Source: Microlunatus speluncae
Lineage (GTDB): Bacteria; Actinomycetota; Actinomycetes; Propionibacteriales; Propionibacteriaceae
Assembly: GCF_009299835.1 (NCBI RefSeq)
Contig: NZ_VKCZ01000020.1
Coordinates: 186,001-250,000 of the forward strand
Direction: 5' to 3'
DNA length: 64,000 bases
Positions within the stretch are counted from its first letter, which is position 1, and every line of letters begins with the position of its first letter. Both the position numbers and the translations under genes were made by a program. Below, piece after piece: positions 1 through 64,000 of this stretch. Below the pieces are notes generated by a model. It searched no databases, was not told where the DNA came from, and was given only the letters and a program-made list of their open reading frames with translations.

Positions 1-81
1 CCGGCCGGTGTCGAGCGCAACGCCGACGGCGAACAGGTGATCGGCACCGGGACGTGGACCTTCACCGCCACGCTGGGGTGA
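1..81 (+). CDS. C-terminal fragment of an unidentified protein
   Basis: The first 81 bases read as 26 codons followed by TGA, in the frame that begins at base 1. The visible end is rich in Gly, Thr and Val and finishes GTGTWTFTATLG, which looks like a beta-strand edge. The rest of the gene lies left of the window. No family can be named from so short a piece. It is followed directly by the tandem repeat array. Confidence 0.4.
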   Translation, partial: PAGVERNADGEQVIGTGTWTFTATLG

Positions 82-103
82 TCATCGAGGTCGGGCTTCG
101 CTC

Positions 104-395
104 CGGTCACCACAGGTAGAAACGGCTGGGCGGGTCGGGGTTGGTGCGGAAGTCGCCACAGGTAGAGAAATGTGCCGGTCCCGGCTGTTTGGGGGTGCGG
201 AAGTCGCCACAGGTAGAGAAATGTGCCGGTCCCGGCTGTTTGGGGGTGCGGATGTCGCCACAGGTAGAGAAACGTGCCGGTGCCGGCTGTGGGGTTGGTG
301 CGGAAGTCGCCACAGGTAGAGAAACGTGCCGGTCCCGGTTGGTTGAGGGTGCGGAAGTCGCCACAGGTAGAGAAATGGTCCCGGGTCCCGTACGA
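104..395. repeat. 51-bp tandem repeat array, five units plus a degenerate one
   Basis: Units begin at 146, 197, 248, 300 and 351 (steps of 51, 51, 52 and 51), with a decayed unit around 104. The best conserved part is the first 25 bases (GCGGAAGTCGCCACAGGTAG plus AGAAA); the remaining 26-27 bases vary more, especially in units 3 to 5. The array fills the space between the end of the first gene and the 3' end of the histidine kinase. Open frames that run through it are artefacts of a period divisible by three, and unit 3 breaks that phase. A related 52-bp array lies at 9531-9705. Confidence 0.9.
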
Positions 396-445
396 CTGCT
401 TGGTGTCGGACCGGGTCGTGGCCGTCGGCGACCAGGCACGGATCG

Positions 446-1639
446 TCAGGGCGTCGCTCCCGTCGGCAGCGGGAAGGTGGCGCGGACCGACCAGCCGTGG
501 GGGGCGCGGGGGCCGGCGACGAAGGCCCCACCGGCGCGGTGCACCCGTTGGGCCATGCCGGGGAGACCGTGGCCGGGAGTGATCGCGGTGCCCGGCCGGG
601 CCGGGCCGTCGTCGTCGACGGTGAGGACGAGAGTGCCGCCGTCCCGGGCCAGCACGATCCGCGCCGTCGATGCGCCCGAGTGTCGGATCACGTTGGTCAC
701 CGACTCCTGGACAACCCGGAACGCATCGTGCGGGATCCGCTCCGGGCAGGCCGAGTCGACCTCGACGGTGATCGCCGGCAGCTGATCGCCGGCCTCGCGG
801 GCCAGCGCCCGGAGTTCGGCCAGCGGCACCGGCGGTGCCGGCTCGTCGGCGCGCAGCAGCTCGAGCAGCCGCCGGATCTCGGCCAGCGCGACCGCCGAGG
901 TGTCGGCGATCGACTGCAACGGCTCGGCGGCCGCGGACGATCGGTCGGCCAGGGCGCCGACCGCCCGCAGCCGGATCGAGCTGAGGTGATGGCCGACCGA
1001 GTCGTGCACCTCCCGGGCGATCCGGGTGTGGTCCTCCGCCCGGATCCGGCGATGCGTGGCCTCGCGCAACTGGGCCTGCTCCCGGGCGCGGTCCCGCTGC
1101 ATCCGCAACACCCAGCCCAGGGTGACCGGCAGCAGTGCCGAGGCCAGCACCATGAACACGTCCGACGCGGCCGGGGTCAGGCGGCCGACCAGGCCGAACC
1201 ACAGGAAGATCACGATCAGCGCGGCCAGCGCCGGCCGCCACCAGCCGCCGCGGTAGTAGGAGGCCGAGGTCGCGGCGACGAACCCGATCAGGACCGGCAG
1301 CCCGCCCCGGAACGTCGGGACGCCGAGCGTGCCGGCGAGCACCATCACCGCCCCGATCGTCACCGTGCTGAGGATCGGGAAGCGGCGCCGGACCAGCAAC
1401 GGCGCGCACAGACAGGTGACCACCGCGATGTGCAGGCCGAGGTCGCCGGCCGTCCACGGCACCGGGTTCGGCGGACCGGCGTCGGTCAGCCTGTCCAGGG
1501 CCGGCAGCAGCACGATGATCAGCCAGGCGGTCGCCGCCAGGATCGCGTCCTGACCGAGCGCCGGCAGCCGGCGCCAGGCAGCCGGAACCCCCGGCCCGTC
1601 CCGCCGCCGCTGCCGGATCACCGACTCGCTCACGCCCAC
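446..1639 (-). CDS. sensor histidine kinase, NarL/LiaS type (HisKA_3)
   Basis: Membrane sensor kinase of about 397 residues. Hydrophobic segments at roughly residues 32-48, 68-84, 90-106, 112-125, 136-152 and 158-178 form the sensor part, followed by a short coiled linker and a HisKA_3 dimerisation domain. The phosphoacceptor is His212 in AREVHDSVGHHLSS. A C-terminal HATPase follows, with an N-box around QESVTNVIRHSG and a glycine-rich GHGLPGMAQRV. Proteins of this family phosphorylate a LuxR-type response regulator, but none is adjacent: downstream is the repeat array and upstream the aminotransferase. The start is GTG at 1639, or GTG at 1633, which has an AAGG five bases upstream. Signal unknown. 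Confidence 0.88.
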   Translation of the reverse strand: MGVSESVIRQRRRDGPGVPAAWRRLPALGQDAILAATAWLIIVLLPALDRLTDAGPPNPVPWTAGDLGLHIAVVTCLCAPLLVRRRFPILSTVTIGAVMVLAGTLGVPTFRGGLPVLIGFVAATSASYYRGGWWRPALAALIVIFLWFGLVGRLTPAASDVFMVLASALLPVTLGWVLRMQRDRAREQAQLREATHRRIRAEDHTRIAREVHDSVGHHLSSIRLRAVGALADRSSAAAEPLQSIADTSAVALAEIRRLLELLRADEPAPPVPLAELRALAREAGDQLPAITVEVDSACPERIPHDAFRVVQESVTNVIRHSGASTARIVLARDGGTLVLTVDDDGPARPGTAITPGHGLPGMAQRVHRAGGAFVAGPRAPHGWSVRATFPLPTGATP

Positions 1640-1662
1640 CTTCTCCCGATCGCCCCACCCAA

Positions 1663-1718
1663 GCCGACTTGTCAGAACTGAGTTGTGCCCTGGGGCTACT
1701 CAGTTCTGACAAGTCGGC
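1663..1718. repeat. palindromic repeat family A, copy 1
   Basis: Perfect inverted repeat with 21-base arms (1663-1683 and 1698-1718; the left arm begins GCCGACTTGTCAGAACTGAG) around a 14-base loop. Closely similar copies lie at 26741-26796 and 27704-27758. This copy overlaps the 3' end of the aminotransferase: its right arm encodes the last residues RLVRTE and the TAG stop. It could act as a hairpin terminator for that gene. It also lies just upstream of the histidine kinase start. Confidence 0.92.
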
Positions 1719-2895
1719 CTTGAAAGTCGAGGATGCGGTCGATCGCGGCTGCGACTGCGGTGGGGCCGGCGGCCAGGGACAGGCGGATCCAGGAATCACC
1801 GTGGACGCCGTCGAAGTCGAGGCCGGGGGTGATCGCGACGCCGTGGTCTTCCAGCAGCGCGGCGGCCCAGTCGGCGCTGGTGCTGAACCGGCCCCGCAGT
1901 TGATCATGGATCCCGGCGTAGACGTAGAAGGCGCCGTCGACCGGGGCCAGGCCGGACCAGCCGAGGTCGTCGACCGCGTCCAAGATCACCCGCCGGGCTT
2001 CGGCAAACCCGGCGACGGCCGTCTCGGCTTCGGCGTACGAGGCGTCGGTGAAGGCGGCGATCGCCGCATGCTGAGCCGGGACCGGCGGGCAGAGGGCGAT
2101 GTTGCCGGCCAACGCGTCGAAGCCCGGGACGAGATCGTCGGGCAGCACGGCCCAGCCGAGCCGCCAGCCGGTCATCCCCCAGTATTTCGAGAAGGAGGAG
2201 ATGATCACCGACTGTTGATCATGGGCCAGGGCGCAACTGCCGACCGTGCCGGTGTAGCTGATCCCGTGATAGATCTCATCGCTGATCAGCCGCACCTCAT
2301 GATCACGGCACCAGTGGGCCAGGGCGGCCAGGTGATCGTCGTCGATCATGGTGCCGGTCGGGTTGGCCGGTGACGCGACGACCAGGCCGGCCACCGGGCC
2401 GTCCCGCAGTGCCTGATCGAGTTGCTCGACGCTGGGCTGGAACCGCAGCTCGGGGCCGCAGTCGAGCTCGACCACGGTGCAGCCGAGCGAGGTCAGGATG
2501 TTCCGGTACGCCGGGTAGCCGGGCCGGGCCAGCAGCACCCGGTCGCCGGGGTCGAACGCGGCCAGGAAGGTGAGCAGGAACGCGCCGGAGGAGCCGGTGG
2601 TGATCGCGACCCGGGCCGGGTCGACTTCGAGGCCGTACCAGCGGCCGTAGTGCGCGGCCAGTTGCTCCCGCAACGGCCGGATGCCGAAGGTCTCGCTGTA
2701 GCCGAGCGGCAGCGGCTCGCTCATCAACTCGGCCAGCCGCCGCCGCACGTCGGCCGGCGCCCCCTGCGACGGCTCCCCGGCACAGAGCGAGATGACCTCC
2801 CGCCCGGCCGCCCGCAGCTCGGCCACCCGGGCCAGCACGGTCATCACCGTGAACGGCGGGACGCCGGAGCGTCGGGACGGGCCATGGGACTGCAT
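1696..2895 (-). CDS. PLP-dependent class I/II aminotransferase
   Basis: About 399 residues, the normal length of aspartate/aromatic-type aminotransferases of the AspC/AspB group (fold type I). Visible marks are SLCAGEPSQGAP near the N-terminus, SPANPTGT, SDEIYHGI before the PLP-binding strand, the Schiff-base lysine in SSFSKYWGMTGWRLGW and a C-terminal arginine in SWIRLSLA. The amino donor cannot be read from sequence. ATG 2895 is chosen because the protein then begins as relatives do (PSRR..VPPFTVM.VL); the frame stays open further upstream but only through repeat DNA. No strong ribosome binding site is seen. The last six codons and stop come from palindrome A, so the original C-terminus was probably replaced. 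Confidence 0.88.
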   Translation of the reverse strand: MQSHGPSRRSGVPPFTVMTVLARVAELRAAGREVISLCAGEPSQGAPADVRRRLAELMSEPLPLGYSETFGIRPLREQLAAHYGRWYGLEVDPARVAITTGSSGAFLLTFLAAFDPGDRVLLARPGYPAYRNILTSLGCTVVELDCGPELRFQPSVEQLDQALRDGPVAGLVVASPANPTGTMIDDDHLAALAHWCRDHEVRLISDEIYHGISYTGTVGSCALAHDQQSVIISSFSKYWGMTGWRLGWAVLPDDLVPGFDALAGNIALCPPVPAQHAAIAAFTDASYAEAETAVAGFAEARRVILDAVDDLGWSGLAPVDGAFYVYAGIHDQLRGRFSTSADWAAALLEDHGVAITPGLDFDGVHGDSWIRLSLAAGPTAVAAAIDRILDFQGRLVRTE

Positions 2896-3629
2896 GCCGC
2901 CAGCCAACCAGATGCGCCACCGGGCTCGACCATTGAGCGGGTGGTGTGTTGGTTCCGTTCCCTGAGCCTGTCGAAGGGGGGCAGACCACACTTCGCCGTG
3001 CTCCAGGGATTTCGGCCTGACGGCCGCGGAAAGACGCGCCAAAGAGACGGGTGGGGTTCGCGGTCGGCGGAGAATCGCGGCCGGGTGCCAGTTTCGATGC
3101 CGTTTCCGTGCGGCGGGAGCCGATTCCCGCCGCAAGGTTGCTCTGGGGTCATCGACTGTGACGTTCCCCGGCTTCAGATCGACGATCGGGCCGGGGAACG
3201 TCACAGTCGATGAACACCGAACCCCCGATTGACCTGCGAGGGCGCGGGCCCGGTGAATCCGACACGGGCCGCGGTCTGGCTTGCCCTTCGACAGGCTCAG
3301 GGAACGAACACGCGCCCGGCCGCTGTAGCCGGCCGACCGCAACAACCTGCCCGCCCCTTGGCGCGTCTTTCCGCGGCCGTCAGGCCGAAATCCGTGAGAA
3401 CGGCCGCGGTCCGGCTTGCCCTTCGACAGGCTCAGGGAACGAAATCCCCGCTCAGCTCACCCTCGTAACCAGGACGGACCCGCGCAGCCCCCGCCAGCCA
3501 CGTGCCACGGCGCCCTCCGGTGGATCCAGGGAAGCGAACGCTCCGGTCCGGTCGGCGGCGGACGACTCACCCGCGTCCGGACGCGGTTAGCCCGGGCGGG
3601 GGAGGTCCGGTGCGGCGGGTGGCGCGATC
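2896..3629. other. 734-base non-coding region rich in nested inverted repeats
   Basis: No convincing gene is seen. Outermost are copies of the CCCTGAGCCTGTCGAAGGG element in opposite orientation (2957-2978 versus 3284-3305 and 3419-3440). Inside these, 3009-3041 and 3359-3391 are a perfect 33-base inverted pair. Further in are a 10-base-arm hairpin (3109-3118 with 3125-3134) and a 22-base-arm hairpin (3150-3171 with 3191-3212). The stretch 3441-3629 appears unique and may hold the promoter of the next gene. Confidence 0.85.
3150..3212. repeat. long perfect hairpin, 22-base arms
   Basis: Arms 3150-3171 (starting CATCGACTGTGACGTTCCCC) and 3191-3212 are exact reverse complements separated by 19 bases. 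It lies at the centre of the larger nested inverted repeat and is not next to a gene end, so terminator function is doubtful. No second copy was noticed in the window. Confidence 0.85.
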
Positions 3630-4106
3630 GTGAGGGGTATGACGTCGGTTTCGAGCGGTGAGTGGGCCGGATCCCGATCGGCCGAGCGGTTGACGATCGC
3701 CGCTGGGGTCGCGCTGGTGGTGATCGCGGCACTGCATCTGATCATGATGAGTCTGCACGGAGGGTGGGCCGGGTGGCTGGCCGGTGGGCTGCGCGGAGCT
3801 CCGCCGGGCGATCCCGAAGTCGGCGCGTTCTGGGCCGGGATCGGCGGGTTCGCGGTGCCGGTGGCGCTGCTCGGCGGCATGATCATCCGCACCGCTCGCC
3901 GTGGGCTGCGGTGCTCGCCGGTCCTGGGCTACGGACTGCTCGGGTGGGCCGGCTGCTGCGTCTATCTGCTGGGGCCGAGTGGATTCCTCACTTTCGGAGT
4001 CCCCGCGGCGTTGTTGATCATCGCCGACCTGCTCGCGCGGTCCGGCGATCGGCACCGCCCTGGAATTCGTCCCCGATCCAGCGATTCGGTCGCGACACGC
4101 CGGTGA
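3630..4106 (+). CDS. small four-helix membrane protein, DUF6463-like
   Basis: About 158 residues with four hydrophobic stretches (near residues 20-42, 68-86, 96-114 and 118-135). The pattern of an N-terminal helix with LHL, a short GDPEVGAFW segment, LGYGLLGWAG and a GPSGFL turn resembles the DUF6463 family of small actinobacterial membrane proteins; the assignment is by memory. No function is known. GTG 3630 is the longest start; ATG 3639 sits only two bases after GAGGGG, so either is possible. It converges with the FMO-type gene. Confidence 0.6.
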   Translation: MRGMTSVSSGEWAGSRSAERLTIAAGVALVVIAALHLIMMSLHGGWAGWLAGGLRGAPPGDPEVGAFWAGIGGFAVPVALLGGMIIRTARRGLRCSPVLGYGLLGWAGCCVYLLGPSGFLTFGVPAALLIIADLLARSGDRHRPGIRPRSSDSVATRR

Positions 4107-4147
4107 TCACCGGCCGCGGCGCCGACTGGCGGTCGAATTCCAGGGAG

Positions 4148-5281
4148 TCAGGCGACCACGGGTTGCGTGGCCGCCTCGACCGAACGCAGGGCGGCGAGAG
4201 CCGCGACGCGGCCGGCCCGATTGGCGCCGATGGTCGACGCCGACGGGCCGTAGCCGACGAACTGGATCCGCTGGTCCCGCGCGGCGGTGGTCGGGGTGTG
4301 CTGGTCCAGCCGGGCGATCAACCGGATCCCGCCGGACTCCTCGCGCAGGCGCAGCGGCGCCAGATGGCCGACCGACGGGCGGAAGCCGGTGGCCCAGATG
4401 ATCACGTCGGCCGGCTCGAACCGGCCGTCGGCCCAGCGCACGCCGTCCGGCTCGATCGAGGCGAACATCGGCTCTCGTCGGTACGCCCCCAGCTCCTCCG
4501 CCCGCCGCTCCTGCGGCCGCAGTTGCAACCCGGTCACCGAGACCACGCTCTGCGGCGGCAGGCCGCGGCGAACCCGTTCCTCGACCAGGGCCACGGCCGC
4601 CCGCCCGGCCTCCGGATCGAACTCGGCGGTCCGCCACACCGGCGGCCGCCGGGTCACCCAGAGCGTGGAGGCCAGCGGCGCCAGCTCACCCAGGATCTGC
4701 ACGGCCGAGGCGCCGCCGCCCACCACCACGACCCGCCGGCCGCGGAATGCCTCCGGGCCCTCGTAGTTGGCGGTGTGCAACTGCCGGCCGCGGAAGGTCT
4801 CCTGTCCCGGGTAGTACGGCAGGAACGGCGTCCGCCAGGTGCCGGTCGCGTTGATCAACGCGCGAGCCCGCCAACGGCCCAGATCCGTGTCCACCAAGAG
4901 ATTCCCGGATGATTCGCCCGCGACCCGGTCGACCCGCACCGGCCTGATCACGGGCAGTCCGAACCGCTCCTCGTACCGGGTGAAATAGTCGGGCACGACA
5001 TCGCGCGCCGGCACCCGTGGGTCGTGCTCGGGGAGCTCCATCCCGGGCAGTGATGCGACACCGTGCACGTCGGCCATGGTCAGCGTGTGCCACCGATGCT
5101 GCCACGCTCCGCCCGGCCGCTGGTCGGCGTCGAGCACCGCGAAGTCCGCGCCCAACCGCTTCAGGTGATAGGCCGCGGAGAGGCCGGCCTGGCCGGCCCC
5201 GATCACCAGCACGTCGACCTCGCGAACCTCCACGCCAGCGCAACAGCGCCCGGCCCCGGATTGTTCCGACTGGTTGATCAA
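4148..5281 (-). CDS. flavin-dependent monooxygenase / NAD(P)-FAD oxidoreductase
   Basis: About 377 residues. An N-terminal FAD-binding Rossmann motif VIGAGQAGLSAAYHLK is followed by the FMO-type fingerprint FRGRQLHTANY, a second nucleotide motif VVVVGGGASAVQI for NAD(P)H, and the ATG motif VIIWATGFRPS. This is the layout of single-component flavoprotein monooxygenases of the CzcO/YpdA-like group, which act on small soft nucleophiles or ketones; the substrate is unknown. The gene can start at TTG 5281 or GTG 5233. A GATAAC -10-like box about 20 bases upstream of TTG suggests a very short leader. It is transcribed divergently from the ankyrin gene. Confidence 0.85.
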   Translation of the reverse strand: MINQSEQSGAGRCCAGVEVREVDVLVIGAGQAGLSAAYHLKRLGADFAVLDADQRPGGAWQHRWHTLTMADVHGVASLPGMELPEHDPRVPARDVVPDYFTRYEERFGLPVIRPVRVDRVAGESSGNLLVDTDLGRWRARALINATGTWRTPFLPYYPGQETFRGRQLHTANYEGPEAFRGRRVVVVGGGASAVQILGELAPLASTLWVTRRPPVWRTAEFDPEAGRAAVALVEERVRRGLPPQSVVSVTGLQLRPQERRAEELGAYRREPMFASIEPDGVRWADGRFEPADVIIWATGFRPSVGHLAPLRLREESGGIRLIARLDQHTPTTAARDQRIQFVGYGPSASTIGANRAGRVAALAALRSVEAATQPVVA

Positions 5282-5437
5282 TCCGCCGGGCCGGGGTTAT
5301 CGTTGCGGTGGCTGAACAGGCAGCCTCCGGTCCGTGGAAAGGGCGCAGCCCACCTGATTCCTTGATCATGAAAGACGGCTCTTCACGCCTCCTTTCGCCC
5401 GGTGACACGGACCTCGGGCACACCGAAAGGAGTCGGC

Positions 5438-6994
5438 ATGCCGACCAAACACCTGCCCGACCGTCCCCAGCTCGATCACCTGCGGAACCAGGCGAAATCC
5501 TTGCAGCGCGCCGTTCGCGGCGGTGACACCGAAGCCAACCAGCGGGTCGAGGACTGCTATCCCGGCGGACTGCCCGCCGATCACACCGGTTTCGGCCTGA
5601 GCGAGGCCCAGCTCGTCGTGGCCCGCGAGTACGGCTTCTCCAGCTGGACCCGGCTGAAGCGCTACCTACAGACCGTCGCCGACTTCAGCTGGGAGCTCAC
5701 GCCGCGGGCCGACGGCACACCGGCGGACGAGTTCTGCCGCCTGGCCTGTCTCACCTACAGCCACGAGGACGGCCCGGATCGGTGGGGCCAGGCCCGCGCC
5801 ATCCTGGCCGAGCAGCCCGGGCTCACCGCCGATCATGTCTGGGCCGCCGCGGCCGCCGCCGATCTGACCGCGGTGCAGCGCCTGATCGAGGCCGAGCCGG
5901 CGCTGGCCGGCCGGCGCGGCGGGCCGCACCGGTGGACCCCGATGTTCTATCTGGCCTACTCCCGGTTGGATCCCGAGGTGCCGGCCGACCGGGTGCTCGG
6001 CATCGCCCGGCTGCTTCGTGATCATGGTGCGGATCCCAACGAGGGCTACCTGTGGAACGGCGGCCCGTACGCGTTCACCGTGCTCACCGGCGCCTTCGGC
6101 GAGGGCGAGCAGGGGCCGACGCGGCAGCCCCGGCACCCGCATTCGCTCCAACTGGCCCGGCTGCTGCTCGAGGCCGGCGCCGATCCGGTCGATGATCAAA
6201 CTCTGTACAACCGGATGTTCCGGCCGGACGATGATCATCTCCAGCTGCTGTTCGAGTACGGTCTCGGCCGCGGTGATCAACCGGGCCCGTGGCGGGAGCG
6301 GATGACCGATCTGCACGCCGACCCGGCGACCAAGCTCCGGGTCCAGCTGCGCTGGGCGATCGAGCACGGGTTCGCCGACCGGGTCCGGCTGCTGGCCGGG
6401 CACGCGGTCGACGTGCAGAGCCCGTACGAGGACGGCCGGACTCCGCTGGCCATCGCCGAGCTGTACGGCGGGCCGGCGGTGATCGAGGCCTTGCGCGAGG
6501 CCGGGGCGGAGCGGCCGGTCCCGGACAACCCGGCGGATGCGCTGGTCGCCGCGGTGTTCCGCGCCGACCCGGCCGCCGTCCAGACCCTGGTCCGGGACCA
6601 TCCGGACGCCGCCGAGGCGGTCCGGCGCGGCGGCCGGAACCTGCTGCCCTGGGCGGCGGCCGCGTCCGGCCGGGAGGAGACCATACGGCTGCTGGTCGAG
6701 CTCGGCCTCGACGTCAACGCCCTCGGCCGCTCCGACGTGCCGGTCGACGGCGGTTGGATCGAGACCGGCTGGGGCCAGGCCGGCGGCGAGCGGGGCGGCC
6801 ACACCGCCCTGCACGAGGCGGCCTACCGGGGTGACGCCGGCTTGGTGCGGACCCTGCTCGACCTCGGCGCCGACGCCGGCCGGCACGACACCGACCACGA
6901 CGCCACCCCGCTCGGCTGGGCGCAGTACGCCGAGCAGCAGGGCGAGGACCGGGAGGCGGTGATCGAGCTGCTCCGGCCGCTGACCACCGCCTGA
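5438..6994 (+). CDS. ankyrin repeat protein
   Basis: About 518 residues. The N-terminal 60 residues (PTKHLPDRPQLDHLRNQAKS, then a region ending ARE.GFSSWTRLKRYL) are the helical lead-in found in many actinobacterial ankyrin proteins. Ankyrin repeats follow, for example LARLLLEAGADPVDD, EDGRTPLAIAELYGGPAVIE and GHTALHEAAYRGDAGLVRTL near the end. There is no signal peptide or membrane segment, so it is probably a cytosolic protein-binding scaffold. ATG 5438 is chosen because AAAGGAG lies six bases upstream. Partner unknown. Confidence 0.85.
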   Translation: MPTKHLPDRPQLDHLRNQAKSLQRAVRGGDTEANQRVEDCYPGGLPADHTGFGLSEAQLVVAREYGFSSWTRLKRYLQTVADFSWELTPRADGTPADEFCRLACLTYSHEDGPDRWGQARAILAEQPGLTADHVWAAAAAADLTAVQRLIEAEPALAGRRGGPHRWTPMFYLAYSRLDPEVPADRVLGIARLLRDHGADPNEGYLWNGGPYAFTVLTGAFGEGEQGPTRQPRHPHSLQLARLLLEAGADPVDDQTLYNRMFRPDDDHLQLLFEYGLGRGDQPGPWRERMTDLHADPATKLRVQLRWAIEHGFADRVRLLAGHAVDVQSPYEDGRTPLAIAELYGGPAVIEALREAGAERPVPDNPADALVAAVFRADPAAVQTLVRDHPDAAEAVRRGGRNLLPWAAAASGREETIRLLVELGLDVNALGRSDVPVDGGWIETGWGQAGGERGGHTALHEAAYRGDAGLVRTLLDLGADAGRHDTDHDATPLGWAQYAEQQGEDREAVIELLRPLTTA

Positions 6995-7179
6995 GCCGAG
7001 CCAGGCGGACCGGCCGGGCCGACCGACTGCTGATCCGGCGGTTACAGGCCCGGCCGCTCCGCCTAAGCTTGTGTCCCGTGTCGAAGGTCTGCCAATGTGT
7101 TCGCGGCCACCAGCTGCGACCCCTCGGGTCGTTGCCGGCCTGCACTCGGGGAATGCGAACCTGAGGAGACGCCGACCAC

Positions 7180-7605
7180 ATGATGCGCACGATGTTCAAG
7201 TCGAAGATCCACCGGGCCACGGTGACGCAGGCCGAGCTGCACTACATCGGCTCGCTCACCGTGGACGTCGAGTTGCTCGAGGCTGCGGACCTGCTGCCCG
7301 GCGAACAGGTCTCGGTGGTCGACATCACCAACGGCGCGCGGCTGGAGACCTACCTGATTCCGGGCGAACGCGGCTCGGGCATCATCGGGGTCAACGGTGC
7401 GGCGGCCCACCTGATCAACGTCGGGGACCTGGTCATCGTCCTGTCCTACGCGGCGATGACGGACCAGGAGGCGCGGGCGTACAACCCGACCGTGGTGCAC
7501 GTCGACGGCGACAACAAGATCATCACCGTGGGCTCCGATCCGGCCGAGGCCGCGCCGGGTCTGGTGCTGATCTCCAGCGACCGCAGCGGGACGGGTGATG
7601 GCTGA
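7180..7605 (+). CDS. panD: aspartate 1-decarboxylase proenzyme
   Basis: About 141 residues. It decarboxylates L-aspartate to beta-alanine for pantothenate and CoA synthesis. The start [20 protein letters not shown] is diagnostic, and the self-cleavage site is Gly24-Ser25 in YIGSLTVD, where Ser25 becomes the pyruvoyl group. Tyr58-type segment LETYLIPG and NGAAAHL follow as in the family. GAGGAG lies nine to ten bases before ATG 7180; a second ATG is in tandem. It is the first gene of a panD-panB-panC operon, overlapping panB by 11 bases, which suggests translational coupling. A separate PanZ-like factor is not seen. Confidence 0.97.
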
Positions 7606-8473
7606 ACCTGCCCCCTACGGCTCCGCGACCGGGCCGGCCCAGCGCCGGCTCCGGATCGGCGATCTGCAGCGCGCCAAGGAAGCCGGTGAACGCTGGGCGA
7701 TGCTGACCAGCTACGACCAGTACACGGCGTCGATCTTCGAGGCCGCCGGCATCGAGGTGCTGCTGGTCGGGGATTCCGCCGCCAACAACGTGTACGGCTA
7801 CGAGACCACGGTGCCGATCACGGCCGAGGAGCTGATCCCGCTGGCCCGGGCCGTGGTCCGGTCGACCCAGCGGGCGTTCGTCGTCGCGGACCTGCCGTTC
7901 GGATCGTACGAGAGCGGGCCGGAGCAGGCCCTGGCCACGGCGGTCCGGTTCATGAAGGAGACCGGCTGCCACGCGGTGAAGCTGGAGGGCGGCGTCCGGG
8001 TGGCCGCCCAGATCGCCGCGATCACCACCGCGGGCATCCCGGTGATGGCGCACATCGGCTTCACCCCACAGAGCGAGCACGCCCTCGGCGGCTATCGGGT
8101 CCAGGGCCGGGGCTCCGGCGCGGCCGCGCTGCTGGACGACGCCCGGGCGGTGGCCGAGGCCGGCGCCTTCTCGGTGGTGCTGGAGATGGTGCCCGGTGAG
8201 CTGGCCCGCCGGGTCACGACCGAGCTGGCCATCCCGACCATCGGCATCGGCGCCGGCCCGGACTGCGACGCCCAGGTGCTGGTCTGGCAGGACATGGCCG
8301 GGCTGCGGGACGGCCCGCTGCCGCGGTTCGTCAAGCAGTACGCCGACCTGGCCGGCGAGCTGCGACGGGCTGCCGAAACGTACGCCGCCGATGTCCGGGA
8401 GCAGCGGTTCCCGGCTGCCGAGCACACCTTCGGCGATCGCCGGATCACCGCCATCGATCGGAGCGCCGGATGA
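7595..8473 (+). CDS. panB: 3-methyl-2-oxobutanoate hydroxymethyltransferase
   Basis: About 292 residues, normal for PanB. It transfers a hydroxymethyl group from 5,10-methylene-THF to alpha-ketoisovalerate, giving ketopantoate. Seen are [34 protein letters not shown] (metal-binding Asp), [27 protein letters not shown], and [20 protein letters not shown] near the end. GTG 7595 and ATG 7598 are adjacent candidate starts, both inside the end of panD. The next enzyme, ketopantoate reductase (panE), is not in the window. Confidence 0.97.
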
Positions 8474-8571
8474 ACTCACCGCGGGCCAGCACTGCACGTT
8501 TCCGGGGGCCGGCCGATGAATCGGGCCCCTGGAGGCGCTTCGCTCCGCTCAACGTTTCGGAGGGGACACCG

Positions 8572-9486
8572 ATGAAGGTCGTGCACAGCATCCATGAGCT
8601 GGAGCTGATCCGGGCGCAACTCGGCGACGCCCAGGTCGGCCTGGTGCCGACGATGGGGGCGCTGCACCCGGGGCACATGTCGCTGGTCGACCTGGCCCGC
8701 AAGGTCTGCGACGTCGTGGTGGTGAGCATCTTCGTCAACCCGCTCCAGTTCGGCCCGGAGGAGGACTACGCGCGGTATCCGCGGCCGCTGCAGCACGACC
8801 TGGACATCTGCGAGCAGGCCGGGGTCGAGCTCGTCTTCAACCCCGGCGTCACCGATCTGTTCCCGGCGCAGCGCCAGGTCACGGTGCAGGCCGGCCCGCT
8901 CGGCTCGGTCTTCGAGGGCTCGGCCCGGCCCGGCCACTTCGACGGCATGCTGACCGTCGTGCTGAAGCTGCTCAACCTGGTGCAGCCGACGATGTCGATC
9001 TTCGGCCGGAAGGACGCCCAGCAGCTGGCCAGCGTGAAGCGGATGGTCACCGATCTCAATGTCGACGTCGAGATCGTCCAGGCGCCGATCATCCGGGAGC
9101 CGGACGGCCTGGCCATGTCCAGCCGCAACCAGTATCTGTCGCCGCCGGACCGGCAGTCGGCGACCGCGATCTGGCGGGCGCTGGAGGCCGCGAGCACCGA
9201 GGTGACGGCCTCGGCCGCGAAGCGGGCGGCGACCGAGGTGCTGGACGCAGCGGCGGCCGCGAACCCGAATTTCGTCCTCGACTATGCCGAGGTCGTCGAT
9301 CCGGAGACCTTCGCGGTGCTCGACGACGAGGACAGCGGCCCGGCCCTGCTGGCCACCGCGGCGACGGTCGGCGCCACCCGGCTGATCGACAACACCGAGC
9401 TGACCCTGGCCGGCCCGCCACGGACCGATGAGGACGAGGACGCCGACGGCGACCGGATCGGCGCCTTCCGGGGCGCCCGGGCCTGA
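8572..9486 (+). CDS. panC: pantoate--beta-alanine ligase
   Basis: About 304 residues. It condenses pantoate with beta-alanine using ATP through a pantoyl-adenylate. The nucleotidyltransferase HIGH-type motif is VPTMGALHPGHMSL. SIFVNPLQFGPEEDYARYPR, the GRKDAQQL segment and the KMSKS-like region MSSRNQYLSP follow. The start is ATG 8572, with GGAGGGG six bases upstream; the frame is open back to 8470 inside the end of panB, but that part is not conserved. The gene lies 98 bases after panB, so it is likely in the same operon. The last 25 residues form a charged DEDEDADGD tail that is not part of the fold. Confidence 0.97.
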   Translation: MKVVHSIHELELIRAQLGDAQVGLVPTMGALHPGHMSLVDLARKVCDVVVVSIFVNPLQFGPEEDYARYPRPLQHDLDICEQAGVELVFNPGVTDLFPAQRQVTVQAGPLGSVFEGSARPGHFDGMLTVVLKLLNLVQPTMSIFGRKDAQQLASVKRMVTDLNVDVEIVQAPIIREPDGLAMSSRNQYLSPPDRQSATAIWRALEAASTEVTASAAKRAATEVLDAAAAANPNFVLDYAEVVDPETFAVLDDEDSGPALLATAATVGATRLIDNTELTLAGPPRTDEDEDADGDRIGAFRGARA

Positions 9487-9530
9487 ACAACGCCCGGGGG
9501 TCGCCGCGCGGCCCACTCCGCCCCGGTGTT

Positions 9531-9705
9531 CGGAATTCGACCAGGGTCGACTTTCGCGCGGTCGCTTGGCCGGTGGGGCGTACGGAATTCGACCAGGGTC
9601 GACTTTCGCGCGGTCGCTTGGCCGCTGGGGCGTACGCAACTCGACCGGGGTCGACTTTCGTGACGCAACGTTGACCTCCGGGCATGCAACCTCGCCGGGG
9701 TCGGC
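9531..9705. repeat. 52-bp tandem repeat array, three units plus a degenerate one
   Basis: Units begin at about 9531, 9583 and 9635, with a decayed one near 9687. The core reads CGGAATTCGACCAGGGTCGA in the first two. It shares the pattern CGGAA-TCG-C and GGT-GA with the 51-bp array at 104-395 (about 15 of 21 positions) and has nearly the same period. It lies between panC and the L,D-transpeptidase gene, in a 368-base region with no gene. Bases 9706-9854 probably hold the promoter of the next gene and look unique. Confidence 0.85.
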
Positions 9706-9854
9706 TGGCGTAACAGGGGTGTAGTCCGTAACGCTCGGGCAACGGTTGGGGCGGCGGATTCGCATTCCGCGGCCGACGCCGCTCCCGCGTGTTACTCCTG
9801 TGCTTTGTGTGACGCCTGAGTTTTCGGCGTCCCGGTCGAGGGGAGGCCGCAACG

Positions 9855-10994
9855 ATGGCCGATCATTGGGTACGACTCCGTGGGCTGAAGCTCCTGTCGG
9901 GGCTGGCACTGGCCGGCGCGTTGCTGGTCGCCGGGTGCGGCGTCCCGCTGCACGTCGCCGACCCCCTGCCGCCCGCGGAACGACCGCCGGCCACGGCCGG
10001 TCCGACGCCGGATGAGACCGAGCCCTCGGCCACCCCGGCCCCCACCACCTCGCCCGCGTCGCCCACCCCGGAGCCGACCCCCACACCGACGCTCAAGCCG
10101 TCGGCGACCAAGCCGCCGGCCCGGCCGATCCTGTCCGAGGGCGACTCCGGCGCCAAGGTGAAGGAGTTGCAGGCGCGGTTGAAGCAGCTGGACTGGTTCG
10201 CCGATTCGATCACCGGAACGTACGGCAAGGTCACGGCCCGCGGGGTGAAGGGCTTCCAGGGAAAGCGGAAGCTGACGGCGACCGGCGCGGTGGACCAGCG
10301 GACCTGGGAGACCTTGATCGGGATGACCCGGACGCCGACCGAAGCCGAGCTGAGCAACCGCCCCGCGCTGCTCTCCCGCGGCGACTCCGGCCGCAAGGTG
10401 AAGGAACTGCAGGCGCGACTGAAGCAGCTTGATCATTTCGACGAGTCGATCACCGGCAGCTATGGTCCGGTCACGACGGCCGCGGTCCGGGACTTCCAGC
10501 GGGACCGGGGCCTCGGGGTGACCGGCGCGGTGGACCAGCAGACCTGGGACGCCCTGGTCGGGCGGACCCGGAAGCCGACCGCGGCCGAGCTCGCCGACGC
10601 GGTCCCGAGCAGCTCCACCGCCGGGCTGGACGAGCGCTGCCTGACCGGCCGCGCGGTCTGCATCAGCAAGCGCACCAACAAGCTGGTCTGGTTGATCAAC
10701 GGCACCCCGAAGCTGCGGATGGACGTCCGGTTCGGCTCCGACGAGCTGCCCACCCGCGAGGGCACGTTTTCCGTGCTGCGCAAGAAGAAGGACGTGATCT
10801 CGAACATCTATCACACGCCGATGCCGTACTCGATGTTCTTCAGCGGCGGCCAGGCCGTGCACTACTCGGCCGACTTCGCCGCCCGCGGCTACAACGGCGC
10901 CTCGCACGGTTGTGTCAACGTCCGGAATTGGGACGCGATCGTCGCCCTCTATGCCCAGACCCGGGTCGGCGACAAGGTGATCGTCTACTCCTGA
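9855..10994 (+). CDS. L,D-transpeptidase lipoprotein with two peptidoglycan-binding domains
   Basis: About 379 residues. The N-terminus is a lipoprotein signal peptide ending in LLVAGCG (lipobox Cys near residue 29). A Pro/Thr/Ser-rich linker follows to about residue 90, then two PG_binding_1 domains (near 94-155 and 174-235), each starting GDSG.KVKELQARLKQLD. The C-terminal YkuD domain ends with YNGASHGCVNVRNW; His351 and Cys353 are the catalytic pair. Enzymes of this kind form 3-3 cross-links in peptidoglycan outside the membrane. ATG 9855 has GGGGAGG eight bases upstream. The two binding domains are near-duplicates, so a recent internal duplication is likely. Confidence 0.93.
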   Translation: MADHWVRLRGLKLLSGLALAGALLVAGCGVPLHVADPLPPAERPPATAGPTPDETEPSATPAPTTSPASPTPEPTPTPTLKPSATKPPARPILSEGDSGAKVKELQARLKQLDWFADSITGTYGKVTARGVKGFQGKRKLTATGAVDQRTWETLIGMTRTPTEAELSNRPALLSRGDSGRKVKELQARLKQLDHFDESITGSYGPVTTAAVRDFQRDRGLGVTGAVDQQTWDALVGRTRKPTAAELADAVPSSSTAGLDERCLTGRAVCISKRTNKLVWLINGTPKLRMDVRFGSDELPTREGTFSVLRKKKDVISNIYHTPMPYSMFFSGGQAVHYSADFAARGYNGASHGCVNVRNWDAIVALYAQTRVGDKVIVYS

Positions 10995-11020
10995 TCATGA
11001 TCGACAGATCCATGATCAGG
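10990..11020. terminator. possible bidirectional hairpin terminator
   Basis: CCTGATCATG (10990-10999) and CATGATCAGG (11011-11020) form a perfect 10-base stem between two convergent genes. The stem includes the stop of the transpeptidase gene. There is no run of T, so Rho-independent termination is not assured. Confidence 0.45.
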
Positions 11021-11028
11021 AAGCCGGT

Positions 11029-11856
11029 TCAGGGAAGGTCGGCGTTGACCAGGTCGGCCAACACGGTCTGCCATTGATCATCGGTGAGCTCGCTCAGCAT
11101 CCGGTCGGGCGGCGGCTCGCTGGTCGTCTTGGGGCATTCGGTGTCTTCGCCCTCGACGACGACCGATCGGATCTGCCGGTGGGTGCGGAGTTCATAGACG
11201 CGGACCCGGTAGGTCGCTCGTACCATCGGCACCGAGATCCCTGACCCGAGCCCGGTGGGGCTGTACGGACCGCAGGTCAGCTCATCGGACCGTTGTTCGC
11301 CCTCCAGCGAGCCGCAGGCAATCAGTTGCACGGCTTCCGGTTCGTCCGGATCGGCTACCGGCCAGACGGACCCGTTCGGCAGCCCCGGCGTCTCGATCAA
11401 GAGTTGACCGGTCTCGGACGGCATCTGGACGGTGACCGGATGCGGAGCGGGACCCGCATAGGGTGTGGCGTCGTCATAGGTGGTGCCGTCGCAGGCCCGG
11501 TCCAGCTCGTACACGTCATCGGGCAGGCCGCCGGGAAAGTTGACGACGATGAATGCGGTCCCGATGCCGAACGCCGCGACGAGAGCAATCACGGTGACGG
11601 CGATCCGATGCTTCTCCCGCCGGTCTGCCGGAAAGGCGACGGCCAGGCCGACGGCGAAGGCGACCAGGGCGATGCCCAAGATCATCATGATCACTGAGTC
11701 GGCCACGAGGTCGCCGTCCGGCCCGTCGTCGCTGCTGATCATGGTCTCGAGGGGAAACCAGACGGCCGCGAGGCCGCCGACCGCGAAAGCGAACACCACC
11801 AGCAGCACCAGGACCGACAGAGCGACCTCGCGCAACACCGCAGCCAACGACGACAC
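11029..11856 (-). CDS. hypothetical membrane protein with extracytoplasmic domain
   Basis: About 275 residues. Hydrophobic helices lie at about residues 10-34, 50-74 and 84-107, followed by a soluble domain of about 165 residues with cysteines in RACDGTTY, IACGSL, LTCGPY and DTECPK that could form two disulfides outside the cell. No family was recognised. The start is GTG 11856, with GAGG very close upstream. It converges with the transpeptidase gene, which may be chance. Function unknown. Confidence 0.65.
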   Translation of the reverse strand: MSSLAAVLREVALSVLVLLVVFAFAVGGLAAVWFPLETMISSDDGPDGDLVADSVIMMILGIALVAFAVGLAVAFPADRREKHRIAVTVIALVAAFGIGTAFIVVNFPGGLPDDVYELDRACDGTTYDDATPYAGPAPHPVTVQMPSETGQLLIETPGLPNGSVWPVADPDEPEAVQLIACGSLEGEQRSDELTCGPYSPTGLGSGISVPMVRATYRVRVYELRTHRQIRSVVVEGEDTECPKTTSEPPPDRMLSELTDDQWQTVLADLVNADLP

Positions 11857-11924
11857 CTCGCTTCGATCAAGTGTTTCGTTCGCAGCACTCTAAGGGTGCT
11901 GCCACCGCCGGTGAAACCTCATGA

Positions 11925-12464
11925 TCACGCAGCCGGACTGGCTTCCAGTGCCGTGCGGATGCCGGCGGCAACCTCGGCCACCGCAACCGGGGACGAGGTG
12001 TCGACCCGCACCAACGGACCCATCGCCATCGGCTCCATCTGCTCGGCCAGCGCCCACCAGCCCTCCCGGGATTCCGGTCCCTGCGGATGGATCGCATGCC
12101 TGGCCCGGGCCAGATAGCGTGCCCAGGCGAGCTCGGTCGGCACGTCGCACCAGAGCTCGACCAGGTGGTCGACGCCGGCGATCTTCAGGCCACGCTCGAA
12201 GTGCCCCCGGTTCCGGGTGGGATTGGCGACGGTCTCGACCAGCACCAGGCCCGGCACCTCGGCGGCGAGCAGCCAGATGGTCTCGCCGGTGACCGCGCCG
12301 AGCCGCTGCGTCGGGATGGTCCCGACGCCGACGGCGTCGGCCAGGGCTTCCTTGATCCGGTCCTTGCTCAGCCAGGTGGCGCCGAGCTCGGGCGCCAGCG
12401 CTCGGGCCAGGGTGCTCTTCCCGGCGCCGGGAAGGCCGTTGATCAACACCATCGTGGTCGCCAT
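11925..12464 (-). CDS. P-loop AAA-family kinase-like ATPase
   Basis: About 179 residues. Walker A is GLPGAGKST at residues 9-17, directly after a hydrophobic strand. A DRIKEAL segment resembles the lid or substrate part of small kinases of the zeta-toxin/chloramphenicol phosphotransferase group (AAA_33). It ends with predicted helices and no membrane segment. The phosphate acceptor cannot be predicted. The gene begins ATG 12464 without a clear ribosome binding site. Neighbours on both sides do not suggest a pathway. Confidence 0.8.
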   Translation of the reverse strand: MATTMVLINGLPGAGKSTLARALAPELGATWLSKDRIKEALADAVGVGTIPTQRLGAVTGETIWLLAAEVPGLVLVETVANPTRNRGHFERGLKIAGVDHLVELWCDVPTELAWARYLARARHAIHPQGPESREGWWALAEQMEPMAMGPLVRVDTSSPVAVAEVAAGIRTALEASPAA

Positions 12465-12486
12465 GGTGCACGACGCTAGCGACTTG

Positions 12487-13620
12487 CTAGAAGCGGATGG
12501 TGACGAAGCGGGGCCGGTTGTTGTTGACGTTGTACGAGATCACCAGCTCGCCGGGCTGGCTGATGCCGGGATGGGCGGCGACGTTGTACGGCGCGTAGAG
12601 GTTGCCGACGCCGCCCTCGGGGGCGGTGTAGACCGCGGTCCGCGGGCCGAACGGGCCGGCCGGGGTCGGCGCGGTGGCCACGTACACGCGGTGGTCGGTG
12701 AAGATCGCCGCCGAGGTGGTGGTGAGCACGAACTGCCCGTTCATCGGGGTCACGCTGTAGGAGGCGCCGACGTCGGTGGTGATCGCGACCGTCGAATCCG
12801 GATCGGAGGTCCAGCGCGTGCCGTTCCAGAACTGCCAGTCCTGCCGGGTCAGGTGACCGGCCCGGGCGCGGGCGAGGTGGATGGAGCTGTCCTTGAGGCC
12901 GTAGATGTAGGTGAAGCGACCGCACTGCACCAGCTCGGTGCCCCAGCTGACGCCGCCCGCCTTGCCGTAGGTCGTGGTGACGTCCCGGACCTTGAAATCC
13001 TTGGTGTACGTGACGATGTCGGTGCTGATCCAGCCGAAGTTCCAGGGCGGCTCGCCGTCGGTCTTGCCGGTCCGGTACTCGAACACCTTCAGCTGGCCGC
13101 CGTCGACGATGCCGTCTCCGTTCCAGTACCAGGGGTCGCCGTCGACCGCGCCCGGCGGATCGGCGATCGAGTGCGGGTCGTGCTGGGTGCCGCCGGTGAT
13201 CGTGGTGTCCGGCAGGCCGTCGGCGCCGCCGAGCACGATCGAGCCGTGGATGAAGCCGGGCTCGGTCATGCTCTCGTCGGCGTTGACCGGACCGAGGAAG
13301 GTGTCGTTCATCAGCCACACCACGCCGTAGCCGCGGACCGTCGTGGAATAGACCCCGTCCGACGCCGCCCAGCCACCCTGGTTCGGCCAGCCGCCGCCGC
13401 TGTTGCCGAAGGCGCGGAACGCCTCCGTCACCTCGGTGTTGGCGGTGGCCGTCGGGGCGCCGAGCGAGCCGCTGGAATGGTTCGGGGCGCCGGCCGAGCA
13501 CTGGTCGGCCGGCGGCGTCGCGGGTACGGTCTCGGCCCGGGCCGCTGGGCCGAACAGGCCGAGCGCCGTGACACCGGCGAGCAGGGTGGCGCCGAGGGTG
13601 GTTCACGGTCCAGGTCTCAT
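12487..13620 (-). pseudogene. secreted beta-propeller (DUF4185/DUF5005-like) gene with TGA in its signal peptide
   Basis: From ATG 13620, with AAGGGG upstream, the gene reads MRPGP, then TGA at 13603-13605, then continues in the same frame as TTLGATLLAGVTALGLFGP followed by AARAE and about 350 further residues. If the TGA were a sense codon such as CGA, the start would be a textbook signal peptide ending ARA-E. The mature part holds motifs NSGGGWPNQGGW, VVWLMNDTFLG, PWYWNGDGIVDGGQLKVF and ELVISYNVNNN typical of DUF4185/DUF5005-type five-bladed propellers related to glycoside hydrolases. A GTG at 13431 could start an untargeted version. The gene is divergent from a LacI regulator, so a carbohydrate role is likely. 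A sequencing error cannot be excluded. Confidence 0.75.
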
Positions 13621-13668
13621 GGGAATCCCCTTCCGGCCCGATCGCGTCCACGGACGCCCCGGCCACGA

Positions 13669-13687
13669 AATGTCAACGTTGTCAATC
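13669..13687. promoter_or_regulatory. candidate LacI-family operator
   Basis: AATGTCAACGTTGTCAATC is an imperfect palindrome around a central CG (7 of 9 positions per arm). That is the usual form of LacI/PurR-family sites. It lies between the divergent propeller gene (start 13620) and the lacI-type gene (start 13750), suitably placed to control both. Confidence 0.55.
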
Positions 13688-13749
13688 GCGTTCGGACGAC
13701 TCTAGGCAGGCTGGCCGCCGGGTGGCAACACCCCACCTACAATCCCGAG

Positions 13750-14799
13750 ATGAGCACCGATCCGCCCGCCGCGCCGCCGCCTCGGCCGGGGTCGCCGCAG
13801 CCGGGGCCTCGGCGGCCGCGACTGCAGGAGGTGTCGGCCGCGACCGGGGTCAGCATCAAAACCGTCTCCCGGGCCCTGCGGGGTGACGCCGGGGTGCGCG
13901 AGTCGACCCGGCAGCGGATCGTCGCCGAGGCCGACCGGATCGGCTTCCGGCTGAACGACGTTGCCGCGGGGTTGCGCCGCAAGAGCCAGGCGATGACGAC
14001 CATCGGGGTGACCCTCGGCGACAGCGCCAATCCGTTCTTCGCGCCGATCCTGCGCGGCATCCATTCCATCGCCGCCGAACACGGCTATCTGGTCCTGACC
14101 GCCGACGCCCAGAACGATCCCGGGTTGGAGCGACGTCAACTCCAGGCCTTCTTCGCCCAACGGGTCGCCGGGCTGATCATCGCTCCGGTCGGCGACGACC
14201 TGGGCTATCTCGCGCACGAGGCCGCGTACGGTTCCGCGATCGTGTTCGTCGACTCGCCTCCACCCGGGCTCGGCTCCGCGATGGACTCGGTCACCACGAC
14301 CAACGAGGCCAGCACCCGGGCCGGGGTCGAGCACCTGCTGGCGGCCGGCCGGCGCCGGATCGCCTACCTCGGTCATCCGCGCCGGGGCAGCGGCGCGATG
14401 GAACGCTGGGCCGGCTATGTCGCCGCCCTGACCGGCGCCGGGCTGGCTGTTGATCATGAGCTGGTCCGCGACGAATTGGTGACCGAGGACGACGCGCATC
14501 GGGCCGCCGAGGATCTGCTGGGCCGCGCCCGGCCGGACGCGATCTTCGTCGACAACAATCGGCTCTGCACCGGCCTGCTCCAATCCCGGGCCTTCGCCGC
14601 GACCCGCCCCGACGTCGTCAGCTTCGACGACTTCCCGCTCGCCGCCGCCTTCGGCATCACGGTGATCGACAGCCGCCCGTACGAGGTCGGCCGAGCCGGC
14701 GCCGAACTTCTCTTCGCTCGCCTCGCCGACCCGACGGCCGCACCGCAGCGCCGCGAGCTCCCCGCTCAGTTGATCATCAACCGTGACCCGAGCTACTGA
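13750..14799 (+). CDS. LacI-family transcriptional regulator
   Basis: About 349 residues. A Pro-rich start of 25 residues leads into the helix-turn-helix LQEVSAATGVSIKTVSRALR and the hinge region GFRLNDVAAGLRRKSQ. A periplasmic-binding-protein-like sensor follows (IGVTLGDSANPFFAPILRGI, AYLGHPRRGSGAMERWAGY). Such proteins bind palindromic operators and are released or activated by sugars. ATG 13750 is the start; the frame is open much further upstream, but only antisense to other genes. It probably controls the divergent propeller gene through the site at 13669-13687. Effector unknown. Confidence 0.9.
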   Translation: MSTDPPAAPPPRPGSPQPGPRRPRLQEVSAATGVSIKTVSRALRGDAGVRESTRQRIVAEADRIGFRLNDVAAGLRRKSQAMTTIGVTLGDSANPFFAPILRGIHSIAAEHGYLVLTADAQNDPGLERRQLQAFFAQRVAGLIIAPVGDDLGYLAHEAAYGSAIVFVDSPPPGLGSAMDSVTTTNEASTRAGVEHLLAAGRRRIAYLGHPRRGSGAMERWAGYVAALTGAGLAVDHELVRDELVTEDDAHRAAEDLLGRARPDAIFVDNNRLCTGLLQSRAFAATRPDVVSFDDFPLAAAFGITVIDSRPYEVGRAGAELLFARLADPTAAPQRRELPAQLIINRDPSY

Positions 14800-14836
14800 C
14801 CTGGTGCGCTGAGTCCGATCCTCGTAATCTGAAGAG

Positions 14837-15301
14837 ATGCGGCTCCCCTGGCATCGACATCGATCGCAGCCCGAGAGCAGGTCTGCGAGGTATCCGACGG
14901 TCGTCCACTGTGACCTTGCCAAGGATGACGCCGAGATCCCTTGGCTCGTCTCGTTCGTGCTCGAGCGCTTCGAGGAGGATCAGGCGGTGGTCGATCGTTA
15001 TCGGCGCACGCGCGGCCGGGGCCCGCTGCCGCAGCCTCAGCAGAATGTCCTGAACAGCCCCGAGCATGGTCCACCCTCGGCTGACGGCCTCGAGCGCGTC
15101 CAGGTGCTCCTTGATCACCAGGCGAGGAGACGGGCTCGGTTCGAGGAGATCGAAGCCGCCATGGTGGCCGAGGGACGGATCACAGACCAGATGTTCGCCG
15201 ATCTGATGGTCTACGCGGGGCACTTCCGTACTCACCCCGACTTCCTCCGTGCCTGGAGCGTGATCAATTACCTGAATCCGCCGGACGCCGGACGAGCGTG
15301 A
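14837..15301 (+). CDS. hypothetical protein, possibly DUF6221-related
   Basis: About 154 residues, soluble and charged. It contains VSFVLERFEEDQAVVDRYRR, a middle segment DHQARRRARFEEIEAA and an end DLMVYAGHFRTHPDFLRAW. This order (short helix with E-D-x-A, then repeated basic helix, then YA-HPD-R-W) resembles DUF6221, common in Actinomycetota, though the match is loose. No function is known. The open frame on the opposite strand has no such features. A GAAGAG directly precedes the ATG. Confidence 0.6.
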   Translation: MRLPWHRHRSQPESRSARYPTVVHCDLAKDDAEIPWLVSFVLERFEEDQAVVDRYRRTRGRGPLPQPQQNVLNSPEHGPPSADGLERVQVLLDHQARRRARFEEIEAAMVAEGRITDQMFADLMVYAGHFRTHPDFLRAWSVINYLNPPDAGRA

Positions 15302-15402
15302 TCGCGGCGAAGGTCTGGCGGTCATCCGAGGGGACAGCGTCGCCGAGCGAGGACGCGATCGCCCGCCGGACCTGACTCCGGAGGGCGATCGCGATCCGGT
15401 CG

Positions 15403-15789
15403 CTAGTCCCGCGGGCCGCCGCAGGACGGGCCGTTGGCGCCGTCAAAGCGGAGGGAGCCGAAGAAGTCGCGGTAGGTGGAGAAGAAGTTGCCCTTGTCGC
15501 GCGGGCCGGTGACGGCTTCGCAGCCGGCGTAGTCGACCTCGGAATTGAGGTGGATCCAGGAGTCCGTCCGGTTCCAGTCGGACTTCCCGCGATCGTTCAT
15601 CGCGCCCAGGTCGGAGACGTCGCCCTGCACGGCGAGGATTTCGCCGCCGCCGTCCAGCCCGGAAAACATGCAGTAGTGATTGTCGGGGCAACGGTCGTAG
15701 CCCGTCGCAGCCTGGGCCGGCAGGGCCGGCAAGAACGTCAATGCCGTGATCGCGCCCGCCGCCAGCAATGCCTGAAACTTTCTGCCCAC
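15403..15789 (-). CDS. secreted peptidase inhibitor family I36-like protein
   Basis: About 128 residues. It starts with signal peptide MGRKFQALLAAGAITALTFL and a cleavage site around AQA-ATG. The mature part CPDNHYCMFSG, a GGGE segment and DYAGCEAVTG, ending PSCGG, is a beta/gamma-crystallin-like fold with four cysteines, as in the I36 inhibitor SMI of Streptomyces. The start is GTG 15789 because GAGGAGG lies five bases upstream in minus-strand sense; an upstream ATG at 15819 lacks such a site. A role as a secreted protease inhibitor is inferred from the family only. Confidence 0.8.
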   Translation of the reverse strand: MGRKFQALLAAGAITALTFLPALPAQAATGYDRCPDNHYCMFSGLDGGGEILAVQGDVSDLGAMNDRGKSDWNRTDSWIHLNSEVDYAGCEAVTGPRDKGNFFSTYRDFFGSLRFDGANGPSCGGPRD

Positions 15790-16053
15790 GATTCCTCCTC
15801 GGCCGTAATTAATTGCCATCCTGAGGATTGTAAGCAGCAGTTGCGGCAGCCGGAAGCGATTCGGCCAACTCCGATCGTGGCGGTTTCTGCGACACAACCT
15901 CACCGGGCCTGCCCTCCGACAAGCTCCTCAGCCCAAGATCATCCGCGCGCTGCTCTTCGCCCACCTTTCGGTTGCTTCGCCCCCGCAACAGACGATGCGT
16001 TGGTCGAGTAGGTGGGGCGAAGAACGGTGGAACCAACACTCAAGCGCCCCGGA

Positions 16054-16461
16054 TCAGGGCAGTCGGCCGGCCTCGTGCAGGGCGTCGAAGACCAGCGCAT
16101 CCACGACCGACACCCGATCCCGATCGGCGTGCCGGAGCCATGCCTTCTCGGCGATCTCCCGCGACGGCACCAACTCGCCCTGATATGCCGCCGTGTAACA
16201 GATCATCCGGAACGGCCCGTGGGCCGGATGACCGGGCGGGATCTCCGCGGTGTGGACGTGTCGCATCGTGTCGGGGTCGATCACGACCTGCAGTTCCTCG
16301 TCGATCTCCCGGACCAGCGTTTGGCGGTCGGACTCGCCTTCTTCGCGCATGCCGCCGGGGAGATAGAAGAGTTCCCGGCCATGGACCCGGGTCACCAGAA
16401 GTTGATCATCCCGGATCAGGATCCAGGCGACCTTCTCCCGGACGCCATGATCATCGATCAC
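16054..16461 (-). CDS. Nudix hydrolase
   Basis: About 135 residues. The Nudix box runs GGMREEGESDRQTLVREIDEEL and fits GX5EX7REUXEEXGU apart from the last Gly; the three Glu that hold Mg2+ are present. It should cleave a nucleoside diphosphate linked to X. The GTG start at 16461 overlaps the end of the acyl-CoA ligase by 11 bases, so the two are translationally coupled. A link to fatty acyl-CoA turnover is possible but not shown. Confidence 0.88.
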   Translation of the reverse strand: MIDDHGVREKVAWILIRDDQLLVTRVHGRELFYLPGGMREEGESDRQTLVREIDEELQVVIDPDTMRHVHTAEIPPGHPAHGPFRMICYTAAYQGELVPSREIAEKAWLRHADRDRVSVVDALVFDALHEAGRLP

Positions 16462-18109
16462 GGTCGGAGCCCAAGGTGGTCACGTCCAGTTCGTCCTCCC
16501 GGTAGGACCGGCGGATCCGCTTCTTGTCGAACTTGCCGACGCTGGTCTTGGGGATCTCGGCCACCAGGGTCCAGCGCTCCGGGAGTTGCCAGCGGGCGAC
16601 CTTGTCGGCCAGGAAGGCGCGCAGGTCGTCGAAGGTGATCTGCGCACCCTCACGGAGGACGACGGCGGCCAGCGGGCGTTCACCCCAGCGATCGTCCGGC
16701 ACCCCGACGACGGAGGCCTCGACCACGTCCGGGTGGGCGATCAGGTGCCCCTCCAGCTCGACCGAGCTGATCCACTCGCCGCCGGATTTGATCACGTCCT
16801 TGGACCGGTCGGTCAGCCGCAGGTAGCCGTCGGGGCTGATCACGCCGACGTCGCCGGTCCGCAGCCAGCCGTCGTGGAACTTGTCCGGGTCGTCCGCGCC
16901 GTAGTAGGCGTCCGCGATCCAGGGTCCGCGCACCTCGAGCTCGCCGACCGACTCGTCGTCCCAGGGCAGTTCGTCGCCGTCCGGGCCGATCAGTCGCGCC
17001 TCGACCGACGGGACGAACCGGCCCTGGGTCAGCCGATAACGATCATGGTCGGCCTCGGCGGCGCCGGCCGGCGGCCGGGCCAGGGTGCCGAGCGGGCTCA
17101 TCTCGGTCATCCCCCAGGCGTGCAGTGCGGTGATGCCGCGGGCGTCGAAGGCCTTCATCATCGCCTCGGGCAGCGCCGAGCCGCCGACGACCACCTCGGT
17201 CAGCGACGACACATCGGCGTCCGGGGCGGCCGCCAAGTGCTGCAACAGGCCGGCCCAGACCGTCGGCACGCCAGCGGCCTTGTTGGGCCGGGCCGCGGCG
17301 ATGAACCGCGCCAGCGGTTCCGGCGCGAGGAACCGGTCCGGCATCGCCATCGAGCAGCCGGTGGCGAACGCCGTGTACGGCAGCCCCCAGGCGAGCACGT
17401 GGAACTGCGGCACCACGCCCAGCAGCAGGTCGCGGTAGGACAGGTCGAAGACGTCGGGCAGCGCCTCGGCCAGCGCGTGCAGATAGATCGAGCGGTGGCT
17501 GTAGACGACGCCCTTCGGGTCGCCGGTGGTGCCGGAGGTGTAGCACATCGCGGCCGCGCTGCGCTCGTCCACGTCCGGCCAGTCGTACGTCGTCGCCCGG
17601 CCCTCGAGCAGCGACTCGTAGGAGTGCACCGCGACGCCGGCGTCGTCGAGCACGGAGAGGTCGGCGTCGCCGGCCACGATCACGTGCTCGACCGAGGTCA
17701 GTGCCGGCAGCAGTTTCGCGAAGCCGGGCAGCAGCGAGTTGTCGACGATCACCACCCGGTCGGCGGCGTGGTTGGCGGTGAAGATCAACTGCTCCGGGAA
17801 CAGCCGGATGTTCAGCGGGTGCACCACCGAGCCCATCGACGGCACAGCCAGATAGGCCTCGACGTGCCGGTCGTTGTTCCACTGGAAGGTGCCGACCCGA
17901 TCGCCGGCCCCGATCCCGAGGTCTCGTAGCCCGTGTGCCAGCTGGGCCGCCCTGGCCCCGATCTCGGCGAACGTCCGCTCCCGGAGCCCGTCGTCGGTCG
18001 CGGTGATCACCCGGCTCGCTCCGTGCACCCGGGCCCCGTGATCAAGCAGTCGGCGGACCTGCAGCGGGATGTCCATCATGGTGCTGGCGAACCCAAGATC
18101 TTCGACCAT
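16451..18109 (-). CDS. long-chain fatty-acyl-CoA ligase (AMP-binding)
   Basis: About 552 residues. It activates fatty acids to acyl-CoA through an acyl-adenylate. The AMP-binding P-loop is CYTSGTTGDPKGVVYSH, followed by a second core motif HAWGMTEMSPLGTLARPPAG, the LRTGDVGVISPDGYLRLTDR hinge, SGGEWISSVELEGHL and the catalytic lysine in KTSVGKFDKKRIR near the end. Family members such as FadD and alkK-like ligases have this layout. ATG 18109 is preferred over 18148, since GAGGAGG precedes it by five bases. It precedes the Nudix gene in an operon of two. Confidence 0.93.
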   Translation of the reverse strand: MVEDLGFASTMMDIPLQVRRLLDHGARVHGASRVITATDDGLRERTFAEIGARAAQLAHGLRDLGIGAGDRVGTFQWNNDRHVEAYLAVPSMGSVVHPLNIRLFPEQLIFTANHAADRVVIVDNSLLPGFAKLLPALTSVEHVIVAGDADLSVLDDAGVAVHSYESLLEGRATTYDWPDVDERSAAAMCYTSGTTGDPKGVVYSHRSIYLHALAEALPDVFDLSYRDLLLGVVPQFHVLAWGLPYTAFATGCSMAMPDRFLAPEPLARFIAAARPNKAAGVPTVWAGLLQHLAAAPDADVSSLTEVVVGGSALPEAMMKAFDARGITALHAWGMTEMSPLGTLARPPAGAAEADHDRYRLTQGRFVPSVEARLIGPDGDELPWDDESVGELEVRGPWIADAYYGADDPDKFHDGWLRTGDVGVISPDGYLRLTDRSKDVIKSGGEWISSVELEGHLIAHPDVVEASVVGVPDDRWGERPLAAVVLREGAQITFDDLRAFLADKVARWQLPERWTLVAEIPKTSVGKFDKKRIRRSYREDELDVTTLGSDRDR

Positions 18110-18213
18110 CGAGGCCTCCTCGTCGAGTGCTACGGCTACCGCAACCATGCCGTACGAAATCGGCTGACGGAAGCACTCCGGGGAGCCGCATCGCGGGACC
18201 GTAGGCTGAAGCG

Positions 18214-18843
18214 ATGCGAGTGCGCGCGATCGGTGTTGATCAACTGGTCGAGGAACTCGTGGCCCGGCTCGCCTCGTTCGAGCCGGACCGGTGGCTGCGG
18301 GTCGCGGTCGACGGCCAGCCGGCCACCGAGCCCGGCCGGCTCGCCGACGCCCTCGTCGCCCCGCTGCGCGTCCTCGGCCGGGACGTCCTGCGGGTGTCCG
18401 CGGCCGACTTCCTCCGGCCCGCCTCGCTCCGGTTCGAGCGCGGGAAGCAGGACGCGGAGGCGTTCTACGAGGACTGGCTGGATGCGAACGCGATCGCCCG
18501 CGAGCTGCTCGATCCGCTCGATCCCGGCGGCACCGGCCGGGTGCTGCCGAGCCTGTGGGACACCGAGCGCGACCGCGCGACCCGGGCCGACTACGTCGCC
18601 CTGCGGCCCGGCGCGGTCGTGATCCTCGACGGCACCCTGCTGCTCGGCCGCTGGCTCCCGTTCGAGTTCACCGTGCACCTCGCGCTGACCCCGGCGGCCC
18701 GCGAACGACGGCTGCCACCGGAGGAACGCTGGACCCTGCCCGCGTACGAGCGCTATGACGATGAGGTCGACCCCGAGACGACGGCCGATGTCGTCGTCCG
18801 GTGGAACAGCCCCGACCGACCCACCCTCCTCGACCCCACCTGA
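18214..18843 (+). CDS. uridine kinase-like protein lacking a Walker A motif
   Basis: About 209 residues. The fold follows the uridine kinase/phosphoribulokinase group: a strand WLRVAVDG, strand DVLRVSAADFLRPASLRFERG, EAFYEDWLDANAI and the late Asp strand VVILDGTLLL. But where active members have GxxGxGKT, this one reads DGQPATEPGRLADAL, with no Gly-Lys-Thr. ATP binding in the usual way is therefore unlikely. It may be a regulatory or structural relative. It runs divergently from the acyl-CoA ligase. Confidence 0.75.
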   Translation: MRVRAIGVDQLVEELVARLASFEPDRWLRVAVDGQPATEPGRLADALVAPLRVLGRDVLRVSAADFLRPASLRFERGKQDAEAFYEDWLDANAIARELLDPLDPGGTGRVLPSLWDTERDRATRADYVALRPGAVVILDGTLLLGRWLPFEFTVHLALTPAARERRLPPEERWTLPAYERYDDEVDPETTADVVVRWNSPDRPTLLDPT

Positions 18844-18934
18844 GATCCGACACCGTGACATCCGTCCAGGACCGGCTGCGTGATCTTGACGCCCAGCGAA
18901 CGTTCGATTGGGATGATGTTGGGAGGCCTGCGGA

Positions 18935-19885
18935 ATGTCGAAACCTAGCTACGTCGACTCAGTCGTCCTGGCCGTGATCGGCGTGGTGATCGGGTTCATG
19001 TTCGGCGCCTGGTTCGGAGCGCTGGTCGGCTGCTATTGCGGCTGGACGGCCGGGACGGCTTCGGCCAACGGTCGGCTCGTCATCCAGTTGGCTGGCCGCG
19101 ATCGATGGCTGCGGTCCGAGGGCATGGCCGAAAGCGGCCGCGGTTACGGATCGGTGGCTGGGGCCCTGGCCGCCTTGGCCCTGGTCTCGACCTCGGTCGT
19201 GACGGCACCCCTGGGGCTTGCGACCCTCGTCGGCTACGCAGCCGGCGGCGCGCTCGTCGGCGTGCTCCTGTCCCGGAACTTCGGCCGCGCGATGTTCTCG
19301 ATCGCGTTCATCGCCCTGCCGACGGCCGGCGCCGGGCTCGGTCTCTGGGTCGCCACCTCGCCGGCCGCCTCCCTGCCGTTGTGGTTGAGCATCGTGATCG
19401 GGCTGGCGGTCGGCTGCGTGGGAGCCGCGGCGGGCAAGTTCATCGCCGGCTTCCTCAGTGCCGCCGCCGGCTTCCGCGAACCGAGCCTGGTCAGGTACGA
19501 GCCGAGACCGTCCTACCTGGGCGACGTCGCCTACCGGACGGACTTCCTGAGCCCGGACGATGGCGATGGCCGCGACGCGTACCGGACGCCCTCCTCGCCA
19601 ACGACTCCGGTGCCCCGGTCTGCGGCCCCGGTGCTACGCATGTCGGTGCTGCACCTGTCGACGGCGGAAGACCTGCCGCTGCAGTACGAATACGACGGCC
19701 TGGCCCGCTCCTTCCGGACCCTCGGCTTCGTCCGCGCGAGCGGCGCCATGATCACCGGGGTCGACCATCCCGGAGCGGACACCCCGGCGGAGCGGGACCG
19801 GTTCCTGCACAAGGTCCTCGCCGCACTGGGCGTGCCCGCCCAGCGCGCCCAGCGGATCGTCCGGACGGCCTCCCACCTCAGATAG
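18935..19885 (+). CDS. hypothetical membrane protein with Gly-rich helices
   Basis: About 316 residues. The first 40 residues form a glycine-rich hydrophobic pair (VVLAVIGVVIGFMFGAWFGA). Further helices lie near residues 70-115 and 120-175. They are followed by a soluble C-terminal half of about 130 residues with LHLSTAEDLPLQYEY. No family recognised. A GGGAGG lies about 11 bases before the start ATG. Function unknown; likely a single transcription unit closed by the hairpin after it. Confidence 0.6.
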   Translation: MSKPSYVDSVVLAVIGVVIGFMFGAWFGALVGCYCGWTAGTASANGRLVIQLAGRDRWLRSEGMAESGRGYGSVAGALAALALVSTSVVTAPLGLATLVGYAAGGALVGVLLSRNFGRAMFSIAFIALPTAGAGLGLWVATSPAASLPLWLSIVIGLAVGCVGAAAGKFIAGFLSAAAGFREPSLVRYEPRPSYLGDVAYRTDFLSPDDGDGRDAYRTPSSPTTPVPRSAAPVLRMSVLHLSTAEDLPLQYEYDGLARSFRTLGFVRASGAMITGVDHPGADTPAERDRFLHKVLAALGVPAQRAQRIVRTASHLR

Positions 19886-19901
19886 GTCGACGGTCCAGGG
19901 G

Positions 19902-19934
19902 TCGAGTCGGTCCAGCCCACCTGGACCGACTCGA
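19902..19934. terminator. hairpin between convergent genes
   Basis: TCGAGTCGGTCCAG (19902-19915) and its exact reverse complement (19921-19934) form a 14-base stem with a five-base loop CCCAC. It stands between the ends of the membrane protein gene and the gamma-glutamyltransferase gene, and can serve as a terminator in both directions. No T tract follows. Confidence 0.6.
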
Positions 19935-19940
19935 CTCCGG

Positions 19941-21779
19941 TCAGTCCCCGCTGCCGCGCGGGTCGACCACGTCGGCCGCCCCGCCACCACCGCGGACGGT
20001 CTCGGCGGCGGCGGTCATCAGCTTGGGCTCCAGCGAGATGCCGGAGGCGTTGCCGATCCAGGTGGTCGATGACAGCTTGTGGCCGAGGTCGGTCAGGGCG
20101 GCGCCGGTCGCGGAGTCGGCCAGGCCCAGGTCGGCCTCCTCGGTGCCGTTGCGGGAGCTCAGCCGGGGGGCGGCGATGGCGTCGACCAGGGCCAGGTCGC
20201 GGCCCAGGTGGCCGGCGATGATCTGGGCGACCGAGGTGATGATCGTCGCGCCGCCCGGGGTGCCGGCGGTGAGCACCGGACGCTCGTCCTCGAACACGAT
20301 GGTCGGGCTCATCGAGGAGCGCGGCCGCTTGCCCGGGCCGGGCAGGTTCGGGTCCGGGACGCCCGGCGTGACCGGCACGAAGTTGAAGTCGGTCAGCTCG
20401 TTGTTGAGCAGGAAGCCGTGCCCGGGGACGGTGATCCCGGAGCCGCCGGTCTGCTCGATGGTCAGCGTGTACGCGACCACGTTGCCCCAGCGGTCGACCG
20501 CGTTGAGATGGGTCGTCGAGCGGCCCTCGTACGGCTCGGCCTGGCCGTCGCCGGTGCCCGGCGGATCCTCGTAGTCGCCGTCCGGGAAGCCGAACGGGAT
20601 CGGCCGCGGCTGCGCCTTCACGGGGTCGAACAGCTGTGACCGCTCGTGCGCGAATCCCTTGCTGAGCAGCTCTTTCACCGGTACGTCCGCGATGTCGCCG
20701 ACGTAGCGGTTGCGATCGGCGAAGGCGGTCGCCGAGGCCTCGGAGAACTGGTGCAGATATTCCAGCTCGCTCAGGTCGGCCAAGGTGCGGCCGGAGATCT
20801 CGATGTAGGCGTCGAGCAGGTTGAGGATGGCGCCGACCGCGATCCCGCCCGAGCTGGGCACGCTCATCCCGTACACGTCGAAGTAGCGGAACTTGCTCCG
20901 GGTCGGCTGCTGCACCGGCGCCTGGTAGCGGCCCAGGTCCTTCAGGGTCAGCTCACCCGGCAGCACCTCGACGCCGGCCACCGTGGTCGGCTGGCGCGCC
21001 TCCTTGATCAACGCCCGGCCGATCTTGCCGCGGTAGAACTCGTTGATGCCGCGCCGCCGGAGCAGCCGGTAGGTGTCGGCCAGGTCGGGGTTGCGCATCG
21101 CGGCGCCGACCGCGGGCACCTCACCGCCGGGCAGGAACACCTTGGCGGTCTCCGGGAACTGGGCGAACCGCTCGGCGTTGGACGCGGTGTGGTCGTGGTA
21201 GTTCTGGTCGACCACGAAGCCCTTGCGGGCGATCAGCTCTGCGGGCAGCAGCAGGTCGGCCAGCCGCCGGGTGCCGAACTTCCGGGCCGCGACGGCCCAG
21301 GTGGCGAGCGTGCCGGGCACGCCGATCGACTGGCCGGAGTTGACCACCGCGTCGAAGTCGAGGGCGTTGCCGTCGCCGTCGGTGAACTGGTCCTCGGTGT
21401 AGCTCTGCGGCGCGGTCTCCCGGCCGTTGATCGTCCAGGTCTGGCGCTTCTTGGCCTGGTGATAGACGAAGAAGCCGCCGCCGCCGATGCCGGCGGAGAA
21501 CGGCTCGGTGACGCCGAGGGTAGCCGCCATCGCGATCGCCGCGTCGACGGCGTTGCCGCCCCAGCGGAGCACCCGGATGCCGACCTCGCTCGCGTACGGG
21601 TCGACCGAGGCGACGGCGCCACCGCGGCCGATCGCCTCCGGCACCTTGATCGGCTCCGGGAATGGTCGGCCGCGATCGGCTCGCGCGCTCGGCACCCCCA
21701 CCACGCCGGCGGCGGCCGTGCCGAGCGCGGCCGAGGCTCCGGCCGCGAGGAGGGTTCGTCGGGAAACTGGATCGGTCAT
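19941..21779 (-). CDS. ggt: gamma-glutamyltransferase, exported
   Basis: About 612 residues. It removes or transfers the gamma-glutamyl group of glutathione and like compounds outside the cytoplasm. A Tat-type signal peptide (SRRTLLAAGASAALG, cleavage near ARA-D) is followed by the N-terminal large subunit with AAIAMAATLGVTEPFSAGIGG and NGRETAP. The autoproteolysis site and nucleophile Thr lie in GRSTTHLNAVD at about residue 418. The small subunit has NNELTDF and RPRSSMSPTIV and a glycine-rich GTPGGATIITS. ATG 21779 has AGGAGA six to eight bases upstream. It lies 91 bases after tctA and is perhaps in its operon. Confidence 0.93.
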   Translation of the reverse strand: MTDPVSRRTLLAAGASAALGTAAAGVVGVPSARADRGRPFPEPIKVPEAIGRGGAVASVDPYASEVGIRVLRWGGNAVDAAIAMAATLGVTEPFSAGIGGGGFFVYHQAKKRQTWTINGRETAPQSYTEDQFTDGDGNALDFDAVVNSGQSIGVPGTLATWAVAARKFGTRRLADLLLPAELIARKGFVVDQNYHDHTASNAERFAQFPETAKVFLPGGEVPAVGAAMRNPDLADTYRLLRRRGINEFYRGKIGRALIKEARQPTTVAGVEVLPGELTLKDLGRYQAPVQQPTRSKFRYFDVYGMSVPSSGGIAVGAILNLLDAYIEISGRTLADLSELEYLHQFSEASATAFADRNRYVGDIADVPVKELLSKGFAHERSQLFDPVKAQPRPIPFGFPDGDYEDPPGTGDGQAEPYEGRSTTHLNAVDRWGNVVAYTLTIEQTGGSGITVPGHGFLLNNELTDFNFVPVTPGVPDPNLPGPGKRPRSSMSPTIVFEDERPVLTAGTPGGATIITSVAQIIAGHLGRDLALVDAIAAPRLSSRNGTEEADLGLADSATGAALTDLGHKLSSTTWIGNASGISLEPKLMTAAAETVRGGGGAADVVDPRGSGD

Positions 21780-21870
21780 CGCCGGTCTCCTTTGTTCGCA
21801 GGCACCCCATTCTTCGCAGACCGGGCGGCCGCTGCCAAGCGAGGGTCCACGCGTTGTCACCCTCGCTCCC

Positions 21871-23376
21871 TCAGAAATCCCGCTTCCGCGCCGACCGGAG
21901 CCGGCCGATGACCGAGATCAACAGGGCGATGATCAACAGCGCCAGGATGGCGACCGCGATCGGGCTGGAGACGAAGACGGCGTAGTCGCCGCCGGAGCTG
22001 AGCAGTGCGTCGCGCAGGCTGGTCTCCGCCAGCGGGCCGAGCACCATTCCGATCAACAGCGGCGCGACCGGGAACTCGTAGCGGCGCATCACGAAGCCGA
22101 GCAGCCCGATCCCCAGCAGCAGAAAGAGATCGAACACCGACGCCGACGTCGCGTAGACGCCGAGCGCGCAGAAGACGGCGATGCCGGCATAGAGGTACGG
22201 CCGCGGGATCAGCAACAGCTTGGCCCACACCTGGGCGAACGGCAGGTTCAGGATCAGCAGCACGATCATGGCCAGGAAGAAGCTGGCCAGCAGCCCCCAG
22301 ACCAGCTCCGGCGCCCGCTCGAACAGCAGCGGGCCGGGCTGCAGACCGTACTGGCGGAAGGCGGCCAGCATGATCGCCGCGGTCGCCGAGACCGGCAGGC
22401 CGAGCGCCAGCAGGGCGCCCATCGCGGTGCCGGTGGTGGCGTTGCCGGCCGCCTCCGGCGCGGCCAGGCCGCGGATCGCGCCCTTGCCGAACTGGGGCTC
22501 CGGGCGTCGCCGGTCCAGGGCCCGTTCGGCCCCGTACGCGATGAAGGTCGGCACGTCGGCGCCGCCGACCGGGATCACGCCGAACGGCAGCCCGATGCCG
22601 GTGCCGCGGAGCCAGGCCGGCAGCGCCTCACGGAATTCGCGCAGCGACAGGAACGGCCGGCCGGACCGCCGGATCGTGTTCGACGCCGGATCGCGGCGGA
22701 TCCGGGAAGCGATGTGGAACACCTCGCCCAACGCCAGCAGCGCCACGGTGACGGTGACCAGCGAGACGCCGTCGAACAGGTCGGGGACGCCGAAGCTGAG
22801 CCGCTCGGTGCCGGTCACCGAGTCGATCCCGATGGTGGCGATGCCGAGGCCGAGGACCAGCGAGGTCAGTCCCTTGATCACCGAGTCGGCGACCACCGAC
22901 GAGGTGGCCAGGAACGCGAACAGGGCCAGCGCGAAATACTCCGCCGGGCCGAAGCTGGTGGAGATGTCGGCCAGCACGGGGGCGAGGAAGACGACGACGA
23001 TGCAGGAGACCATGCCGCCGATGAAGGCGCCGATCGCCGCCGTCGCCAGGGCCTGCGGAGCGCGTCCGGCCCGGGCCATCTTGTGTCCCTCGTAGGTCGA
23101 CGCGATCGCCGACGCCTGGCCCGGCGTGTTCATCAGGATCGCCATCGTCGAGTCGCCGAACAGCCCGCCGAAGTAGACGCCGGCGAACATGATGAAGGCC
23201 GCGGTCGGGTCGAGCGCGAACGTCATCGGCAGCAGCAGCGCGACCGCCATCGACGAGCCGAGGCCGGGCAGCACGCCGACCGCGGTGCCGAGCAGGCAGC
23301 CGACCACGACGAACAGCAGGTTCATCGGGGTGAAGGCGTGGCCGAAGCCTTCGAGCAGTAGCCCCAGGGCCTCCAT
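21871..23376 (-). CDS. tctA: tripartite tricarboxylate transporter, large permease TctA
   Basis: About 501 residues with roughly 11-12 hydrophobic segments, the usual length for TctA. The GVLPGLGSSMAVALLLPMTF motif near residues 38-57, the GLFGDSTMAILMNTPG segment and the related GVIPVGGADVPTFIAYGAER in the second half are family marks. Together with TctB and the binding protein TctC it imports carboxylates such as citrate using an ion gradient. ATG 23376 has GGAGG upstream and overlaps the TGA of tctB by one base. Confidence 0.93.
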   Translation of the reverse strand: MEALGLLLEGFGHAFTPMNLLFVVVGCLLGTAVGVLPGLGSSMAVALLLPMTFALDPTAAFIMFAGVYFGGLFGDSTMAILMNTPGQASAIASTYEGHKMARAGRAPQALATAAIGAFIGGMVSCIVVVFLAPVLADISTSFGPAEYFALALFAFLATSSVVADSVIKGLTSLVLGLGIATIGIDSVTGTERLSFGVPDLFDGVSLVTVTVALLALGEVFHIASRIRRDPASNTIRRSGRPFLSLREFREALPAWLRGTGIGLPFGVIPVGGADVPTFIAYGAERALDRRRPEPQFGKGAIRGLAAPEAAGNATTGTAMGALLALGLPVSATAAIMLAAFRQYGLQPGPLLFERAPELVWGLLASFFLAMIVLLILNLPFAQVWAKLLLIPRPYLYAGIAVFCALGVYATSASVFDLFLLLGIGLLGFVMRRYEFPVAPLLIGMVLGPLAETSLRDALLSSGGDYAVFVSSPIAVAILALLIIALLISVIGRLRSARKRDF

Positions 23377-23936
23377 CAGAAACCACCTCCGAGGATCCCG
23401 GACGGAAGATTGAGCCCCAGCGCGACGCCGAAGGCGAGGTAGACCAGACTGCTCACGGTCAGCGCCAGGGTCAGGTCGAACAGCGGCCGGCGGCTGCCCA
23501 TGGCGCGGGCCACGCACCAGAACAGCAGCGCGGCGGCGATGATCCAGCCGGCGAACTCCAGCACCGCGGCGAACGCGGCGAAACCGCCGACGGCCCAGGC
23601 GATCGAGCGCCAGTCGGAGAAGGCTCGATAGGGCACCTTGGCCGCCTCCTCGGCCTCCCGGCGCTGCTCCTCCGGCACGTCGTCGTCCTCGGCGAAGGTG
23701 GCCGGCCGGGCCGGGGTCGGCGTCCGCAGCCAGCTCACCGCCAGCAACACCGCGACCACGTAGCCGGCGATCGCGATGATCATCGGGAACACCTCAGGCC
23801 CGGGCGGATCGGTGCCCTCGGGCACCTCCATCACCGCCACGCCGATGATCAAGTAGGTGGCGAACGCGGCCAGGATGCCCGCCATGATCAGCCCGGAACG
23901 TCCCTCGCCCCACGGCCGTACGCTCGCCGCGGTCAC
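23376..23936 (-). CDS. tctB: tripartite tricarboxylate transporter, small subunit TctB
   Basis: About 186 residues with four hydrophobic helices (near residues 15-36, 47-66, 106-142 and 150-175), as in TctB. The acidic loop EDDDVPEEQRREAEEAAK separates the second and third. The start is GTG 23936, whose GTGA overlaps the TGA of tctC by four bases. Longer frames upstream are inside tctC. This subunit is needed for transport by the TctA partner. Confidence 0.87.
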   Translation of the reverse strand: MTAASVRPWGEGRSGLIMAGILAAFATYLIIGVAVMEVPEGTDPPGPEVFPMIIAIAGYVVAVLLAVSWLRTPTPARPATFAEDDDVPEEQRREAEEAAKVPYRAFSDWRSIAWAVGGFAAFAAVLEFAGWIIAAALLFWCVARAMGSRRPLFDLTLALTVSSLVYLAFGVALGLNLPSGILGGGF

Positions 23937-24934
23937 AGGCCCAGCTCCTTGATCAGGTCGGCGATCCGTTGTTGATCTTGGGTGATGAACTCGGCGAACT
24001 CGTCGTCGGTCAGATAGGAGTCGATCCACTTGTTGCGGCTCAGCGCGTCCTGCCACTCGGCCGAGTTCCGGGTCTCCTCGATGATCGCCTTGAGCTCGGC
24101 CAGCTCCTCGTCGGTGATGCCGGGCGGGGCCAGCACCCCGCGCCAGTTGACCAGATCGACCCCGTAGTCGAGCTCGGTCAGTGTGGGCAGGTCGACCCCC
24201 GGCAGGCGTTCCGGCGCCGAGATGGCCAGCGCCCGGACCCGGCCGGACTCGACCTGATCGGCGATCTCGTTGTAGCCGGTGACCGCGACGTCGGAGGTGC
24301 CGTTCAGCACGGTCTGCATCGCCTCGCCGCCGCCCGACTTGGGGATGAACGTCATCGCCGCCGGATCGACGCCGACCTCCAGCGCCAGCGCCGCGATGAT
24401 CAGATGGTCGATCGAGCCGGCCGAGCCGCCGGTCCAGGTCACCGCCTTCGGATCCTGCTTCCAGGCCGCGACGATGTCGTCGATGCTCCGGTACGGGGAG
24501 TCGGCCGCGACCACCACGGCGTCGTAGTCCTCGGCCACCCGGGCGATCGGCCGGACGTCGCTCAGGTCGACCGGGGAGTCGTTGAGCTCGATCCCGCCGA
24601 GCATCGCCGTCCCGGTGGCCATCACGTTGGTCGCCTGCCCGGTCATGGTGCTGAACCGGCTCAGCCCGATCGTCCCGCCCGCGCCGGGGATGTTGACCAC
24701 CTGGACGTTGTTGACCACCCCGCCGGACCGCATCGCCTGCTGCTGCTCCCGGGCGAAGGAGTCCCAGCCACCGCCGACGCCCGCCGGCGCGATGTAGGTG
24801 AGGTTGGACCGCAGGTCGGTGCCCGAGCTCGCCGCCCGGACCGAGAAGACGACGGCCGTCGTGGTGACGGTCACGAAGACGACCGCATAGATGATCATGC
24901 CGATCAGCTTCGACCTGGTGCGCGGTGGAGACAT
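23933..24934 (-). CDS. tctC: tripartite tricarboxylate transporter substrate-binding protein TctC
   Basis: About 333 residues. One N-terminal hydrophobic helix (residues 10-33) anchors or exports it. LTYIAPAGVGGGWDSFAREQ at 45-64 and NIPGAGGTIGL are the carboxylate-pinning and family motifs of the Bug/TctC receptors; GGSAGSIDHL and a C-terminal SPERLPG-type loop (SAPERLPGVDLPTLTELDYG) also fit. The ligand is unknown. It is first in the operon tctC-tctB-tctA(-ggt). Confidence 0.92.
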   Translation of the reverse strand: MSPPRTRSKLIGMIIYAVVFVTVTTTAVVFSVRAASSGTDLRSNLTYIAPAGVGGGWDSFAREQQQAMRSGGVVNNVQVVNIPGAGGTIGLSRFSTMTGQATNVMATGTAMLGGIELNDSPVDLSDVRPIARVAEDYDAVVVAADSPYRSIDDIVAAWKQDPKAVTWTGGSAGSIDHLIIAALALEVGVDPAAMTFIPKSGGGEAMQTVLNGTSDVAVTGYNEIADQVESGRVRALAISAPERLPGVDLPTLTELDYGVDLVNWRGVLAPPGITDEELAELKAIIEETRNSAEWQDALSRNKWIDSYLTDDEFAEFITQDQQRIADLIKELGL

Positions 24935-25095
24935 GGGACCTACTCAGCGTCGGGTGGGCTCGGCCCCGAGGCCCGGTCGCAGCATCCGCAGTGAACCCCG
25001 AGTTCCCGGCAGGCTACCGCGCGCCGCGCGACCGATACCAGCCGACGCGACCACTGCAGCGGTCGCGTCGGCCGACACGGGTCGCGCCGTCTCGA

Positions 25096-25131
25096 CTAAC
25101 CATATGGTAAGTTGACTGACCACAAGGTTAG
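25096..25131. promoter_or_regulatory. two adjacent ACC-N4-GGT dyads, candidate TetR operator
   Basis: The region starts CTAACCATATGGTAAG and ends TGACCACAAGGTTAG. Each half is a dyad of the form ACC-N4-GGT, and the two halves mirror each other (CTAACC ... GGTTAG, 11 of 13 positions). It lies directly before the hydrolase start at 25141 and overlaps the expected promoter. The TetR gene follows in the same operon, so autorepression is likely. Confidence 0.55.
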
Positions 25132-25140
25132 GAGCTGCAG

Positions 25141-26109
25141 ATGTCGAAACGTCGAGGCCGGGTCCTGGTGCCTGTGCTGGTGGTGATCGTGGTGCTGATC
25201 GGGGCGGTGACCTTCGTGCTGCGGGAGCCGTCACCGGTCGGGCACTTCCGCTCGGCCGAGGGGTACGACAGGTTTGCGGCCGCCTACGATCGGGCGATGG
25301 CCGAGCTGCCGGAGCCGGAGCGGACGCTGGAGCTGCGGACGAGCTACGGCGTGGTCCGGCTCTATCGCTGGTCCGGGGCCGAGACGGGGGTCCCGCCGGT
25401 GGTGCTGCTGCCCGGCACGTCCGCCTCGACGCCGATGTGGGCCGACAACCTGCCGTCCCTGCTCCGGGTGAGCGACGTCTACTCGGTGGACATGATCGGC
25501 GAGCCGGGCCGCAGCGTGCAGGAGCGGCCGATCGTCTCGGGGGAGGATCAGGCGCGCTGGCTGGACGAGGCGTTGGGCCAGTTGCCCGAGGAGAAGCTGC
25601 TGCTGTTCGGCTCCTCGCTGGGCGGCTGGAACGTGATGAACCACGTCGTGCACCGCACCGGGAAGGTGGCCGGCGCGGTCGTCCTCGACCCGGCGACGAC
25701 CTTCAACGACCTGCCGCTGTCGGTGATCCTGCGGTCCATCCCGGTGGCGTTGCCGTTCGCGCCGAAGAGCTGGCGGGACGACTTCAACAGCTGGACGGCC
25801 AACGGGGCGCCGGTCGAGGACGTACCGGTCGCCGACCTGATCGAGGTCGGCATGCAGAGCTACGCCAAGCAGTTGCCGTCACCGACCCGGTTCCCGGCCG
25901 AGCAACTCGCCGCGATCGACGTGCCGATCCTGGTGATCATGGCCGGGCGCTCGGTCATGCACGACTCGGCCGCGGCCGCCGCCTTCGCCGAGCAGACCCT
26001 GCGGCGCGGCACGGTCAAGGTCTATCCCGAGGCCTCGCACGCGATCAACGGCGAATATCCGGACGAGATCGCCGCCGACGTCGCCGAGTTCGCGAATAGT
26101 CTGGCCTGA
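25141..26109 (+). CDS. membrane-anchored alpha/beta hydrolase
   Basis: About 322 residues. An N-terminal hydrophobic helix (residues 8-27, VLVPVLVVIVVLIGAV) anchors it. The oxyanion segment VVLLPGTSASTPMW, the nucleophile elbow GSSLGGW and the catalytic His in EASHAINGEYPDEI are clear; the acid is probably the Asp in VMHDSA or nearby. The substrate is unknown. It starts ATG 25141 with a TAGGAG site six to eight bases upstream. Its stop overlaps the ATG of the TetR gene (TGATG). The gene is divergent from tctC, with the operators between. Confidence 0.85.
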   Translation: MSKRRGRVLVPVLVVIVVLIGAVTFVLREPSPVGHFRSAEGYDRFAAAYDRAMAELPEPERTLELRTSYGVVRLYRWSGAETGVPPVVLLPGTSASTPMWADNLPSLLRVSDVYSVDMIGEPGRSVQERPIVSGEDQARWLDEALGQLPEEKLLLFGSSLGGWNVMNHVVHRTGKVAGAVVLDPATTFNDLPLSVILRSIPVALPFAPKSWRDDFNSWTANGAPVEDVPVADLIEVGMQSYAKQLPSPTRFPAEQLAAIDVPILVIMAGRSVMHDSAAAAAFAEQTLRRGTVKVYPEASHAINGEYPDEIAADVAEFANSLA

Positions 26110-26738
26110 TGCCATCACGGAAAGGCTCCGCTCGGGGGGCCGGACGGCAGGCGACCTTCACCGAACAGGCTCGCCGGGCGCAGCTGATCGAGGTGACGAT
26201 CGAGCTGGTCGCGGCCCACGGTTACGCCCGCTGTTCGCTGCAACGGATCGCCGACGCCGCCGGCATCACCAAGGCCGCGGTGATCTATCACTACGCCAGC
26301 AAGGCCGCGGTGATCAAGGCCGCGTACGACTCCGTGATCACCGCGATGATCGAGCACGTCACCGAGCGGATCCTGGCAGCGGAGTCGGCCGAGGGCCGGG
26401 TCGAGGCCTACCTGACCGCCATGATCGACTACGTCGCCCGGCACCCGACGCACGCCCGGATGATCACCGAGGCGATCGTCGAGAGCGACGAGACCGGCGT
26501 CGCGGACCGCCCGGAATCGCCCGCCCGGCACCAGGAACTTGCCCAGTTGATCGCCGCGGCCAAGACCGAGGGCAGCTACCGCCCCGACCTCGACCCGACG
26601 TCCCTGGCGATCATCCTCGGCGGCGCCGTAGACGGCATCGCCAACTCCGCCCTGGCCGACCCCACCCTCGACCTCGCCCCCGCCACCACCCAACTCCTCG
26701 ACCTCCTCCACCACGGCGCCCGCAACCCCGCCACCTGA
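26109..26738 (+). CDS. TetR-family transcriptional regulator
   Basis: About 209 residues. The helix-turn-helix SLQRIADAAGITKAAVIYHY with KAAVIKAAY at about residues 45-75 is typical TetR_N. The ligand domain has DYVARHPTHARMITEAIVES. It likely represses its own operon with the alpha/beta hydrolase through the dyads at 25096-25131. The effector is not known. ATG 26109 shares one base with the preceding stop, showing translational coupling. Confidence 0.9.
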   Translation: MPSRKGSARGAGRQATFTEQARRAQLIEVTIELVAAHGYARCSLQRIADAAGITKAAVIYHYASKAAVIKAAYDSVITAMIEHVTERILAAESAEGRVEAYLTAMIDYVARHPTHARMITEAIVESDETGVADRPESPARHQELAQLIAAAKTEGSYRPDLDPTSLAIILGGAVDGIANSALADPTLDLAPATTQLLDLLHHGARNPAT

Positions 26739-26740
26739 AC

Positions 26741-26796
26741 GCCGACTTGTCAGAACTGAGTAGCCCTATGGCACAACTCAGTTCTGACAACTCGGT
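26741..26796. repeat. palindromic repeat family A, copy 2
   Basis: Left arm GCCGACTTGTCAGAACTGAG (26741-26760), loop TAGCCCTATGGCACAA, and a right arm with one mismatch. It stands two bases past the stop of the TetR gene and just before the end of the HxlR gene, between convergent genes. A terminator role is likely. Confidence 0.9.
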
Positions 26797-26801
26797 GGAG
26801 A

Positions 26802-27200
26802 TCAGGCGGTGATCAGGTGGTCGGCGGCAGGGCCGGTCGTCCGGTTGTCGTAGCGGTCGCGGGCGTCGAGCACTCGCTCGATGTGTTGCTCGGCCCAACG
26901 GCCCAGGGCACCGAGCGGTTCGTGCAGGGTCCGGCCGAGTTCGGTCAGTTCGTACTCGACGCGGGGTGGCATCTCGTTGTACGCCGAGCGGAGGACGATC
27001 CCGTCCCGCTCCAGGTCGCGCAGGGTGTCGGCCAGCACCTTGCCGCTGATCCCGTCGACGGCCTGCCGGATCGCGCCGAAGCGCAGCGGCCCGTCGCTGA
27101 GCGCGATGACGATCATCGCCGTCCACTTGTTCGCGATCCGGGCCAGCGAGGTGCGGGACGGACAGGTCGCCAGCATCACGTTCCAGTCGGGCGTGGCCAT
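26802..27200 (-). CDS. HxlR-family transcriptional regulator
   Basis: About 132 residues. It follows the HxlR pattern: an early Cys (LATCPSR), IANKWTAMIVIALSDGPLRF, the recognition helix region ISGKVLADTLRDLERDGIV and the wing PPRVEYELTELGRTL. These small MarR-like regulators act as dimers and often sense electrophiles. It is divergent from an NTF2-like protein gene, with inverted GTTAC/GTAAC motifs between, which suggests it controls both genes. Confidence 0.9.
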   Translation of the reverse strand: MATPDWNVMLATCPSRTSLARIANKWTAMIVIALSDGPLRFGAIRQAVDGISGKVLADTLRDLERDGIVLRSAYNEMPPRVEYELTELGRTLHEPLGALGRWAEQHIERVLDARDRYDNRTTGPAADHLITA

Positions 27201-27227
27201 CGAAATCTCCTCGAGCTCGGGCCTTTA

Positions 27228-27250
27228 GTTACGTTGAGGTAACAGGTAAC
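27228..27250. promoter_or_regulatory. candidate HxlR operator
   Basis: GTTAC (27228-27232), GTAAC (27239-27243) and a further GGTAAC (27245-27250) form an inverted and a direct repeat in the space between the divergent HxlR and NTF2-like genes. The arrangement suits an HxlR dimer. Inference from position only. Confidence 0.4.
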
Positions 27251-27306
27251 CGATTGTAATCATTGGATCTGACAAGGGAAATTCGACACCGGAAAGTGAG
27301 ATCAGG

Positions 27307-27702
27307 ATGTCAGATCAGACTCCGGCTGCGGTGGTCGCCGGCTACTTCGAGGCCCTCGGCCGTGGCGATGTCCCGGCGGCGCTCGCGAGGTTCAGCCCGG
27401 CGGTGCTCTGGCGCCAGCCGGGCGCCAACCGGTTCTCCGGTGATCATCGCGGCGCCGAGGAAGTGGCCGCGTTGCTGGGCGGCATGATGGAGGTCAGCGA
27501 AGGGACATTCCAGCTCGCGGTCACCGGTCCGGCGATGACCAACGGCGAGCTGGTCGCGGTGCCGGTGCGCTTCTCCGGCCGAACCGCGACCGCGGCGATG
27601 GACATGGCCGGAGTCGACCTGTTGACAGTTCGCGACGGTCGGATCGTCGAGGTGCACCTGTTCTCCGCCGACGGTCCCGCCGAGGACACCTTCTGGGGCT
27701 GA
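27307..27702 (+). CDS. NTF2-like / SnoaL-like protein
   Basis: About 131 residues, the normal size for the SnoaL-like fold. It has VVAGYFEALGRGDVPAALARF at the start, VLWRQPGANRFSGDHRGAEEV in the middle and DLLTVRDGRIVEVHLFSAD at the end. Members are cone-shaped small-molecule binders or isomerases; no specific reaction can be given. It is likely controlled by the divergent HxlR regulator and ends in palindrome family A. Confidence 0.85.
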   Translation: MSDQTPAAVVAGYFEALGRGDVPAALARFSPAVLWRQPGANRFSGDHRGAEEVAALLGGMMEVSEGTFQLAVTGPAMTNGELVAVPVRFSGRTATAAMDMAGVDLLTVRDGRIVEVHLFSADGPAEDTFWG

Positions 27703-27703
27703 A

Positions 27704-27758
27704 GCCGACTTGTCAGAACTGAGTTGCCCTCTGGCACAACTCAGTTCTGACAACTCGG
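27704..27758. repeat. palindromic repeat family A, copy 3
   Basis: Left arm GCCGACTTGTCAGAACTGAG begins two bases past the NTF2-like stop; the right arm ends at 27758 with a single mismatch. It lies between convergent genes, before the end of the ABC permease. It is almost identical to copy 2, which suggests recent spread. Confidence 0.9.
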
Positions 27759-27764
27759 TGGGGG

Positions 27765-28607
27765 TCAGCCCTTGGTGGCGCCGGCGGTCATGCCGGCGAC
27801 GATGTAGCGCTGGGTGAACAGGGCGATGATCATGATCGGTACGGTGATGATCACCGAGGCCGCCATCAGGCCGCCCCAGTCGATGCTGGCGTACGCGATG
27901 AAGTTGAAGATCGCCACCGGCAGGGTGCGGGTGTTCTCGCCGGACAGCACCAGGGCGAACATGAAGTTGTTCCAGGAGAAGATGAAGGCCAGGATGCTCG
28001 CTGTCGCGATGCCCGGCGTGGACAGCGGCAGGGTGATCCGGGCGAACGCGGCCAACGGGGTCAGCCCGTCGACCTGGGCCGACTCCTCCAGTTCCTCGGG
28101 GATCTGGTCGTAGTAGCCGATCATGATCCAGACGATCAGCGGCAACGCGACGAACATGTGCGACAGCACCAGCGCCGAGTAGTTGCCGACCAGCCGAAGG
28201 TTGGCGAAGACGTAGAACCACGGCACCAGCAGGCTGACACCGGGGATGATCCGGGCCAGCAGCACCACCCCGGCCGAGCCGCCCATCCGGAATCGGCTCA
28301 TCGCATACGCGGCGGGCACGCCGAGCACCAGCGACAGCAACGTGGACAGGGCGCCGACGATCAGGCTGTTGCCGATGAACGGCAGGAAGTTCTGTTGCCC
28401 GAACACGGTGCCGTAGTTGGCCAGGGTCGGGGTGAAGACCAGGGTCCGGGTCGGGTCGGTGATGTCCAGACTGGTCTTGAAGGAGGCCAGCACCATCCAG
28501 ATCAGCGGGACGGCGAAGCCGATCACGATCGCCGCCAACGCGATCACGCGGCCGACCCGGAGCCACTGTCGCCGAGTCCGGCCCGGCCGCTTCCGCCCGC
28601 GGTTCAC
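27765..28607 (-). CDS. carbohydrate ABC transporter permease, MalG type
   Basis: About 280 residues with six membrane helices (first at about 21-41). The EAA motif EESAQVDGLTPLAAFARITLP contacts the ATPase. YAMSRFRM and a C-terminal ALFTQRYIVAGMTAGATKG are typical of MalG/UgpE relatives. It overlaps the preceding permease by four bases and is last in the three-gene unit. No ATPase gene is adjacent, so an ATPase encoded elsewhere must serve. Confidence 0.93.
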   Translation of the reverse strand: MNRGRKRPGRTRRQWLRVGRVIALAAIVIGFAVPLIWMVLASFKTSLDITDPTRTLVFTPTLANYGTVFGQQNFLPFIGNSLIVGALSTLLSLVLGVPAAYAMSRFRMGGSAGVVLLARIIPGVSLLVPWFYVFANLRLVGNYSALVLSHMFVALPLIVWIMIGYYDQIPEELEESAQVDGLTPLAAFARITLPLSTPGIATASILAFIFSWNNFMFALVLSGENTRTLPVAIFNFIAYASIDWGGLMAASVIITVPIMIIALFTQRYIVAGMTAGATKG

Positions 28608-29494
28608 GGTGCCGCCTTTCCCCGACGCAGGACGAGCACGGCGACCACCGCCACGATCATCAGGAAGAAGATGATCAATACGGCCGAGGACAACCCGTAC
28701 TCGTTGTAGTCGAAGCTCAGCCCGTAGGCGTAGATGTTCAGGGTCTCCACCTCATGCGCCGAGCCACCGCCCTTGCCCTTGGTCGCGTACAGGATGTCGA
28801 AGGTCTTCAACGCATCGATGCTGCGCAGCAGTACGGCGGCGATCACGGTCGGCGCCAGCAGCGGCAGGGTGACGAACCAGAACCGCTGCCAGCTCGACGC
28901 TCCGTCCACCCGGGCCGCCTCGTCCGGCTCGCCCGGCAGGGCGGTCAGCCCGGCCATCAGGATCAGCGTGACCATCGGGGTCCACTGCCAGACGTCGATG
29001 AAGATCAGCGTCGGCAGTGCCTGGTCGGGATCGGAGATCCAGCCCTGGGCCGGGATCCGGACCAGCTCCAGCAGCTGGTTGGCCGCACCGATCGTCGGCT
29101 CGAAGATCAACAGCCACATCATCCCGACCGCGACCGGGGTCGCGACCAGCGGCAGCAGGATCGCCAACCGGACCAGCCCTTGACCACGGAACGGCCGCCA
29201 CAGCAGCAGCGCGATGATCATCCCGAAGATCAACTCCAGCACGATCGCGCCCACCGTGAACACGGCGGTCCGGCCGACCGCAGGCCAGAACCGCTCCACA
29301 TCGGTCAGGATCTCGACATAGTTGTCCAGCCCGACGAAGATCTTGTCCGCCCGGACCGAACCCGAGGCGTTGGTGACGCTCAGATAGACGGTCCAGGCCA
29401 CCGGGAAGGCGATCATGGCGACGACGAAGATCATCGCCGGGCCGGCCAGCACCCACTTCCGGTGCCGGTTGAGATACGTCCCGACGGAACTCAT
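28604..29494 (-). CDS. carbohydrate ABC transporter permease, MalF/UgpA type
   Basis: About 296 residues with six helices (first at 14-35). The EAA loop is EPDEAARVDGASSWQRFWFVTLP. It also shows LLPLVATPVAVGMMWLLIF and DVWQWTPMVTLILMAGL, as in UgpA relatives. It overlaps the binding protein gene and the next permease by four bases each, so the three are one translational unit. Confidence 0.93.
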   Translation of the reverse strand: MSSVGTYLNRHRKWVLAGPAMIFVVAMIAFPVAWTVYLSVTNASGSVRADKIFVGLDNYVEILTDVERFWPAVGRTAVFTVGAIVLELIFGMIIALLLWRPFRGQGLVRLAILLPLVATPVAVGMMWLLIFEPTIGAANQLLELVRIPAQGWISDPDQALPTLIFIDVWQWTPMVTLILMAGLTALPGEPDEAARVDGASSWQRFWFVTLPLLAPTVIAAVLLRSIDALKTFDILYATKGKGGGSAHEVETLNIYAYGLSFDYNEYGLSSAVLIIFFLMIVAVVAVLVLRRGKAAP

Positions 29495-30768
29495 CGGCGC
29501 TCCTTGGCCAGCAGTTCGTTGTATTCCTCGGCTGCCTTGGCCGCGGCCGCCGCGATGTCGCCGCCCTCCTGGCCGGTGACCAGCGGACCGCCGACGATGT
29601 CACGGGCCTGTGGCACCTTCATCAACCGCGGCCGATCATGGCCGACCGAGCCGGAGAAGCTGTCCTTGATCACCCGGACCAGCTCGGGCGGCAGGTTCGC
29701 GGTGCTGGACGGGTCGGCCCAGACGGAGTCCCGGGCACTCGGAGTCCCGGCTTGCTGCATCCGCAACGTGACCTCCGGCGAGGTCGCCCACTGGACGAAG
29801 CGCCAGGCGTTGTCCTGGTGGGTCGAGACGTCGTTGATCGCCAGCCCCCACGAGGTCACGTTGTACGGCTTCGAACCGGCGCTGCCGGCCGGGAAGCGGG
29901 CGAAGCCGACCTGATCGGCGACCCGCGACTTCTCCGGATCGGTCAGGTTGGCGAACAGGCTGTCCGCGTCGGTCAGGAATGCCGCGCGGCCTTGCTGGAA
30001 CACCGCGAAGGCGTCCGGCCAGTTCATGTTCGAGGTGCCCGGCGGGCCCACCTCGCGGAGCAGCTCGGTATAGATCTCGTACGCCCGGATCGCCTCCGGC
30101 GTGTTCAGGGTCGACCTGGTGCCGTCGTCGAAGTCGCCGCCGCAGGAGAACAGGTAGCTGGAGAACTGGGTCACCGCGGGCGAGCGCTGGCCGCGGGCGA
30201 CGAAGCCGAACGTGTCCGGCACCCGCTCCTTGACCTGCCGCGCCGCGGTGATCAGGTCGTCCAGCGTCTCCGGCGGTCCGTCGATCCCGGCCCGCCGCAG
30301 CAGGTCGGCGTTGTAATAGAGGATCTCCCGCTCGGTGATCAACGGCACCCCGTACACCCGGTCGCCGTCGCTGACCGCGCCCCGGGCCGACTCCATGAAG
30401 TCGTCCCAGCGATAGGCCGCGTCCCCGGTCCGGTCGGTCAGGTCGGCCAGCCACTTGTTGTGGATGAACTGGCGACCCTCCTGCAACGGCCGGAACATCA
30501 TCACGTCGATGTCGTCCGTGCCGGCGTTGAGCTTCACGTTGTACTGGTCGGACAGCTGGTTCTCGCCCAGCGTCGAGACCGTCACGTCCAGCCCGGTCTC
30601 GGCCTCGAACTCCGGGATCAGCTTCTGGATCGCCGTGCTCCAGACGTGGTTGGCCAGCGTCACCTTGACCTCGTTGGCGCGGGCGGCCGGATCGCCGCAG
30701 CCGGCCAGCGCGGTCACCAGCAGCAGCGCGGCGAGCAGCGCGACCCCTCGGACGTCGGTTCGGCCCAC
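29491..30768 (-). CDS. carbohydrate ABC transporter substrate-binding lipoprotein
   Basis: About 425 residues. Signal peptide with lipobox LAGCG (Cys near residue 24). The fold is of the family 1 sugar-binding proteins (VTLANHVWSTAIQKLIPEFE, DVMMFRP, LITEREILYYNADLL, DAFAVFQQGRAAFLTDADS). The ligand is not predictable; relatives bind sugars, polyols or glycosides. It heads a leftward unit with two permeases. An inverted repeat at 30799-30823 just upstream may be its operator. Confidence 0.92.
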   Translation of the reverse strand: MGRTDVRGVALLAALLLVTALAGCGDPAARANEVKVTLANHVWSTAIQKLIPEFEAETGLDVTVSTLGENQLSDQYNVKLNAGTDDIDVMMFRPLQEGRQFIHNKWLADLTDRTGDAAYRWDDFMESARGAVSDGDRVYGVPLITEREILYYNADLLRRAGIDGPPETLDDLITAARQVKERVPDTFGFVARGQRSPAVTQFSSYLFSCGGDFDDGTRSTLNTPEAIRAYEIYTELLREVGPPGTSNMNWPDAFAVFQQGRAAFLTDADSLFANLTDPEKSRVADQVGFARFPAGSAGSKPYNVTSWGLAINDVSTHQDNAWRFVQWATSPEVTLRMQQAGTPSARDSVWADPSSTANLPPELVRVIKDSFSGSVGHDRPRLMKVPQARDIVGGPLVTGQEGGDIAAAAAKAAEEYNELLAKERR

Positions 30769-30798
30769 AGTCCCCTCCGATCGGCATCGACCTCAAGA

Positions 30799-30823
30799 AA
30801 ATTCCGCCGACTGTACGGAATTT
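30799..30823. promoter_or_regulatory. inverted repeat, candidate operator
   Basis: AAATTCCG (30799-30806) and CGGAATTT (30816-30823) form a perfect 8-base dyad spaced by nine bases, about 30 bases upstream of the binding protein start. It is AT-rich against the local base composition, which is typical of regulatory DNA. Regulator unknown. Confidence 0.4.
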
Positions 30824-30933
30824 ATTTCAGGTTGCTTGCGTTCAGCACCCTAGCGACCCTTGAATCGTCGGGTACGCTCACGCCCGCGCCGAGTCCGGCG
30901 CTCACCCACGGCACGCAGGAGCGATCCATCCGT

Positions 30934-33426
30934 ATGAGTGTTCCGTCCGCTCAGTCAGAGATCACCGCCGAACAGAACTACGTCGACACCATCTACGCCC
31001 GCCTCGACCACCTCCGCGCGGAGGCCGAGCGCCAGCTCACCAGCACCATCCGCGACTCCACCACCGAAACCGACCAGGGGGTACGGGAGCGGCAGCATCT
31101 CGCCGAACGCCTGGCCCAGCGCGCCGCCGGCCTGACCGCGGCCGAACGGGGCCTGGTGATCGGCCGCCTCGACACCGACGACGGTGACCGGCTCTATCTG
31201 GGCCGCACCGGCATCGCCGACGACAACCGCGATCCGATGTTGATCGACTGGCGGGCCCCGGTTGCCGCCGCCTTCTATCGGGCCACCCCGGCCGAGCGGC
31301 TCGGCATTCGGCTGCGCCGGCACATCCATCTCCGCAACCGGCAGGTGGTCGGGGTCGACGACGACGTCCTCGACTTCACCGGCGTCGACGGCGATGATCA
31401 ACTGACCGGCGAGGCCGCGCTGCTGAACGCGCTGCGGCAGGCCCGGACCGGCCGGATGGCCGACATCGTCGCCACCATCCAGGGCGAGCAGGACACGATC
31501 ATCCGCTCAGGCCTGTCCGGGATCCTCGTGGTGGAAGGAGGTCCGGGCACCGGCAAGACCGTGGTCGCCCTGCACCGCGCCGCGTACCTGCTCTACACCC
31601 ACCGGGATCGCCTGCAGGACAAGGGAATCCTGGTGATCGGCCCGAACCGTACCTTCCTCCGCTACGTCGAGCAGGTGCTGCCCGGCCTGGGTGAGACCGA
31701 CGTCGTGCTCAGCTCCGTCGGTGATCTCTACCCGCCGCTGCGGACCACGACGATCGATCCGCCGGAGACGGCGATGATCAAGGGCGATCCGCGGATGGCG
31801 GGCCTGCTCAGCGCCGCGGTCGCGGATTATCAGCGGGCGCCCGAGGGTGGCCTGCACGTCGTCGTCGGTGAGGACGAGCACGAGCTGGACGCGGACTTCT
31901 GCCGCGGCGTCCGGGACCGGGCCCGGGAACGGGCCGGCCACCTGCAGCTCACCCACAACCGGGTCCGGCCGTACGTCGTCGGCCTCCTGCTGGACGAGCT
32001 GGTCGGCCGCGAGATGGATCGGCTGGAGCGGATGATCGACGAGGTCGAGGTGCCCGACCTGATCGAGGGCGAGGAGGACAAGAGCCTCAAGGACATGCTC
32101 GACCCGGTCGGCACTCGGGCCCTGCTGGCCGCCTCGGACGGTTTCGCGCGAGCGGCCGATCAGGTGTGGCCCGAGCTCACCCCGGAGCGCGTCCTGACCG
32201 ATCTCTTCTCCGACGCTGAGCTGCGCCGGCGGGTCGGCGCCGACCTGACCGAGGCCGAACGCGCCGCCCTCGCCGATGACCCGACAGCGCCCAGCCGCTT
32301 CGAAGGGCAAGCCGGATCCGCGTCGGGTCCGTTCCCTGAGCCTGTCGAAGGGCAGGCCCGATCGACTTCGTCCCCTGAGCCTGTCGAAGGGCAGGCCCGA
32401 TTCACCTCCGAACCATCCCCCGACCACCGAGCTTGGACCGTCTCCGACGTACCCCTGCTCGACGAACTGGCCGAGCTCCTGGGCCCGGCCCAGGAGCTGC
32501 TCGACGCCGAAGCGGCCCACCGGCGGCGGACGGAGTCGATCCGGGAGACCGAGGGGCACGAGCTCGACCTGGCCGCCGAGGAGGCGGCCGAGCTGGCCCT
32601 GGAGTACGCCGACGAGGACTACGGCGAGATCCGGATCGAGGGCTCGGAGGTGCTGGCCCGCTACTACGACGCCGGCGTGATCGAACCGCTGGCCGACCGG
32701 GCCCGCCGGGACCGGGAGTGGGCCTACGGCCACGTGATCATCGACGAGGCCCAGGAGCTGTCGCCGATGGCCTGGCGGGTGCTCGCCCGCCGCTGTCCGA
32801 CCGGCTCGATGACCGCCGTGGGTGACCTCGCCCAGGCCTCGTCTCCGGACAGCCCGCATTCCTGGGCCGGCGCGCTCGATCCCGTGGCGGCCGGGCGGTG
32901 GCGGCGCGAGGCGCTGACCGTCAGCTATCGCTCCACCGGACCGATTCTGGAGTTCGCCGGCCGGATCCTGGCCGCGAGCGGCTCGGACGGCACGGTGCCG
33001 CGGGCCGCCCGGCCCGACGGGGACGAGCCGTGGACCAAGCCGACCACGGCCGAGGCGCTGGCCCGGGATCTGCCGGAACTGCTGACCGCGGAGCGCGACC
33101 TGCTCGGCGCCGGGATCGTTGCCGTGATCACGACGGCGGATCGGGTCGAGGCCTGCCGCGAGTTGGTCCGCACCGTCTGTCCGGAGGCGACCACCTTCGC
33201 CGAGAAGGGGTTTCTCGACGCCCCGGTCGCCGTGCTCACCCCGGAGGAGTCGAAGGGCCTGGAATTCGACGGCGTGATCATCGTCGCGCCGGAGGAGATC
33301 CTCGCCGCCGGCCGCCGCGGCGAGCATCCACCAGGGCCGCTTCGCGGCCACGCCGACCTCTACGTCGCCGCCACCCGCCCCACCCGCCGCCTAGGCCTGA
33401 TCCCCCTATCCGACTTCACCCTCTGA
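30934..33426 (+). CDS. helR: HelR/HelD-type RNA polymerase motor ATPase
   Basis: About 830 residues. UvrD-like superfamily 1 layout: an N-terminal helical arm (EQNYVDTIYARLDHLRAEAE), Walker A EGGPGTGKTVVALHRAAYLL near residue 204, a long insertion, Walker B HVIIDEAQELSPMAWR near 604, VGDLAQASS, SYRSTGPI and the late ESKGLEFDGVIIVAP, VAATRPTRRLGL. HelD/HelR proteins bind core RNA polymerase, release it from stalled complexes or drugs, and HelR protects it from rifamycins. It is longer than usual relatives, partly because of a repeat-derived stretch near residues 455-490. ATG 30934 has AGGAG 12 bases upstream. The symbol is by family resemblance; HelD is equally fitting. Confidence 0.88.
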   Translation: MSVPSAQSEITAEQNYVDTIYARLDHLRAEAERQLTSTIRDSTTETDQGVRERQHLAERLAQRAAGLTAAERGLVIGRLDTDDGDRLYLGRTGIADDNRDPMLIDWRAPVAAAFYRATPAERLGIRLRRHIHLRNRQVVGVDDDVLDFTGVDGDDQLTGEAALLNALRQARTGRMADIVATIQGEQDTIIRSGLSGILVVEGGPGTGKTVVALHRAAYLLYTHRDRLQDKGILVIGPNRTFLRYVEQVLPGLGETDVVLSSVGDLYPPLRTTTIDPPETAMIKGDPRMAGLLSAAVADYQRAPEGGLHVVVGEDEHELDADFCRGVRDRARERAGHLQLTHNRVRPYVVGLLLDELVGREMDRLERMIDEVEVPDLIEGEEDKSLKDMLDPVGTRALLAASDGFARAADQVWPELTPERVLTDLFSDAELRRRVGADLTEAERAALADDPTAPSRFEGQAGSASGPFPEPVEGQARSTSSPEPVEGQARFTSEPSPDHRAWTVSDVPLLDELAELLGPAQELLDAEAAHRRRTESIRETEGHELDLAAEEAAELALEYADEDYGEIRIEGSEVLARYYDAGVIEPLADRARRDREWAYGHVIIDEAQELSPMAWRVLARRCPTGSMTAVGDLAQASSPDSPHSWAGALDPVAAGRWRREALTVSYRSTGPILEFAGRILAASGSDGTVPRAARPDGDEPWTKPTTAEALARDLPELLTAERDLLGAGIVAVITTADRVEACRELVRTVCPEATTFAEKGFLDAPVAVLTPEESKGLEFDGVIIVAPEEILAAGRRGEHPPGPLRGHADLYVAATRPTRRLGLIPLSDFTL
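32296..32397. repeat. CCTGAGCCTGTCGAAGG repeat inserted in frame in the helR coding sequence
   Basis: Two clear copies (32331-32352 and 32371-32391) and a decayed one (32296-32313) of the dispersed element CCCTGAGCCTGTCGAAGGG-CA. They are read in one frame, as RFEGQA, PEPVEGQAR and PEPVEGQAR, with 45- and 39-base spacing that keeps the frame. The stretch is low in complexity and lies between ATPase-domain elements, most likely in a surface loop. Confidence 0.9.
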
Positions 33427-33460
33427 CCCTGCGCCGTCAGTCGCTGCGCCCGACCAGCGC

Positions 33461-33525
33461 AAACGCGGCAGTTACGCGCATCCGCGGCCGTTGCAACTGC
33501 CGCGGATAGCTGTAACTGACGCGTT
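33461..33525. repeat. palindromic repeat family B, copy 1
   Basis: Sixty-five bases starting AAACGCGGCAGTTACGCGCA, with a central near-palindrome CGGCCGTTGCAACTGCCG, and ending TAACTGACGCGTT. A second copy lies at 43600-43665. It stands 34 bases past the helR stop and before the operator of the FrnE-type gene. Confidence 0.85.
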
Positions 33526-33538
33526 CGCGGCACTTGTT

Positions 33539-33582
33539 GGTTAGCAGCTAACCTGTCGGTACGTACTTCTGAAAGGTTAGCT
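33539..33582. promoter_or_regulatory. GGTTAGCAGCTAACC operator plus half site
   Basis: GGTTAGCAGCTAACC (33539-33553) is an almost perfect palindrome, followed by a GGTTAGCT half site (33575-33582). It lies directly before the DsbA/FrnE-type gene. GTTAGCT recurs upstream of the HxlR gene at 34586 (34622-34628, with AGCTA at 34606), so that regulator probably binds both promoters. Confidence 0.55.
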
Positions 33583-33596
33583 TTGACACTATCGTC

Positions 33597-34199
33597 GTGA
33601 TCATGCTGATCGAGGTGTTCTCGGATCCCGTCTGCCCGTGGTGCTACATCGCCAAACGCCGGCTCGACCAGGCGCTGGCCGTGGTCGACCTGCCGGCGGA
33701 GGTGGTCTGGCGGTCCTTCCAGCTCGACCCGACCTATCCGGACGATCTCGATTGGACGCTGCCGGAGTTTCATCTGCAGCGGCTCGGCATCGGCTCGGTC
33801 GAGAACGATCGCCGGCTGGCGCTGGTCACCGCGCAGGCGCGGGAGGCCGGGCTCGACTATCGGCTGGACCGGGCCCGGCCGGCGAATACGTACGAGGCCC
33901 ATCGGTTGATCAAGCACGCGAGCGCGCACGGCCGGGGGCTGGAGGTCGCGGAGGCCCTGATGCGCGCCTACACGGTCGAGGGTCGCTGGATCGGTGACCC
34001 CGAGGTGCGGCGGGAGATCGCCGCGGCGGCCGGGCTGGAGGTGCCGGCGCCGGATGCGTACCGGGACGCGATCGCCGCCGACCGGGAGCTCGCCGACCGC
34101 TACGGGATCCGGGCGGTGCCGACCCTGGTGCTCGACCGGCGGGTCGGCCTGGTCGCGGCCGGGCTGGACGACTTGATCAACGCGCTGGCCGCCGCCTGA
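33597..34199 (+). CDS. DsbA-family oxidoreductase, FrnE type
   Basis: About 200 residues. A thioredoxin fold with the active site DPVCPWCYIAKRRLD near the N-terminus and the cis-proline region GIRAVPTLVLDRR near the end. FrnE-type proteins are cytosolic thiol isomerases or polyketide-related oxidoreductases; no signal peptide is present here. GTG 33597 or ATG 33603 is the start. It is convergent with an HxlR gene that shares its operator motif, suggesting redox-controlled expression. The substrate is unknown. Confidence 0.9.
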   Translation: MIMLIEVFSDPVCPWCYIAKRRLDQALAVVDLPAEVVWRSFQLDPTYPDDLDWTLPEFHLQRLGIGSVENDRRLALVTAQAREAGLDYRLDRARPANTYEAHRLIKHASAHGRGLEVAEALMRAYTVEGRWIGDPEVRREIAAAAGLEVPAPDAYRDAIAADRELADRYGIRAVPTLVLDRRVGLVAAGLDDLINALAAA

Positions 34200-34217
34200 C
34201 GATCACTGGCCGGACGA

Positions 34218-34586
34218 TCACTGGGCCGCGCTGCGGGCCTGTGCGGCGACGATCCGGTCCGACCGCCGGATCACCCAGTCCACCAGGCCCTGGATGTGGA
34301 CCGACAGCTCCTGCCCCAGCTCGGTCAGCTCGTACGACACCTGGGGCGGGCTGGTCGGCACCACCTCGCGCTCGACCAGTCCGTCGGCGGCCAACTGGCG
34401 GAGGTTCTGCGACAGCATCTTCTCGCTGATCCCGCCGACCTGGCCGCGCAGCTCGGAGAAGCGCCGCGGCCCACCCCGCAGCGAGCAGATGATCAAGATG
34501 CCCCAGCGGCTGGCCACGTGGTTGAGCGCCATCCGGCTCGGGCAGTCCTGATCGAACGGGTCATCCCGGGACGCTCGCGCCATCAT
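34218..34586 (-). CDS. HxlR-family transcriptional regulator
   Basis: About 122 residues. It has the conserved N-terminal cysteine (DQDCPSRMALNHV), WGILIICSLRGGPRRFSEL, ISEKMLSQNLRQLAADGLV and the wing PPQVSYELTELGQEL. HxlR regulators often switch through the single cysteine. ATG 34586 with GGAAAG upstream is chosen; a TTG two codons earlier is possible. The gene likely regulates itself and the FrnE-type gene through GTTAGCT motifs. Confidence 0.9.
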   Translation of the reverse strand: MMARASRDDPFDQDCPSRMALNHVASRWGILIICSLRGGPRRFSELRGQVGGISEKMLSQNLRQLAADGLVEREVVPTSPPQVSYELTELGQELSVHIQGLVDWVIRRSDRIVAAQARSAAQ

Positions 34587-34603
34587 GATCAACTTTCCAT
34601 CGG

Positions 34604-34629
34604 AGAGCTACCTGCCGTGAAGTTAGCTC
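34604..34629. promoter_or_regulatory. inverted GAGCTA/TAGCTC motif upstream of the HxlR gene
   Basis: GAGCTA (34604-34609) and TAGCTC (34624-34629) form an inverted repeat spaced by 14 bases, the right part reading GTTAGCTC. The same GTTAGCT string is in the FrnE-type promoter (33539-33582). Candidate autoregulatory site. Confidence 0.4.
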
Positions 34630-34717
34630 TGCTCGGATTACCGGTCAAACCCGCCGGGCGCCGTTGTCAGTCCCCGGTCCTACGCTTGGCCTCCCGAATC
34701 GCGGAAGGGATGGACCG

Positions 34718-35530
34718 TTGCCCACCATCGAAGACAAGATCAACACCCTGCGGGAGCTGCACGAATCCGGCTGCTTCGTGATCCCCAACCCGTGGGATCC
34801 GGGCAGCGCGAAATACCTGGAGTCCGTGGGATTCCGGGCGCTGGCGACGACCAGCGCCGGGTTCGCCTTCACCCGCGGCCGGCCCGACGGCGGCGTGTCC
34901 CGGGACGAGATGCTGGCCCACCTGGCCGACATCGCCGCGGCCACCGACCTCCCGGTCAGCGCCGACTTCCTGAACGGGTACGGCGAGGATGCCGATCAGG
35001 TCGCCGAAAACGTACGGCTGGCGTTGGCGACCGGCATCGCCGGGCTGTCGATCGAGGACTCCACCGGTGATCCGGAGCAGGCCCAGTTCGACCTCGAGAC
35101 CGCGACCGAGCGGATCCGGGCTGCCCGGCGCGCGATCGACGAGAGCGGCAGCGGCGCGGTGCTGACCGCCCGGGCCGAGAACTTCTTCGTCGGCAATCCG
35201 GATCTCGACGACACGATCACCCGGTTGCAGGCGTACGCGGAGGCCGGCGCGGACTGCCTCTACGCCCCGGCGATCCAGACCGACGAGCAGATCGCCGCCG
35301 TGGTGTCGGCCGTCGCGCCCAAGCCGGTCAACGTGCTCCATTTCCGGCCGGACCTGACTGTCGCCGACTACGCCGAGCGGGGTGTGCGACGGATCAGCAT
35401 CGGCGGCGGCCTGGCCTTCGCGGCCTGGGCGGGTGTCTTCCAGGCGGCCTCGCGGCTGGCCGAGTCCGGATCCTTCGACGGCTTCCCGACCGAGCGCCCG
35501 CCGGTGAACCTCAACGCCCTGTTCGGCTGA
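34718..35530 (+). CDS. isocitrate lyase/PEP mutase superfamily protein
   Basis: About 270 residues, the length of PEP mutase/oxaloacetate hydrolase-like members. It begins IEDKINTLRELHESG, then FVIPNPWDPGSAKYLESVGF, the loop TTSAGFAFTRGRPDG, Mg2+-binding ADFLNGYGE, GLSIEDSTG and LTARAENFF. The key Cys of true isocitrate lyases (KKCGH) is absent, so it is more likely a C-C or P-C lyase or hydrolase of unknown substrate. The start is TTG 34718 with GGAAGGG at a good distance; the frame is open to 34664 without such a site. Confidence 0.87.
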   Translation: MPTIEDKINTLRELHESGCFVIPNPWDPGSAKYLESVGFRALATTSAGFAFTRGRPDGGVSRDEMLAHLADIAAATDLPVSADFLNGYGEDADQVAENVRLALATGIAGLSIEDSTGDPEQAQFDLETATERIRAARRAIDESGSGAVLTARAENFFVGNPDLDDTITRLQAYAEAGADCLYAPAIQTDEQIAAVVSAVAPKPVNVLHFRPDLTVADYAERGVRRISIGGGLAFAAWAGVFQAASRLAESGSFDGFPTERPPVNLNALFG

Positions 35531-35578
35531 CCGGAACGCCGGCCGCTGGCCGTACGGAATGGAAATAGTCTCTTTCTC

Positions 35579-37066
35579 ATGTCCGAACAGCCCGTCAATC
35601 CGGTGATCGCGATCCAGGTCGGTGCCATCTCGTTCGTCGACGAGGGCATCGAACCGGTTCTTGATCAATTCCAGACCCGGGCGGGGGTGAACAACCTGTT
35701 CCTGGCCACCCCGACCTGGACCCGCGGCACCGGCGGCCGCGCCGTGCCCGGGCACCCTATCCCGGACCACGGCGGGCAGGCGTACGACCACGACTTCGTC
35801 GGCGGCAACTACGCCACCACCCATCCCGAGTACTACCGCAACACCAGCCTGCCGCCGGTGCCGAAGAACCCCGAGCACCCCGACTTCGACCTGCTCGGCG
35901 AGGTGATCGCCGAGGCGAAGAAGCGCGGCATCCAGTCCTACGCCTGGATGGAGGAGAGCAGCTACATCCAGGCGGTGCGGGACATTCCGGGCATGCCGGC
36001 GACGATGGAGGTCGACGTCTGGGGCCGGCCGTCGTCGCGGCCGTGTTTCAACAATCCGGACTACCGCAACTGGCACCTCGGCATCGTCGAGGACTACGTG
36101 CAGAGCTACGACCTGGACGGGCTGGCCTGGTGCTCCGAACGGCCCGGCCCGCTGAACACGACCCTGCAGGGACCGATGTCGGCCACCGGGATCACCTGCT
36201 TCTGCCGGCACTGCAGCGCGATTGCGCGGGACCGCGGGCTCGATCCGGAACGGGCCCGGCAGGGCTATCAGGAGTTGCTCGACTGGAACCAGAAACTGCA
36301 GGCGGGGGAGCGGCCGAGCGACGGGGCGTTCACCGCGTTCTGGCGGGTGCTGTTGCGCTATCCCGAGGTGCTCGGCTGGCAGAACCTGTGGACCGAGAGC
36401 CAGCGCCAGCTCTACCGCGACATCTACGGGGTGGCCAAGGCCGCGAACCGGCAGGTGCAGGTCGGCTGGCACGTCTTCCACGACATCTCGTTCAGCCCGT
36501 TCTACCGGGCCGACCAGGACTACGCCGAGCTGGGCAAGCTGTCCGACTTCATCAAGGTGGTCGCCTACAACAACTGCGCCGGCCCGCGCTTCCATCACTG
36601 GGTGCACTCGATCTCCCGGTTCCTGTTCGCCGATCTCGGCCCGGAGAAGTCGTACGGGGTGCTGCAGGGGCTGCTCAACTACGACGAGGCCGATCTTGAT
36701 CAACTTCCGCAGGTCGGCTTCACCGCCGACTACGTGAAACGGGAGACCGAGCGGGCGCTGGCCAGTGTCGGCCCGGACACCAAGATCTTTCCGGGGATCG
36801 ACATCGACATCCCGGTCGGCTCCGCGCCCGCCGCCGTGGCCGACCGGAAGAAGCGGAACGAGAGCGTCACCGGCCTCGCCCTCAACATCGATGTATCGAC
36901 CGGCGACGACCTGACCCAGTGCACCCGGGCCAGCGTGAAGGACGCCGTCCTCGCCGCCTTCAACGGCGGCGCCCACGGCGTGGTGCTGAGCCGCAAATAC
37001 TCCGAGATGTTCCTGGAGAACCTGTCCGGGGCCGGCGATGCCCTGGACGAACTCGGCCTGCGTTAG
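35579..37066 (+). CDS. unassigned TIM-barrel-like protein with CFCRHC motif
   Basis: About 495 residues, soluble, no signal peptide. Segments such as VIAEAKKRGIQSYAWMEES, the Asn/Trp-rich NNPDYRNWHLGIVEDYVQS, DLDGLAWCSERPGP, QVQVGWHVFHD and KIFPGIDIDIP are in the order expected for a glycoside-hydrolase-like (beta/alpha)8 barrel, with candidate acids Glu in WMEES and CSERP. A GITCFCRHC stretch near residue 207 looks like a metal or redox site. Such CFCxxC segments occur in some putative family 10/42-type hydrolases. I cannot name the substrate. It follows the PEP mutase-like gene by 48 bases and may be co-transcribed. Confidence 0.7.
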   Translation: MSEQPVNPVIAIQVGAISFVDEGIEPVLDQFQTRAGVNNLFLATPTWTRGTGGRAVPGHPIPDHGGQAYDHDFVGGNYATTHPEYYRNTSLPPVPKNPEHPDFDLLGEVIAEAKKRGIQSYAWMEESSYIQAVRDIPGMPATMEVDVWGRPSSRPCFNNPDYRNWHLGIVEDYVQSYDLDGLAWCSERPGPLNTTLQGPMSATGITCFCRHCSAIARDRGLDPERARQGYQELLDWNQKLQAGERPSDGAFTAFWRVLLRYPEVLGWQNLWTESQRQLYRDIYGVAKAANRQVQVGWHVFHDISFSPFYRADQDYAELGKLSDFIKVVAYNNCAGPRFHHWVHSISRFLFADLGPEKSYGVLQGLLNYDEADLDQLPQVGFTADYVKRETERALASVGPDTKIFPGIDIDIPVGSAPAAVADRKKRNESVTGLALNIDVSTGDDLTQCTRASVKDAVLAAFNGGAHGVVLSRKYSEMFLENLSGAGDALDELGLR

Positions 37067-37128
37067 TGCTCTGTGCCCGGAGCCTGGTGGAGAGAGCGGG
37101 GAGAGTTGGTGTGGAGGTCTGGGTCTAC

Positions 37129-37238
37129 GTTCCCTGAGCCTGTCGAAGGGCAAGCAAGATCATCCAAGATCATTTCGATTGGCCCAGGTAACGAACAAGT
37201 CGTGCGATCCCTCGGCCCCTTCGACAGGCTCAGGGAAC
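37129..37238. repeat. inverted pair of CCCTGAGCCTGTCGAAGGG elements
   Basis: One element lies at 37129-37150 and another in opposite orientation at 37217-37238, 66 bases apart. They could form a long stem. They fill most of the 302-base space between the TIM-barrel gene and the end of the radical SAM gene, in which I see no other gene. Confidence 0.88.
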
Positions 37239-37368
37239 GACACTAGTCTCCGCACTCGAGGTTCCGGGTTCGGCGGCGGCCGCAGCGAGAGCTGCGTCGT
37301 CGAGCTCGATCATGGTCTTCATGCCTTGATTGAAGAACAACGCAGGCCGAGCCGCAAGACTTTGTGCG

Positions 37369-38391
37369 TCAGAAAAGTGGCGACTGATGGACGGGCGGCT
37401 CGGGTTCGGCGGGCACGATCAGGCGGCTGCGGGCGGAGCGGTCGAAGCCGTGGCGACGGCGGAGCGGAGCAACGGTGGTGGCCAGCTCCTCCCGGTAGGA
37501 CTTCGGGGCGTAGGAACCACGGCCGTACAGGGTCCGGTAGCGCGGGACCAGGCCCGGGTGGGTCCGCGCCAGCCAGCCGAGATACCACTCCCGGACGCCG
37601 GGCTTCAGGTGCAGGGCGCCGACGTGCACGTTGGTCGCGCCGGCCTCGCTCAGCTGCCCGAGGGCGGCGTCGAGGTGATCATGATCATCGGTGAGGTACG
37701 GCAGCACCGGCATCAGCAGCACGGTGCAGTCGAAACCATGATCACGAATCGCCCGGACCAGGCCGAGCCGGGCCTTGGTGGTCGCGGTGTGTGGCTCGGC
37801 CGAGGCGCGGAGCTCGTCGTCGCCGTAGACCGCGATCGACACGGCCAGGCTGACCGGCGTCCGGTCGGCGACGTCGGCCAGCAGCGGAAGATCACGTTGC
37901 AGCAGGGTGCCCTTGGTCAGGATCGACACCGGCTTGCCGTGGTCGGCGAGTGCGCCGATGATCCCCGGCATCAGCCGGTAGCGACCCTCGGCCCGCTGGT
38001 ACGGATCCGTATTGGTGCCGAGGTTCACCCCCTCCACCCGGTCGCCCTTGCGGCGCAGCTCCTGCCGCAGCCGGTCGACGATGTTGATCTTGACCACGAT
38101 CTGGGTGTCGAAGTCGGTGCCGGTGTCGAGGTCGAGATAGCTGTGGGTCGGCCGGGCGAAGCAGTAGACACAGCCGTGCTGGCAGCCGCGATAGGGGTTG
38201 ATCGTCCAGGCCCCGGGCATGATCGCGCTCTGCGCCGACACCTGGTTGAGCGCCGACTTGGCCATCACCTCATGGAAGGTGATCCCGGCGAACTCCGGCG
38301 TCCGGACGCTACGGACCAGCCCACTGAACTGCCCCAGGCCGGGAAGCGCGGAGTCGTCGACCGCATCGACTCGTCGTCCCTCCCAGCGCAC
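37369..38391 (-). CDS. Rv2578c-family radical SAM protein
   Basis: About 340 residues. The 4Fe-4S cysteines sit in NPYRGCQHGCVYCFAR near residue 75, followed by the family marks VVKINIVDRLRQEL, NLGTNTDPYQRAEG and LTKGTLLQRDLPLL. It is close to the SplB-related Rv2578c family, whose function is unsettled. An SOS box (38432-38447) lies 41 bases upstream, which agrees with a DNA-damage role. It starts ATG 38391. The last ten residues, VHQSPLF, are typical of the family. Confidence 0.92.
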   Translation of the reverse strand: MRWEGRRVDAVDDSALPGLGQFSGLVRSVRTPEFAGITFHEVMAKSALNQVSAQSAIMPGAWTINPYRGCQHGCVYCFARPTHSYLDLDTGTDFDTQIVVKINIVDRLRQELRRKGDRVEGVNLGTNTDPYQRAEGRYRLMPGIIGALADHGKPVSILTKGTLLQRDLPLLADVADRTPVSLAVSIAVYGDDELRASAEPHTATTKARLGLVRAIRDHGFDCTVLLMPVLPYLTDDHDHLDAALGQLSEAGATNVHVGALHLKPGVREWYLGWLARTHPGLVPRYRTLYGRGSYAPKSYREELATTVAPLRRRHGFDRSARSRLIVPAEPEPPVHQSPLF

Positions 38392-38431
38392 CGGACCACC
38401 TCACGACCCTCGTCTCCTCCGCGAGATTGAG

Positions 38432-38447
38432 TCGAACACAAGTTCGA
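38432..38447 (-). promoter_or_regulatory. LexA SOS box
   Basis: TCGAACACAAGTTCGA is an exact match to the actinobacterial LexA operator form TCGAAC-N4-GTTCGA. It lies 41-56 bases before the radical SAM start. I recall Rv2578c itself as part of the mycobacterial LexA regulon. The tRNA-like GTTCGAATC string here is part of the box and not a tRNA. Confidence 0.85.
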
Positions 38448-38454
38448 ATCGATG

Positions 38455-38886
38455 TCAATCACGGCCGGGCTCTGGCCGGGGCTCTGGTCCCCCGTCGAGC
38501 CAGCCGGCGAAAGTCGGCGCCTCGTCGTCGCCAACCGGCCAGTGCGCCGGCGCCTGCCAGATCACCCGGGCCACGCCGTGCCGTCGCGGTCCTTCGTAGA
38601 GCACGAGCTGGGCGCCGGCCGGCGCCCGATCCCGCCACAGCGGGACCTGCTCGGCGAAGGGGACGACGATCACCGCCTTCGCCGGATGACCGCCGGGATG
38701 AATCACCTCCCGGTCGAAGCCGAACACCGGGGCCCCGGTCTGATCCGGCGGGGTCATCCCGGCCAGGCACCAGTTCGGCCGATAGCGGAACCGGTCCGTG
38801 CGGTGGCTGACGATCGACCGGAGCCGGCCGCCCTCGCCGGCCGAGTGCAGCCAGAGCAGCAGCCCCAACGCGACCGTAGGCGTCAT
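38455..38886 (-). CDS. hypothetical small soluble protein
   Basis: About 143 residues. It begins MTPTVALGLLLWLHSAGEGG and includes RFRYRPNWCLAGM, GFDREVIHPGGHPAKAVIVV and DRAPAGAQLVLYEGPRR. The beta-rich middle resembles the second domain of elongation factor Tu-like proteins, but this is only a visual likeness. There is no signal peptide cleavage site. ATG 38886 is chosen over longer frames that read through repeat DNA. It lies upstream of the radical SAM gene in the same direction, separated by the SOS box. Confidence 0.55.
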   Translation of the reverse strand: MTPTVALGLLLWLHSAGEGGRLRSIVSHRTDRFRYRPNWCLAGMTPPDQTGAPVFGFDREVIHPGGHPAKAVIVVPFAEQVPLWRDRAPAGAQLVLYEGPRRHGVARVIWQAPAHWPVGDDEAPTFAGWLDGGPEPRPEPGRD

Positions 38887-39508
38887 GCCCCGATCGTGCC
38901 ATGGCCGTGCGGTCTGTCCCTTAGCCCGCCGAAGTGCGGGCCGGGCCGCGCGCTTGTTCTTTTCCCCGAGCCTGACGAAGGGGAGACCAGCGGGTGGCGC
39001 GTCGACGCTCTGGTCGCACCATCGAGCGCCGCTGGATGACGAAAGGCGCGCCAGGGACGGGCGGGTTGGGCAGGATCGAGCCTCCACTGCCGACCGTCGG
39101 CTGGTTGCCGGAGTCGCCCTTCGCCCTTCGGCGCAGTTCGCTCACCGAGTGGACGCGTTGACCAGCCTCGCGGCAGAAACTCGCGGCCAAAGCGTCCACT
39201 CGCGTGCTTCGGAGACCCTCCCGGAGCTGCCGCCACCCGTACCGAACCGGAGGTAGGCGGGATCGGCTCCGTCTGACCGGCCCGCCGTCCTCGGCGCGTC
39301 CTTCCCATCCGGCGCACAAGCGCCGGAGGAGCGGGTTGGATCCGGTTCCCTGGCACAGTCCGACGAGTTGATCAGCACCCGTCATCTCCGTGTCGTAGCG
39401 GCCGTACGCCCCGGAACGTACCCGAAAGTCGCGATCCGGCGGACGACACACGCCGGCGCCAGGACGATGCTCGGGGGTGATCATCCGTCTGCGCTGGAAG
39501 GGGCCCAC
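38887..39508. other. non-coding region with degenerate repeat and palindrome
   Basis: No gene is supported in this 622-base stretch; open frames here lack conserved features. It contains a decayed copy of the CTGAGCCTGTCGAAGG element (38962-38983) and an inverted repeat CGAGTGGACGC (39146-39156) with GCGTCCACTCG (39192-39202). The last 100 bases probably contain the promoter of the next gene. Confidence 0.7.
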
Positions 39509-39940
39509 ATGGCGGTCAACGAACCGTTGCATCTGGAGGAGACCGAGGTCGTACGACGATCGCGCTGGCCCTGGCAGCTGTTCCGGGTGATGGTCCTGCT
39601 CGAGCTGCTGTCGCTGCTGCTGCAGACGGTGACCGCGGGCCAGTTGCTCGGCCGCGGCACGCTGGGATCCTTGCACGGTGCCGGCGCCACGTTCGTGCAC
39701 CTCTTCGCCCTGTTACTGGTGGTCGCGGCGATCTTGCTGTTCCGCCCGGGTCGCGGGCCGGCCTGGCCGATCGCGGCGGCCGCGGTGATCTTGGTCGGCG
39801 GCATGGTGCAGAGCGCACTCGGTGGCGGTGGCACGATCATGGTCCATGTGCCGCTCGGGGTCTCGCTCATCGTGATCACCACCTGGCTGCTGTTCCGGCC
39901 AGGCAGCCCGGCTCCGCTGATCGCGCGGGCCGGCGGGTGA
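39509..39940 (+). CDS. small four-helix membrane protein
   Basis: About 143 residues with four hydrophobic helices (near 28-50, 65-84, 90-110 and 115-134). The pattern FHLFALLLVVAAILLF-type and histidines in GSLHGAGATFVHL resemble small heme-B or quinone-type membrane proteins, but no family is certain. ATG 39509 has GGAAGGGG upstream. Its end overlaps the start of the GluTR-domain protein by four bases, so the two are coupled. Confidence 0.7.
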   Translation: MAVNEPLHLEETEVVRRSRWPWQLFRVMVLLELLSLLLQTVTAGQLLGRGTLGSLHGAGATFVHLFALLLVVAAILLFRPGRGPAWPIAAAAVILVGGMVQSALGGGGTIMVHVPLGVSLIVITTWLLFRPGSPAPLIARAGG

Positions 39941-40206
39941 CGATCGCCGCCGAGGACGAAGTGCTGGAGTCGCTGCGGCGACGTGGCCAGGAGATCATCG
40001 ACGCCGAGCTCGGCCGCCTCCGCCGAGCTGCCCCGACCCTCACTGAGCCGATCGTGATCGAGGTCGACCGCACCCTGCAACGACTGCTGGACGGCTGGCT
40101 GCTCACCCCGGTGCGGCTCCATCCTGACCGGCTGCGCGACGTCTCGGTCCTGTTCGGTCTGATGCCGCAACAGCCGGGAGAAGATCGGCTGTCTAGAGTG
40201 GCCTGA
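39937..40206 (+). CDS. stand-alone GluTR dimerisation-domain-like protein
   Basis: About 89 residues. LESLRRRGQEIIDAELGRLR followed by EVDRTLQRLLDGWLLTPVRL and a final VSVLFGLM match the layout of the C-terminal dimerisation domain of glutamyl-tRNA reductase HemA (GlutR_dimer), including the LLHTPT-like LLTPVRL. The catalytic and NADPH domains are missing. Start GTG 39937 overlaps the membrane protein gene by four bases. It may bind or imitate HemA, or be an unrelated helical protein; the family match is from reading only. Confidence 0.65.
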   Translation: MTIAAEDEVLESLRRRGQEIIDAELGRLRRAAPTLTEPIVIEVDRTLQRLLDGWLLTPVRLHPDRLRDVSVLFGLMPQQPGEDRLSRVA

Positions 40207-40208
40207 CC

Positions 40209-40760
40209 ATGACGACTCTGACCGATCCCTGGCCGCATCCGGGCACCCCCGGACCGGCGATCACCCTGGTCCAGCTCCCGGTCCCGCTGCTGCACGAACT
40301 GGCCCGCGGCGACGGCGGGCCGGAGGCCGAAGGGAGCGACCTGCTGACCCCGTACCTGATCGGCGAGGAGTGTGCCTGGCTGTGGCGGTTCCGCAGCGGG
40401 CAGGTCGAGACCGAGCCGGCCGACGCGCCGTGGATCAGCCGACTCGCGGTCGTGCCGGGGATCACCGGCGCGGTCGGGATCGCCGGGTTCCACGGCCGGC
40501 CGGACGCGCGCGGCATGGTCGAGATCGGCTACCGGATCGACCCGCAGCACCGCCGGAACGGCTACGCCCGTGCCTCACTGGAGACGCTGCTCGCGGTCGC
40601 CCGGGACCAGCCGGACGTGGCCGTCGTGCGGGCCACGATCAGCCCCGACAACGTCGCCTCCCGGACGCTGGTCGAGCAGTACGGCTTCGTCGAGGTCGGC
40701 GAGCAGTGGGACGAGGAGGACGGGCGCGAGATCATCTTCGAGGTCCCGGCTCGACCCTGA
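40209..40760 (+). CDS. GNAT-family N-acetyltransferase
   Basis: About 183 residues. The acetyl-CoA pyrophosphate loop is QHRRNGYARASLETLL, preceded by VEIGYRIDP and followed by VRATISPDNVASRTLVEQYGFVEVG, as in RimJ/RimL-like GNAT enzymes. The acceptor is unknown. The gene begins two bases after the GluTR-domain stop and is likely the third gene of a small operon with it. It converges with the SGNH hydrolase gene. Confidence 0.9.
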   Translation: MTTLTDPWPHPGTPGPAITLVQLPVPLLHELARGDGGPEAEGSDLLTPYLIGEECAWLWRFRSGQVETEPADAPWISRLAVVPGITGAVGIAGFHGRPDARGMVEIGYRIDPQHRRNGYARASLETLLAVARDQPDVAVVRATISPDNVASRTLVEQYGFVEVGEQWDEEDGREIIFEVPARP

Positions 40761-40780
40761 GCGTCGGTCCAGGCTCAGGC

Positions 40781-42262
40781 TCAGGCCGGAAGCTGGACGG
40801 CCAGCGCGGCGATCCAGTGATCACCGAACATCGTCGGTCGCTCCTCCTCGCGCAGGAACAACTGCACCGCGACGAGTACGGCCAGGTCGGGGTGATGGTT
40901 CCGCTCGGGATGATCATCCGGTTCCGGGTCCTTGATCATGATCGGCAGATCGAGGGCGGCGGCCATCGCGGCATAGCCGGCCGCGGTCGGATGAAGATGA
41001 TCACCCGGGTCGAAGGCCGCCCGGAGTCGTGCCGGATCGTTCGGGTCGCGGAGCAGCCGGTCGAAGTCGATCACCGCGTCGAAGACGCCGCTCGACCGGA
41101 TCCACCGGTTGACCGTACGCCGATCCTGCTCGCCGGCCGCGGTGAAGCCGCCGGAGCCGCCGAACGGGGTCAGCGTCGCCCCGACCACCCTCAAGCCACG
41201 GGCGCGGGCCCGGCGGACGAGCTCGGCCTGGGCCCGGATCAGCTGCTCCGGCCGGACGGCGCCGCGGCTGTGGATGATGTCGTTGATCCCCTCCAGGATG
41301 ATCACCGTCCGCACCCCGGTCTGGCCGAGGACGTCCCGGTCGAAGCGGGTGAGCGCGCTCAGTCCGGCGCCGTCGGAGAGCAGGGCGTTGCCGCTGATGC
41401 CGGCGTTGAGCACGGCCGGCCGGTCGGGGAACCGGTCGCGGAGCCGCGCCGCCAGCCGATCCGGATAGCTGGCGTCGGCATCGATCGATCCCGCCTCACA
41501 GCAGCCCTCGGTGATCGAATCCCCGAACGCCACCACGGCCCCGGCCGAACGGGTCAGCACGTCGACCCCGGCCAGGAAATAGAAGGACGGCCCGATCGCG
41601 GTGAACCGGCCGGACCGCGCATCGGCGCTGGCGTCACCGGCGGCCCGATAGCTGGTCGCCCAGCCGTGCCGGTGCCAGGTGGCGCGGCCGGTCGGGACCG
41701 GCAGATACAGGCTGATCACCAGGTGGCTGCCGTCCGGCACCGGCAGCGCGACGGGGTCGGACAGCGCCTCGGCGCCGACCGGGATCGTCGTCGCCGTCGC
41801 GCCGTGGAAGGTGAGCCGCAGCGGCTGTCCGGCGGTGCCCGCCCCGGCCGCTCCTCGGCGCAGGGCGACCGTCGCGGCACCGATCCGCAGGTCGCGGTCG
41901 CCGAAGACGTTGCTCAGCCGGACCCGGATCCGGTCGCCGCCGAGGGACAGATCGACGACCTGTCGCAGCGTCTGATCGGTGAAACCCGAGGCGGCCGGCT
42001 CGGATCGCCCGGCGCGGTCGACCGCGGTCATCCAACTGCCGACCCAGCCCGCCCGCTGCCCGTTCAAACCTTCAACGGGTACGTCATCGACGGCAAGACC
42101 GAACGCCTGGGCGGTGGGGATCGCGCCGAACAGGATCACGCTGAACGCGAGGGTGGCCACCGCGACCCGCGGTGACCGGCGGCCGATCCGGGCGAGGTTC
42201 CGCAGCAGGGCCGGGCCGTGGAAACGCCGCAGCGACGCGAGAACCGCAGCGAATCGAGCCAT
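40781..42262 (-). CDS. secreted SGNH/GDSL hydrolase
   Basis: About 493 residues. An N-terminal signal-like helix (VAVATLAFSVILFGAIPTAQA) is followed by a beta-rich domain of about 160 residues and the SGNH hydrolase. Block I is VVAFGDSITEG (Ser nucleophile), block II NAGISGN, block III EGINDI, and block V DHLHPTAAGYAAMA (catalytic Asp and His). Relatives are esterases and acyl hydrolases acting outside the cell. The fold should end near residue 445 (AAALDL); the last 50 residues are extra and rich in charged residues, possibly from loss of the original stop. Confidence 0.9.
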   Translation of the reverse strand: MARFAAVLASLRRFHGPALLRNLARIGRRSPRVAVATLAFSVILFGAIPTAQAFGLAVDDVPVEGLNGQRAGWVGSWMTAVDRAGRSEPAASGFTDQTLRQVVDLSLGGDRIRVRLSNVFGDRDLRIGAATVALRRGAAGAGTAGQPLRLTFHGATATTIPVGAEALSDPVALPVPDGSHLVISLYLPVPTGRATWHRHGWATSYRAAGDASADARSGRFTAIGPSFYFLAGVDVLTRSAGAVVAFGDSITEGCCEAGSIDADASYPDRLAARLRDRFPDRPAVLNAGISGNALLSDGAGLSALTRFDRDVLGQTGVRTVIILEGINDIIHSRGAVRPEQLIRAQAELVRRARARGLRVVGATLTPFGGSGGFTAAGEQDRRTVNRWIRSSGVFDAVIDFDRLLRDPNDPARLRAAFDPGDHLHPTAAGYAAMAAALDLPIMIKDPEPDDHPERNHHPDLAVLVAVQLFLREEERPTMFGDHWIAALAVQLPA

Positions 42263-42348
42263 CGTGACTCCCCCGTCGGACCAACGGAATCAAGCAGAAC
42301 CTTAAGCGCTGTTCGGCCGGGTTCCAATCCCCCGAAGCAGGTTCGTTC

Positions 42349-42391
42349 GCTCCCCGAGCCTGTCGAAGCATGTCCTGAGCCTGTCGAAGGG
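42349..42391. repeat. two tandem CTGAGCCTGTCGAAG elements
   Basis: Two direct copies, 42349-42368 (with a CCCCGAGCC variant) and 42372-42391, between the SGNH hydrolase start and the MFS transporter end. The pair is spaced by three bases. Same dispersed family as at 2957, 32331 and others. Confidence 0.88.
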
Positions 42392-42406
42392 GGCAAGCCC
42401 GATCTG

Positions 42407-43570
42407 CTACGCCTTCCGCTCCACCGGCATCCGGAACGAGAATCCGGCCGCCACGAAGATCAACACCGCGCCGACCCCGAACGCCACCGGATAGGAGACG
42501 TGGTCGGCCAGCACCCCGGCGACCAGCGGCCCGACGATCGCACCGAAGTCGGCGCACATCGAGAACACCGCGACCCCGCGCCCGGCCCGGCCACCGGCGG
42601 CATCGCCGACCGCCGCGGCCGGGGCGGTGCCGAGGAAGGCGGCGGCGACGCCGTAACCGCAGAGGATGATCACCAGCAGCACGATGTTCGACGCGAACGG
42701 GATCGCCACCACGGTCGCGCCGGCCAGCAGGCAGCCGATGATCATGGCCGGGCGACGGCCGACGGTGTCGGTGATCCGGGCCGCCGGCGCGACCGCGATG
42801 GTCTGCACCACCGCGGCGACGGCGAAGGCGATCCCGGTCCAGGCGGGCTCGCCGTGCAGCACGTCGACGATCAACACCGGCACCAGCGAGCTGCGGACGC
42901 CGAACGATGTCCACCCCTGGGCCAGGTTGGTCACACAGGCGGCCTGGAACCGGCGGTCGGCGAGCAGGGTCCGCAGCGGCACGGGCTGGATGGCCGCGTC
43001 GGTCGACCCCGGTCCGGGCGAGCGGAGCAAGATCAACCCGACCGTCCCGGCGACCACCAACGCCCCGGCGTAGAAGAAGAAGGGAGCGTTCAGCGAGATC
43101 GTCGACAGCCCGCCGCCGATCGCCGGCCCGGCCATGCTGCCGATCAGGAAGCCGCCCTGGAAGAAGCCCGTCGCCCGGCCCCGCCGATCCGGCGCGACCG
43201 AGGCCAGCAGCAACGTCATCGCCGACACCGTGAACATCGCCGACCCGATGCCGCCGACCGCCCGCAAGATCAACAACTGCGGGTAGGTCTCGGCCAGCCC
43301 GGACACGCCGGCCGACGCCGCGACCAGATACATCCCGACGCCGAGCACCAGCCGCTCGCCGAACCGGGTGATCAACCGGGCACAGAGCGGTGCGCTGAGC
43401 AGCCGCATCAGCGCGAACGCCGAGATCACCGCGCCGACCTCGAAGTTGCCGACCCCGAACGAGCGCGCGAACACCGGCAGCACCGGCACCAACACCCCGA
43501 ACCCGACCGCCACGCAGAACGAGATGACGCCGAGCACAACCACAGCCCGCGGCAGACCTCGGCCGATCAC
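42407..43570 (-). CDS. MFS transporter
   Basis: About 387 residues with 12 membrane helices. The DRRGRATGFFQGGFLIGSMAGPAIGG region is the motif C-like helix 5 area of drug:H+ antiporters, and RITDTVGRRP is the half-way repeat of motif A. GLAETYP and FGVGNFEVG at the N-terminus also fit multidrug efflux members. The substrate is unknown. It lies downstream of map, separated by palindrome family B. Confidence 0.9.
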   Translation of the reverse strand: MIGRGLPRAVVVLGVISFCVAVGFGVLVPVLPVFARSFGVGNFEVGAVISAFALMRLLSAPLCARLITRFGERLVLGVGMYLVAASAGVSGLAETYPQLLILRAVGGIGSAMFTVSAMTLLLASVAPDRRGRATGFFQGGFLIGSMAGPAIGGGLSTISLNAPFFFYAGALVVAGTVGLILLRSPGPGSTDAAIQPVPLRTLLADRRFQAACVTNLAQGWTSFGVRSSLVPVLIVDVLHGEPAWTGIAFAVAAVVQTIAVAPAARITDTVGRRPAMIIGCLLAGATVVAIPFASNIVLLVIILCGYGVAAAFLGTAPAAAVGDAAGGRAGRGVAVFSMCADFGAIVGPLVAGVLADHVSYPVAFGVGAVLIFVAAGFSFRMPVERKA

Positions 43571-43599
43571 CCGTACCCGTGCCTCCTCTTGACTGCCAC

Positions 43600-43665
43600 A
43601 AACGCGGCAGTTACAGCGATCCGCGGCAGTTGCAACTGCCGCGAACGAGCGGAACTGCCGCGTTT
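43600..43665. repeat. palindromic repeat family B, copy 2
   Basis: Sixty-six bases starting AAACGCGGCAGTTACAGCGA, with a perfect central palindrome GCGGCAGTTGCAACTGCCGC (43623-43642) and an outer arm CTGCCGCGTTT. It matches copy 1 at 33461-33525. It lies 20 bases past the end of map. Confidence 0.9.
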
Positions 43666-43684
43666 GGTGTGGTGGAGTGCGGGT

Positions 43685-44452
43685 TTAGGTACGGGCGGTC
43701 AGGATCAGGGGGCCGTCGTCGGTGATTGCAATGGTGTGCTCGGAGTGGGCGCCGCGGGAGCCGTCCTGGCTGCGCAGGGTCCAGCCGTCCTTGTCGGTGA
43801 AGATCTTGTCCGTCGTCTCCAGGAACCACGGCTCGATCGCGATCACCAGGCCGGCCTTGAGCGGCAGCCCGCGGCCGCGGCGGCCGTTGTTGGGCACGTG
43901 CGGATCGCCGTGCATGGTGCGGCCGACACCGTGGCCGCCGAAGTCGGTGTTGATCTTGTAGCCGGCCTTGCCCGCGATCTGGGCGATCGCGTACGAGATG
44001 TCGCCGAGCTTGTGACCCACCCGGGCCGCCTCGATTCCGGCGGCGAGCGCGACCTCGGTCGTCTCGATCAGCTTCAGGTCCGCCGCCCGTGGCTCGCCGA
44101 CCACGAAGGAGATCGCCGAGTCCGACACCCAGCCGTCGACCTCGCAGGCGAAGTCGACGCTGACCAGGTCGCTCTCTTCCAGCCGATAGTCGTGCGGCAG
44201 GCCGTGCAGCACGGCGTCGTTGATCGACGTGCAGAGCACCTTGCCGAACGGGCTGGCCCCGAAGGACGGGTGATAGTCGATGTAGCACGAGGTCGCGCCG
44301 CGATCCTTGATCATCTCGTGCGCGATCTCGTCCAACTCCAGCAGATTCGTGCCGACATCGGCCTGGTTGCGCAGCTCGGTCAACACGGACGCGACGAAGC
44401 TCCCCGCGGCTCGCATCTGCTCGATCTCTGCCGGCGTTCGGTACTCGATCAC
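43685..44452 (-). CDS. map: methionine aminopeptidase, type I
   Basis: About 255 residues. It removes the initiator methionine from new proteins. Metal ligands are visible: Asp in SVDFACEVDGWVSDSAI (two), His in GGHGVGRTMH, Glu in AIEPWF and Glu in GAHSEHTI. HPSFGASPFGKVLCTSIND is the conserved substrate loop. There is no N-terminal zinc-finger extension. Actinobacteria often have two map genes; this one is not next to adk or secY. Confidence 0.95.
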   Translation of the reverse strand: MIEYRTPAEIEQMRAAGSFVASVLTELRNQADVGTNLLELDEIAHEMIKDRGATSCYIDYHPSFGASPFGKVLCTSINDAVLHGLPHDYRLEESDLVSVDFACEVDGWVSDSAISFVVGEPRAADLKLIETTEVALAAGIEAARVGHKLGDISYAIAQIAGKAGYKINTDFGGHGVGRTMHGDPHVPNNGRRGRGLPLKAGLVIAIEPWFLETTDKIFTDKDGWTLRSQDGSRGAHSEHTIAITDDGPLILTART

Positions 44453-44568
44453 ACGACGATTCTGCCTTGTCCCGCGCTCGGCGAAGCTTCCGGGGCCTTT
44501 CCGGTCGGGGTCGGTCGGGAACGGGTTCCGCCCCGGCCAGGGGTCGACGGCGCCCGAGGTGGTTGTTC

Positions 44569-44590
44569 GTTCCCTGAGCCCGTCGAAGGG
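44569..44590. repeat. CCTGAGCCCGTCGAAGGG element
   Basis: One copy of the dispersed family with a single change (CCC for CCT) in the 236-base space between map and the Nudix gene. The rest of this space holds the promoters of both divergent genes. Confidence 0.85.
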
Positions 44591-44674
44591 CTGACATGGT
44601 CGAGTCCGGCCGCCTGGCTCAGAGAACGAACGTGCATCAGGTCCATTCCCGGCAGCTTACCGCGGCCTTCTTCC

Positions 44675-44680
44675 TAGACT
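44675..44680 (+). promoter_or_regulatory. -10 box TAGACT of a leaderless gene
   Basis: TAGACT fits the TANNNT -10 rule and ends eight bases before GTG 44689. This is the spacing of a leaderless transcript, and no ribosome binding site is seen. Confidence 0.5.
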
Positions 44681-44688
44681 GGTGCCTC

Positions 44689-45195
44689 GTGACAGCCGAG
44701 ACCGTGCTCTGGTCGAAGACCATCCCGGAGATCACCGTCCCGCACCGGATCGACCTCGTCCGCTCCGCCGCCCATCCGCCAGCTGAACTGATCACCTGCG
44801 GCTTCGTCGTCGCCACGGAGCTGGGCGGCCGGATCGCGATGACGTTCATCGACCGCCCGGGCCGCGGCTGGGACATCCCCGGCGGGCACCTGGATCCGGG
44901 CGAGTCCGCGGCGGAGGCGGCGCTGCGTGAGTTGGCGGAGGAAACCGGGCTGCGCCTCGATCTCGCGGCCCTGCGGCTGCTCGGTTGGACCCGGATCACC
45001 CGCGAGCAGCGCCCGCCCGAGGACCGCTACCCGTACCCGGTCAGCTTCATGGTCTTCTTCGCCGCCGCGGTGCCGCAGCCGCTCCCGCTCGGCCCGGAGC
45101 CGGGTCACGAGAGCACGGACGCCGCCTGGCTGACCCGCGCCGAGATCCAGTCCCGCTGCACCAACCCGGACTGGCTGCCGCTCCTCCCGGCCTGA
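44689..45195 (+). CDS. Nudix hydrolase
   Basis: About 168 residues. The Nudix box is GGHLDPGESAAEAALRELAEETGL, a full GX5EX7REUXEEXGU match. Before it come the strand ITCGFVVATELGG and the DIPGG; after it VSFMVFFAAAV. A sanitising or regulatory nucleotide hydrolase; substrate unknown. The start GTG 44689 is chosen for the promoter spacing, not for a ribosome binding site. It is divergent from map. Confidence 0.88.
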   Translation: MTAETVLWSKTIPEITVPHRIDLVRSAAHPPAELITCGFVVATELGGRIAMTFIDRPGRGWDIPGGHLDPGESAAEAALRELAEETGLRLDLAALRLLGWTRITREQRPPEDRYPYPVSFMVFFAAAVPQPLPLGPEPGHESTDAAWLTRAEIQSRCTNPDWLPLLPA

Positions 45196-45216
45196 TGCGG
45201 CGCAGCGGAGAGTCGG

Positions 45217-45459
45217 TTAGAAGAAGAGACGGGAGGCGCCCCAGGCCTTGCGGTGCGGCCAGCCGCGCGGCACCGGCTCGATCGGCGGCGCTTCCGGGCA
45301 CGGCTCTTGGGTGGAGCGCCAGAACTCCTCGTCTCGCTGCAGGATCCGCCAGGCCCCACAGGCGCAGCGCTGGTAGCTCCGATCGCCTGGCTCGAACGTC
45401 GACCCGGCCGACCATCCGTGCGATCCGGCGGGGCGTGGAAACTGATGCGGCGGGAACAC
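45217..45459 (-). CDS. small conserved hypothetical protein with CxC motif
   Basis: About 80 residues. It has a YQRCACGAWRILQRDEEFWR core rich in Trp and Arg, a second Cys in TQEPCPEA, and ends WPHRKAWGASRLFF. The CxC and the aromatic tail suggest a possible zinc or cluster ribbon. The start GTG 45459 has GGAGG eight bases upstream, which supports a real gene. It converges with the Nudix gene. Function unknown. Confidence 0.5.
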   Translation of the reverse strand: MFPPHQFPRPAGSHGWSAGSTFEPGDRSYQRCACGAWRILQRDEEFWRSTQEPCPEAPPIEPVPRGWPHRKAWGASRLFF

Positions 45460-45723
45460 ACCCCTATCCTCCGGTCACGCCCTTACCCCTAACAACCCTT
45501 ACATCGGCCCCTGACCTGTGCCTCCGCCAACTCCGCCGGGGTCGGCGCGCGCTGCGGGGAAATTCCTGCCGGTCAGTCACCGGTCAGTCCCGGCGGGATC
45601 TTCCCCGATCTCCGGACGACCACGGTTCAGCGGCGACGACACCGCTCAGCTTGGGGTCGCCGGTCGCCGAGGCCGAGGCCGGGACCGGGGTGCGACGGAT
45701 CCGGGGCTTCTCACCGCGGGTTG

Positions 45724-46509
45724 TCAGGGGGTGAGCGTCGCCAGGTAGGCCAGGCTGCGCGGCACCTGGGGGGCGACCGAGGGGCTCTCGTCCTCGATGT
45801 AGTAGTGGCTGATCGACGAGCGGGCGGCCGCCTGCAGGATCCCCGGCAGGTCGAGTTGTCCGTCGCCCAGGGCGACGTCGTTCTCCTGCGCCGTCTTGCC
45901 GGTCAGATCGCCGACCACGCCGCGGCGCAGGTCCTTCAGATGCATCAGGTGGAACCGCTCCGAGTACGTGCGCAGGAGTTGCGCCGGATCGGCACCCGGG
46001 AAGTGGGCCCACAGGATGTCCAGCTCGAAGCCGACGGTCTCGGGATCGGTGCTCTGCACCATCAGGTCGAAGAGCGTCTGCCCGTCGTGCGGGGCGAACT
46101 CGTAGCCGTGATTGTGATAGCAGAACGTCAGCCCGTGATCATGCAGCGATGCTCCGATCCGGTTGAAGATCGCGATCGCGTTCTCGGCGTCGGCCGGTCC
46201 GAACGGGGCCTCGTGCGGGATCCACGCGACCCGCACGAAGTCCGCGCCCAGCACCTTCGCCTCGGCGATGATCTCCGCCGTCCGGCTCTGCAGCTCGGCG
46301 AAGCCGACGCCGTACGAGGAGCACTGCAACCCCCGCGCGTCCAGCAGCCGCCGGAGGTCCTCGGCCGAGTGATCGAACAGGCTGGAGAACTCGAGGTCGG
46401 TGATCCCGAGACCCTGGACGAGGTCCAGCGTCGCGCCGACATCCTGCTGGAACTCGTTGCGGTACGTGTAGGAGACCAGACCCGGCGTGCCGGTCGGTGA
46501 CGTCGTCAT
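45724..46509 (-). CDS. sugar phosphate isomerase/epimerase (AP endonuclease 2-like TIM barrel)
   Basis: About 261 residues. The TIM-barrel motifs are LVSYTYRNEFQQDVGATLDL, GITDLEFSSLFDHSAEDL, CYHNHGYEF (metal-binding His), FELDILWAH and FHLMHLKDL. It ends with HYYIEDES, where Glu is a likely catalytic residue. Relatives act on inositol, hexulose or xylose-like sugars. The start ATG 46509 is preceded by CGGAGTG. No sugar pathway genes are adjacent. Confidence 0.88.
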   Translation of the reverse strand: MTTSPTGTPGLVSYTYRNEFQQDVGATLDLVQGLGITDLEFSSLFDHSAEDLRRLLDARGLQCSSYGVGFAELQSRTAEIIAEAKVLGADFVRVAWIPHEAPFGPADAENAIAIFNRIGASLHDHGLTFCYHNHGYEFAPHDGQTLFDLMVQSTDPETVGFELDILWAHFPGADPAQLLRTYSERFHLMHLKDLRRGVVGDLTGKTAQENDVALGDGQLDLPGILQAAARSSISHYYIEDESPSVAPQVPRSLAYLATLTP

Positions 46510-46654
46510 GGATGCACTCCGAGCTCGTGGTGTCGTCGGCCGAACGGCCGGATCCCAGTCTGCCCCGGGCTTGATCGTCACCGAGGCCGGGGCGCCGGCA
46601 AGATCATCGTTCGAGACGGCATACGGCCGGAGACGTGATCACCCGCCGGCTCGG

Positions 46655-47170
46655 TCAGCGGTCCACGGTCGGGCGGATGTCGATCACGTCGTTCAGCACC
46701 TGCTCCCGGTTGGTCTCGTTGAAGATCTCATGCCGGGCCTCGGGTTAGCCGATCTGGCGCAGCGCGGTGCCGCGGATCCGTTCGATCCCGGCCCGGCTCG
46801 GCCCGATCGGGACCAGGGTGTCGGCCTCGCCGTGCACCCACAGGGTCGGCAGGTCGCCGAGATCGCCGTTGTCGATCACGGCCAGAGTGCCCGATCATGA
46901 TCACCGGCCGATCGGGTTGGTGGTGGTGCAGGGCAAGATCGACTGTCGCGTCGAGATCATCGACCACGGCCTCGTAGTCGGTGATCAGCACCCGGTCGCC
47001 GGCCGACAACCCGTGCCCTCATGATCGGGACCGGTCACCACCGCGCCGGCCGCTGAGCCAGTCCGCGACGTGCGGATAGCGCCCGCGGCCCGCGTGGGCC
47101 GGCCCGGACATCCCGCAGAACGTGACTTCTCCGCCCGGGCCGGCGACACGCACCTGGTCCGCAGTCTCGA
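46655..47170 (-). pseudogene. decayed alpha/beta hydrolase (monoacylglycerol lipase-like)
   Basis: Remains of a lipase are spread over several frames. In minus-strand order: CGMSGPAHAGRGRYPHVADW (the usual HG-GEHAGRY-HVA site), then a frame change to TGPDHEGTG, then SAGDRVLITDYEAVVDDLDA and RPVIMIGHSG, then a jump to VIDNGDLGDLPTLWVHGEAD, LVPIGPSRAGIERI, an in-frame TAA at 46745-46747, and ARHEIFNETNREQVLNDVID. The segment between GHS and VIDNGD, normally over 100 residues, is missing. The gene cannot be functional. Confidence 0.8.
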
Positions 47171-47372
47171 CCGGCACGACGGCAGCACCACCGTCGCACC
47201 CCGAAGTATGGACCAACCCGGCGCCGGAGGTGCTGACGGCCGTCTCTGTGTCCCAGGGGTGTCGAGTTGGCGCGGGCGCGTTTCCGCGTCGATGATCACG
47301 GGCACGGGCACGGGCACCCGGCCACCGCCCGCATCGGGTCGGGACGAGGACGGAGTCCCGGACAATGATCGG

Positions 47373-48086
47373 ATGCGGCAGGGAGCGGTGGGTCACGTCC
47401 GGCTGGTCGAGCACGACGGGCGATCGGTGGTCGAGAAGCGGATGGCGGATCCGGCGCGCCATGACACCGAGGTGCTGGCCCTGCGGGCTCTGGCGCCCAC
47501 CGGCCTGCCGGTGCCCGAGTTGATCCGGGTCGAGCCGGGTTCGATCCTGATGACGCTGCTGCCGGGTCGACGGTTGGACGGCGACGAGCCCGACATACGC
47601 CTCGCCGGTCTCCGCGCGTCGATGACGTTGCTGCGCGAGGTGCACGGGCTGCAGCCGCCACCGGGACTGCCGAGTGCCCCGGACGATGCGTTGATCATCC
47701 GGCGCTACCGCGAGGCCGGCGGGCCGCCCCTGCCGCTGGCCATCCCGCCGGCCGGCCCGGCGGTGTTCTGCCATGGCGACTGGACGGACGCGAATCTGCT
47801 GGCGATCGACGGCAGGATCACGGCCGTCGTCGACTGGGAGGCCGCGCACCGCGGCGACCCCCTTCGCGAGCTGGCCCGGGCCGCCTGGGGTGCCGCGCAG
47901 AAGGATCCGCGGGCCTTCGACGTGATCGTTGACGAGTACGGCGCCGACCGGGCCGCCGTACGGGCCTGGTCGGCGATCCATGCCGCCGAGCTCTGGCTGT
48001 GGTTCGCCGAGGCCGGACCGGCCGACTATCTCGAGCAGCTGACCGTCACCTTGCGGCGCTGGCCCGAGACGCCCGGCACGACGTAG
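47373..48086 (+). CDS. aminoglycoside/choline phosphotransferase family protein
   Basis: About 237 residues. The catalytic Brenner motif is VFCHGDWTDANLLAIDG, followed by the metal-binding VVDWEAAHRGDP. The N-lobe has VVEKRM and LALRALAPTGLPVPELI. Members phosphorylate aminoglycosides, choline, fructosamine or related substrates; nothing here points to resistance. The start ATG 47373 is chosen because the upstream frame overlaps the decayed lipase and a GGGCAC microsatellite. Confidence 0.87.
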   Translation: MRQGAVGHVRLVEHDGRSVVEKRMADPARHDTEVLALRALAPTGLPVPELIRVEPGSILMTLLPGRRLDGDEPDIRLAGLRASMTLLREVHGLQPPPGLPSAPDDALIIRRYREAGGPPLPLAIPPAGPAVFCHGDWTDANLLAIDGRITAVVDWEAAHRGDPLRELARAAWGAAQKDPRAFDVIVDEYGADRAAVRAWSAIHAAELWLWFAEAGPADYLEQLTVTLRRWPETPGTT

Positions 48087-48130
48087 CGAGGATCGGGTCG
48101 GGCGCCTCCGGTGCGGCCCGTCGTCAGGGA

Positions 48131-49732
48131 TCAGGCGTCGGCGAGGATGAGGTCGGCCGCGCGCCAGGCCAGCGCCGAGACGGGCCCGTTGAGGTTGCCG
48201 GACACCATGATCGGCAGCACCGAGGCGTCGACCACCCGCAGGCCGGCCACGCCACGGACCCGCAGTCGCGCATCGACCACATCGTCGTCGTCGGGCCCCA
48301 TCGCGCAGGTCCCGACGGCGTGGTAGCCGCAGGTGCCGTGGTCGAGTCCGGCGCCGATGATGGCGTCGTCGGTGTCGACGGCGGGCCCGGGTACGGTCTC
48401 GTGGCCGATCCGCTGGGCGAGTGGCTCGGCGGCGAACAGCCGGCGCATGGCGCGGAAGACCCCCACGGCGACCGTCCGGTCGTGATCGGTCGCGAGGTAG
48501 TTGGGGTCGATGTCCAGAGGGGCGTCCGGATCCGCCGAGGTGAGACGAAGGCTGCCCTCGCTGTCGGGCCGCAGCAGATAGCCGATGCAAAGCATCCCCG
48601 GTTCGGTCTCGAGGCGCAGCGCCTGCCCGGGCTCCAACGGCGCCATGGAGAAGGGCGCGATCTGGAGCTGGGCGTCGGGACGGTCGAGCCCGGCCCGGGT
48701 CTTGAGGAAGGCCACCAGGTCGAACCCCGGCGCTGCCAGCGGACCCCGCCGCGTGGCTTCGTACTCCGCTGCCGACTCCCGCCGGCCGGCCTCGGTGCCG
48801 AGCAGCCGGTTGTAGCCGAGGTCTTCGGCCAGCCGGACCTGCAGGGACCAGACGAGGTGCTCGTGCAACCGGGCACCGACGGCCGGGCGGTCCACCGCGA
48901 CGCCGAGCCCCACGGCGCGAAGCACCTCGGCGGGCCCGATGCCGGAGAGTTGGAGGAGCTTCGGAGTGCCGAGAGCGCCCGCGGCGAGGATCACCTCCCG
49001 GCCCGCGAGGTGCTCGATCACCTGACCGCGGTGCCGGCCGAGGACCCCGACCGCCCGATCTCCGCGGAGGAGCACCCGGTCGACGGTCGTGTCCGGGGCG
49101 ACCGTCAGGTTGGGGCGGTGCTCGACGGGATGGAGGAAGGCGTCGGCCGCGCTGACCCGGCGGCCGTCGCGGATGGTGGCCATGGCGTAGCCGATGCGTT
49201 CGTCGTCGGTCTCGTTGAGATCCGCGACGCGCCGCCAGCCGAGCCCGGTGCCGGCGGCGATCACGTCCTCGAGCAGCGGGTCGGTCCCGGTGGTGGTCGA
49301 GACCTGCAGAGGGCCGCCGGCACCGCGGACCGCCGAGGCGCCGAGCGAGTTGTCCTCGATGGCGCGGAAGGCGGGCAGCAGGTCGTCCCAGCCCCATCCG
49401 GGATTTCCCCGCTGCTCCAGGGCATCCCAGTCGGCGCGGCTGCCGCGGTTGTAGATCATGCCGTTGACCGAGCTGGAGCCGCCGAGGGTCCGGCCGCGCA
49501 CCCAGGTCTCGACCCGCTGCGCCGGGCCGATCGGGCGGGTCGGGAACTGCCAGGTGATGCTCGGATCGCCGATCAACTGGCCGAACCCTCTCGGCACGGC
49601 GATCAGCGGGTTGGTGTCCGCCGCGCCGGCCTCGATCAGCAACACGGTGGTCCCCGGGTCGGCGGAGAGCCGGTGGGCGAGCACACAGCCGCCGGGTCCG
49701 GCGCCGACGATGACGTAGTCGTACATGGTCAT
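48131..49732 (-). CDS. GMC-family FAD-dependent oxidoreductase
   Basis: About 533 residues. The FAD site VIVGAGPGGCVLAHRLS at residues 7-23 and GMC signature 1 WVRGRTLGGSSSVNGMIYNR are clear; signature 2 is GALGTPKLLQLSGIG. The catalytic His pair lies in DHGTCGYHAVGTCAM and GNLNGPVSALAW. Related proteins are choline, alcohol or polyethylene glycol dehydrogenases. The substrate is unknown. It overlaps the methyltransferase stop by four bases. Confidence 0.92.
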   Translation of the reverse strand: MTMYDYVIVGAGPGGCVLAHRLSADPGTTVLLIEAGAADTNPLIAVPRGFGQLIGDPSITWQFPTRPIGPAQRVETWVRGRTLGGSSSVNGMIYNRGSRADWDALEQRGNPGWGWDDLLPAFRAIEDNSLGASAVRGAGGPLQVSTTTGTDPLLEDVIAAGTGLGWRRVADLNETDDERIGYAMATIRDGRRVSAADAFLHPVEHRPNLTVAPDTTVDRVLLRGDRAVGVLGRHRGQVIEHLAGREVILAAGALGTPKLLQLSGIGPAEVLRAVGLGVAVDRPAVGARLHEHLVWSLQVRLAEDLGYNRLLGTEAGRRESAAEYEATRRGPLAAPGFDLVAFLKTRAGLDRPDAQLQIAPFSMAPLEPGQALRLETEPGMLCIGYLLRPDSEGSLRLTSADPDAPLDIDPNYLATDHDRTVAVGVFRAMRRLFAAEPLAQRIGHETVPGPAVDTDDAIIGAGLDHGTCGYHAVGTCAMGPDDDDVVDARLRVRGVAGLRVVDASVLPIMVSGNLNGPVSALAWRAADLILADA

Positions 49733-50664
49733 CGGGGTCCGTCCTCCTCGTGCCTGGCGGCCGCCGAACCGGGCCCCTCGCCCGACGGTGGTGCCGCCCG
49801 GTGGGTCGGGGGCGCGTCGGTGCGAGCGAGTCGGATGAGGTCGGCCACCGGGCCGGCGGACTCGCGGTGCTGGACGCGGAGTGGCGTCTGCCCGATGGCC
49901 GCGGTCAGCGATCGGGTGAGGCTGGCGCCGCCGATGGCGGTCAGGACGCGGCTCAGGGCCCGGCGGGCGGGGCCGGGTGGGGTCTCGTAGAACCGGCCGA
50001 GGACCCAGATACTGCCCCGCGGCGCGAGCACCCGGGCCGCCTCGGCCAGCGCTCGGCCGGGGTCGCCGACGACGCTGAGTACGAAGCTGAACACCACCAC
50101 GTCGAAGGAGCCGTCGGGGAAGTCGAGATCCTCGGCGGCCATCTGCAGCAGCGTCGCGCCGGGCCGGCGGGCACGGGCACGGGCACGGGCCAGCATCGCG
50201 GGCGACAGGTCGACACCGGTCACCTCCGCCCCGGCCGGCAGGTGGACCAGGTCCTGACCGGTGCCCACCCCGACCAGGAGGACGCGCTGACCGGGTCGGA
50301 TGGCGGCGAGAGTGAACAGCCGCCGCCGCAGGCGCGCGATGAAGGGCAGTCCGGCGGCGAGGTCGTAGCCCACGGCCAATCGCCGGTACAGGGCGTGGAC
50401 GTCACCGTTCCCCGCCTTCTTCGCCGACGCTCCGGCCCCGGCCGACCGGCCCCGGCCGGTCGCGGCCAGCGTTCGGCCGCCGACCACCACCAGCCACGCC
50501 CCGCAGCGACAGCGGACATAGCCGACGGTGCCCGAAGCTGTCAGATGCGTGGACCGCGTCTGCCCATCCGCGGGGTCGTGGTGGTCACACGTCGGCTGCG
50601 GGAGCTCCCGCCATCCGCCGCCCGCGGGCGACCCCGGAGAGCTGCGGCGGGCGGGCGATTTCAT
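49729..50664 (-). CDS. class I SAM methyltransferase with N-terminal CxC domain
   Basis: About 311 residues. The N-terminal 75 residues contain TCDHHDP and STHLTASGTVGYVRCRCGAW, a small zinc-ribbon-like CxC motif found alone in other actinobacterial proteins. The methyltransferase follows from about residue 100: LLVGVGTGQDLVHLPAGAEVTG (motif I), VDLSPAMLARARA, AEDLDFPDGSFDVVVF and LAPRGSIWVLGRF, as in UbiE/COQ5 type enzymes. ATG 50664 has GAGGGG upstream. Operon with the GMC gene. The substrate is unknown. Confidence 0.83.
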   Translation of the reverse strand: MKSPARRSSPGSPAGGGWRELPQPTCDHHDPADGQTRSTHLTASGTVGYVRCRCGAWLVVVGGRTLAATGRGRSAGAGASAKKAGNGDVHALYRRLAVGYDLAAGLPFIARLRRRLFTLAAIRPGQRVLLVGVGTGQDLVHLPAGAEVTGVDLSPAMLARARARARRPGATLLQMAAEDLDFPDGSFDVVVFSFVLSVVGDPGRALAEAARVLAPRGSIWVLGRFYETPPGPARRALSRVLTAIGGASLTRSLTAAIGQTPLRVQHRESAGPVADLIRLARTDAPPTHRAAPPSGEGPGSAAARHEEDGPR

Positions 50665-50852
50665 GGATTCCCCTCGGGTGGTCGGGTGCGTTGCCGACCC
50701 CGACTCTTCCGCCCGAGCTCCGCCCGCGACAGGTCGCCGACCGGTCAGTCGGCGGACACCTTCCGGACCCGTCAGGTGGGTACGACGACAACCGCAGCGC
50801 CTCGTGGTCCGCGCACAAGCTGTGATCACCCGGTGACACCTAGCCTGAGGTC

Positions 50853-51584
50853 ATGGCGGAACAGCGCATCGCACTGGTCACCGGCGCGAACAAGGGGATC
50901 GGGTTGGCCGTGGCCCGCGGCCTGCTCGCGCTGGGTCTGGTGGTGTATCTGGGTTGCCGCGACCCGGAGAACGGACGGCGGGCCGCCGCCAGTCTCGAAG
51001 ACCTCGCGCCGGGTGCCCGTTCCGTGCGGCTCGACGTGACCGAGGCGGCGTCGATCACCGCCGCGTTCGATCGGCTCGATCGCGAGGAAGGTGTCCTGGA
51101 CATCCTGGTCAACAACGCCGGCATCGTCGGTCCGCTCGACCCGCCGAGTGCGTCGTCGATGCAGGGCCTGCGGGAGACGTACGAGACGAATGTCTTCGGG
51201 GTGGTCGCCGTGACCAATGCGATGCTGCCGCTGCTCCGGAGATCACCGGCCGGTCGGATCGTCAATCTCACCAGCGATCTCGGATCGCTGACCCTGGCCT
51301 CGGCCGACCCGTCGTTTCCCCAGCTGCTGGCCTACAACTCGTCCAAGACGGCTCTCAACGCGATCACCGTGACCTACGCCAACGAGCTCCGCAGCGACGG
51401 CATCCTCGTCAACGCCGTTTCGCCCGGCTCGGTGGCCACCGACCAGAACGGGCATCGCGGGGAGCTCACGCCCGACCAAGGAGCGCGGCTGCCGATCAGG
51501 TTCGCGACGCTGCCCCAGCACGGTCCGACGGGCACCGCGGTCACGGCCGGTTCCGACCTCGAGGAGCGCCCGCTTCCCTGGTAG
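50853..51584 (+). CDS. short-chain dehydrogenase/reductase
   Basis: About 243 residues. The coenzyme motif is VTGANKGIGLAVARGLL, followed by the LDVT strand, LVNNAGIVGP and the catalytic Tyr-Lys in AYNSSKTALN, then VSPGSVATDQ. The motif CRDPENG near residue 31 favours NADP(H). It lies beside the polyol operon on the other strand, but no shared regulation is seen. A D-threitol-type dehydrogenase role is possible and unproven. Confidence 0.9.
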   Translation: MAEQRIALVTGANKGIGLAVARGLLALGLVVYLGCRDPENGRRAAASLEDLAPGARSVRLDVTEAASITAAFDRLDREEGVLDILVNNAGIVGPLDPPSASSMQGLRETYETNVFGVVAVTNAMLPLLRRSPAGRIVNLTSDLGSLTLASADPSFPQLLAYNSSKTALNAITVTYANELRSDGILVNAVSPGSVATDQNGHRGELTPDQGARLPIRFATLPQHGPTGTAVTAGSDLEERPLPW

Positions 51585-51608
51585 CGCCGGGGCGACGGCC
51601 GGCGGCGG

Positions 51609-52079
51609 TCAGCAGGAGCCGTCGTACTCGCCGATGGCGGTGACCTTGGCGGCCGAGGCGGAGCCGGGGTCGAAGGTGTAGCCGAGCCATTCCCGGGCCA
51701 ACCGGCGGGCCAGCTCGATGCCGACGACACGTTGACCGAAGCAGAGCACCTGGGCGTCGTTGCTGAGCACGGAGCGTTCCACCGAGAACGAATCGTGCGC
51801 GGTCACGGCCCGGATCCCGGGGACCTTGTTGGCGCTGATCGCGACGCCGAGCCCGGTGCCGCAGACGAGCAGCGCCCGGTCGGCCTGGCCGTCGGCGATC
51901 AGCCGGGCCGCGGCGACGGCGACGTGCGGATAGGCGGTGTGCTCGTCCGCGCTCACCCCGACGTCGATCACCTCGGTGACCCGGTCGTCGCCGGCCAGGT
52001 CGGACTTCAGGATCTCCTTGTACTGCAGGCCGGCGTCGTCGCAGCCGACGACCACCCGCCAGGTCTGCTGGTCACTCAT
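51609..52079 (-). CDS. RpiB/LacA-family sugar-phosphate isomerase
   Basis: About 156 residues. The motif [18 protein letters not shown] at the start, [17 protein letters not shown], the catalytic Cys in [22 protein letters not shown], and [22 protein letters not shown] are RpiB marks. Because it is coupled to a dihydroxyacetone kinase-family gene (four-base overlap), a tetrulose-4-phosphate isomerase (DerI/EryI type) converting to D-erythrose 4-phosphate is more likely than ribose 5-phosphate isomerisation. It is last in the operon. Confidence 0.88.
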
Positions 52080-53818
52080 CTCAGTCCTTCCTCACGACTC
52101 CGGTAAAGCTCTCCCACCACGGTGACACAGCGCGCGAACGAGACCGCGCCCGCGTCCGGGGTGCCGACGCTGCGCTCGGCCAGCGGGCGGGCCCGGCCGA
52201 CCTTGGGCCGTAGTCCGGCGGTCCGCGCGGCCGCGTCGGTGGCGGCGACGGCACCGGCGGTCCAGGCGTCGAGCCAGCCGTCACCGCGGGCCACGCCGGC
52301 CTCGACGGTCTCGGTGAACGGTAGCCAGGCGTCGAGCATGGTCTTGTCGCCCGGTTCGGCGCCACCCAGCTCGATCAAGGCTTGGTACGAGGCGCGGACC
52401 GCGGCCGCCACCGTGCCGGCGTCCGGCGCCCCGAGGTCGCCCAGCCCGTCACCGAACGCGGTCAGCGCCGCACCCCAGAGGACGCCCGAGGTGCCGCCGG
52501 CCTTGGCGGCCCACTGCTCCCCGGCGGCGCGGAGTGCACTCCCGGCGCCGGCCCCGGCGGCGACCGCCGACCGCGCGGCCTCGCTCGCGGCGCTGGATCC
52601 CTTCACCATGCCGCGACCATGATCACCGTCTCCGGCGACGGCGTCGATCCGGCCGAGCTCCTCCTCGTCGGCGACCATCGCCTCGGCGATCGCCTCGATC
52701 GCCGTCGCGACCCCGCCGGCGATCACTCGGGACGCCTCGTCCGCGTCGCGCGGGTCCGGCCCGGGCGCCACGGCCGCGCCAGCGGCCTGCTCGGGGGTCC
52801 GCCTCGCGCCACCCGCTCCGGCGGCGATGCCGCGCCGGAAGGTGGGCGTGTCGGCCGGGGCGAGCCAGAGCCGCTCCAATTCCTCGTCCAGCCAGGTGAT
52901 CGTCAACGAGCAGCCGGCCATGTCGAGGCTGGTCACCAACTCGCCGACCTCCGGCCGGACCAGCTCGAAGCCGGCCTGCCGGAGCAGCCGCGCCGCGTCG
53001 CCCCAGAGCACGAACAGCTCCTCGTACTTGGTCCGGCCGAGCCCGTTCAAGATCACCGCGAGCCGCTTCGGCGCGCCGTCCGGGACCTCGGCCAGCACCC
53101 CGTCGACCAGCAGCTTGGCCAGGTCGGCGGCCAGGAATTGATCTTGCTCGTCGACGCCGGGCTCGCCGTGGATGCCGAGCCCGACGCCCATCCGGCCCTC
53201 CGGCACGGTGAACAGGGGATGATCGGCGCCGGGCAGGGTGCAGCCGTCGAACGCGACGCCCAGGGTCCGGGTGGCAGCGTTGCTCGCCTCGCCGACGCGG
53301 ACCACGTCGTCGAGGCCGTACCCCTCCTCGGCGGCGGCCGACATGATCTTGAAGACGGTGAAGTCACCGGCGATGCCGCGCCGCTTGGCGAGCTCGTCCG
53401 GTCCGGCGCTGGCGATGTCGTCGGTGATCGCGACGTAGCGGGCGTCGATCCCCTCGGACTGCAGCTGTTGGACGGCGAGGCCGAAGTTGAGCACGTCGCC
53501 GGCGTAGTTGCCGGTGGTCAAGATCACCCCGGCGTCGCCGTGCGCGGCCCGGGCCACCGAGGCCGCCTCGGAGGCCGAGGGTGAGGTGAAGACGTTGCCG
53601 ACCACGGCCCCGTCGGCGAAGCCCGGCCCGACCGTCCCGCAGAACGCCGGATAGTGCCCCGACCCGCCGCCGGTGACGACGGCGACCTTCCCCGGCCGGG
53701 TCGTCGTCGCCCGCACCACACCCCCGGGAACCCCGATCACATACTCGGCATTCGCATCCAGGAACCCCACCAGCATGTCCTCGGCAAACAACGCCGGATC
53801 ATTCCAAACCCTCGTCAT
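52076..53818 (-). CDS. dihydroxyacetone kinase-family kinase (DhaK-DhaL fusion), probable tetrulose kinase
   Basis: About 580 residues, with DhaK domain (1-330) and DhaL domain (about 370-570). His55 in [10 protein letters not shown] and the covalent substrate His217 in GLGIHGEPG correspond to those of DhaK. The ATP-binding DhaL part has [13 protein letters not shown] with the three Mg2+ Asp. In the tetritol pathway of Mycolicibacterium (DerK/LerK) such kinases phosphorylate erythrulose. It overlaps the isomerase gene. It needs no PEP:phosphotransferase partner because DhaL here carries its own ATP site. Confidence 0.9.
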
Positions 53819-53837
53819 ACCCCTACCCTCCTAACCC

Positions 53838-53898
53838 GCCGAGACGGCACTAACGCACGCGGTTCTGCGGCGTGTCGGTGCACAAGTGACGTCTCGGC
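53838..53898. terminator. long hairpin between ATPase and kinase genes
   Basis: GCCGAGACGGCACT (53838-53851) and AGTGACGTCTCGGC (53885-53898) form a 14-base stem with one mismatch and a 33-base loop. It begins two bases past the ATPase stop and lies 19 bases before the kinase start. It could attenuate or partly end the operon there. Confidence 0.55.
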
Positions 53899-53900
53899 GA

Positions 53901-55127
53901 TCAATGAATCCGTTCGCCCGACTCCGGATCGAACAGGTAGACCCGCCCGGGCGAGGCGGTCAGCCGGGCCGAGTCGCCCGAGGCGTACGTCTCCGCCGCC
54001 GGCGTCTGGACCACGATGTCGGCCGACCCGCCGGTCAGATCGAGGGTGGCCTGGCCGAACTCCATCAGGTGCTCGAAGTACTGCACCGTCACCGCAATCC
54101 CGGAGCCGGGCACTGTGGCTTGCCCTTCGACAGGCTCAGGGATCGTGGGGGAGTGGGCCGGATCAGGGATCGTGGGGGAGTGGGCCGGATCAGCGATCCT
54201 GGAAGAGTGGACCGGCTCCGGGACCGTTGGGGTCAGCCGGGCGTCCTGCGGCCGGATGCCGACCTTGACCCGATCGCCGTCCCGACCGCCCGTGGCGGCG
54301 ACGGCCAGTTCACCGTCGCCGATCCGGACCCGGCGTTGATCACCGTCGACGACCAGGGTGCCGTCGATCACGTTGATCTGCGGTTCGCCGACGAACTGCG
54401 CGACGAACAGGTTGGCCGGGTCGTCGAAGACCTCGTCCGGGGTGCCGAACTGCCGGATCACGCCGCCGTCCATCACCGCCAACCGGTCGGCCAGGCTCAG
54501 CGCCTCCACTTGATCATGAGTGACCACGATCGTGGTGTAGCCGAACTCGCGTTGCAGCAACTTCAACTCGCGGCGCACCCGGTCCCGGGCCGAGGCGTCC
54601 AGGTGCGACAGCGGCTCGTCCAGCAACAGCACCGGCGGATTGCGGACCAGCGCCCGGGCCAGGGCGACCCGCTGCTTCTGACCGCTGGACAGGGCGGACG
54701 GGCGCAGCCCGAGCAGGTCGGTCATCTCCAACCGGTGCGCGATGCCGTCGACCAGGCCGGCGGCGCCGGCGACCTTGCGCGCCTTGAGCCCGTACGCGAG
54801 GTTCTCCCGCACCGACAGCGGCGGATAGAGCGCGTACGACTCGAAGCCGACGCCGATGCCGCGCTTCCCGGGCGGCAGTTGGCTGATCTCCCGGTCGCCG
54901 ATCTTGATCGAGCCGCTGGTCACCGTCTCCAGCCCGGCGATCATCCGCAACGTGGTGGTCTTGCCGCAGCCGGACGGCCCGAGCAGGGCGATCAACTCGC
55001 CGGGCTCGATCTCCAGCTCGATCCCCTTCACGGCATGGAACTCGTGCCGGCCGCCGGGGTTGTAGACCTTGTTCAACTCGGTCAGGGTGAGGCTCTGCGC
55101 AACCTCGGTCGCCGTCGTCGTGGTCAT
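53901..55127 (-). CDS. ABC transporter ATP-binding protein, first of two (UgpC/GlpS-like)
   Basis: About 408 residues. Walker A GPSGCGKTT at 50-58, Q-loop position as FESYALYP with Glu96 in place of Gln, signature LSSGQKQR (146-153), Walker B LLLDEP (167-172), His204 in VVTHDQ. A TOBE domain follows, interrupted at about 303-335 by 27-base repeats and a CCTGAGCC element. Its pair is the next ATPase gene; together they probably energise the two permeases upstream. Overlap with that gene is four bases. Confidence 0.92.
   Translation of the reverse strand: MTTTTATEVAQSLTLTELNKVYNPGGRHEFHAVKGIELEIEPGELIALLGPSGCGKTTTLRMIAGLETVTSGSIKIGDREISQLPPGKRGIGVGFESYALYPPLSVRENLAYGLKARKVAGAAGLVDGIAHRLEMTDLLGLRPSALSSGQKQRVALARALVRNPPVLLLDEPLSHLDASARDRVRRELKLLQREFGYTTIVVTHDQVEALSLADRLAVMDGGVIRQFGTPDEVFDDPANLFVAQFVGEPQINVIDGTLVVDGDQRRVRIGDGELAVAATGGRDGDRVKVGIRPQDARLTPTVPEPVHSSRIADPAHSPTIPDPAHSPTIPEPVEGQATVPGSGIAVTVQYFEHLMEFGQATLDLTGGSADIVVQTPAAETYASGDSARLTASPGRVYLFDPESGERIH
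54123..54219. repeat. dispersed element plus 27-bp tandem repeat inside the ATPase gene
   Basis: 54123-54142 is one CCCTTCGACAGGCTCAGGGA element. It is followed by three tandem units of 27 bases (54139-54165, 54166-54192 and a divergent 54193-54219), each coding for nine residues such as DPAHSPTIP. In protein order: EPVHSSRIA, DPAHSPTIP, DPAHSPTIP, EPVEGQA. All in frame. Confidence 0.9.
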
Positions 55128-56311
55128 GGCCGTGCCTCCCGCTGATCTTCATCGGATCCGCCGCGATCTTGGTCCGGCCGGCTCTGATCTTGATCCGGCT
55201 CCCGCGGGGCGGCGCTGCCGATCCGCGCCGTGTCGCCGTCCCCGGCCGCGAACAGGTGCAGGTGGTCGAGCCGGACCAGCGCGGTCACCTCGGCGCCCTC
55301 CGCGGCCAGTGGACCACCGGTGGTCAGTCCGATCAAGGTCGTGCCGCCGAGGTCGAGCGAGACCTCGATGTTGCGGCCCAGCCGCTCGGCCAGCTCGACC
55401 CGCGCCGGGACGGCTGCGTGACCGGGCCGCGTCGTCCGCGGCTCGGCCAACTCGAGGTCGCTGGGCCGGATCCCGACCCGCAGCCGATCACCGCGGGACA
55501 GTCCGAGCCGGGCCGGCACCGGGATCCGCAGCCGGCTGCCCGGCACGGTCAGCCGGCCGTCGTCGATCAGCGCGTCGAGCAGGTTCATCTCCGGCTGACC
55601 GAGGGAGCGGGCCACGAACGTGTCGGCCGGGTGATGCCAGATCTCCGCCGGAGTGTCGACCTGGACCAGCCGGCCGTTTCTGATCACCGCGATCCGGGTG
55701 CCCAGCGCGAGGGCCTCCTGATAGTCGTGGGTGACGTAGATCGTGGTCGTGTTCGACATCGCGCCGAGGCTCTTCAGCTCGGCCCGCATCTCGGCTCGGA
55801 GCTTCGCGTCGAGGTGACTCAGCGGTTCGTCCAGCAGATAGACGTCGGCCGGCCGGACCAGCACCCGGCCGAGGGCCACCCGCTGCCGCTGCCCGTTCGA
55901 CAGCTCCCGCGGAAAACGATCTTGCAACTGATGGATGCCGAGGGTGGTGGTGACCTGGTCGATCCGCTCCTGCTGCTGGGCCGCCGTGTACTTGCCGGTG
56001 CGACCCGACTTCAGCGGCGAGGCGAGATTCTGCCGGAGCGTCTTCTGCGGATAGAGCGCGTACGACTCGAACGCCATCGCCACGTTGCGGTGGTACGGCT
56101 CCACCCGGGTCATGTCGATGCCGCCGATGGCGACCGACCCGGCGTCGATGTCGAGCAGCCCGGCGATCGACTTCAGCGTGGTCGTCTTGCCGGCGCCGGA
56201 CGGCCCCAAGATCACGAAAAACTCGCCGTCGCCGATCTGCAGCGAAAGATCATCGACACCGACGGTCTTCCCGTAGTGCTTGGTCAGGTTGGAGACTTCG
56301 ACTGTAGCCAT
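55124..56311 (-). CDS. ABC transporter ATP-binding protein, second of two (UgpC/GlpT-like)
   Basis: About 395 residues. Walker A GPSGAGKTT (36-44), FESYALYP with Glu82 at the Q-loop, signature LSNGQRQRVALGRVL (137-151), Walker B LLDEP, LSHLDAK and VTHDYQEA. A TOBE/OB domain ends in a hydrophilic tail rich in Asp, Gln and Arg. ATG 56311 shares a base with the TAA of the permease gene. A heterodimer with the other ATPase gene is likely, as in the glycerol transporters GlpS/GlpT. Confidence 0.92.
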   Translation of the reverse strand: MATVEVSNLTKHYGKTVGVDDLSLQIGDGEFFVILGPSGAGKTTTLKSIAGLLDIDAGSVAIGGIDMTRVEPYHRNVAMAFESYALYPQKTLRQNLASPLKSGRTGKYTAAQQQERIDQVTTTLGIHQLQDRFPRELSNGQRQRVALGRVLVRPADVYLLDEPLSHLDAKLRAEMRAELKSLGAMSNTTTIYVTHDYQEALALGTRIAVIRNGRLVQVDTPAEIWHHPADTFVARSLGQPEMNLLDALIDDGRLTVPGSRLRIPVPARLGLSRGDRLRVGIRPSDLELAEPRTTRPGHAAVPARVELAERLGRNIEVSLDLGGTTLIGLTTGGPLAAEGAEVTALVRLDHLHLFAAGDGDTARIGSAAPREPDQDQSRPDQDRGGSDEDQREARP

Positions 56312-57180
56312 TACGCCTTCACCGCCCCGAACGAAAGGCCCTGCACCAGGTAGCGCTGGATGGTCAACGCCAGCACCAGCGGCGGCAGGGCGCCGATCAC
56401 CGCGGCTGCCGCGGTGAGGTTGTAGTAGGCCTGGCCGCCGCCGCCGAGGAACTTGGTGATCGCCACCGTGACCGTGCTGGCCGCGGTGTCGGACAAGATC
56501 AACGGGAAGACGTAGTTGTTCCAGGCGAAGATGAACGCCAGCAGGGCGGCCGCGGCGATGCCGGGCCGGACCAGCGGCAGCGCCACCATGACGAAGGCCT
56601 GCCGCCGGGTGTAGCCGTCCAGCAGTGCGGCCTGCTCCAGATCCTCGGGAAGATCTTGGAAGTACGACCGCAGGATCCACACCACCAGCGGCATGGTGAC
56701 CAGTTGCAGCACCCAGATCATGCCGACCTGGGTGTCGAACAGGCCGACCTGGTTGTAGATCACGAACAGCGGCACGATCACCATCAACTCCGGCGCGAAC
56801 CGGAACGACAGCATCTGGAACATCAGGTCGTTCGAACCCTTGTATCTCCACCGGCCCGCCGCATAGGCCGCGGGGATGCCGATCAGCAGCGAGACGATCA
56901 CCGCGCCACCGCAGTTGATCAAGCTGGTCAGCAGCGCCGCCTTGTAGTCGACGCTGGTCAGGTCGGTGCCGCGCTGGGACAGCACGGTGGCGAAATTCTC
57001 CAGGGTGGGGGAGAAGACGAAGAACGTCGTGGTCTGCTCCGCCCCGGTCTTCAGCGACAGCAGCACCATCCAGATGATCGGGAACAACGAGAAGATGAAC
57101 CAGCCGATCAGGATCAGGTCGCCGCCGACACTGGCCGGGGTGAACCGGCGCTGCCCGGGCAGCAGTTCGCGAGCCGACAT
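56311..57180 (-). CDS. ABC polyol permease, MalG type
   Basis: About 289 residues and six helices. EAA motif DLEQAALLDGYTRRQAFVMVALP. SFRFAPELMVIVPLFVIYNQ precedes it, and the end is LTIQRYLVQGLSFGAVKA. It overlaps the ATPase start. Part of the polyol operon. Confidence 0.93.
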   Translation of the reverse strand: MSARELLPGQRRFTPASVGGDLILIGWFIFSLFPIIWMVLLSLKTGAEQTTTFFVFSPTLENFATVLSQRGTDLTSVDYKAALLTSLINCGGAVIVSLLIGIPAAYAAGRWRYKGSNDLMFQMLSFRFAPELMVIVPLFVIYNQVGLFDTQVGMIWVLQLVTMPLVVWILRSYFQDLPEDLEQAALLDGYTRRQAFVMVALPLVRPGIAAAALLAFIFAWNNYVFPLILSDTAASTVTVAITKFLGGGGQAYYNLTAAAAVIGALPPLVLALTIQRYLVQGLSFGAVKA

Positions 57181-57183
57181 GGC

Positions 57184-58131
57184 TCAGCCCTCCGATCCGG
57201 CGGCGCGGGCCTGGGCCTTGCCCAGCACGCCGACCAGGTAGCGAGCGGTGATGAACACGATGATCCACAAGATCAACATGTACGTCGAGCCGCGGGAGTA
57301 GTCCATGTTGGTGATCGAGTCCTCGAAGGCGCCGATCTGCAGCGTCCGGGTGGCCACGCCGGGACCGCCGGCGGTGAGCACGTAGATGTGATCGAACACC
57401 TTGAGGTTGTCCATGAACCGGAAGATCACCGCCACGAGAATGTAGGGCCAGATCATCGGCAGCATCAGCCGACGGAACATGTAGAACCAGCTCGCGCCGT
57501 CCACGTCGGAGGCCTCGAACGGCTCCTTCGGCAGCGACCGGATCCCCGCCAGCACCAGGATCGCCACGAACGGCGTGAAGATCCAGATGTCGACCAGGAT
57601 CACCGAGGCCAGCGCGTTCTGCCGGCTCAGCCAGTCGAAGGTCGCGCCGAGGCCGAAGATGTGGTTGAGGATGCCGAATTGCGGGTTGAACATCAGCTTC
57701 CAGATCACGCCGGCGATCACCGGGGCGATCATCAGCGGCAGGATCAGCACCTTCTCGAAGATCCGGCCGATCAGGCTGGACCGGTTCAACAGCAGCGCGA
57801 TGATCAGCCCGATCACCGTCTCCAGCGCGGTCGCCGCCACCGCGAAGATCAAGGTCACCCCGACGCTGCCCCAGAACTTGGAGTCACCGAGCACGGAGGC
57901 GAAGTTGGCGAACCAGACGAAGCGTGGGTTCGGGTTCACCGCTGCATAGTTGAGGAAGGTGTAGATGGCGCCGATCGCGAACGGGTAGAGGATCCCGATG
58001 ATGATCGCCACGGCGGGCACCGAGAGCAGATAGGGCCGCAGCTTGCGACGCCAGGTCGGCACCTCGGGCGGCGCGCTCCGGCCTGCTCGTTCCGTGGTAT
58101 CGGATCCGGGTGGGGTCTGAGTGGTCGTCAT
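57184..58131 (-). CDS. ABC polyol permease, MalF type
   Basis: About 315 residues with six helices from about residue 35. The EAA loop is EPFEASDVDGASWFYMFRRLMLP. LILPLMIAPVIAGVIWKLMF and DIWIFTPFVAILVLAGIRSL are typical UgpA/MalF features. It is three bases from the next permease and 13 from the binding protein gene. Confidence 0.93.
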   Translation of the reverse strand: MTTTQTPPGSDTTERAGRSAPPEVPTWRRKLRPYLLSVPAVAIIIGILYPFAIGAIYTFLNYAAVNPNPRFVWFANFASVLGDSKFWGSVGVTLIFAVAATALETVIGLIIALLLNRSSLIGRIFEKVLILPLMIAPVIAGVIWKLMFNPQFGILNHIFGLGATFDWLSRQNALASVILVDIWIFTPFVAILVLAGIRSLPKEPFEASDVDGASWFYMFRRLMLPMIWPYILVAVIFRFMDNLKVFDHIYVLTAGGPGVATRTLQIGAFEDSITNMDYSRGSTYMLILWIIVFITARYLVGVLGKAQARAAGSEG

Positions 58132-58144
58132 TGATCAGCCCTCC

Positions 58145-59539
58145 TCAGAGATTGATCTTGGAGGTGTTGGTCCGAGCCAGGCTGTCCAGCCGGCTACGCG
58201 CGTCTTCGCCGCCGTAGATGTCCTGCAGCGCGACGGCCCAGTCCTCGGTGGTGCCGAAGAACTTCTTCTGCGGCGAGAACTGGATCTTGGAGTCCTTGAT
58301 CACGGTCTCGAACGCCTCGAGATAGCCGGGCTGATCACTCAGCTGGCTCTTGAACACGGTGTCGAAGACCGAGGCCCGCACCGGGTCGGCGTACGTCCCG
58401 CTGCTCACCGCCTTGCTCAGTGCCTCCTTGCCGGTCGCCCACTGGATGAACAGCCAGGCAGCGAGCTTGTTCTTGGCTTGGGAGTTCATCGCCCAGGACC
58501 AGGTCCACAGATTGGTCTTGTAGTTGCCGTCCGGCCCGGCCGGACCCGCATACCAGCCAAGGTTGCCGGACTCCTTGGAGACGCCGGGCCGGTTCTTCGG
58601 ATAGGTGGCCGAGTCGGCGTCGTAGCACATCATCGCGACGCCGTCACCAAGATCACCGGTCGCCTGCGGATACTCGTACGTGGTCCACGAGGTCGGCCCG
58701 GCCCGCTGCATCAGCTCGATCCACTTCTGGTGGAAGGCGACCGAGCCGTCGGAGTTCATCTGCGCCTTGAACTGGCCGTCCTCGAAGACGTAGTCGACCC
58801 CGCCCTCGCGGCTGAACTGGGTCATGAATCCCGGATGGATGGTGGCCCAGGACTTGGAGCCGCGGGCGGCGACGCCGTAGCGGTTCTCGGTCCGGTCGGT
58901 CAGCTCGATCGCCAACTGGATGAAGTCGTCGAACCGGTCCGGCAGCGTGATCCCGCGAGAATCGAAGATCTTCTTGTTGTAGGTGACGACGTTGTTCTCG
59001 AAGCCCCAGGGGATCGACCACTGGCCGCCGGTGCCGAGCGGGCTGCCGGTGTTGAAGTCCCACTGGGTCGACTGCCGCAGGCCGGGGTAGATGTCCTCGA
59101 AGTCGTACTCGTCATTGGTCGCCGAGGAGTTCTCGATCCACGGCTTGAGGTCCTCCAGCCAGCTCGGCGGGCCGTACTGCCAGATGAAGTAGGCGCCGAG
59201 CATGAACGCGTCGTGCTTGCCGGTGCCGCCGGCCAGCTCGGTGTTGAGCTTGGTGAAGTAGCTGCCCTCCGGCACCAGGTCGGTGATCACCTCGATGCCG
59301 GTCAGCTCGCTGAATTCCTTCAGCAGCGGCTGAAACGCCTGTTGGTACGGATGCGGGGTCTGCAGCAACTTGAGCGTCGTACCGGCGGCCTTCTTCCAGT
59401 CGAAGCCGCCGCTCACCGCCGACGCCCCGTTGATCGCCGGCGGGGCGCCGCCGATGCCGCAGGCGCTGAGCAGTGGTGCCGCAACGCCCGCCGCGCCGAG
59501 CCCGAGCGCCGCGCGCCGGGACAGTCTGTGTTCAGCCAT
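58145..59539 (-). CDS. ABC polyol-binding lipoprotein
   Basis: About 464 residues. Tat-like RRAALGLGAAGVAAPLLSAC with lipobox LLSACG (Cys near 27). The fold is of the family 1 binding proteins: LKLLQTPHPYQQAFQPLLKE, YFTKLNTELAGGTGKHDAF, WSIPWGFENNVVTYNKKIF, GDGVAMMCYDADSATYP. Similar to receptors for glycerol, sorbitol or erythritol. The ligand is inferred from the operon as a small polyol. GAGAGG precedes ATG 59539. Confidence 0.92.
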   Translation of the reverse strand: MAEHRLSRRAALGLGAAGVAAPLLSACGIGGAPPAINGASAVSGGFDWKKAAGTTLKLLQTPHPYQQAFQPLLKEFSELTGIEVITDLVPEGSYFTKLNTELAGGTGKHDAFMLGAYFIWQYGPPSWLEDLKPWIENSSATNDEYDFEDIYPGLRQSTQWDFNTGSPLGTGGQWSIPWGFENNVVTYNKKIFDSRGITLPDRFDDFIQLAIELTDRTENRYGVAARGSKSWATIHPGFMTQFSREGGVDYVFEDGQFKAQMNSDGSVAFHQKWIELMQRAGPTSWTTYEYPQATGDLGDGVAMMCYDADSATYPKNRPGVSKESGNLGWYAGPAGPDGNYKTNLWTWSWAMNSQAKNKLAAWLFIQWATGKEALSKAVSSGTYADPVRASVFDTVFKSQLSDQPGYLEAFETVIKDSKIQFSPQKKFFGTTEDWAVALQDIYGGEDARSRLDSLARTNTSKINL

Positions 59540-59572
59540 CGCTACCTCTCCGTTGAGTGCCTCGCTTGTTCC

Positions 59573-59634
59573 GTTCCCTGAGCTTGTCGAAGGGCAAGCC
59601 CGATCTGGTCTGCGCTTCGACAGGCTCAGCGAAC
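59573..59634. repeat. inverted pair of CTGAGC(C/T)TGTCGAAG elements within the operon
   Basis: 59573-59594 and, in reverse, 59614-59634 (with a GCTCAGCGAAC variant) lie between the dehydrogenase and binding protein genes, 20 bases apart. They can form a stem in the mRNA, which may set the ratio of the two gene products. Confidence 0.88.
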
Positions 59635-59639
59635 GAAGA

Positions 59640-60731
59640 TCAAGGGATCAGGGAGACCTTGATCGACTTCGTGCCGTCGGAGACCAGTTCCAGGCCCTGC
59701 TGGAAGTCGGCCAGCGGCAGTTGGTGGGTGCAGATCTTGTCCATCGGCAGCCGGCCGGACTCGATCAGCCGGATGGCCGCGGGCCAGCAGTTGGGCCCGA
59801 GGTGGGCGCCGAGCACGTCCAGCTCCTTGTCGTCGCTGATGATCGACCAGTCGACGGTGACGTCGTCGCGGAAGACGCCGTACTCGACGTACGTGCCGAG
59901 CTTGCGCAGCAGCTTCAGCCCCTGCGGTACGGCAGCCGGGTGGCCCGTGCCCTCCAGGTAGACGTCGGCGCCGTAGCCGTCGGTGAGGTCCTTGACGATC
60001 GTGTCGGCGTCCTCCTCGGCGATGTTGATCACCAGGTCGGCGCCGCACTCCTTGGCGATCTCCAGCTTGTGCGGCGCCATGTCCAACGCGATCACCGTGG
60101 CCGGGTTCTTCGACTTGGCGCCGGCCACCATGCCCAGGCCGATCGGGCCGCAGCCGGCGACCACGACGACGTCGTCGAAGCCGATCCCGGCCCGCTCGAC
60201 CGCGTGCAATGAGCAGGACAGCGGCTCGGCGAACGCGGCGTGATGGGCCGGGATCTCCTTCGGCACCTTGTGCACCAGCGCGTCGACGTTGTAGATCATG
60301 TATTCCGCCATCGCGCCCGGCGTCCGGCGCTTGAACCCGTAAAGATCATGCGGACCGCACATCCAGTACTGCCCGCGGAGGCAGTAGCGGCACTTCCAGC
60401 ACGGCACGATCTGTTCGCTCACCACCTGGTCGCCGGCGGCGATCTTCCACTTCTCGGCCGCCACGTCGTCCAGCTGAACAACGGTTCCGGCGAACTCGTG
60501 ACCGGGGATCACTTCGGTCTCGGCCCAGGCCGGTCGGGTGGCGTCGCCCCAGAACTTCGCGGCCCCGTGGTAGCACTTCAGATCACTGGCGCAGATGCCC
60601 ACCGCGTCGACCTTGACCAGGGCCTCGCCCGGCCCCGGCTTGGGCACCGGAACCTCTTCCAGCGTGTAATTCTCGGGGCCGTGACAGATGACGGCCTGCA
60701 TCGTCTGCGGAATCTCCGCGGGGTTCGACAT
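59640..60731 (-). CDS. zinc-dependent alcohol (polyol) dehydrogenase, erythritol/L-threitol type
   Basis: About 363 residues. A medium-chain Zn dehydrogenase: catalytic Cys47 in GICASDLKCYHG, His78-Glu79 in IPGHEFAG, structural zinc Cys111, 114, 117 and 125, and the NAD motif VVVAGCGPIGLG. It resembles EltD-type tetritol dehydrogenases (and sorbitol/threonine relatives). The step would give the ketose for the kinase further down the operon. ATG 60731 is set by GGAGGAG upstream. First gene of the operon. Confidence 0.9.
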   Translation of the reverse strand: MSNPAEIPQTMQAVICHGPENYTLEEVPVPKPGPGEALVKVDAVGICASDLKCYHGAAKFWGDATRPAWAETEVIPGHEFAGTVVQLDDVAAEKWKIAAGDQVVSEQIVPCWKCRYCLRGQYWMCGPHDLYGFKRRTPGAMAEYMIYNVDALVHKVPKEIPAHHAAFAEPLSCSLHAVERAGIGFDDVVVVAGCGPIGLGMVAGAKSKNPATVIALDMAPHKLEIAKECGADLVINIAEEDADTIVKDLTDGYGADVYLEGTGHPAAVPQGLKLLRKLGTYVEYGVFRDDVTVDWSIISDDKELDVLGAHLGPNCWPAAIRLIESGRLPMDKICTHQLPLADFQQGLELVSDGTKSIKVSLIP

Positions 60732-60805
60732 CGAGCTCCTCCAAGTGATCCACGTCGTCCGATCCGCGCGATCGGGGGATGGCTGCACTCTAACCAGCGG
60801 CTCGT

Positions 60806-60866
60806 ACATATGTCCAGAACAAAGTTGCAGGCACGGGACAGTTGTGCACATCTGCTCACGTGAGCA
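60806..60866. promoter_or_regulatory. palindromes, candidate SorC operators and promoter region
   Basis: ACATATGT (60806-60813) and the perfect 14-base palindrome TGCTCACGTGAGCA (60853-60866) lie between the divergent dehydrogenase and regulator genes. TGTGCACA near 60843-60850 is a further dyad. A CATACT -10-like box at 60878 ends seven bases before ATG 60890, consistent with a leaderless regulator mRNA. Confidence 0.55.
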
Positions 60867-60889
60867 CCGACGTGGGTCATACTGTCCCC

Positions 60890-61909
60890 ATGGCAATGAC
60901 CAGCCGACCCGACTCGCCGCCGGAGCGCCCGGCCGATCTCGGACGACGCGGCCGGGCTGCGGAGGCCGGTCACTTCGCCGCGTCGCTGCTCTACACCGCG
61001 GCCAAGATGTACTACGACGAGGAGGCGACGCAGGCCGACGTCGCCAACCGGCTCGGCACCAGCCGGGCCACCGTCTCCCGGATCCTCGCCGAGGCGCGCC
61101 GCCGGGGCATCGTCAAGATCGAGATCGTTCCGCCGGACGAGCACGCCGACGCCGGGCTGGCCGAGCGGGTCGCCGCCCTGCTCGGCCTGGAGCGGGTCTA
61201 TCTCTCCGCCCCGCTGCGGAACGGCCAGCGCGGCGGCGACGGCCTGGGGCCGGTCCTGGCTCCGGCGGTGAGTACGGCACTGACCGAGGCCGGCCTGGCC
61301 TCCGGCGACGTGCTGCTGGTCTCGTCGGGGCGGACGATCTATGAGGTGGCGCGCTATGACCTGCCGCCGCTGCCCGGGGTGGTCGTGGCGCCGACGGTCG
61401 GCGGTCAAGATCAACCCGAGGGTTGGTATCAGACCAACGAGATCACCCGGATGGTCGCCGCCCGGATCGGCGGCCGGGCCACCTATCTGTTCGCGCCGGC
61501 GCTGCCCGGGCCCGATCTCTACAAGACGTTGATCAAGGACCCGTCGATCCAGCGGGTGCTGCACCTGTGGCCGCGGGCCCGGTGCGTGCTCAGCGGTGTC
61601 GGTGCGCCGCCGATGGTCCGCTCCGACATGCCGCACTTCGTGCCCGCCGGCGAGGCGTCACTGGTCGACGCGGTCGGCGACGTCTGCTCCCGGTTCTACG
61701 ACCGCCAGGGCCGGCCGGTTTCCTACGCGGGCAGCGAACGGTTGATCGCCCTCTCCCTGGCCGAGTTGAAACGGATCCCGATCACCATCGCCGTCGCGTC
61801 GGGCCCGGACAAGATCAACTCCATCCTGGCCGCCGCCCAGGCCGGCTACTTCAAACGTCTGGTCACCGACCCGGCCACCGCCGAACGGCTGCTCGAGGTC
61901 GCCGCCTGA
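60890..61909 (+). CDS. SorC/DeoR-type sugar-responsive transcriptional regulator
   Basis: About 339 residues. HTH region AAKMYYDEEATQADVANRLG followed by TSRATVSRILAEARRRGIV; then the SorC effector domain (Sugar-bind) with VSSGRTIYEVARYDL, VVAPTVGGQD, YLFAPALPGPDLYKTLI, DKINSILAAAQAGYFKRLVTD. SorC-family members respond to phosphorylated sugars. It is divergent from the polyol operon and very likely controls it. The start is ATG 60890, with no ribosome binding site but a -10 box in place. Confidence 0.92.
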   Translation: MAMTSRPDSPPERPADLGRRGRAAEAGHFAASLLYTAAKMYYDEEATQADVANRLGTSRATVSRILAEARRRGIVKIEIVPPDEHADAGLAERVAALLGLERVYLSAPLRNGQRGGDGLGPVLAPAVSTALTEAGLASGDVLLVSSGRTIYEVARYDLPPLPGVVVAPTVGGQDQPEGWYQTNEITRMVAARIGGRATYLFAPALPGPDLYKTLIKDPSIQRVLHLWPRARCVLSGVGAPPMVRSDMPHFVPAGEASLVDAVGDVCSRFYDRQGRPVSYAGSERLIALSLAELKRIPITIAVASGPDKINSILAAAQAGYFKRLVTDPATAERLLEVAA

Positions 61910-61923
61910 GCTGCCCGGGCGGA

Positions 61924-62055
61924 GTGAGTGCGTACGGATTCGGACGGGTCGTCGCGCGCTTGCGCGGCGTTCGGCCACCGGACCCCGACTTCGCCGATGA
62001 CCTGGTCGAGGTGCTCGACTCGGTGAGTGAAGGTCCCGCGGATCCATGGGCATGA
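61924..62055 (+). pseudogene. truncated antitoxin (VapB-type) remnant
   Basis: Starting GTG 61924, a 43-residue frame ends PDPDFADDLVEVLDSVSEGP plus ADPWA. The acidic DPDFA..L and the final DPWA are typical of the toxin-binding tail of actinobacterial antitoxins. Its stop TGA overlaps the ATGGGCATG of the toxin remnant, as in intact TA pairs. The N-terminal DNA-binding part is missing. Confidence 0.6.
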
Positions 62056-62242
62056 TCGTCGATACCCCGGTCTTCATCAACCTGGAACGGGCATCGGGAA
62101 CAGATCGGAACGCGGATCTGTTCCGGCGATCGATGTCGATCTGTACACGGCCAGAGCGCGCGCCGGATTGTGGGCGGACCTAGCCGGCAATCTCCGCCAT
62201 TTCGATCGGGTGCCGGGCCACGAAATCGTTGCGGTCGGTTAG
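62046..62242 (+). pseudogene. decayed VapC toxin (PIN domain) remnant
   Basis: The first part reads MGMIVDTPVFINLERASG, the usual PIN start with the first catalytic Asp. The frame then changes and joins to VDLYTARARAGLWADLAG, the usual central helix of VapC, and then LRHFDRVPGHEIVAVG, the usual C-terminus. The parts between, with the other acidic residues, are deleted. The gene cannot be active. Confidence 0.7.
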
Positions 62243-62256
62243 CCGGGGCCCCGACC

Positions 62257-62409
62257 TCAGCGCGGGCGATCCCGACCGGACAGGCGTTGCAGCAGTTGCT
62301 TGAGCCGGCGCTGGTTCTCCGGCTTGCTGAGCTCGTGGCGCCCACGGTCCATCACCTGCCGGCCGCGCGGGGTGTCGAGGAAACGGCGGATCCGGTCGAG
62401 CAACGTCAT
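62257..62409 (-). CDS. small conserved actinobacterial protein, 50 residues
   Basis: MTLLDRIRRFLDTPRGRQVM begins a basic 50-residue protein that goes on DRGRHELSKPENQRRLKQLL and ends in a basic tail. Proteins of this shape (LLDRI..FL.TP.G, KPENQRR) are widespread small unknowns. AGGAG lies seven bases before ATG 62409. Function unknown; likely a real gene in spite of its size. Confidence 0.65.
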   Translation of the reverse strand: MTLLDRIRRFLDTPRGRQVMDRGRHELSKPENQRRLKQLLQRLSGRDRPR

Positions 62410-62510
62410 CTCTGGCTCCTGATTGGGGTCGGAGGCTGGCCAGCCTAGCTCCGCGGCGGTAATGGGGCGGAGGTTGCGCCGTCGCCTGGCCCGGCTGAGA
62501 AAATCTCCCC

Positions 62511-63560
62511 GTGACCAAGTTGCTGCTCGATGTCGACACCGGGATCGACGACTCGATCGCCCTGCTCTATCTGCTGGGCTCGCCGGAGGCCGAGATCCTC
62601 GGCATCTCCTGTACGGCGGGCAATGTGTCGGCCCGGCAGGTGGCGATCAACAACCTGGCCTGGCTCGAGCTGTGCGGTGCGGGGCCGATCGAGGTCTGCC
62701 TCGGGTCGGAGATCCCACTGATCCAGCCGCTCAAGACCTCGCCGGAGACCCACGGGCCGCAGGGGATCGGCTGGGCCGAGTTGCCGGCGCCGAGCCGGGA
62801 GATCTCGGCGCGGCACGCGGTCAACCTGTGGAGCGAGGTCGCGCGGCGGCAGCCGGGTGAGGTCGTTGGCCTGGTCACCGGCCCGCTGACCAACCTGGCG
62901 CTCGCCGTACGCACCGATCCGGAGCTGCCCCGGCTGCTGCGGCGCCTGGTGGTGATGGGCGGATCGTTCGATCATCCCGGCAACACCACGCCGACCGCGG
63001 AATGGAACATCGCGGTCGATCCGGATGCGGCCAAGATCGTCTTCGACGCGTTCAGCGGGTTGCCGGCCGATCAACAGCCGATCATCTGCGGCCTCAACAT
63101 CACCGAGACGATCGCGCTGGCACCGGCCCAGTTGGCCCGGCTGGCCGAGGCCGCGGGATCGACCCCGGTCGAGACGCCGAGCCCCGACGAGCCGGTCGGG
63201 GCCCGGTCCGCGGCGAGCAATCCGCTGGTCCGGCACGTGGTCGACGCGATGCGGTTCTACTTCGAGTTCCACCGGGACTGGAACTGGGGCTGGTTCGCCC
63301 ACCTGCACGATCCGTTCGCCGCGGCGGTCGCGCTGGACCCGGACTGGGCCGAGCTGCGGCCGGCCACGGTCGATGTCGAGCTGGCCGGAGCGCTGACCCG
63401 CGGCACCACGATCGCCGACTGGGGCGGCAAATGGGGCCGTGAACCCAACGCCTGGGTGGCGATCCGGACCGATCCGGAACGGTTCTTCGATCAGTTGATC
63501 GACCGGATCGGCGGGCTCGCCCGCCGGCTTCCGGGCGCCACCACGGAGACGGCAGACTGA
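62511..63560 (+). CDS. nucleoside hydrolase (IU-type)
   Basis: About 349 residues. The calcium/ribose motif LLLDVDTGIDDSIALLYLLG opens the protein; GISCTAGNVSARQVAINNLA, LVTGPLTNLALAV, LVVMGGSFDHPGNTT, AEWNIAVDPDAAKIV and HDPFAAAVALD follow. It hydrolyses nucleosides to base and ribose for salvage. GTG 62511 is the start. It is upstream of a queuosine-precursor transporter gene (gap of four bases), so a modified-base role is possible. Confidence 0.93.
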   Translation: MTKLLLDVDTGIDDSIALLYLLGSPEAEILGISCTAGNVSARQVAINNLAWLELCGAGPIEVCLGSEIPLIQPLKTSPETHGPQGIGWAELPAPSREISARHAVNLWSEVARRQPGEVVGLVTGPLTNLALAVRTDPELPRLLRRLVVMGGSFDHPGNTTPTAEWNIAVDPDAAKIVFDAFSGLPADQQPIICGLNITETIALAPAQLARLAEAAGSTPVETPSPDEPVGARSAASNPLVRHVVDAMRFYFEFHRDWNWGWFAHLHDPFAAAVALDPDWAELRPATVDVELAGALTRGTTIADWGGKWGREPNAWVAIRTDPERFFDQLIDRIGGLARRLPGATTETAD

Positions 63561-63564
63561 TCCC

Positions 63565-64000
63565 GTGACCGAGCCCGCGCACTACGCCCGCCTGTCCCGC
63601 AGCTACTACCCGATCATCACCGCCCTGTTCACCGCGACCTTGATCATCTCCAACGTCGCGGCCAGCAAGGGAGTCAGCTTCCTCGGTGATCAGTCGCTCA
63701 TGCTGGGGCCGCTGCAGATCCTGCCGATCAACACCGACGGCGCGTTCTTCCTGTTCCCGTTGGCCTACGTCCTCGGCGACGTGCTGAGCGAGGTGTACGG
63801 ATTCCGGGCGGCCCGCCGTGCGGTGATCACCGGCTTCGTCGCCCTGCTGCTCGCCGCGGCCTGTTTCTGGATCACGATCCAGCTGCCGGCGGCGGCGTTC
63901 TACGAGAACCAGGCGTCGTTGGAGGCCGTGATCGGGGTCGTGCCGCGCCTCGTGCTGGCCGGCCTGATCGCCTATCTGGCGGGGCAACTGCTCAACTCCG
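63565..64000 (+). CDS. queuosine precursor transporter, YhhQ family (3' truncated by the window)
   Basis: GTG 63565 starts a frame that is still open at the last base. It reads SRSYYPIITALFTATLIISN, then PLAYVLGDVLSEVYGFRAARRAVITG-type helices typical of the VUT family of YhhQ transporters, which take up preQ0/preQ1. Three or four helices are visible; the rest of the protein lies to the right. It is in the same unit as the nucleoside hydrolase. Confidence 0.88.
   Translation, partial: MTEPAHYARLSRSYYPIITALFTATLIISNVAASKGVSFLGDQSLMLGPLQILPINTDGAFFLFPLAYVLGDVLSEVYGFRAARRAVITGFVALLLAAACFWITIQLPAAAFYENQASLEAVIGVVPRLVLAGLIAYLAGQLLNS

Follow-up and report, generated by a model that had tools for sequence, protein, structure and literature searches.

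An element of the REP/RPE kind, short, non-coding and resembling a hairpin, has, with a probability of about 0.72, spread between the genes of Microlunatus speluncae, and copies that survive in frame inside genes are tolerated as linkers in the encoded proteins. In this element, variable complementary outer arms would enclose a centre that changes far less and is close to TGAGCYTGTCGAA, usually with CGTT upstream in this genome, and transposition or copying would have spread it through intergenic space, mainly to places downstream of genes. Selection would remove most coding insertions, and the surviving in-gene copies would be those that are in frame, avoid the stop frame and occupy linker-tolerant sites, with the favoured frames reading as PEPVEGQ or, in the opposite orientation, as PSTGSGN, both of them loop-like. 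The inserted peptides are probably short and flexible, and we take them to be neutral or near-neutral.

The evidence starts from a single window, i.e., the whole 64,000-nucleotide stretch of DNA analyzed here. The initial annotation described CCCTGAGCCTGTCGAAGGG as a repeat lying mostly between genes, and a search allowing up to three mismatches bore this out, as 11 of 14 copies in the window are intergenic and three fall in genes (at 32334 and 32373 in helR and at 54123 in an ABC ATPase gene), with gene boundaries taken from our own codon-usage caller and not from a curated annotation. Eight of the 14 copies are exact, and 100 dinucleotide shuffles averaged 0.06 copies, none giving 14. The source genome as a whole (6.79 Mb, 21 contigs, estimated contamination 7.77) holds 364 exact copies and 640 copies of the core CTGAGCYTGTCGAAG, and the reversed CCCTGAGCCTGTCGAAGGG, used as a control, produced 0 copies in the same genome. 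Copies between convergent genes are enriched 1.9-fold and those between divergent genes occur at 0.37 of expectation. Distances to gene ends follow the same order (median 80 bp to 3' ends and 145 bp to 5' ends), a placement like that described for other REPs (PMC3733652).

Table 1 Genes, inserts and element copies located in the window
Feature	Position	Strand	Basis or remark
HelD/HelR-type RNA polymerase-associated helicase-like gene (helR), 830 aa	30934..33426	+	ORF, coding score, 6yxu, PF00580
Insert-bearing 54-codon stretch (LADDP...DHR)	32269..32430	+	alignment with homologues
Decayed element copy, 3' half only	32297..32319	+	bounds by our own reading
Exact element copy, PEPVEGQ frame	32334..32352	+	mismatch search
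Exact element copy, PEPVEGQ frame	32373..32391	+	mismatch search
ABC transporter ATPase, PF00005 and MalK-type OB domain	53901..55127	-	coding score, Pfam
45-codon stretch, C-terminal part of ABC ATPase	54102..54236	-	M. parietis alignment
Exact element copy, PEPVEGQ frame	54123..54141	-	mismatch search
Element copy	2960..2978	+	intergenic
Element copy	3284..3302	-	intergenic
Element copy	3419..3437	-	intergenic
Element copy	37132..37150	+	intergenic; inverted pair with 37217
Element copy	37217..37235	-	intergenic
Element copy	38964..38982	+	intergenic, 2 mismatches
Element copy	42352..42370	+	intergenic, 3 mismatches; 21 bp tandem with 42373 copy
Element copy	42373..42391	+	intergenic, 1 mismatch
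Element copy	44572..44590	+	intergenic, 1 mismatch
Element copy	59576..59594	+	intergenic, 1 mismatch; inverted pair with 59613
Element copy	59613..59631	-	intergenic, 2 mismatches, complementary to each other in the proposed stem

Reading frames were counted in 2,605,587 bases of the source genome, of which 1,690,480 (window included) had not been chosen for their copies. Copies with up to two mismatches numbered 392, with 308 intergenic, 62 in genes, 10 over a gene end and 12 at edges. Of the 228 copies in the part not chosen in this way, 36 were located in genes, against a coding fraction of 89% in the whole 2.6 Mb sample, and we infer that this depletion was caused by purifying selection. 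The 62 in-gene copies are read as PEPVEGQ (24), PSTGSGN (16), LSLSK (12), LRQAQ (6) and PFDRLR (4), and the stop-containing frame is used by none of them. When copies up to 400 bp apart in one gene were merged, 42 sites remained, 30 of which had at least 20 codons and a positive coding score on both sides. Twelve of these 30 mix frames, including three in DUF222 genes that may not be independent, and the other 18 are single-frame (9 PEPVEGQ, 6 PSTGSGN and 3 LRQAQ), which differs from equal use of five frames with a p of 0.002 (chi-square, small counts). PEPVEGQ and PSTGSGN together account for 15 of the 18 (p 0.0002, for a pair picked with the data in view). A Mur ligase gene carries a PEPVEGQ-frame site with two mismatches whose flanks both score strongly as coding, and this one could be native. 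A preference for one reading phase, as put forward in the initial annotation, is therefore retained only in part: all five open frames are used in the 2.6 Mb sample and two of them dominate. In both of these the first base of the 19-mer or its complement stands at codon position 3, so that one codon offset is preferred per orientation and not one phase overall. In our judgment the favoured peptides, rich in P, G, S, T and E, would suit loops.

Because both favoured frames share this codon offset, the counts do not tell selection on the peptide apart from an effect of target phase. The bias could thus stem from the insertion target itself, i.e., from a preferred sequence at a fixed codon position in high-GC genes, and the two frames with the common offset (same2 and opp2) do make up 22 of 29 single-frame sites. 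However, other offsets occur as well (same1 in 12 of 62 copies, opp1 in 6 of 62 and opp0 in 4 of 62), and no consistent target emerged in the few places aligned base by base between species (helR and four others, of which the intergenic one aligned poorly). We regard such an origin of the bias as possible, with the odds against it.

The same sites were also sorted by the kind of gene that carries them. A Pfam scan, which covered only the larger piece for two of the 30 genes, assigned five of the 30 good sites to HelD-, Lhr-, PriA-, UvrD-PDDEXK- and DnaE-type genes, and UvrD- and DEAD-type genes take three of the 30 sites against ~1.25% of coding length (our own sum over listed open-frame lengths; p 0.006). 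Since the genes were grouped afterwards and the stretches sampled were partly chosen for their copies, these figures do no more than suggest a preference of the element for DNA-transaction genes; PMC3733652 describes such a tendency in other REPs.

Read as a hairpin, the 19-mer pairs at its four outer positions; further in, GA faces GA and a single G-C pair follows, which leaves five bases for the loop. Changes among 228 non-exact copies of the source genome (up to three mismatches, no other filter) amount to 72, 75, 43, 54 and 41 at positions 1, 9, 10, 18 and 19, and to 0 to 14 at the other positions from 5 to 15, which makes the centre the least changed part. The centre still varies at places, with 43 of the 228 copies changed at the second pyrimidine and 14 at the next T but one. 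A similar pattern of change was found for 121 non-exact copies on viral contigs among the matches listed, where C or T was allowed at position 9. For analysis of the arms, 371 copies of the source genome were used together with viral copies, and in both sets the centre, GAGCYTGTCGA, was fixed by the search itself. CGTT stands directly upstream of 237 of the 371 own copies, and CAAGCC or CAGGCC downstream of 106. The viral arms covary (TGC/GCA, TGG/CCA, GGC/GCC, TCC/GGA and CCA/TGG): in 54 distinct viral hairpins among the matches listed, 171 of 216 cells are Watson-Crick against 104 in shuffles (sd 5.7, maximum 118; n=500), a count that leaves out copies equal to the searched pattern and that is not a probability, as the viral contigs may be related to one another. 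For all 371 copies of the source genome 1286 of 1484 cells are Watson-Crick against 1257 in shuffles (maximum 1275), and in the 70 distinct own copies the arms covary no more than in shuffles (170 of 280 cells, shuffles 163; sd 5.4, maximum 181). Folding energies gave no support for a stable hairpin (z -0.40 to +0.24). From arms that are variable yet complementary in the viral contigs, the repeat is probably a hairpin, with folding energies unsupportive, and the hairpin may be the form that is recognised. No Rfam RNA family matched anywhere in the window at gathering scores, and relaxed limits at 32200-32500 returned four chance-level matches (e.g., the Caulobacter sRNA CC3552 at 12.6 bits against the 50 needed).

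The distribution of the element was surveyed beyond the source genome. Its exact 19-mer is present in 14 of 20 Microlunatus genomes (source genome included) at 8 to 364 copies and absent from six, and M. parietis, the closest named relative found, has 101 exact copies. Across a class sample of 296 genomes a core match occurs in 34 and none in 262, and at least 28 core copies are reached in only five, the source genome among them. The full 19-mer was also found on plasmids of Sphingobium, Sphingomonas, Moraxella and Comamonas, at E-values of 0.1 to 1 that reflect the short query, and the best plasmid match, to a Microbacterium plasmid, has 82% identity over 86% of the query. Viral contigs, too, contain the 19-mer with C or T at the loop, in at least 120 stretches. 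Taken on these sequence matches, the element family is patchy and, by the plasmid matches, crosses phyla.

This distribution also bears on a different explanation, in which the repeat is a functional site under selection, such as a binding site or a signal like those for DNA uptake; mutation would create it, and some genes would tolerate it in the frame that does least harm. Such a site would agree with the conserved centre and with the position of copies nearer to gene 3' ends, but it is difficult to reconcile with copy numbers between 0 and 364 within one genus, with the lack of any core match in most of the class sample, and with the four genes compared below, which differ by whole in-frame inserts and not by point changes. 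We therefore consider a selected site improbable, and the dispersing hairpin remains the preferred reading for the comparisons that follow.

HelR matches HelD (6yxu) with an E-value of 1.1e-129 over query residues 6-436, 497-729 and 762-823, and its homology extends over both the NTPase and the HelD-specific regions, as in the HelD class of M. smegmatis. As initially annotated, helR carries two clean copies and a decayed one that is visible in the sequence at ~32297-32319, the copies are spaced by 45 and 39 bases, and they are translated as PEPVEGQA. The frame-keeping spacing is real in helR and is weak evidence on its own, being common between genes too: 32 of 51 intergenic same-orientation pairs less than 150 bp apart are spaced by a multiple of three (exactly 21 bp in 21 cases), and a spacing of 22 bp, which does not keep the frame, is found in several in-gene clusters. 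More informative is the comparison with relatives. Where the window encodes 54 residues before AWT, M. parietis HelR (74-79% identity) has nine codons, LTRPEPVEE, and at the DNA level LTRPEPVEEPWT is a single element copy with one mismatch at the same site and in the same frame. Eight other aligned HelD-type homologues (38-57% identity) have seven residues there and no element copy, one of these insert-free homologues belonging to a Microlunatus genome with no exact copies, and the PEPVEGQ insert is thus absent from all eight. Most likely, judging from these alignments, the helR insertion was in place before M. parietis and the lineage of the window diverged, and the latter has expanded its copies since; multiplication in tandem would account for the 45 more residues than in M. 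parietis.

The insert site maps between residues 419 and 427 of M. smegmatis HelD, whose clamp-opening domain spans 261-447 according to PMC7749160. In an AlphaFold model of HelR, itself weak overall (mean pLDDT 59.6, with six sequences in the alignment), approximately residues 450-500 are coil with the lowest pLDDT, about 25-40, and the flanks are better. On this model the insert most likely forms a disordered loop exposed at the surface of the clamp-opening domain. Four further HelR-query matches were located in the source genome (C1:521008, C4:123125, C19:59410 and C21:168228), and the HelR-like gene at C1:521008 has no such insert.

The copy in the ABC ATPase has the same frame and the same orientation relative to the coding strand as those in helR, in agreement with the initial annotation, and its insert is absent from M. 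parietis: 49 residues separate GIRPQDA from VTVQYFEHL in the window against 10 in the relative (net 39 more). Both inserts, together with the unused stop frame, uphold the view that an intergenic repeat has been inserted into coding sequence. Two genes elsewhere in the genome were compared with known structures. Its PEPCK has seven extra residues around PSTGSG relative to the PEPCK of 4r43, and in Lhr residues 201-260 (about 60), with the element near residue 246, have no counterpart in 7lhl, the next aligned stretch beginning at LQRIGLSAT. The DnaE alignment shown with 4jom stops before the element and is uninformative on that insert. Differences also run the other way, as one M. parietis gene junction holds a copy where the window is empty, and a copy with three mismatches, at ~44815 of the joined M. 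parietis stretch, lies inside the M. parietis orthologue of the window gene 52076-53791, which has none. In total the M. parietis stretch syntenic to the window contains three copies (up to three mismatches), and only the one in helR matches a window copy.

Two further explanations were weighed on these genes. In-gene copies might mark decaying genes or gene-calling errors, and 12 of the 42 in-gene sites do lie at gene ends or fail the flank test; however, the other 30 have coding signal on both sides, Pfam domains are kept in the PEPCK, LacZ, Lhr, DnaE-type and UvrD-type genes, and the alignment of PEPCK with 4r43 runs through 614 residues with no stop, so that decay or miscalling seems very unlikely as a general account. 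That the PEPVEGQ stretches are ancestral and owe their match with the repeat to chance or common ancestry, as PEPVE at the same place in M. parietis HelR could suggest, is already contradicted and barely credible, because that stretch is itself an element copy in a genome rich in the repeat, the eight other homologues lack it and the ABC insert is missing from M. parietis.

With these explanations set aside, the preferred reading of a spreading hairpin can be placed among known systems, for which PMC3733652 was the main source. In the wide sense the element has REP traits, being high in copy number and mainly extragenic, with in-frame intragenic copies at 30 sites in 2.6 Mb. It resembles the RPE (CGTC-1 and CGTC-4 REPs; Rickettsia), which are short dispersed palindromes found many times in frame within ORFs likely to encode functional proteins, and CGTC repeats have no dedicated transposase either (PMC3733652). 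RPE, however, come from a different phylum, and the CGTC tag (or TGTC, CCTC) is not characteristic of the element: CGTC precedes 13 of 371 own copies, and TGTC and CCTC are not among the eight commonest upstream tetranucleotides of these copies. The element also lacks the CGTC REP stem of 8-9 bp with AT pairs at the first and second positions (PMC3733652). GTAG REPs share with it a high copy number, inverted pairs and a location mainly between unidirectional or convergent genes, at a length of 20-40 bp, and their intragenic copies are recorded in uvr, rec, DnaE2 and helicase genes (PMC3733652). Here again the tag differs, as GTAG is not among the eight commonest upstream tetranucleotides of the 371 own copies and the complement of the element's other end (CAAGCC/CAGGCC) is not GTAG either. 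For the RAYT (Y1) transposase of GTAG REPs, no Y1_Tnp match was obtained in 26 genomes. Overall, the element works like a REP or RPE, yet fails the GTAG tag and transposase features and the CGTC tag and stem features.

A resident RAYT/Y1 transposase was searched for with PF01797, which was found in 0 of 20 Microlunatus genomes (source genome included) and in 0 of six other actinobacterial genomes with core copies (control, 5 of 14). REPtrons can be lost, according to PMC3733652, so that this absence is not final. A transposase-like gene framed by copies was sought as well (blastp, 1e-20, half the query, covering 38% of the genome), and the 13 of 2,344 called genes flanked within 400 bp on both sides share no family. 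In-frame REP insertion has itself been published before, including in helicase, recombination and DnaE2 genes (PMC3733652). The string 'actino' is absent from the main text of PMC3733652, and Microlunatus from the main text of PMC12306157. Literature searches returned no match to 14-16-base strings of the repeat, and among the matches listed for 11-base strings and two peptides no title concerned such a repeat.

A wider proposal, which we consider tentative and rather doubtful, is that TGAGCYTGTCGAA with variable complementary arms represents hairpins that move or are copied and form a superfamily of their own in more than one phylum, with a putative non-Y1 factor that moves or maintains them by recognising the centre, and with commonest in-gene readings (PEPVEGQ, PSTGSGN) that are harmless linkers and allow persistence in conserved genes. 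If so, that persistence would include several genes acting on DNA or RNA polymerase, and one factor recognising the hairpin centre would offer a handle on how short repeats spread without a transposase of their own. The present case is countable: short repeats reshape proteins in a high-GC actinobacterium, and a relative supplies both empty and filled sites. For this genome's predicted proteins, PEPVEGQ, LSLSKG and PSTGSGN stretches can be explained as repeat insertions and not as domains.

Composite arrangements of the element were observed in several places. Head-to-tail dimers with a period of 21 or 22 bp (GAAGCATGTCCTGAGCC) occur at 42352-42391 and elsewhere in the genome and are distinct from the single copies flanked by CGTT. 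The three DUF222 genes contain similar composite cassettes, in which two copies stand at a distance of 76-79 bp and keep fixed frames (PSTSSGNEH...). In the ABC ATPase, the insert at 54102-54236 contains, by eye, 27-bp tandem units ending in one element; these units share their start with the element and may be a second repeat type.
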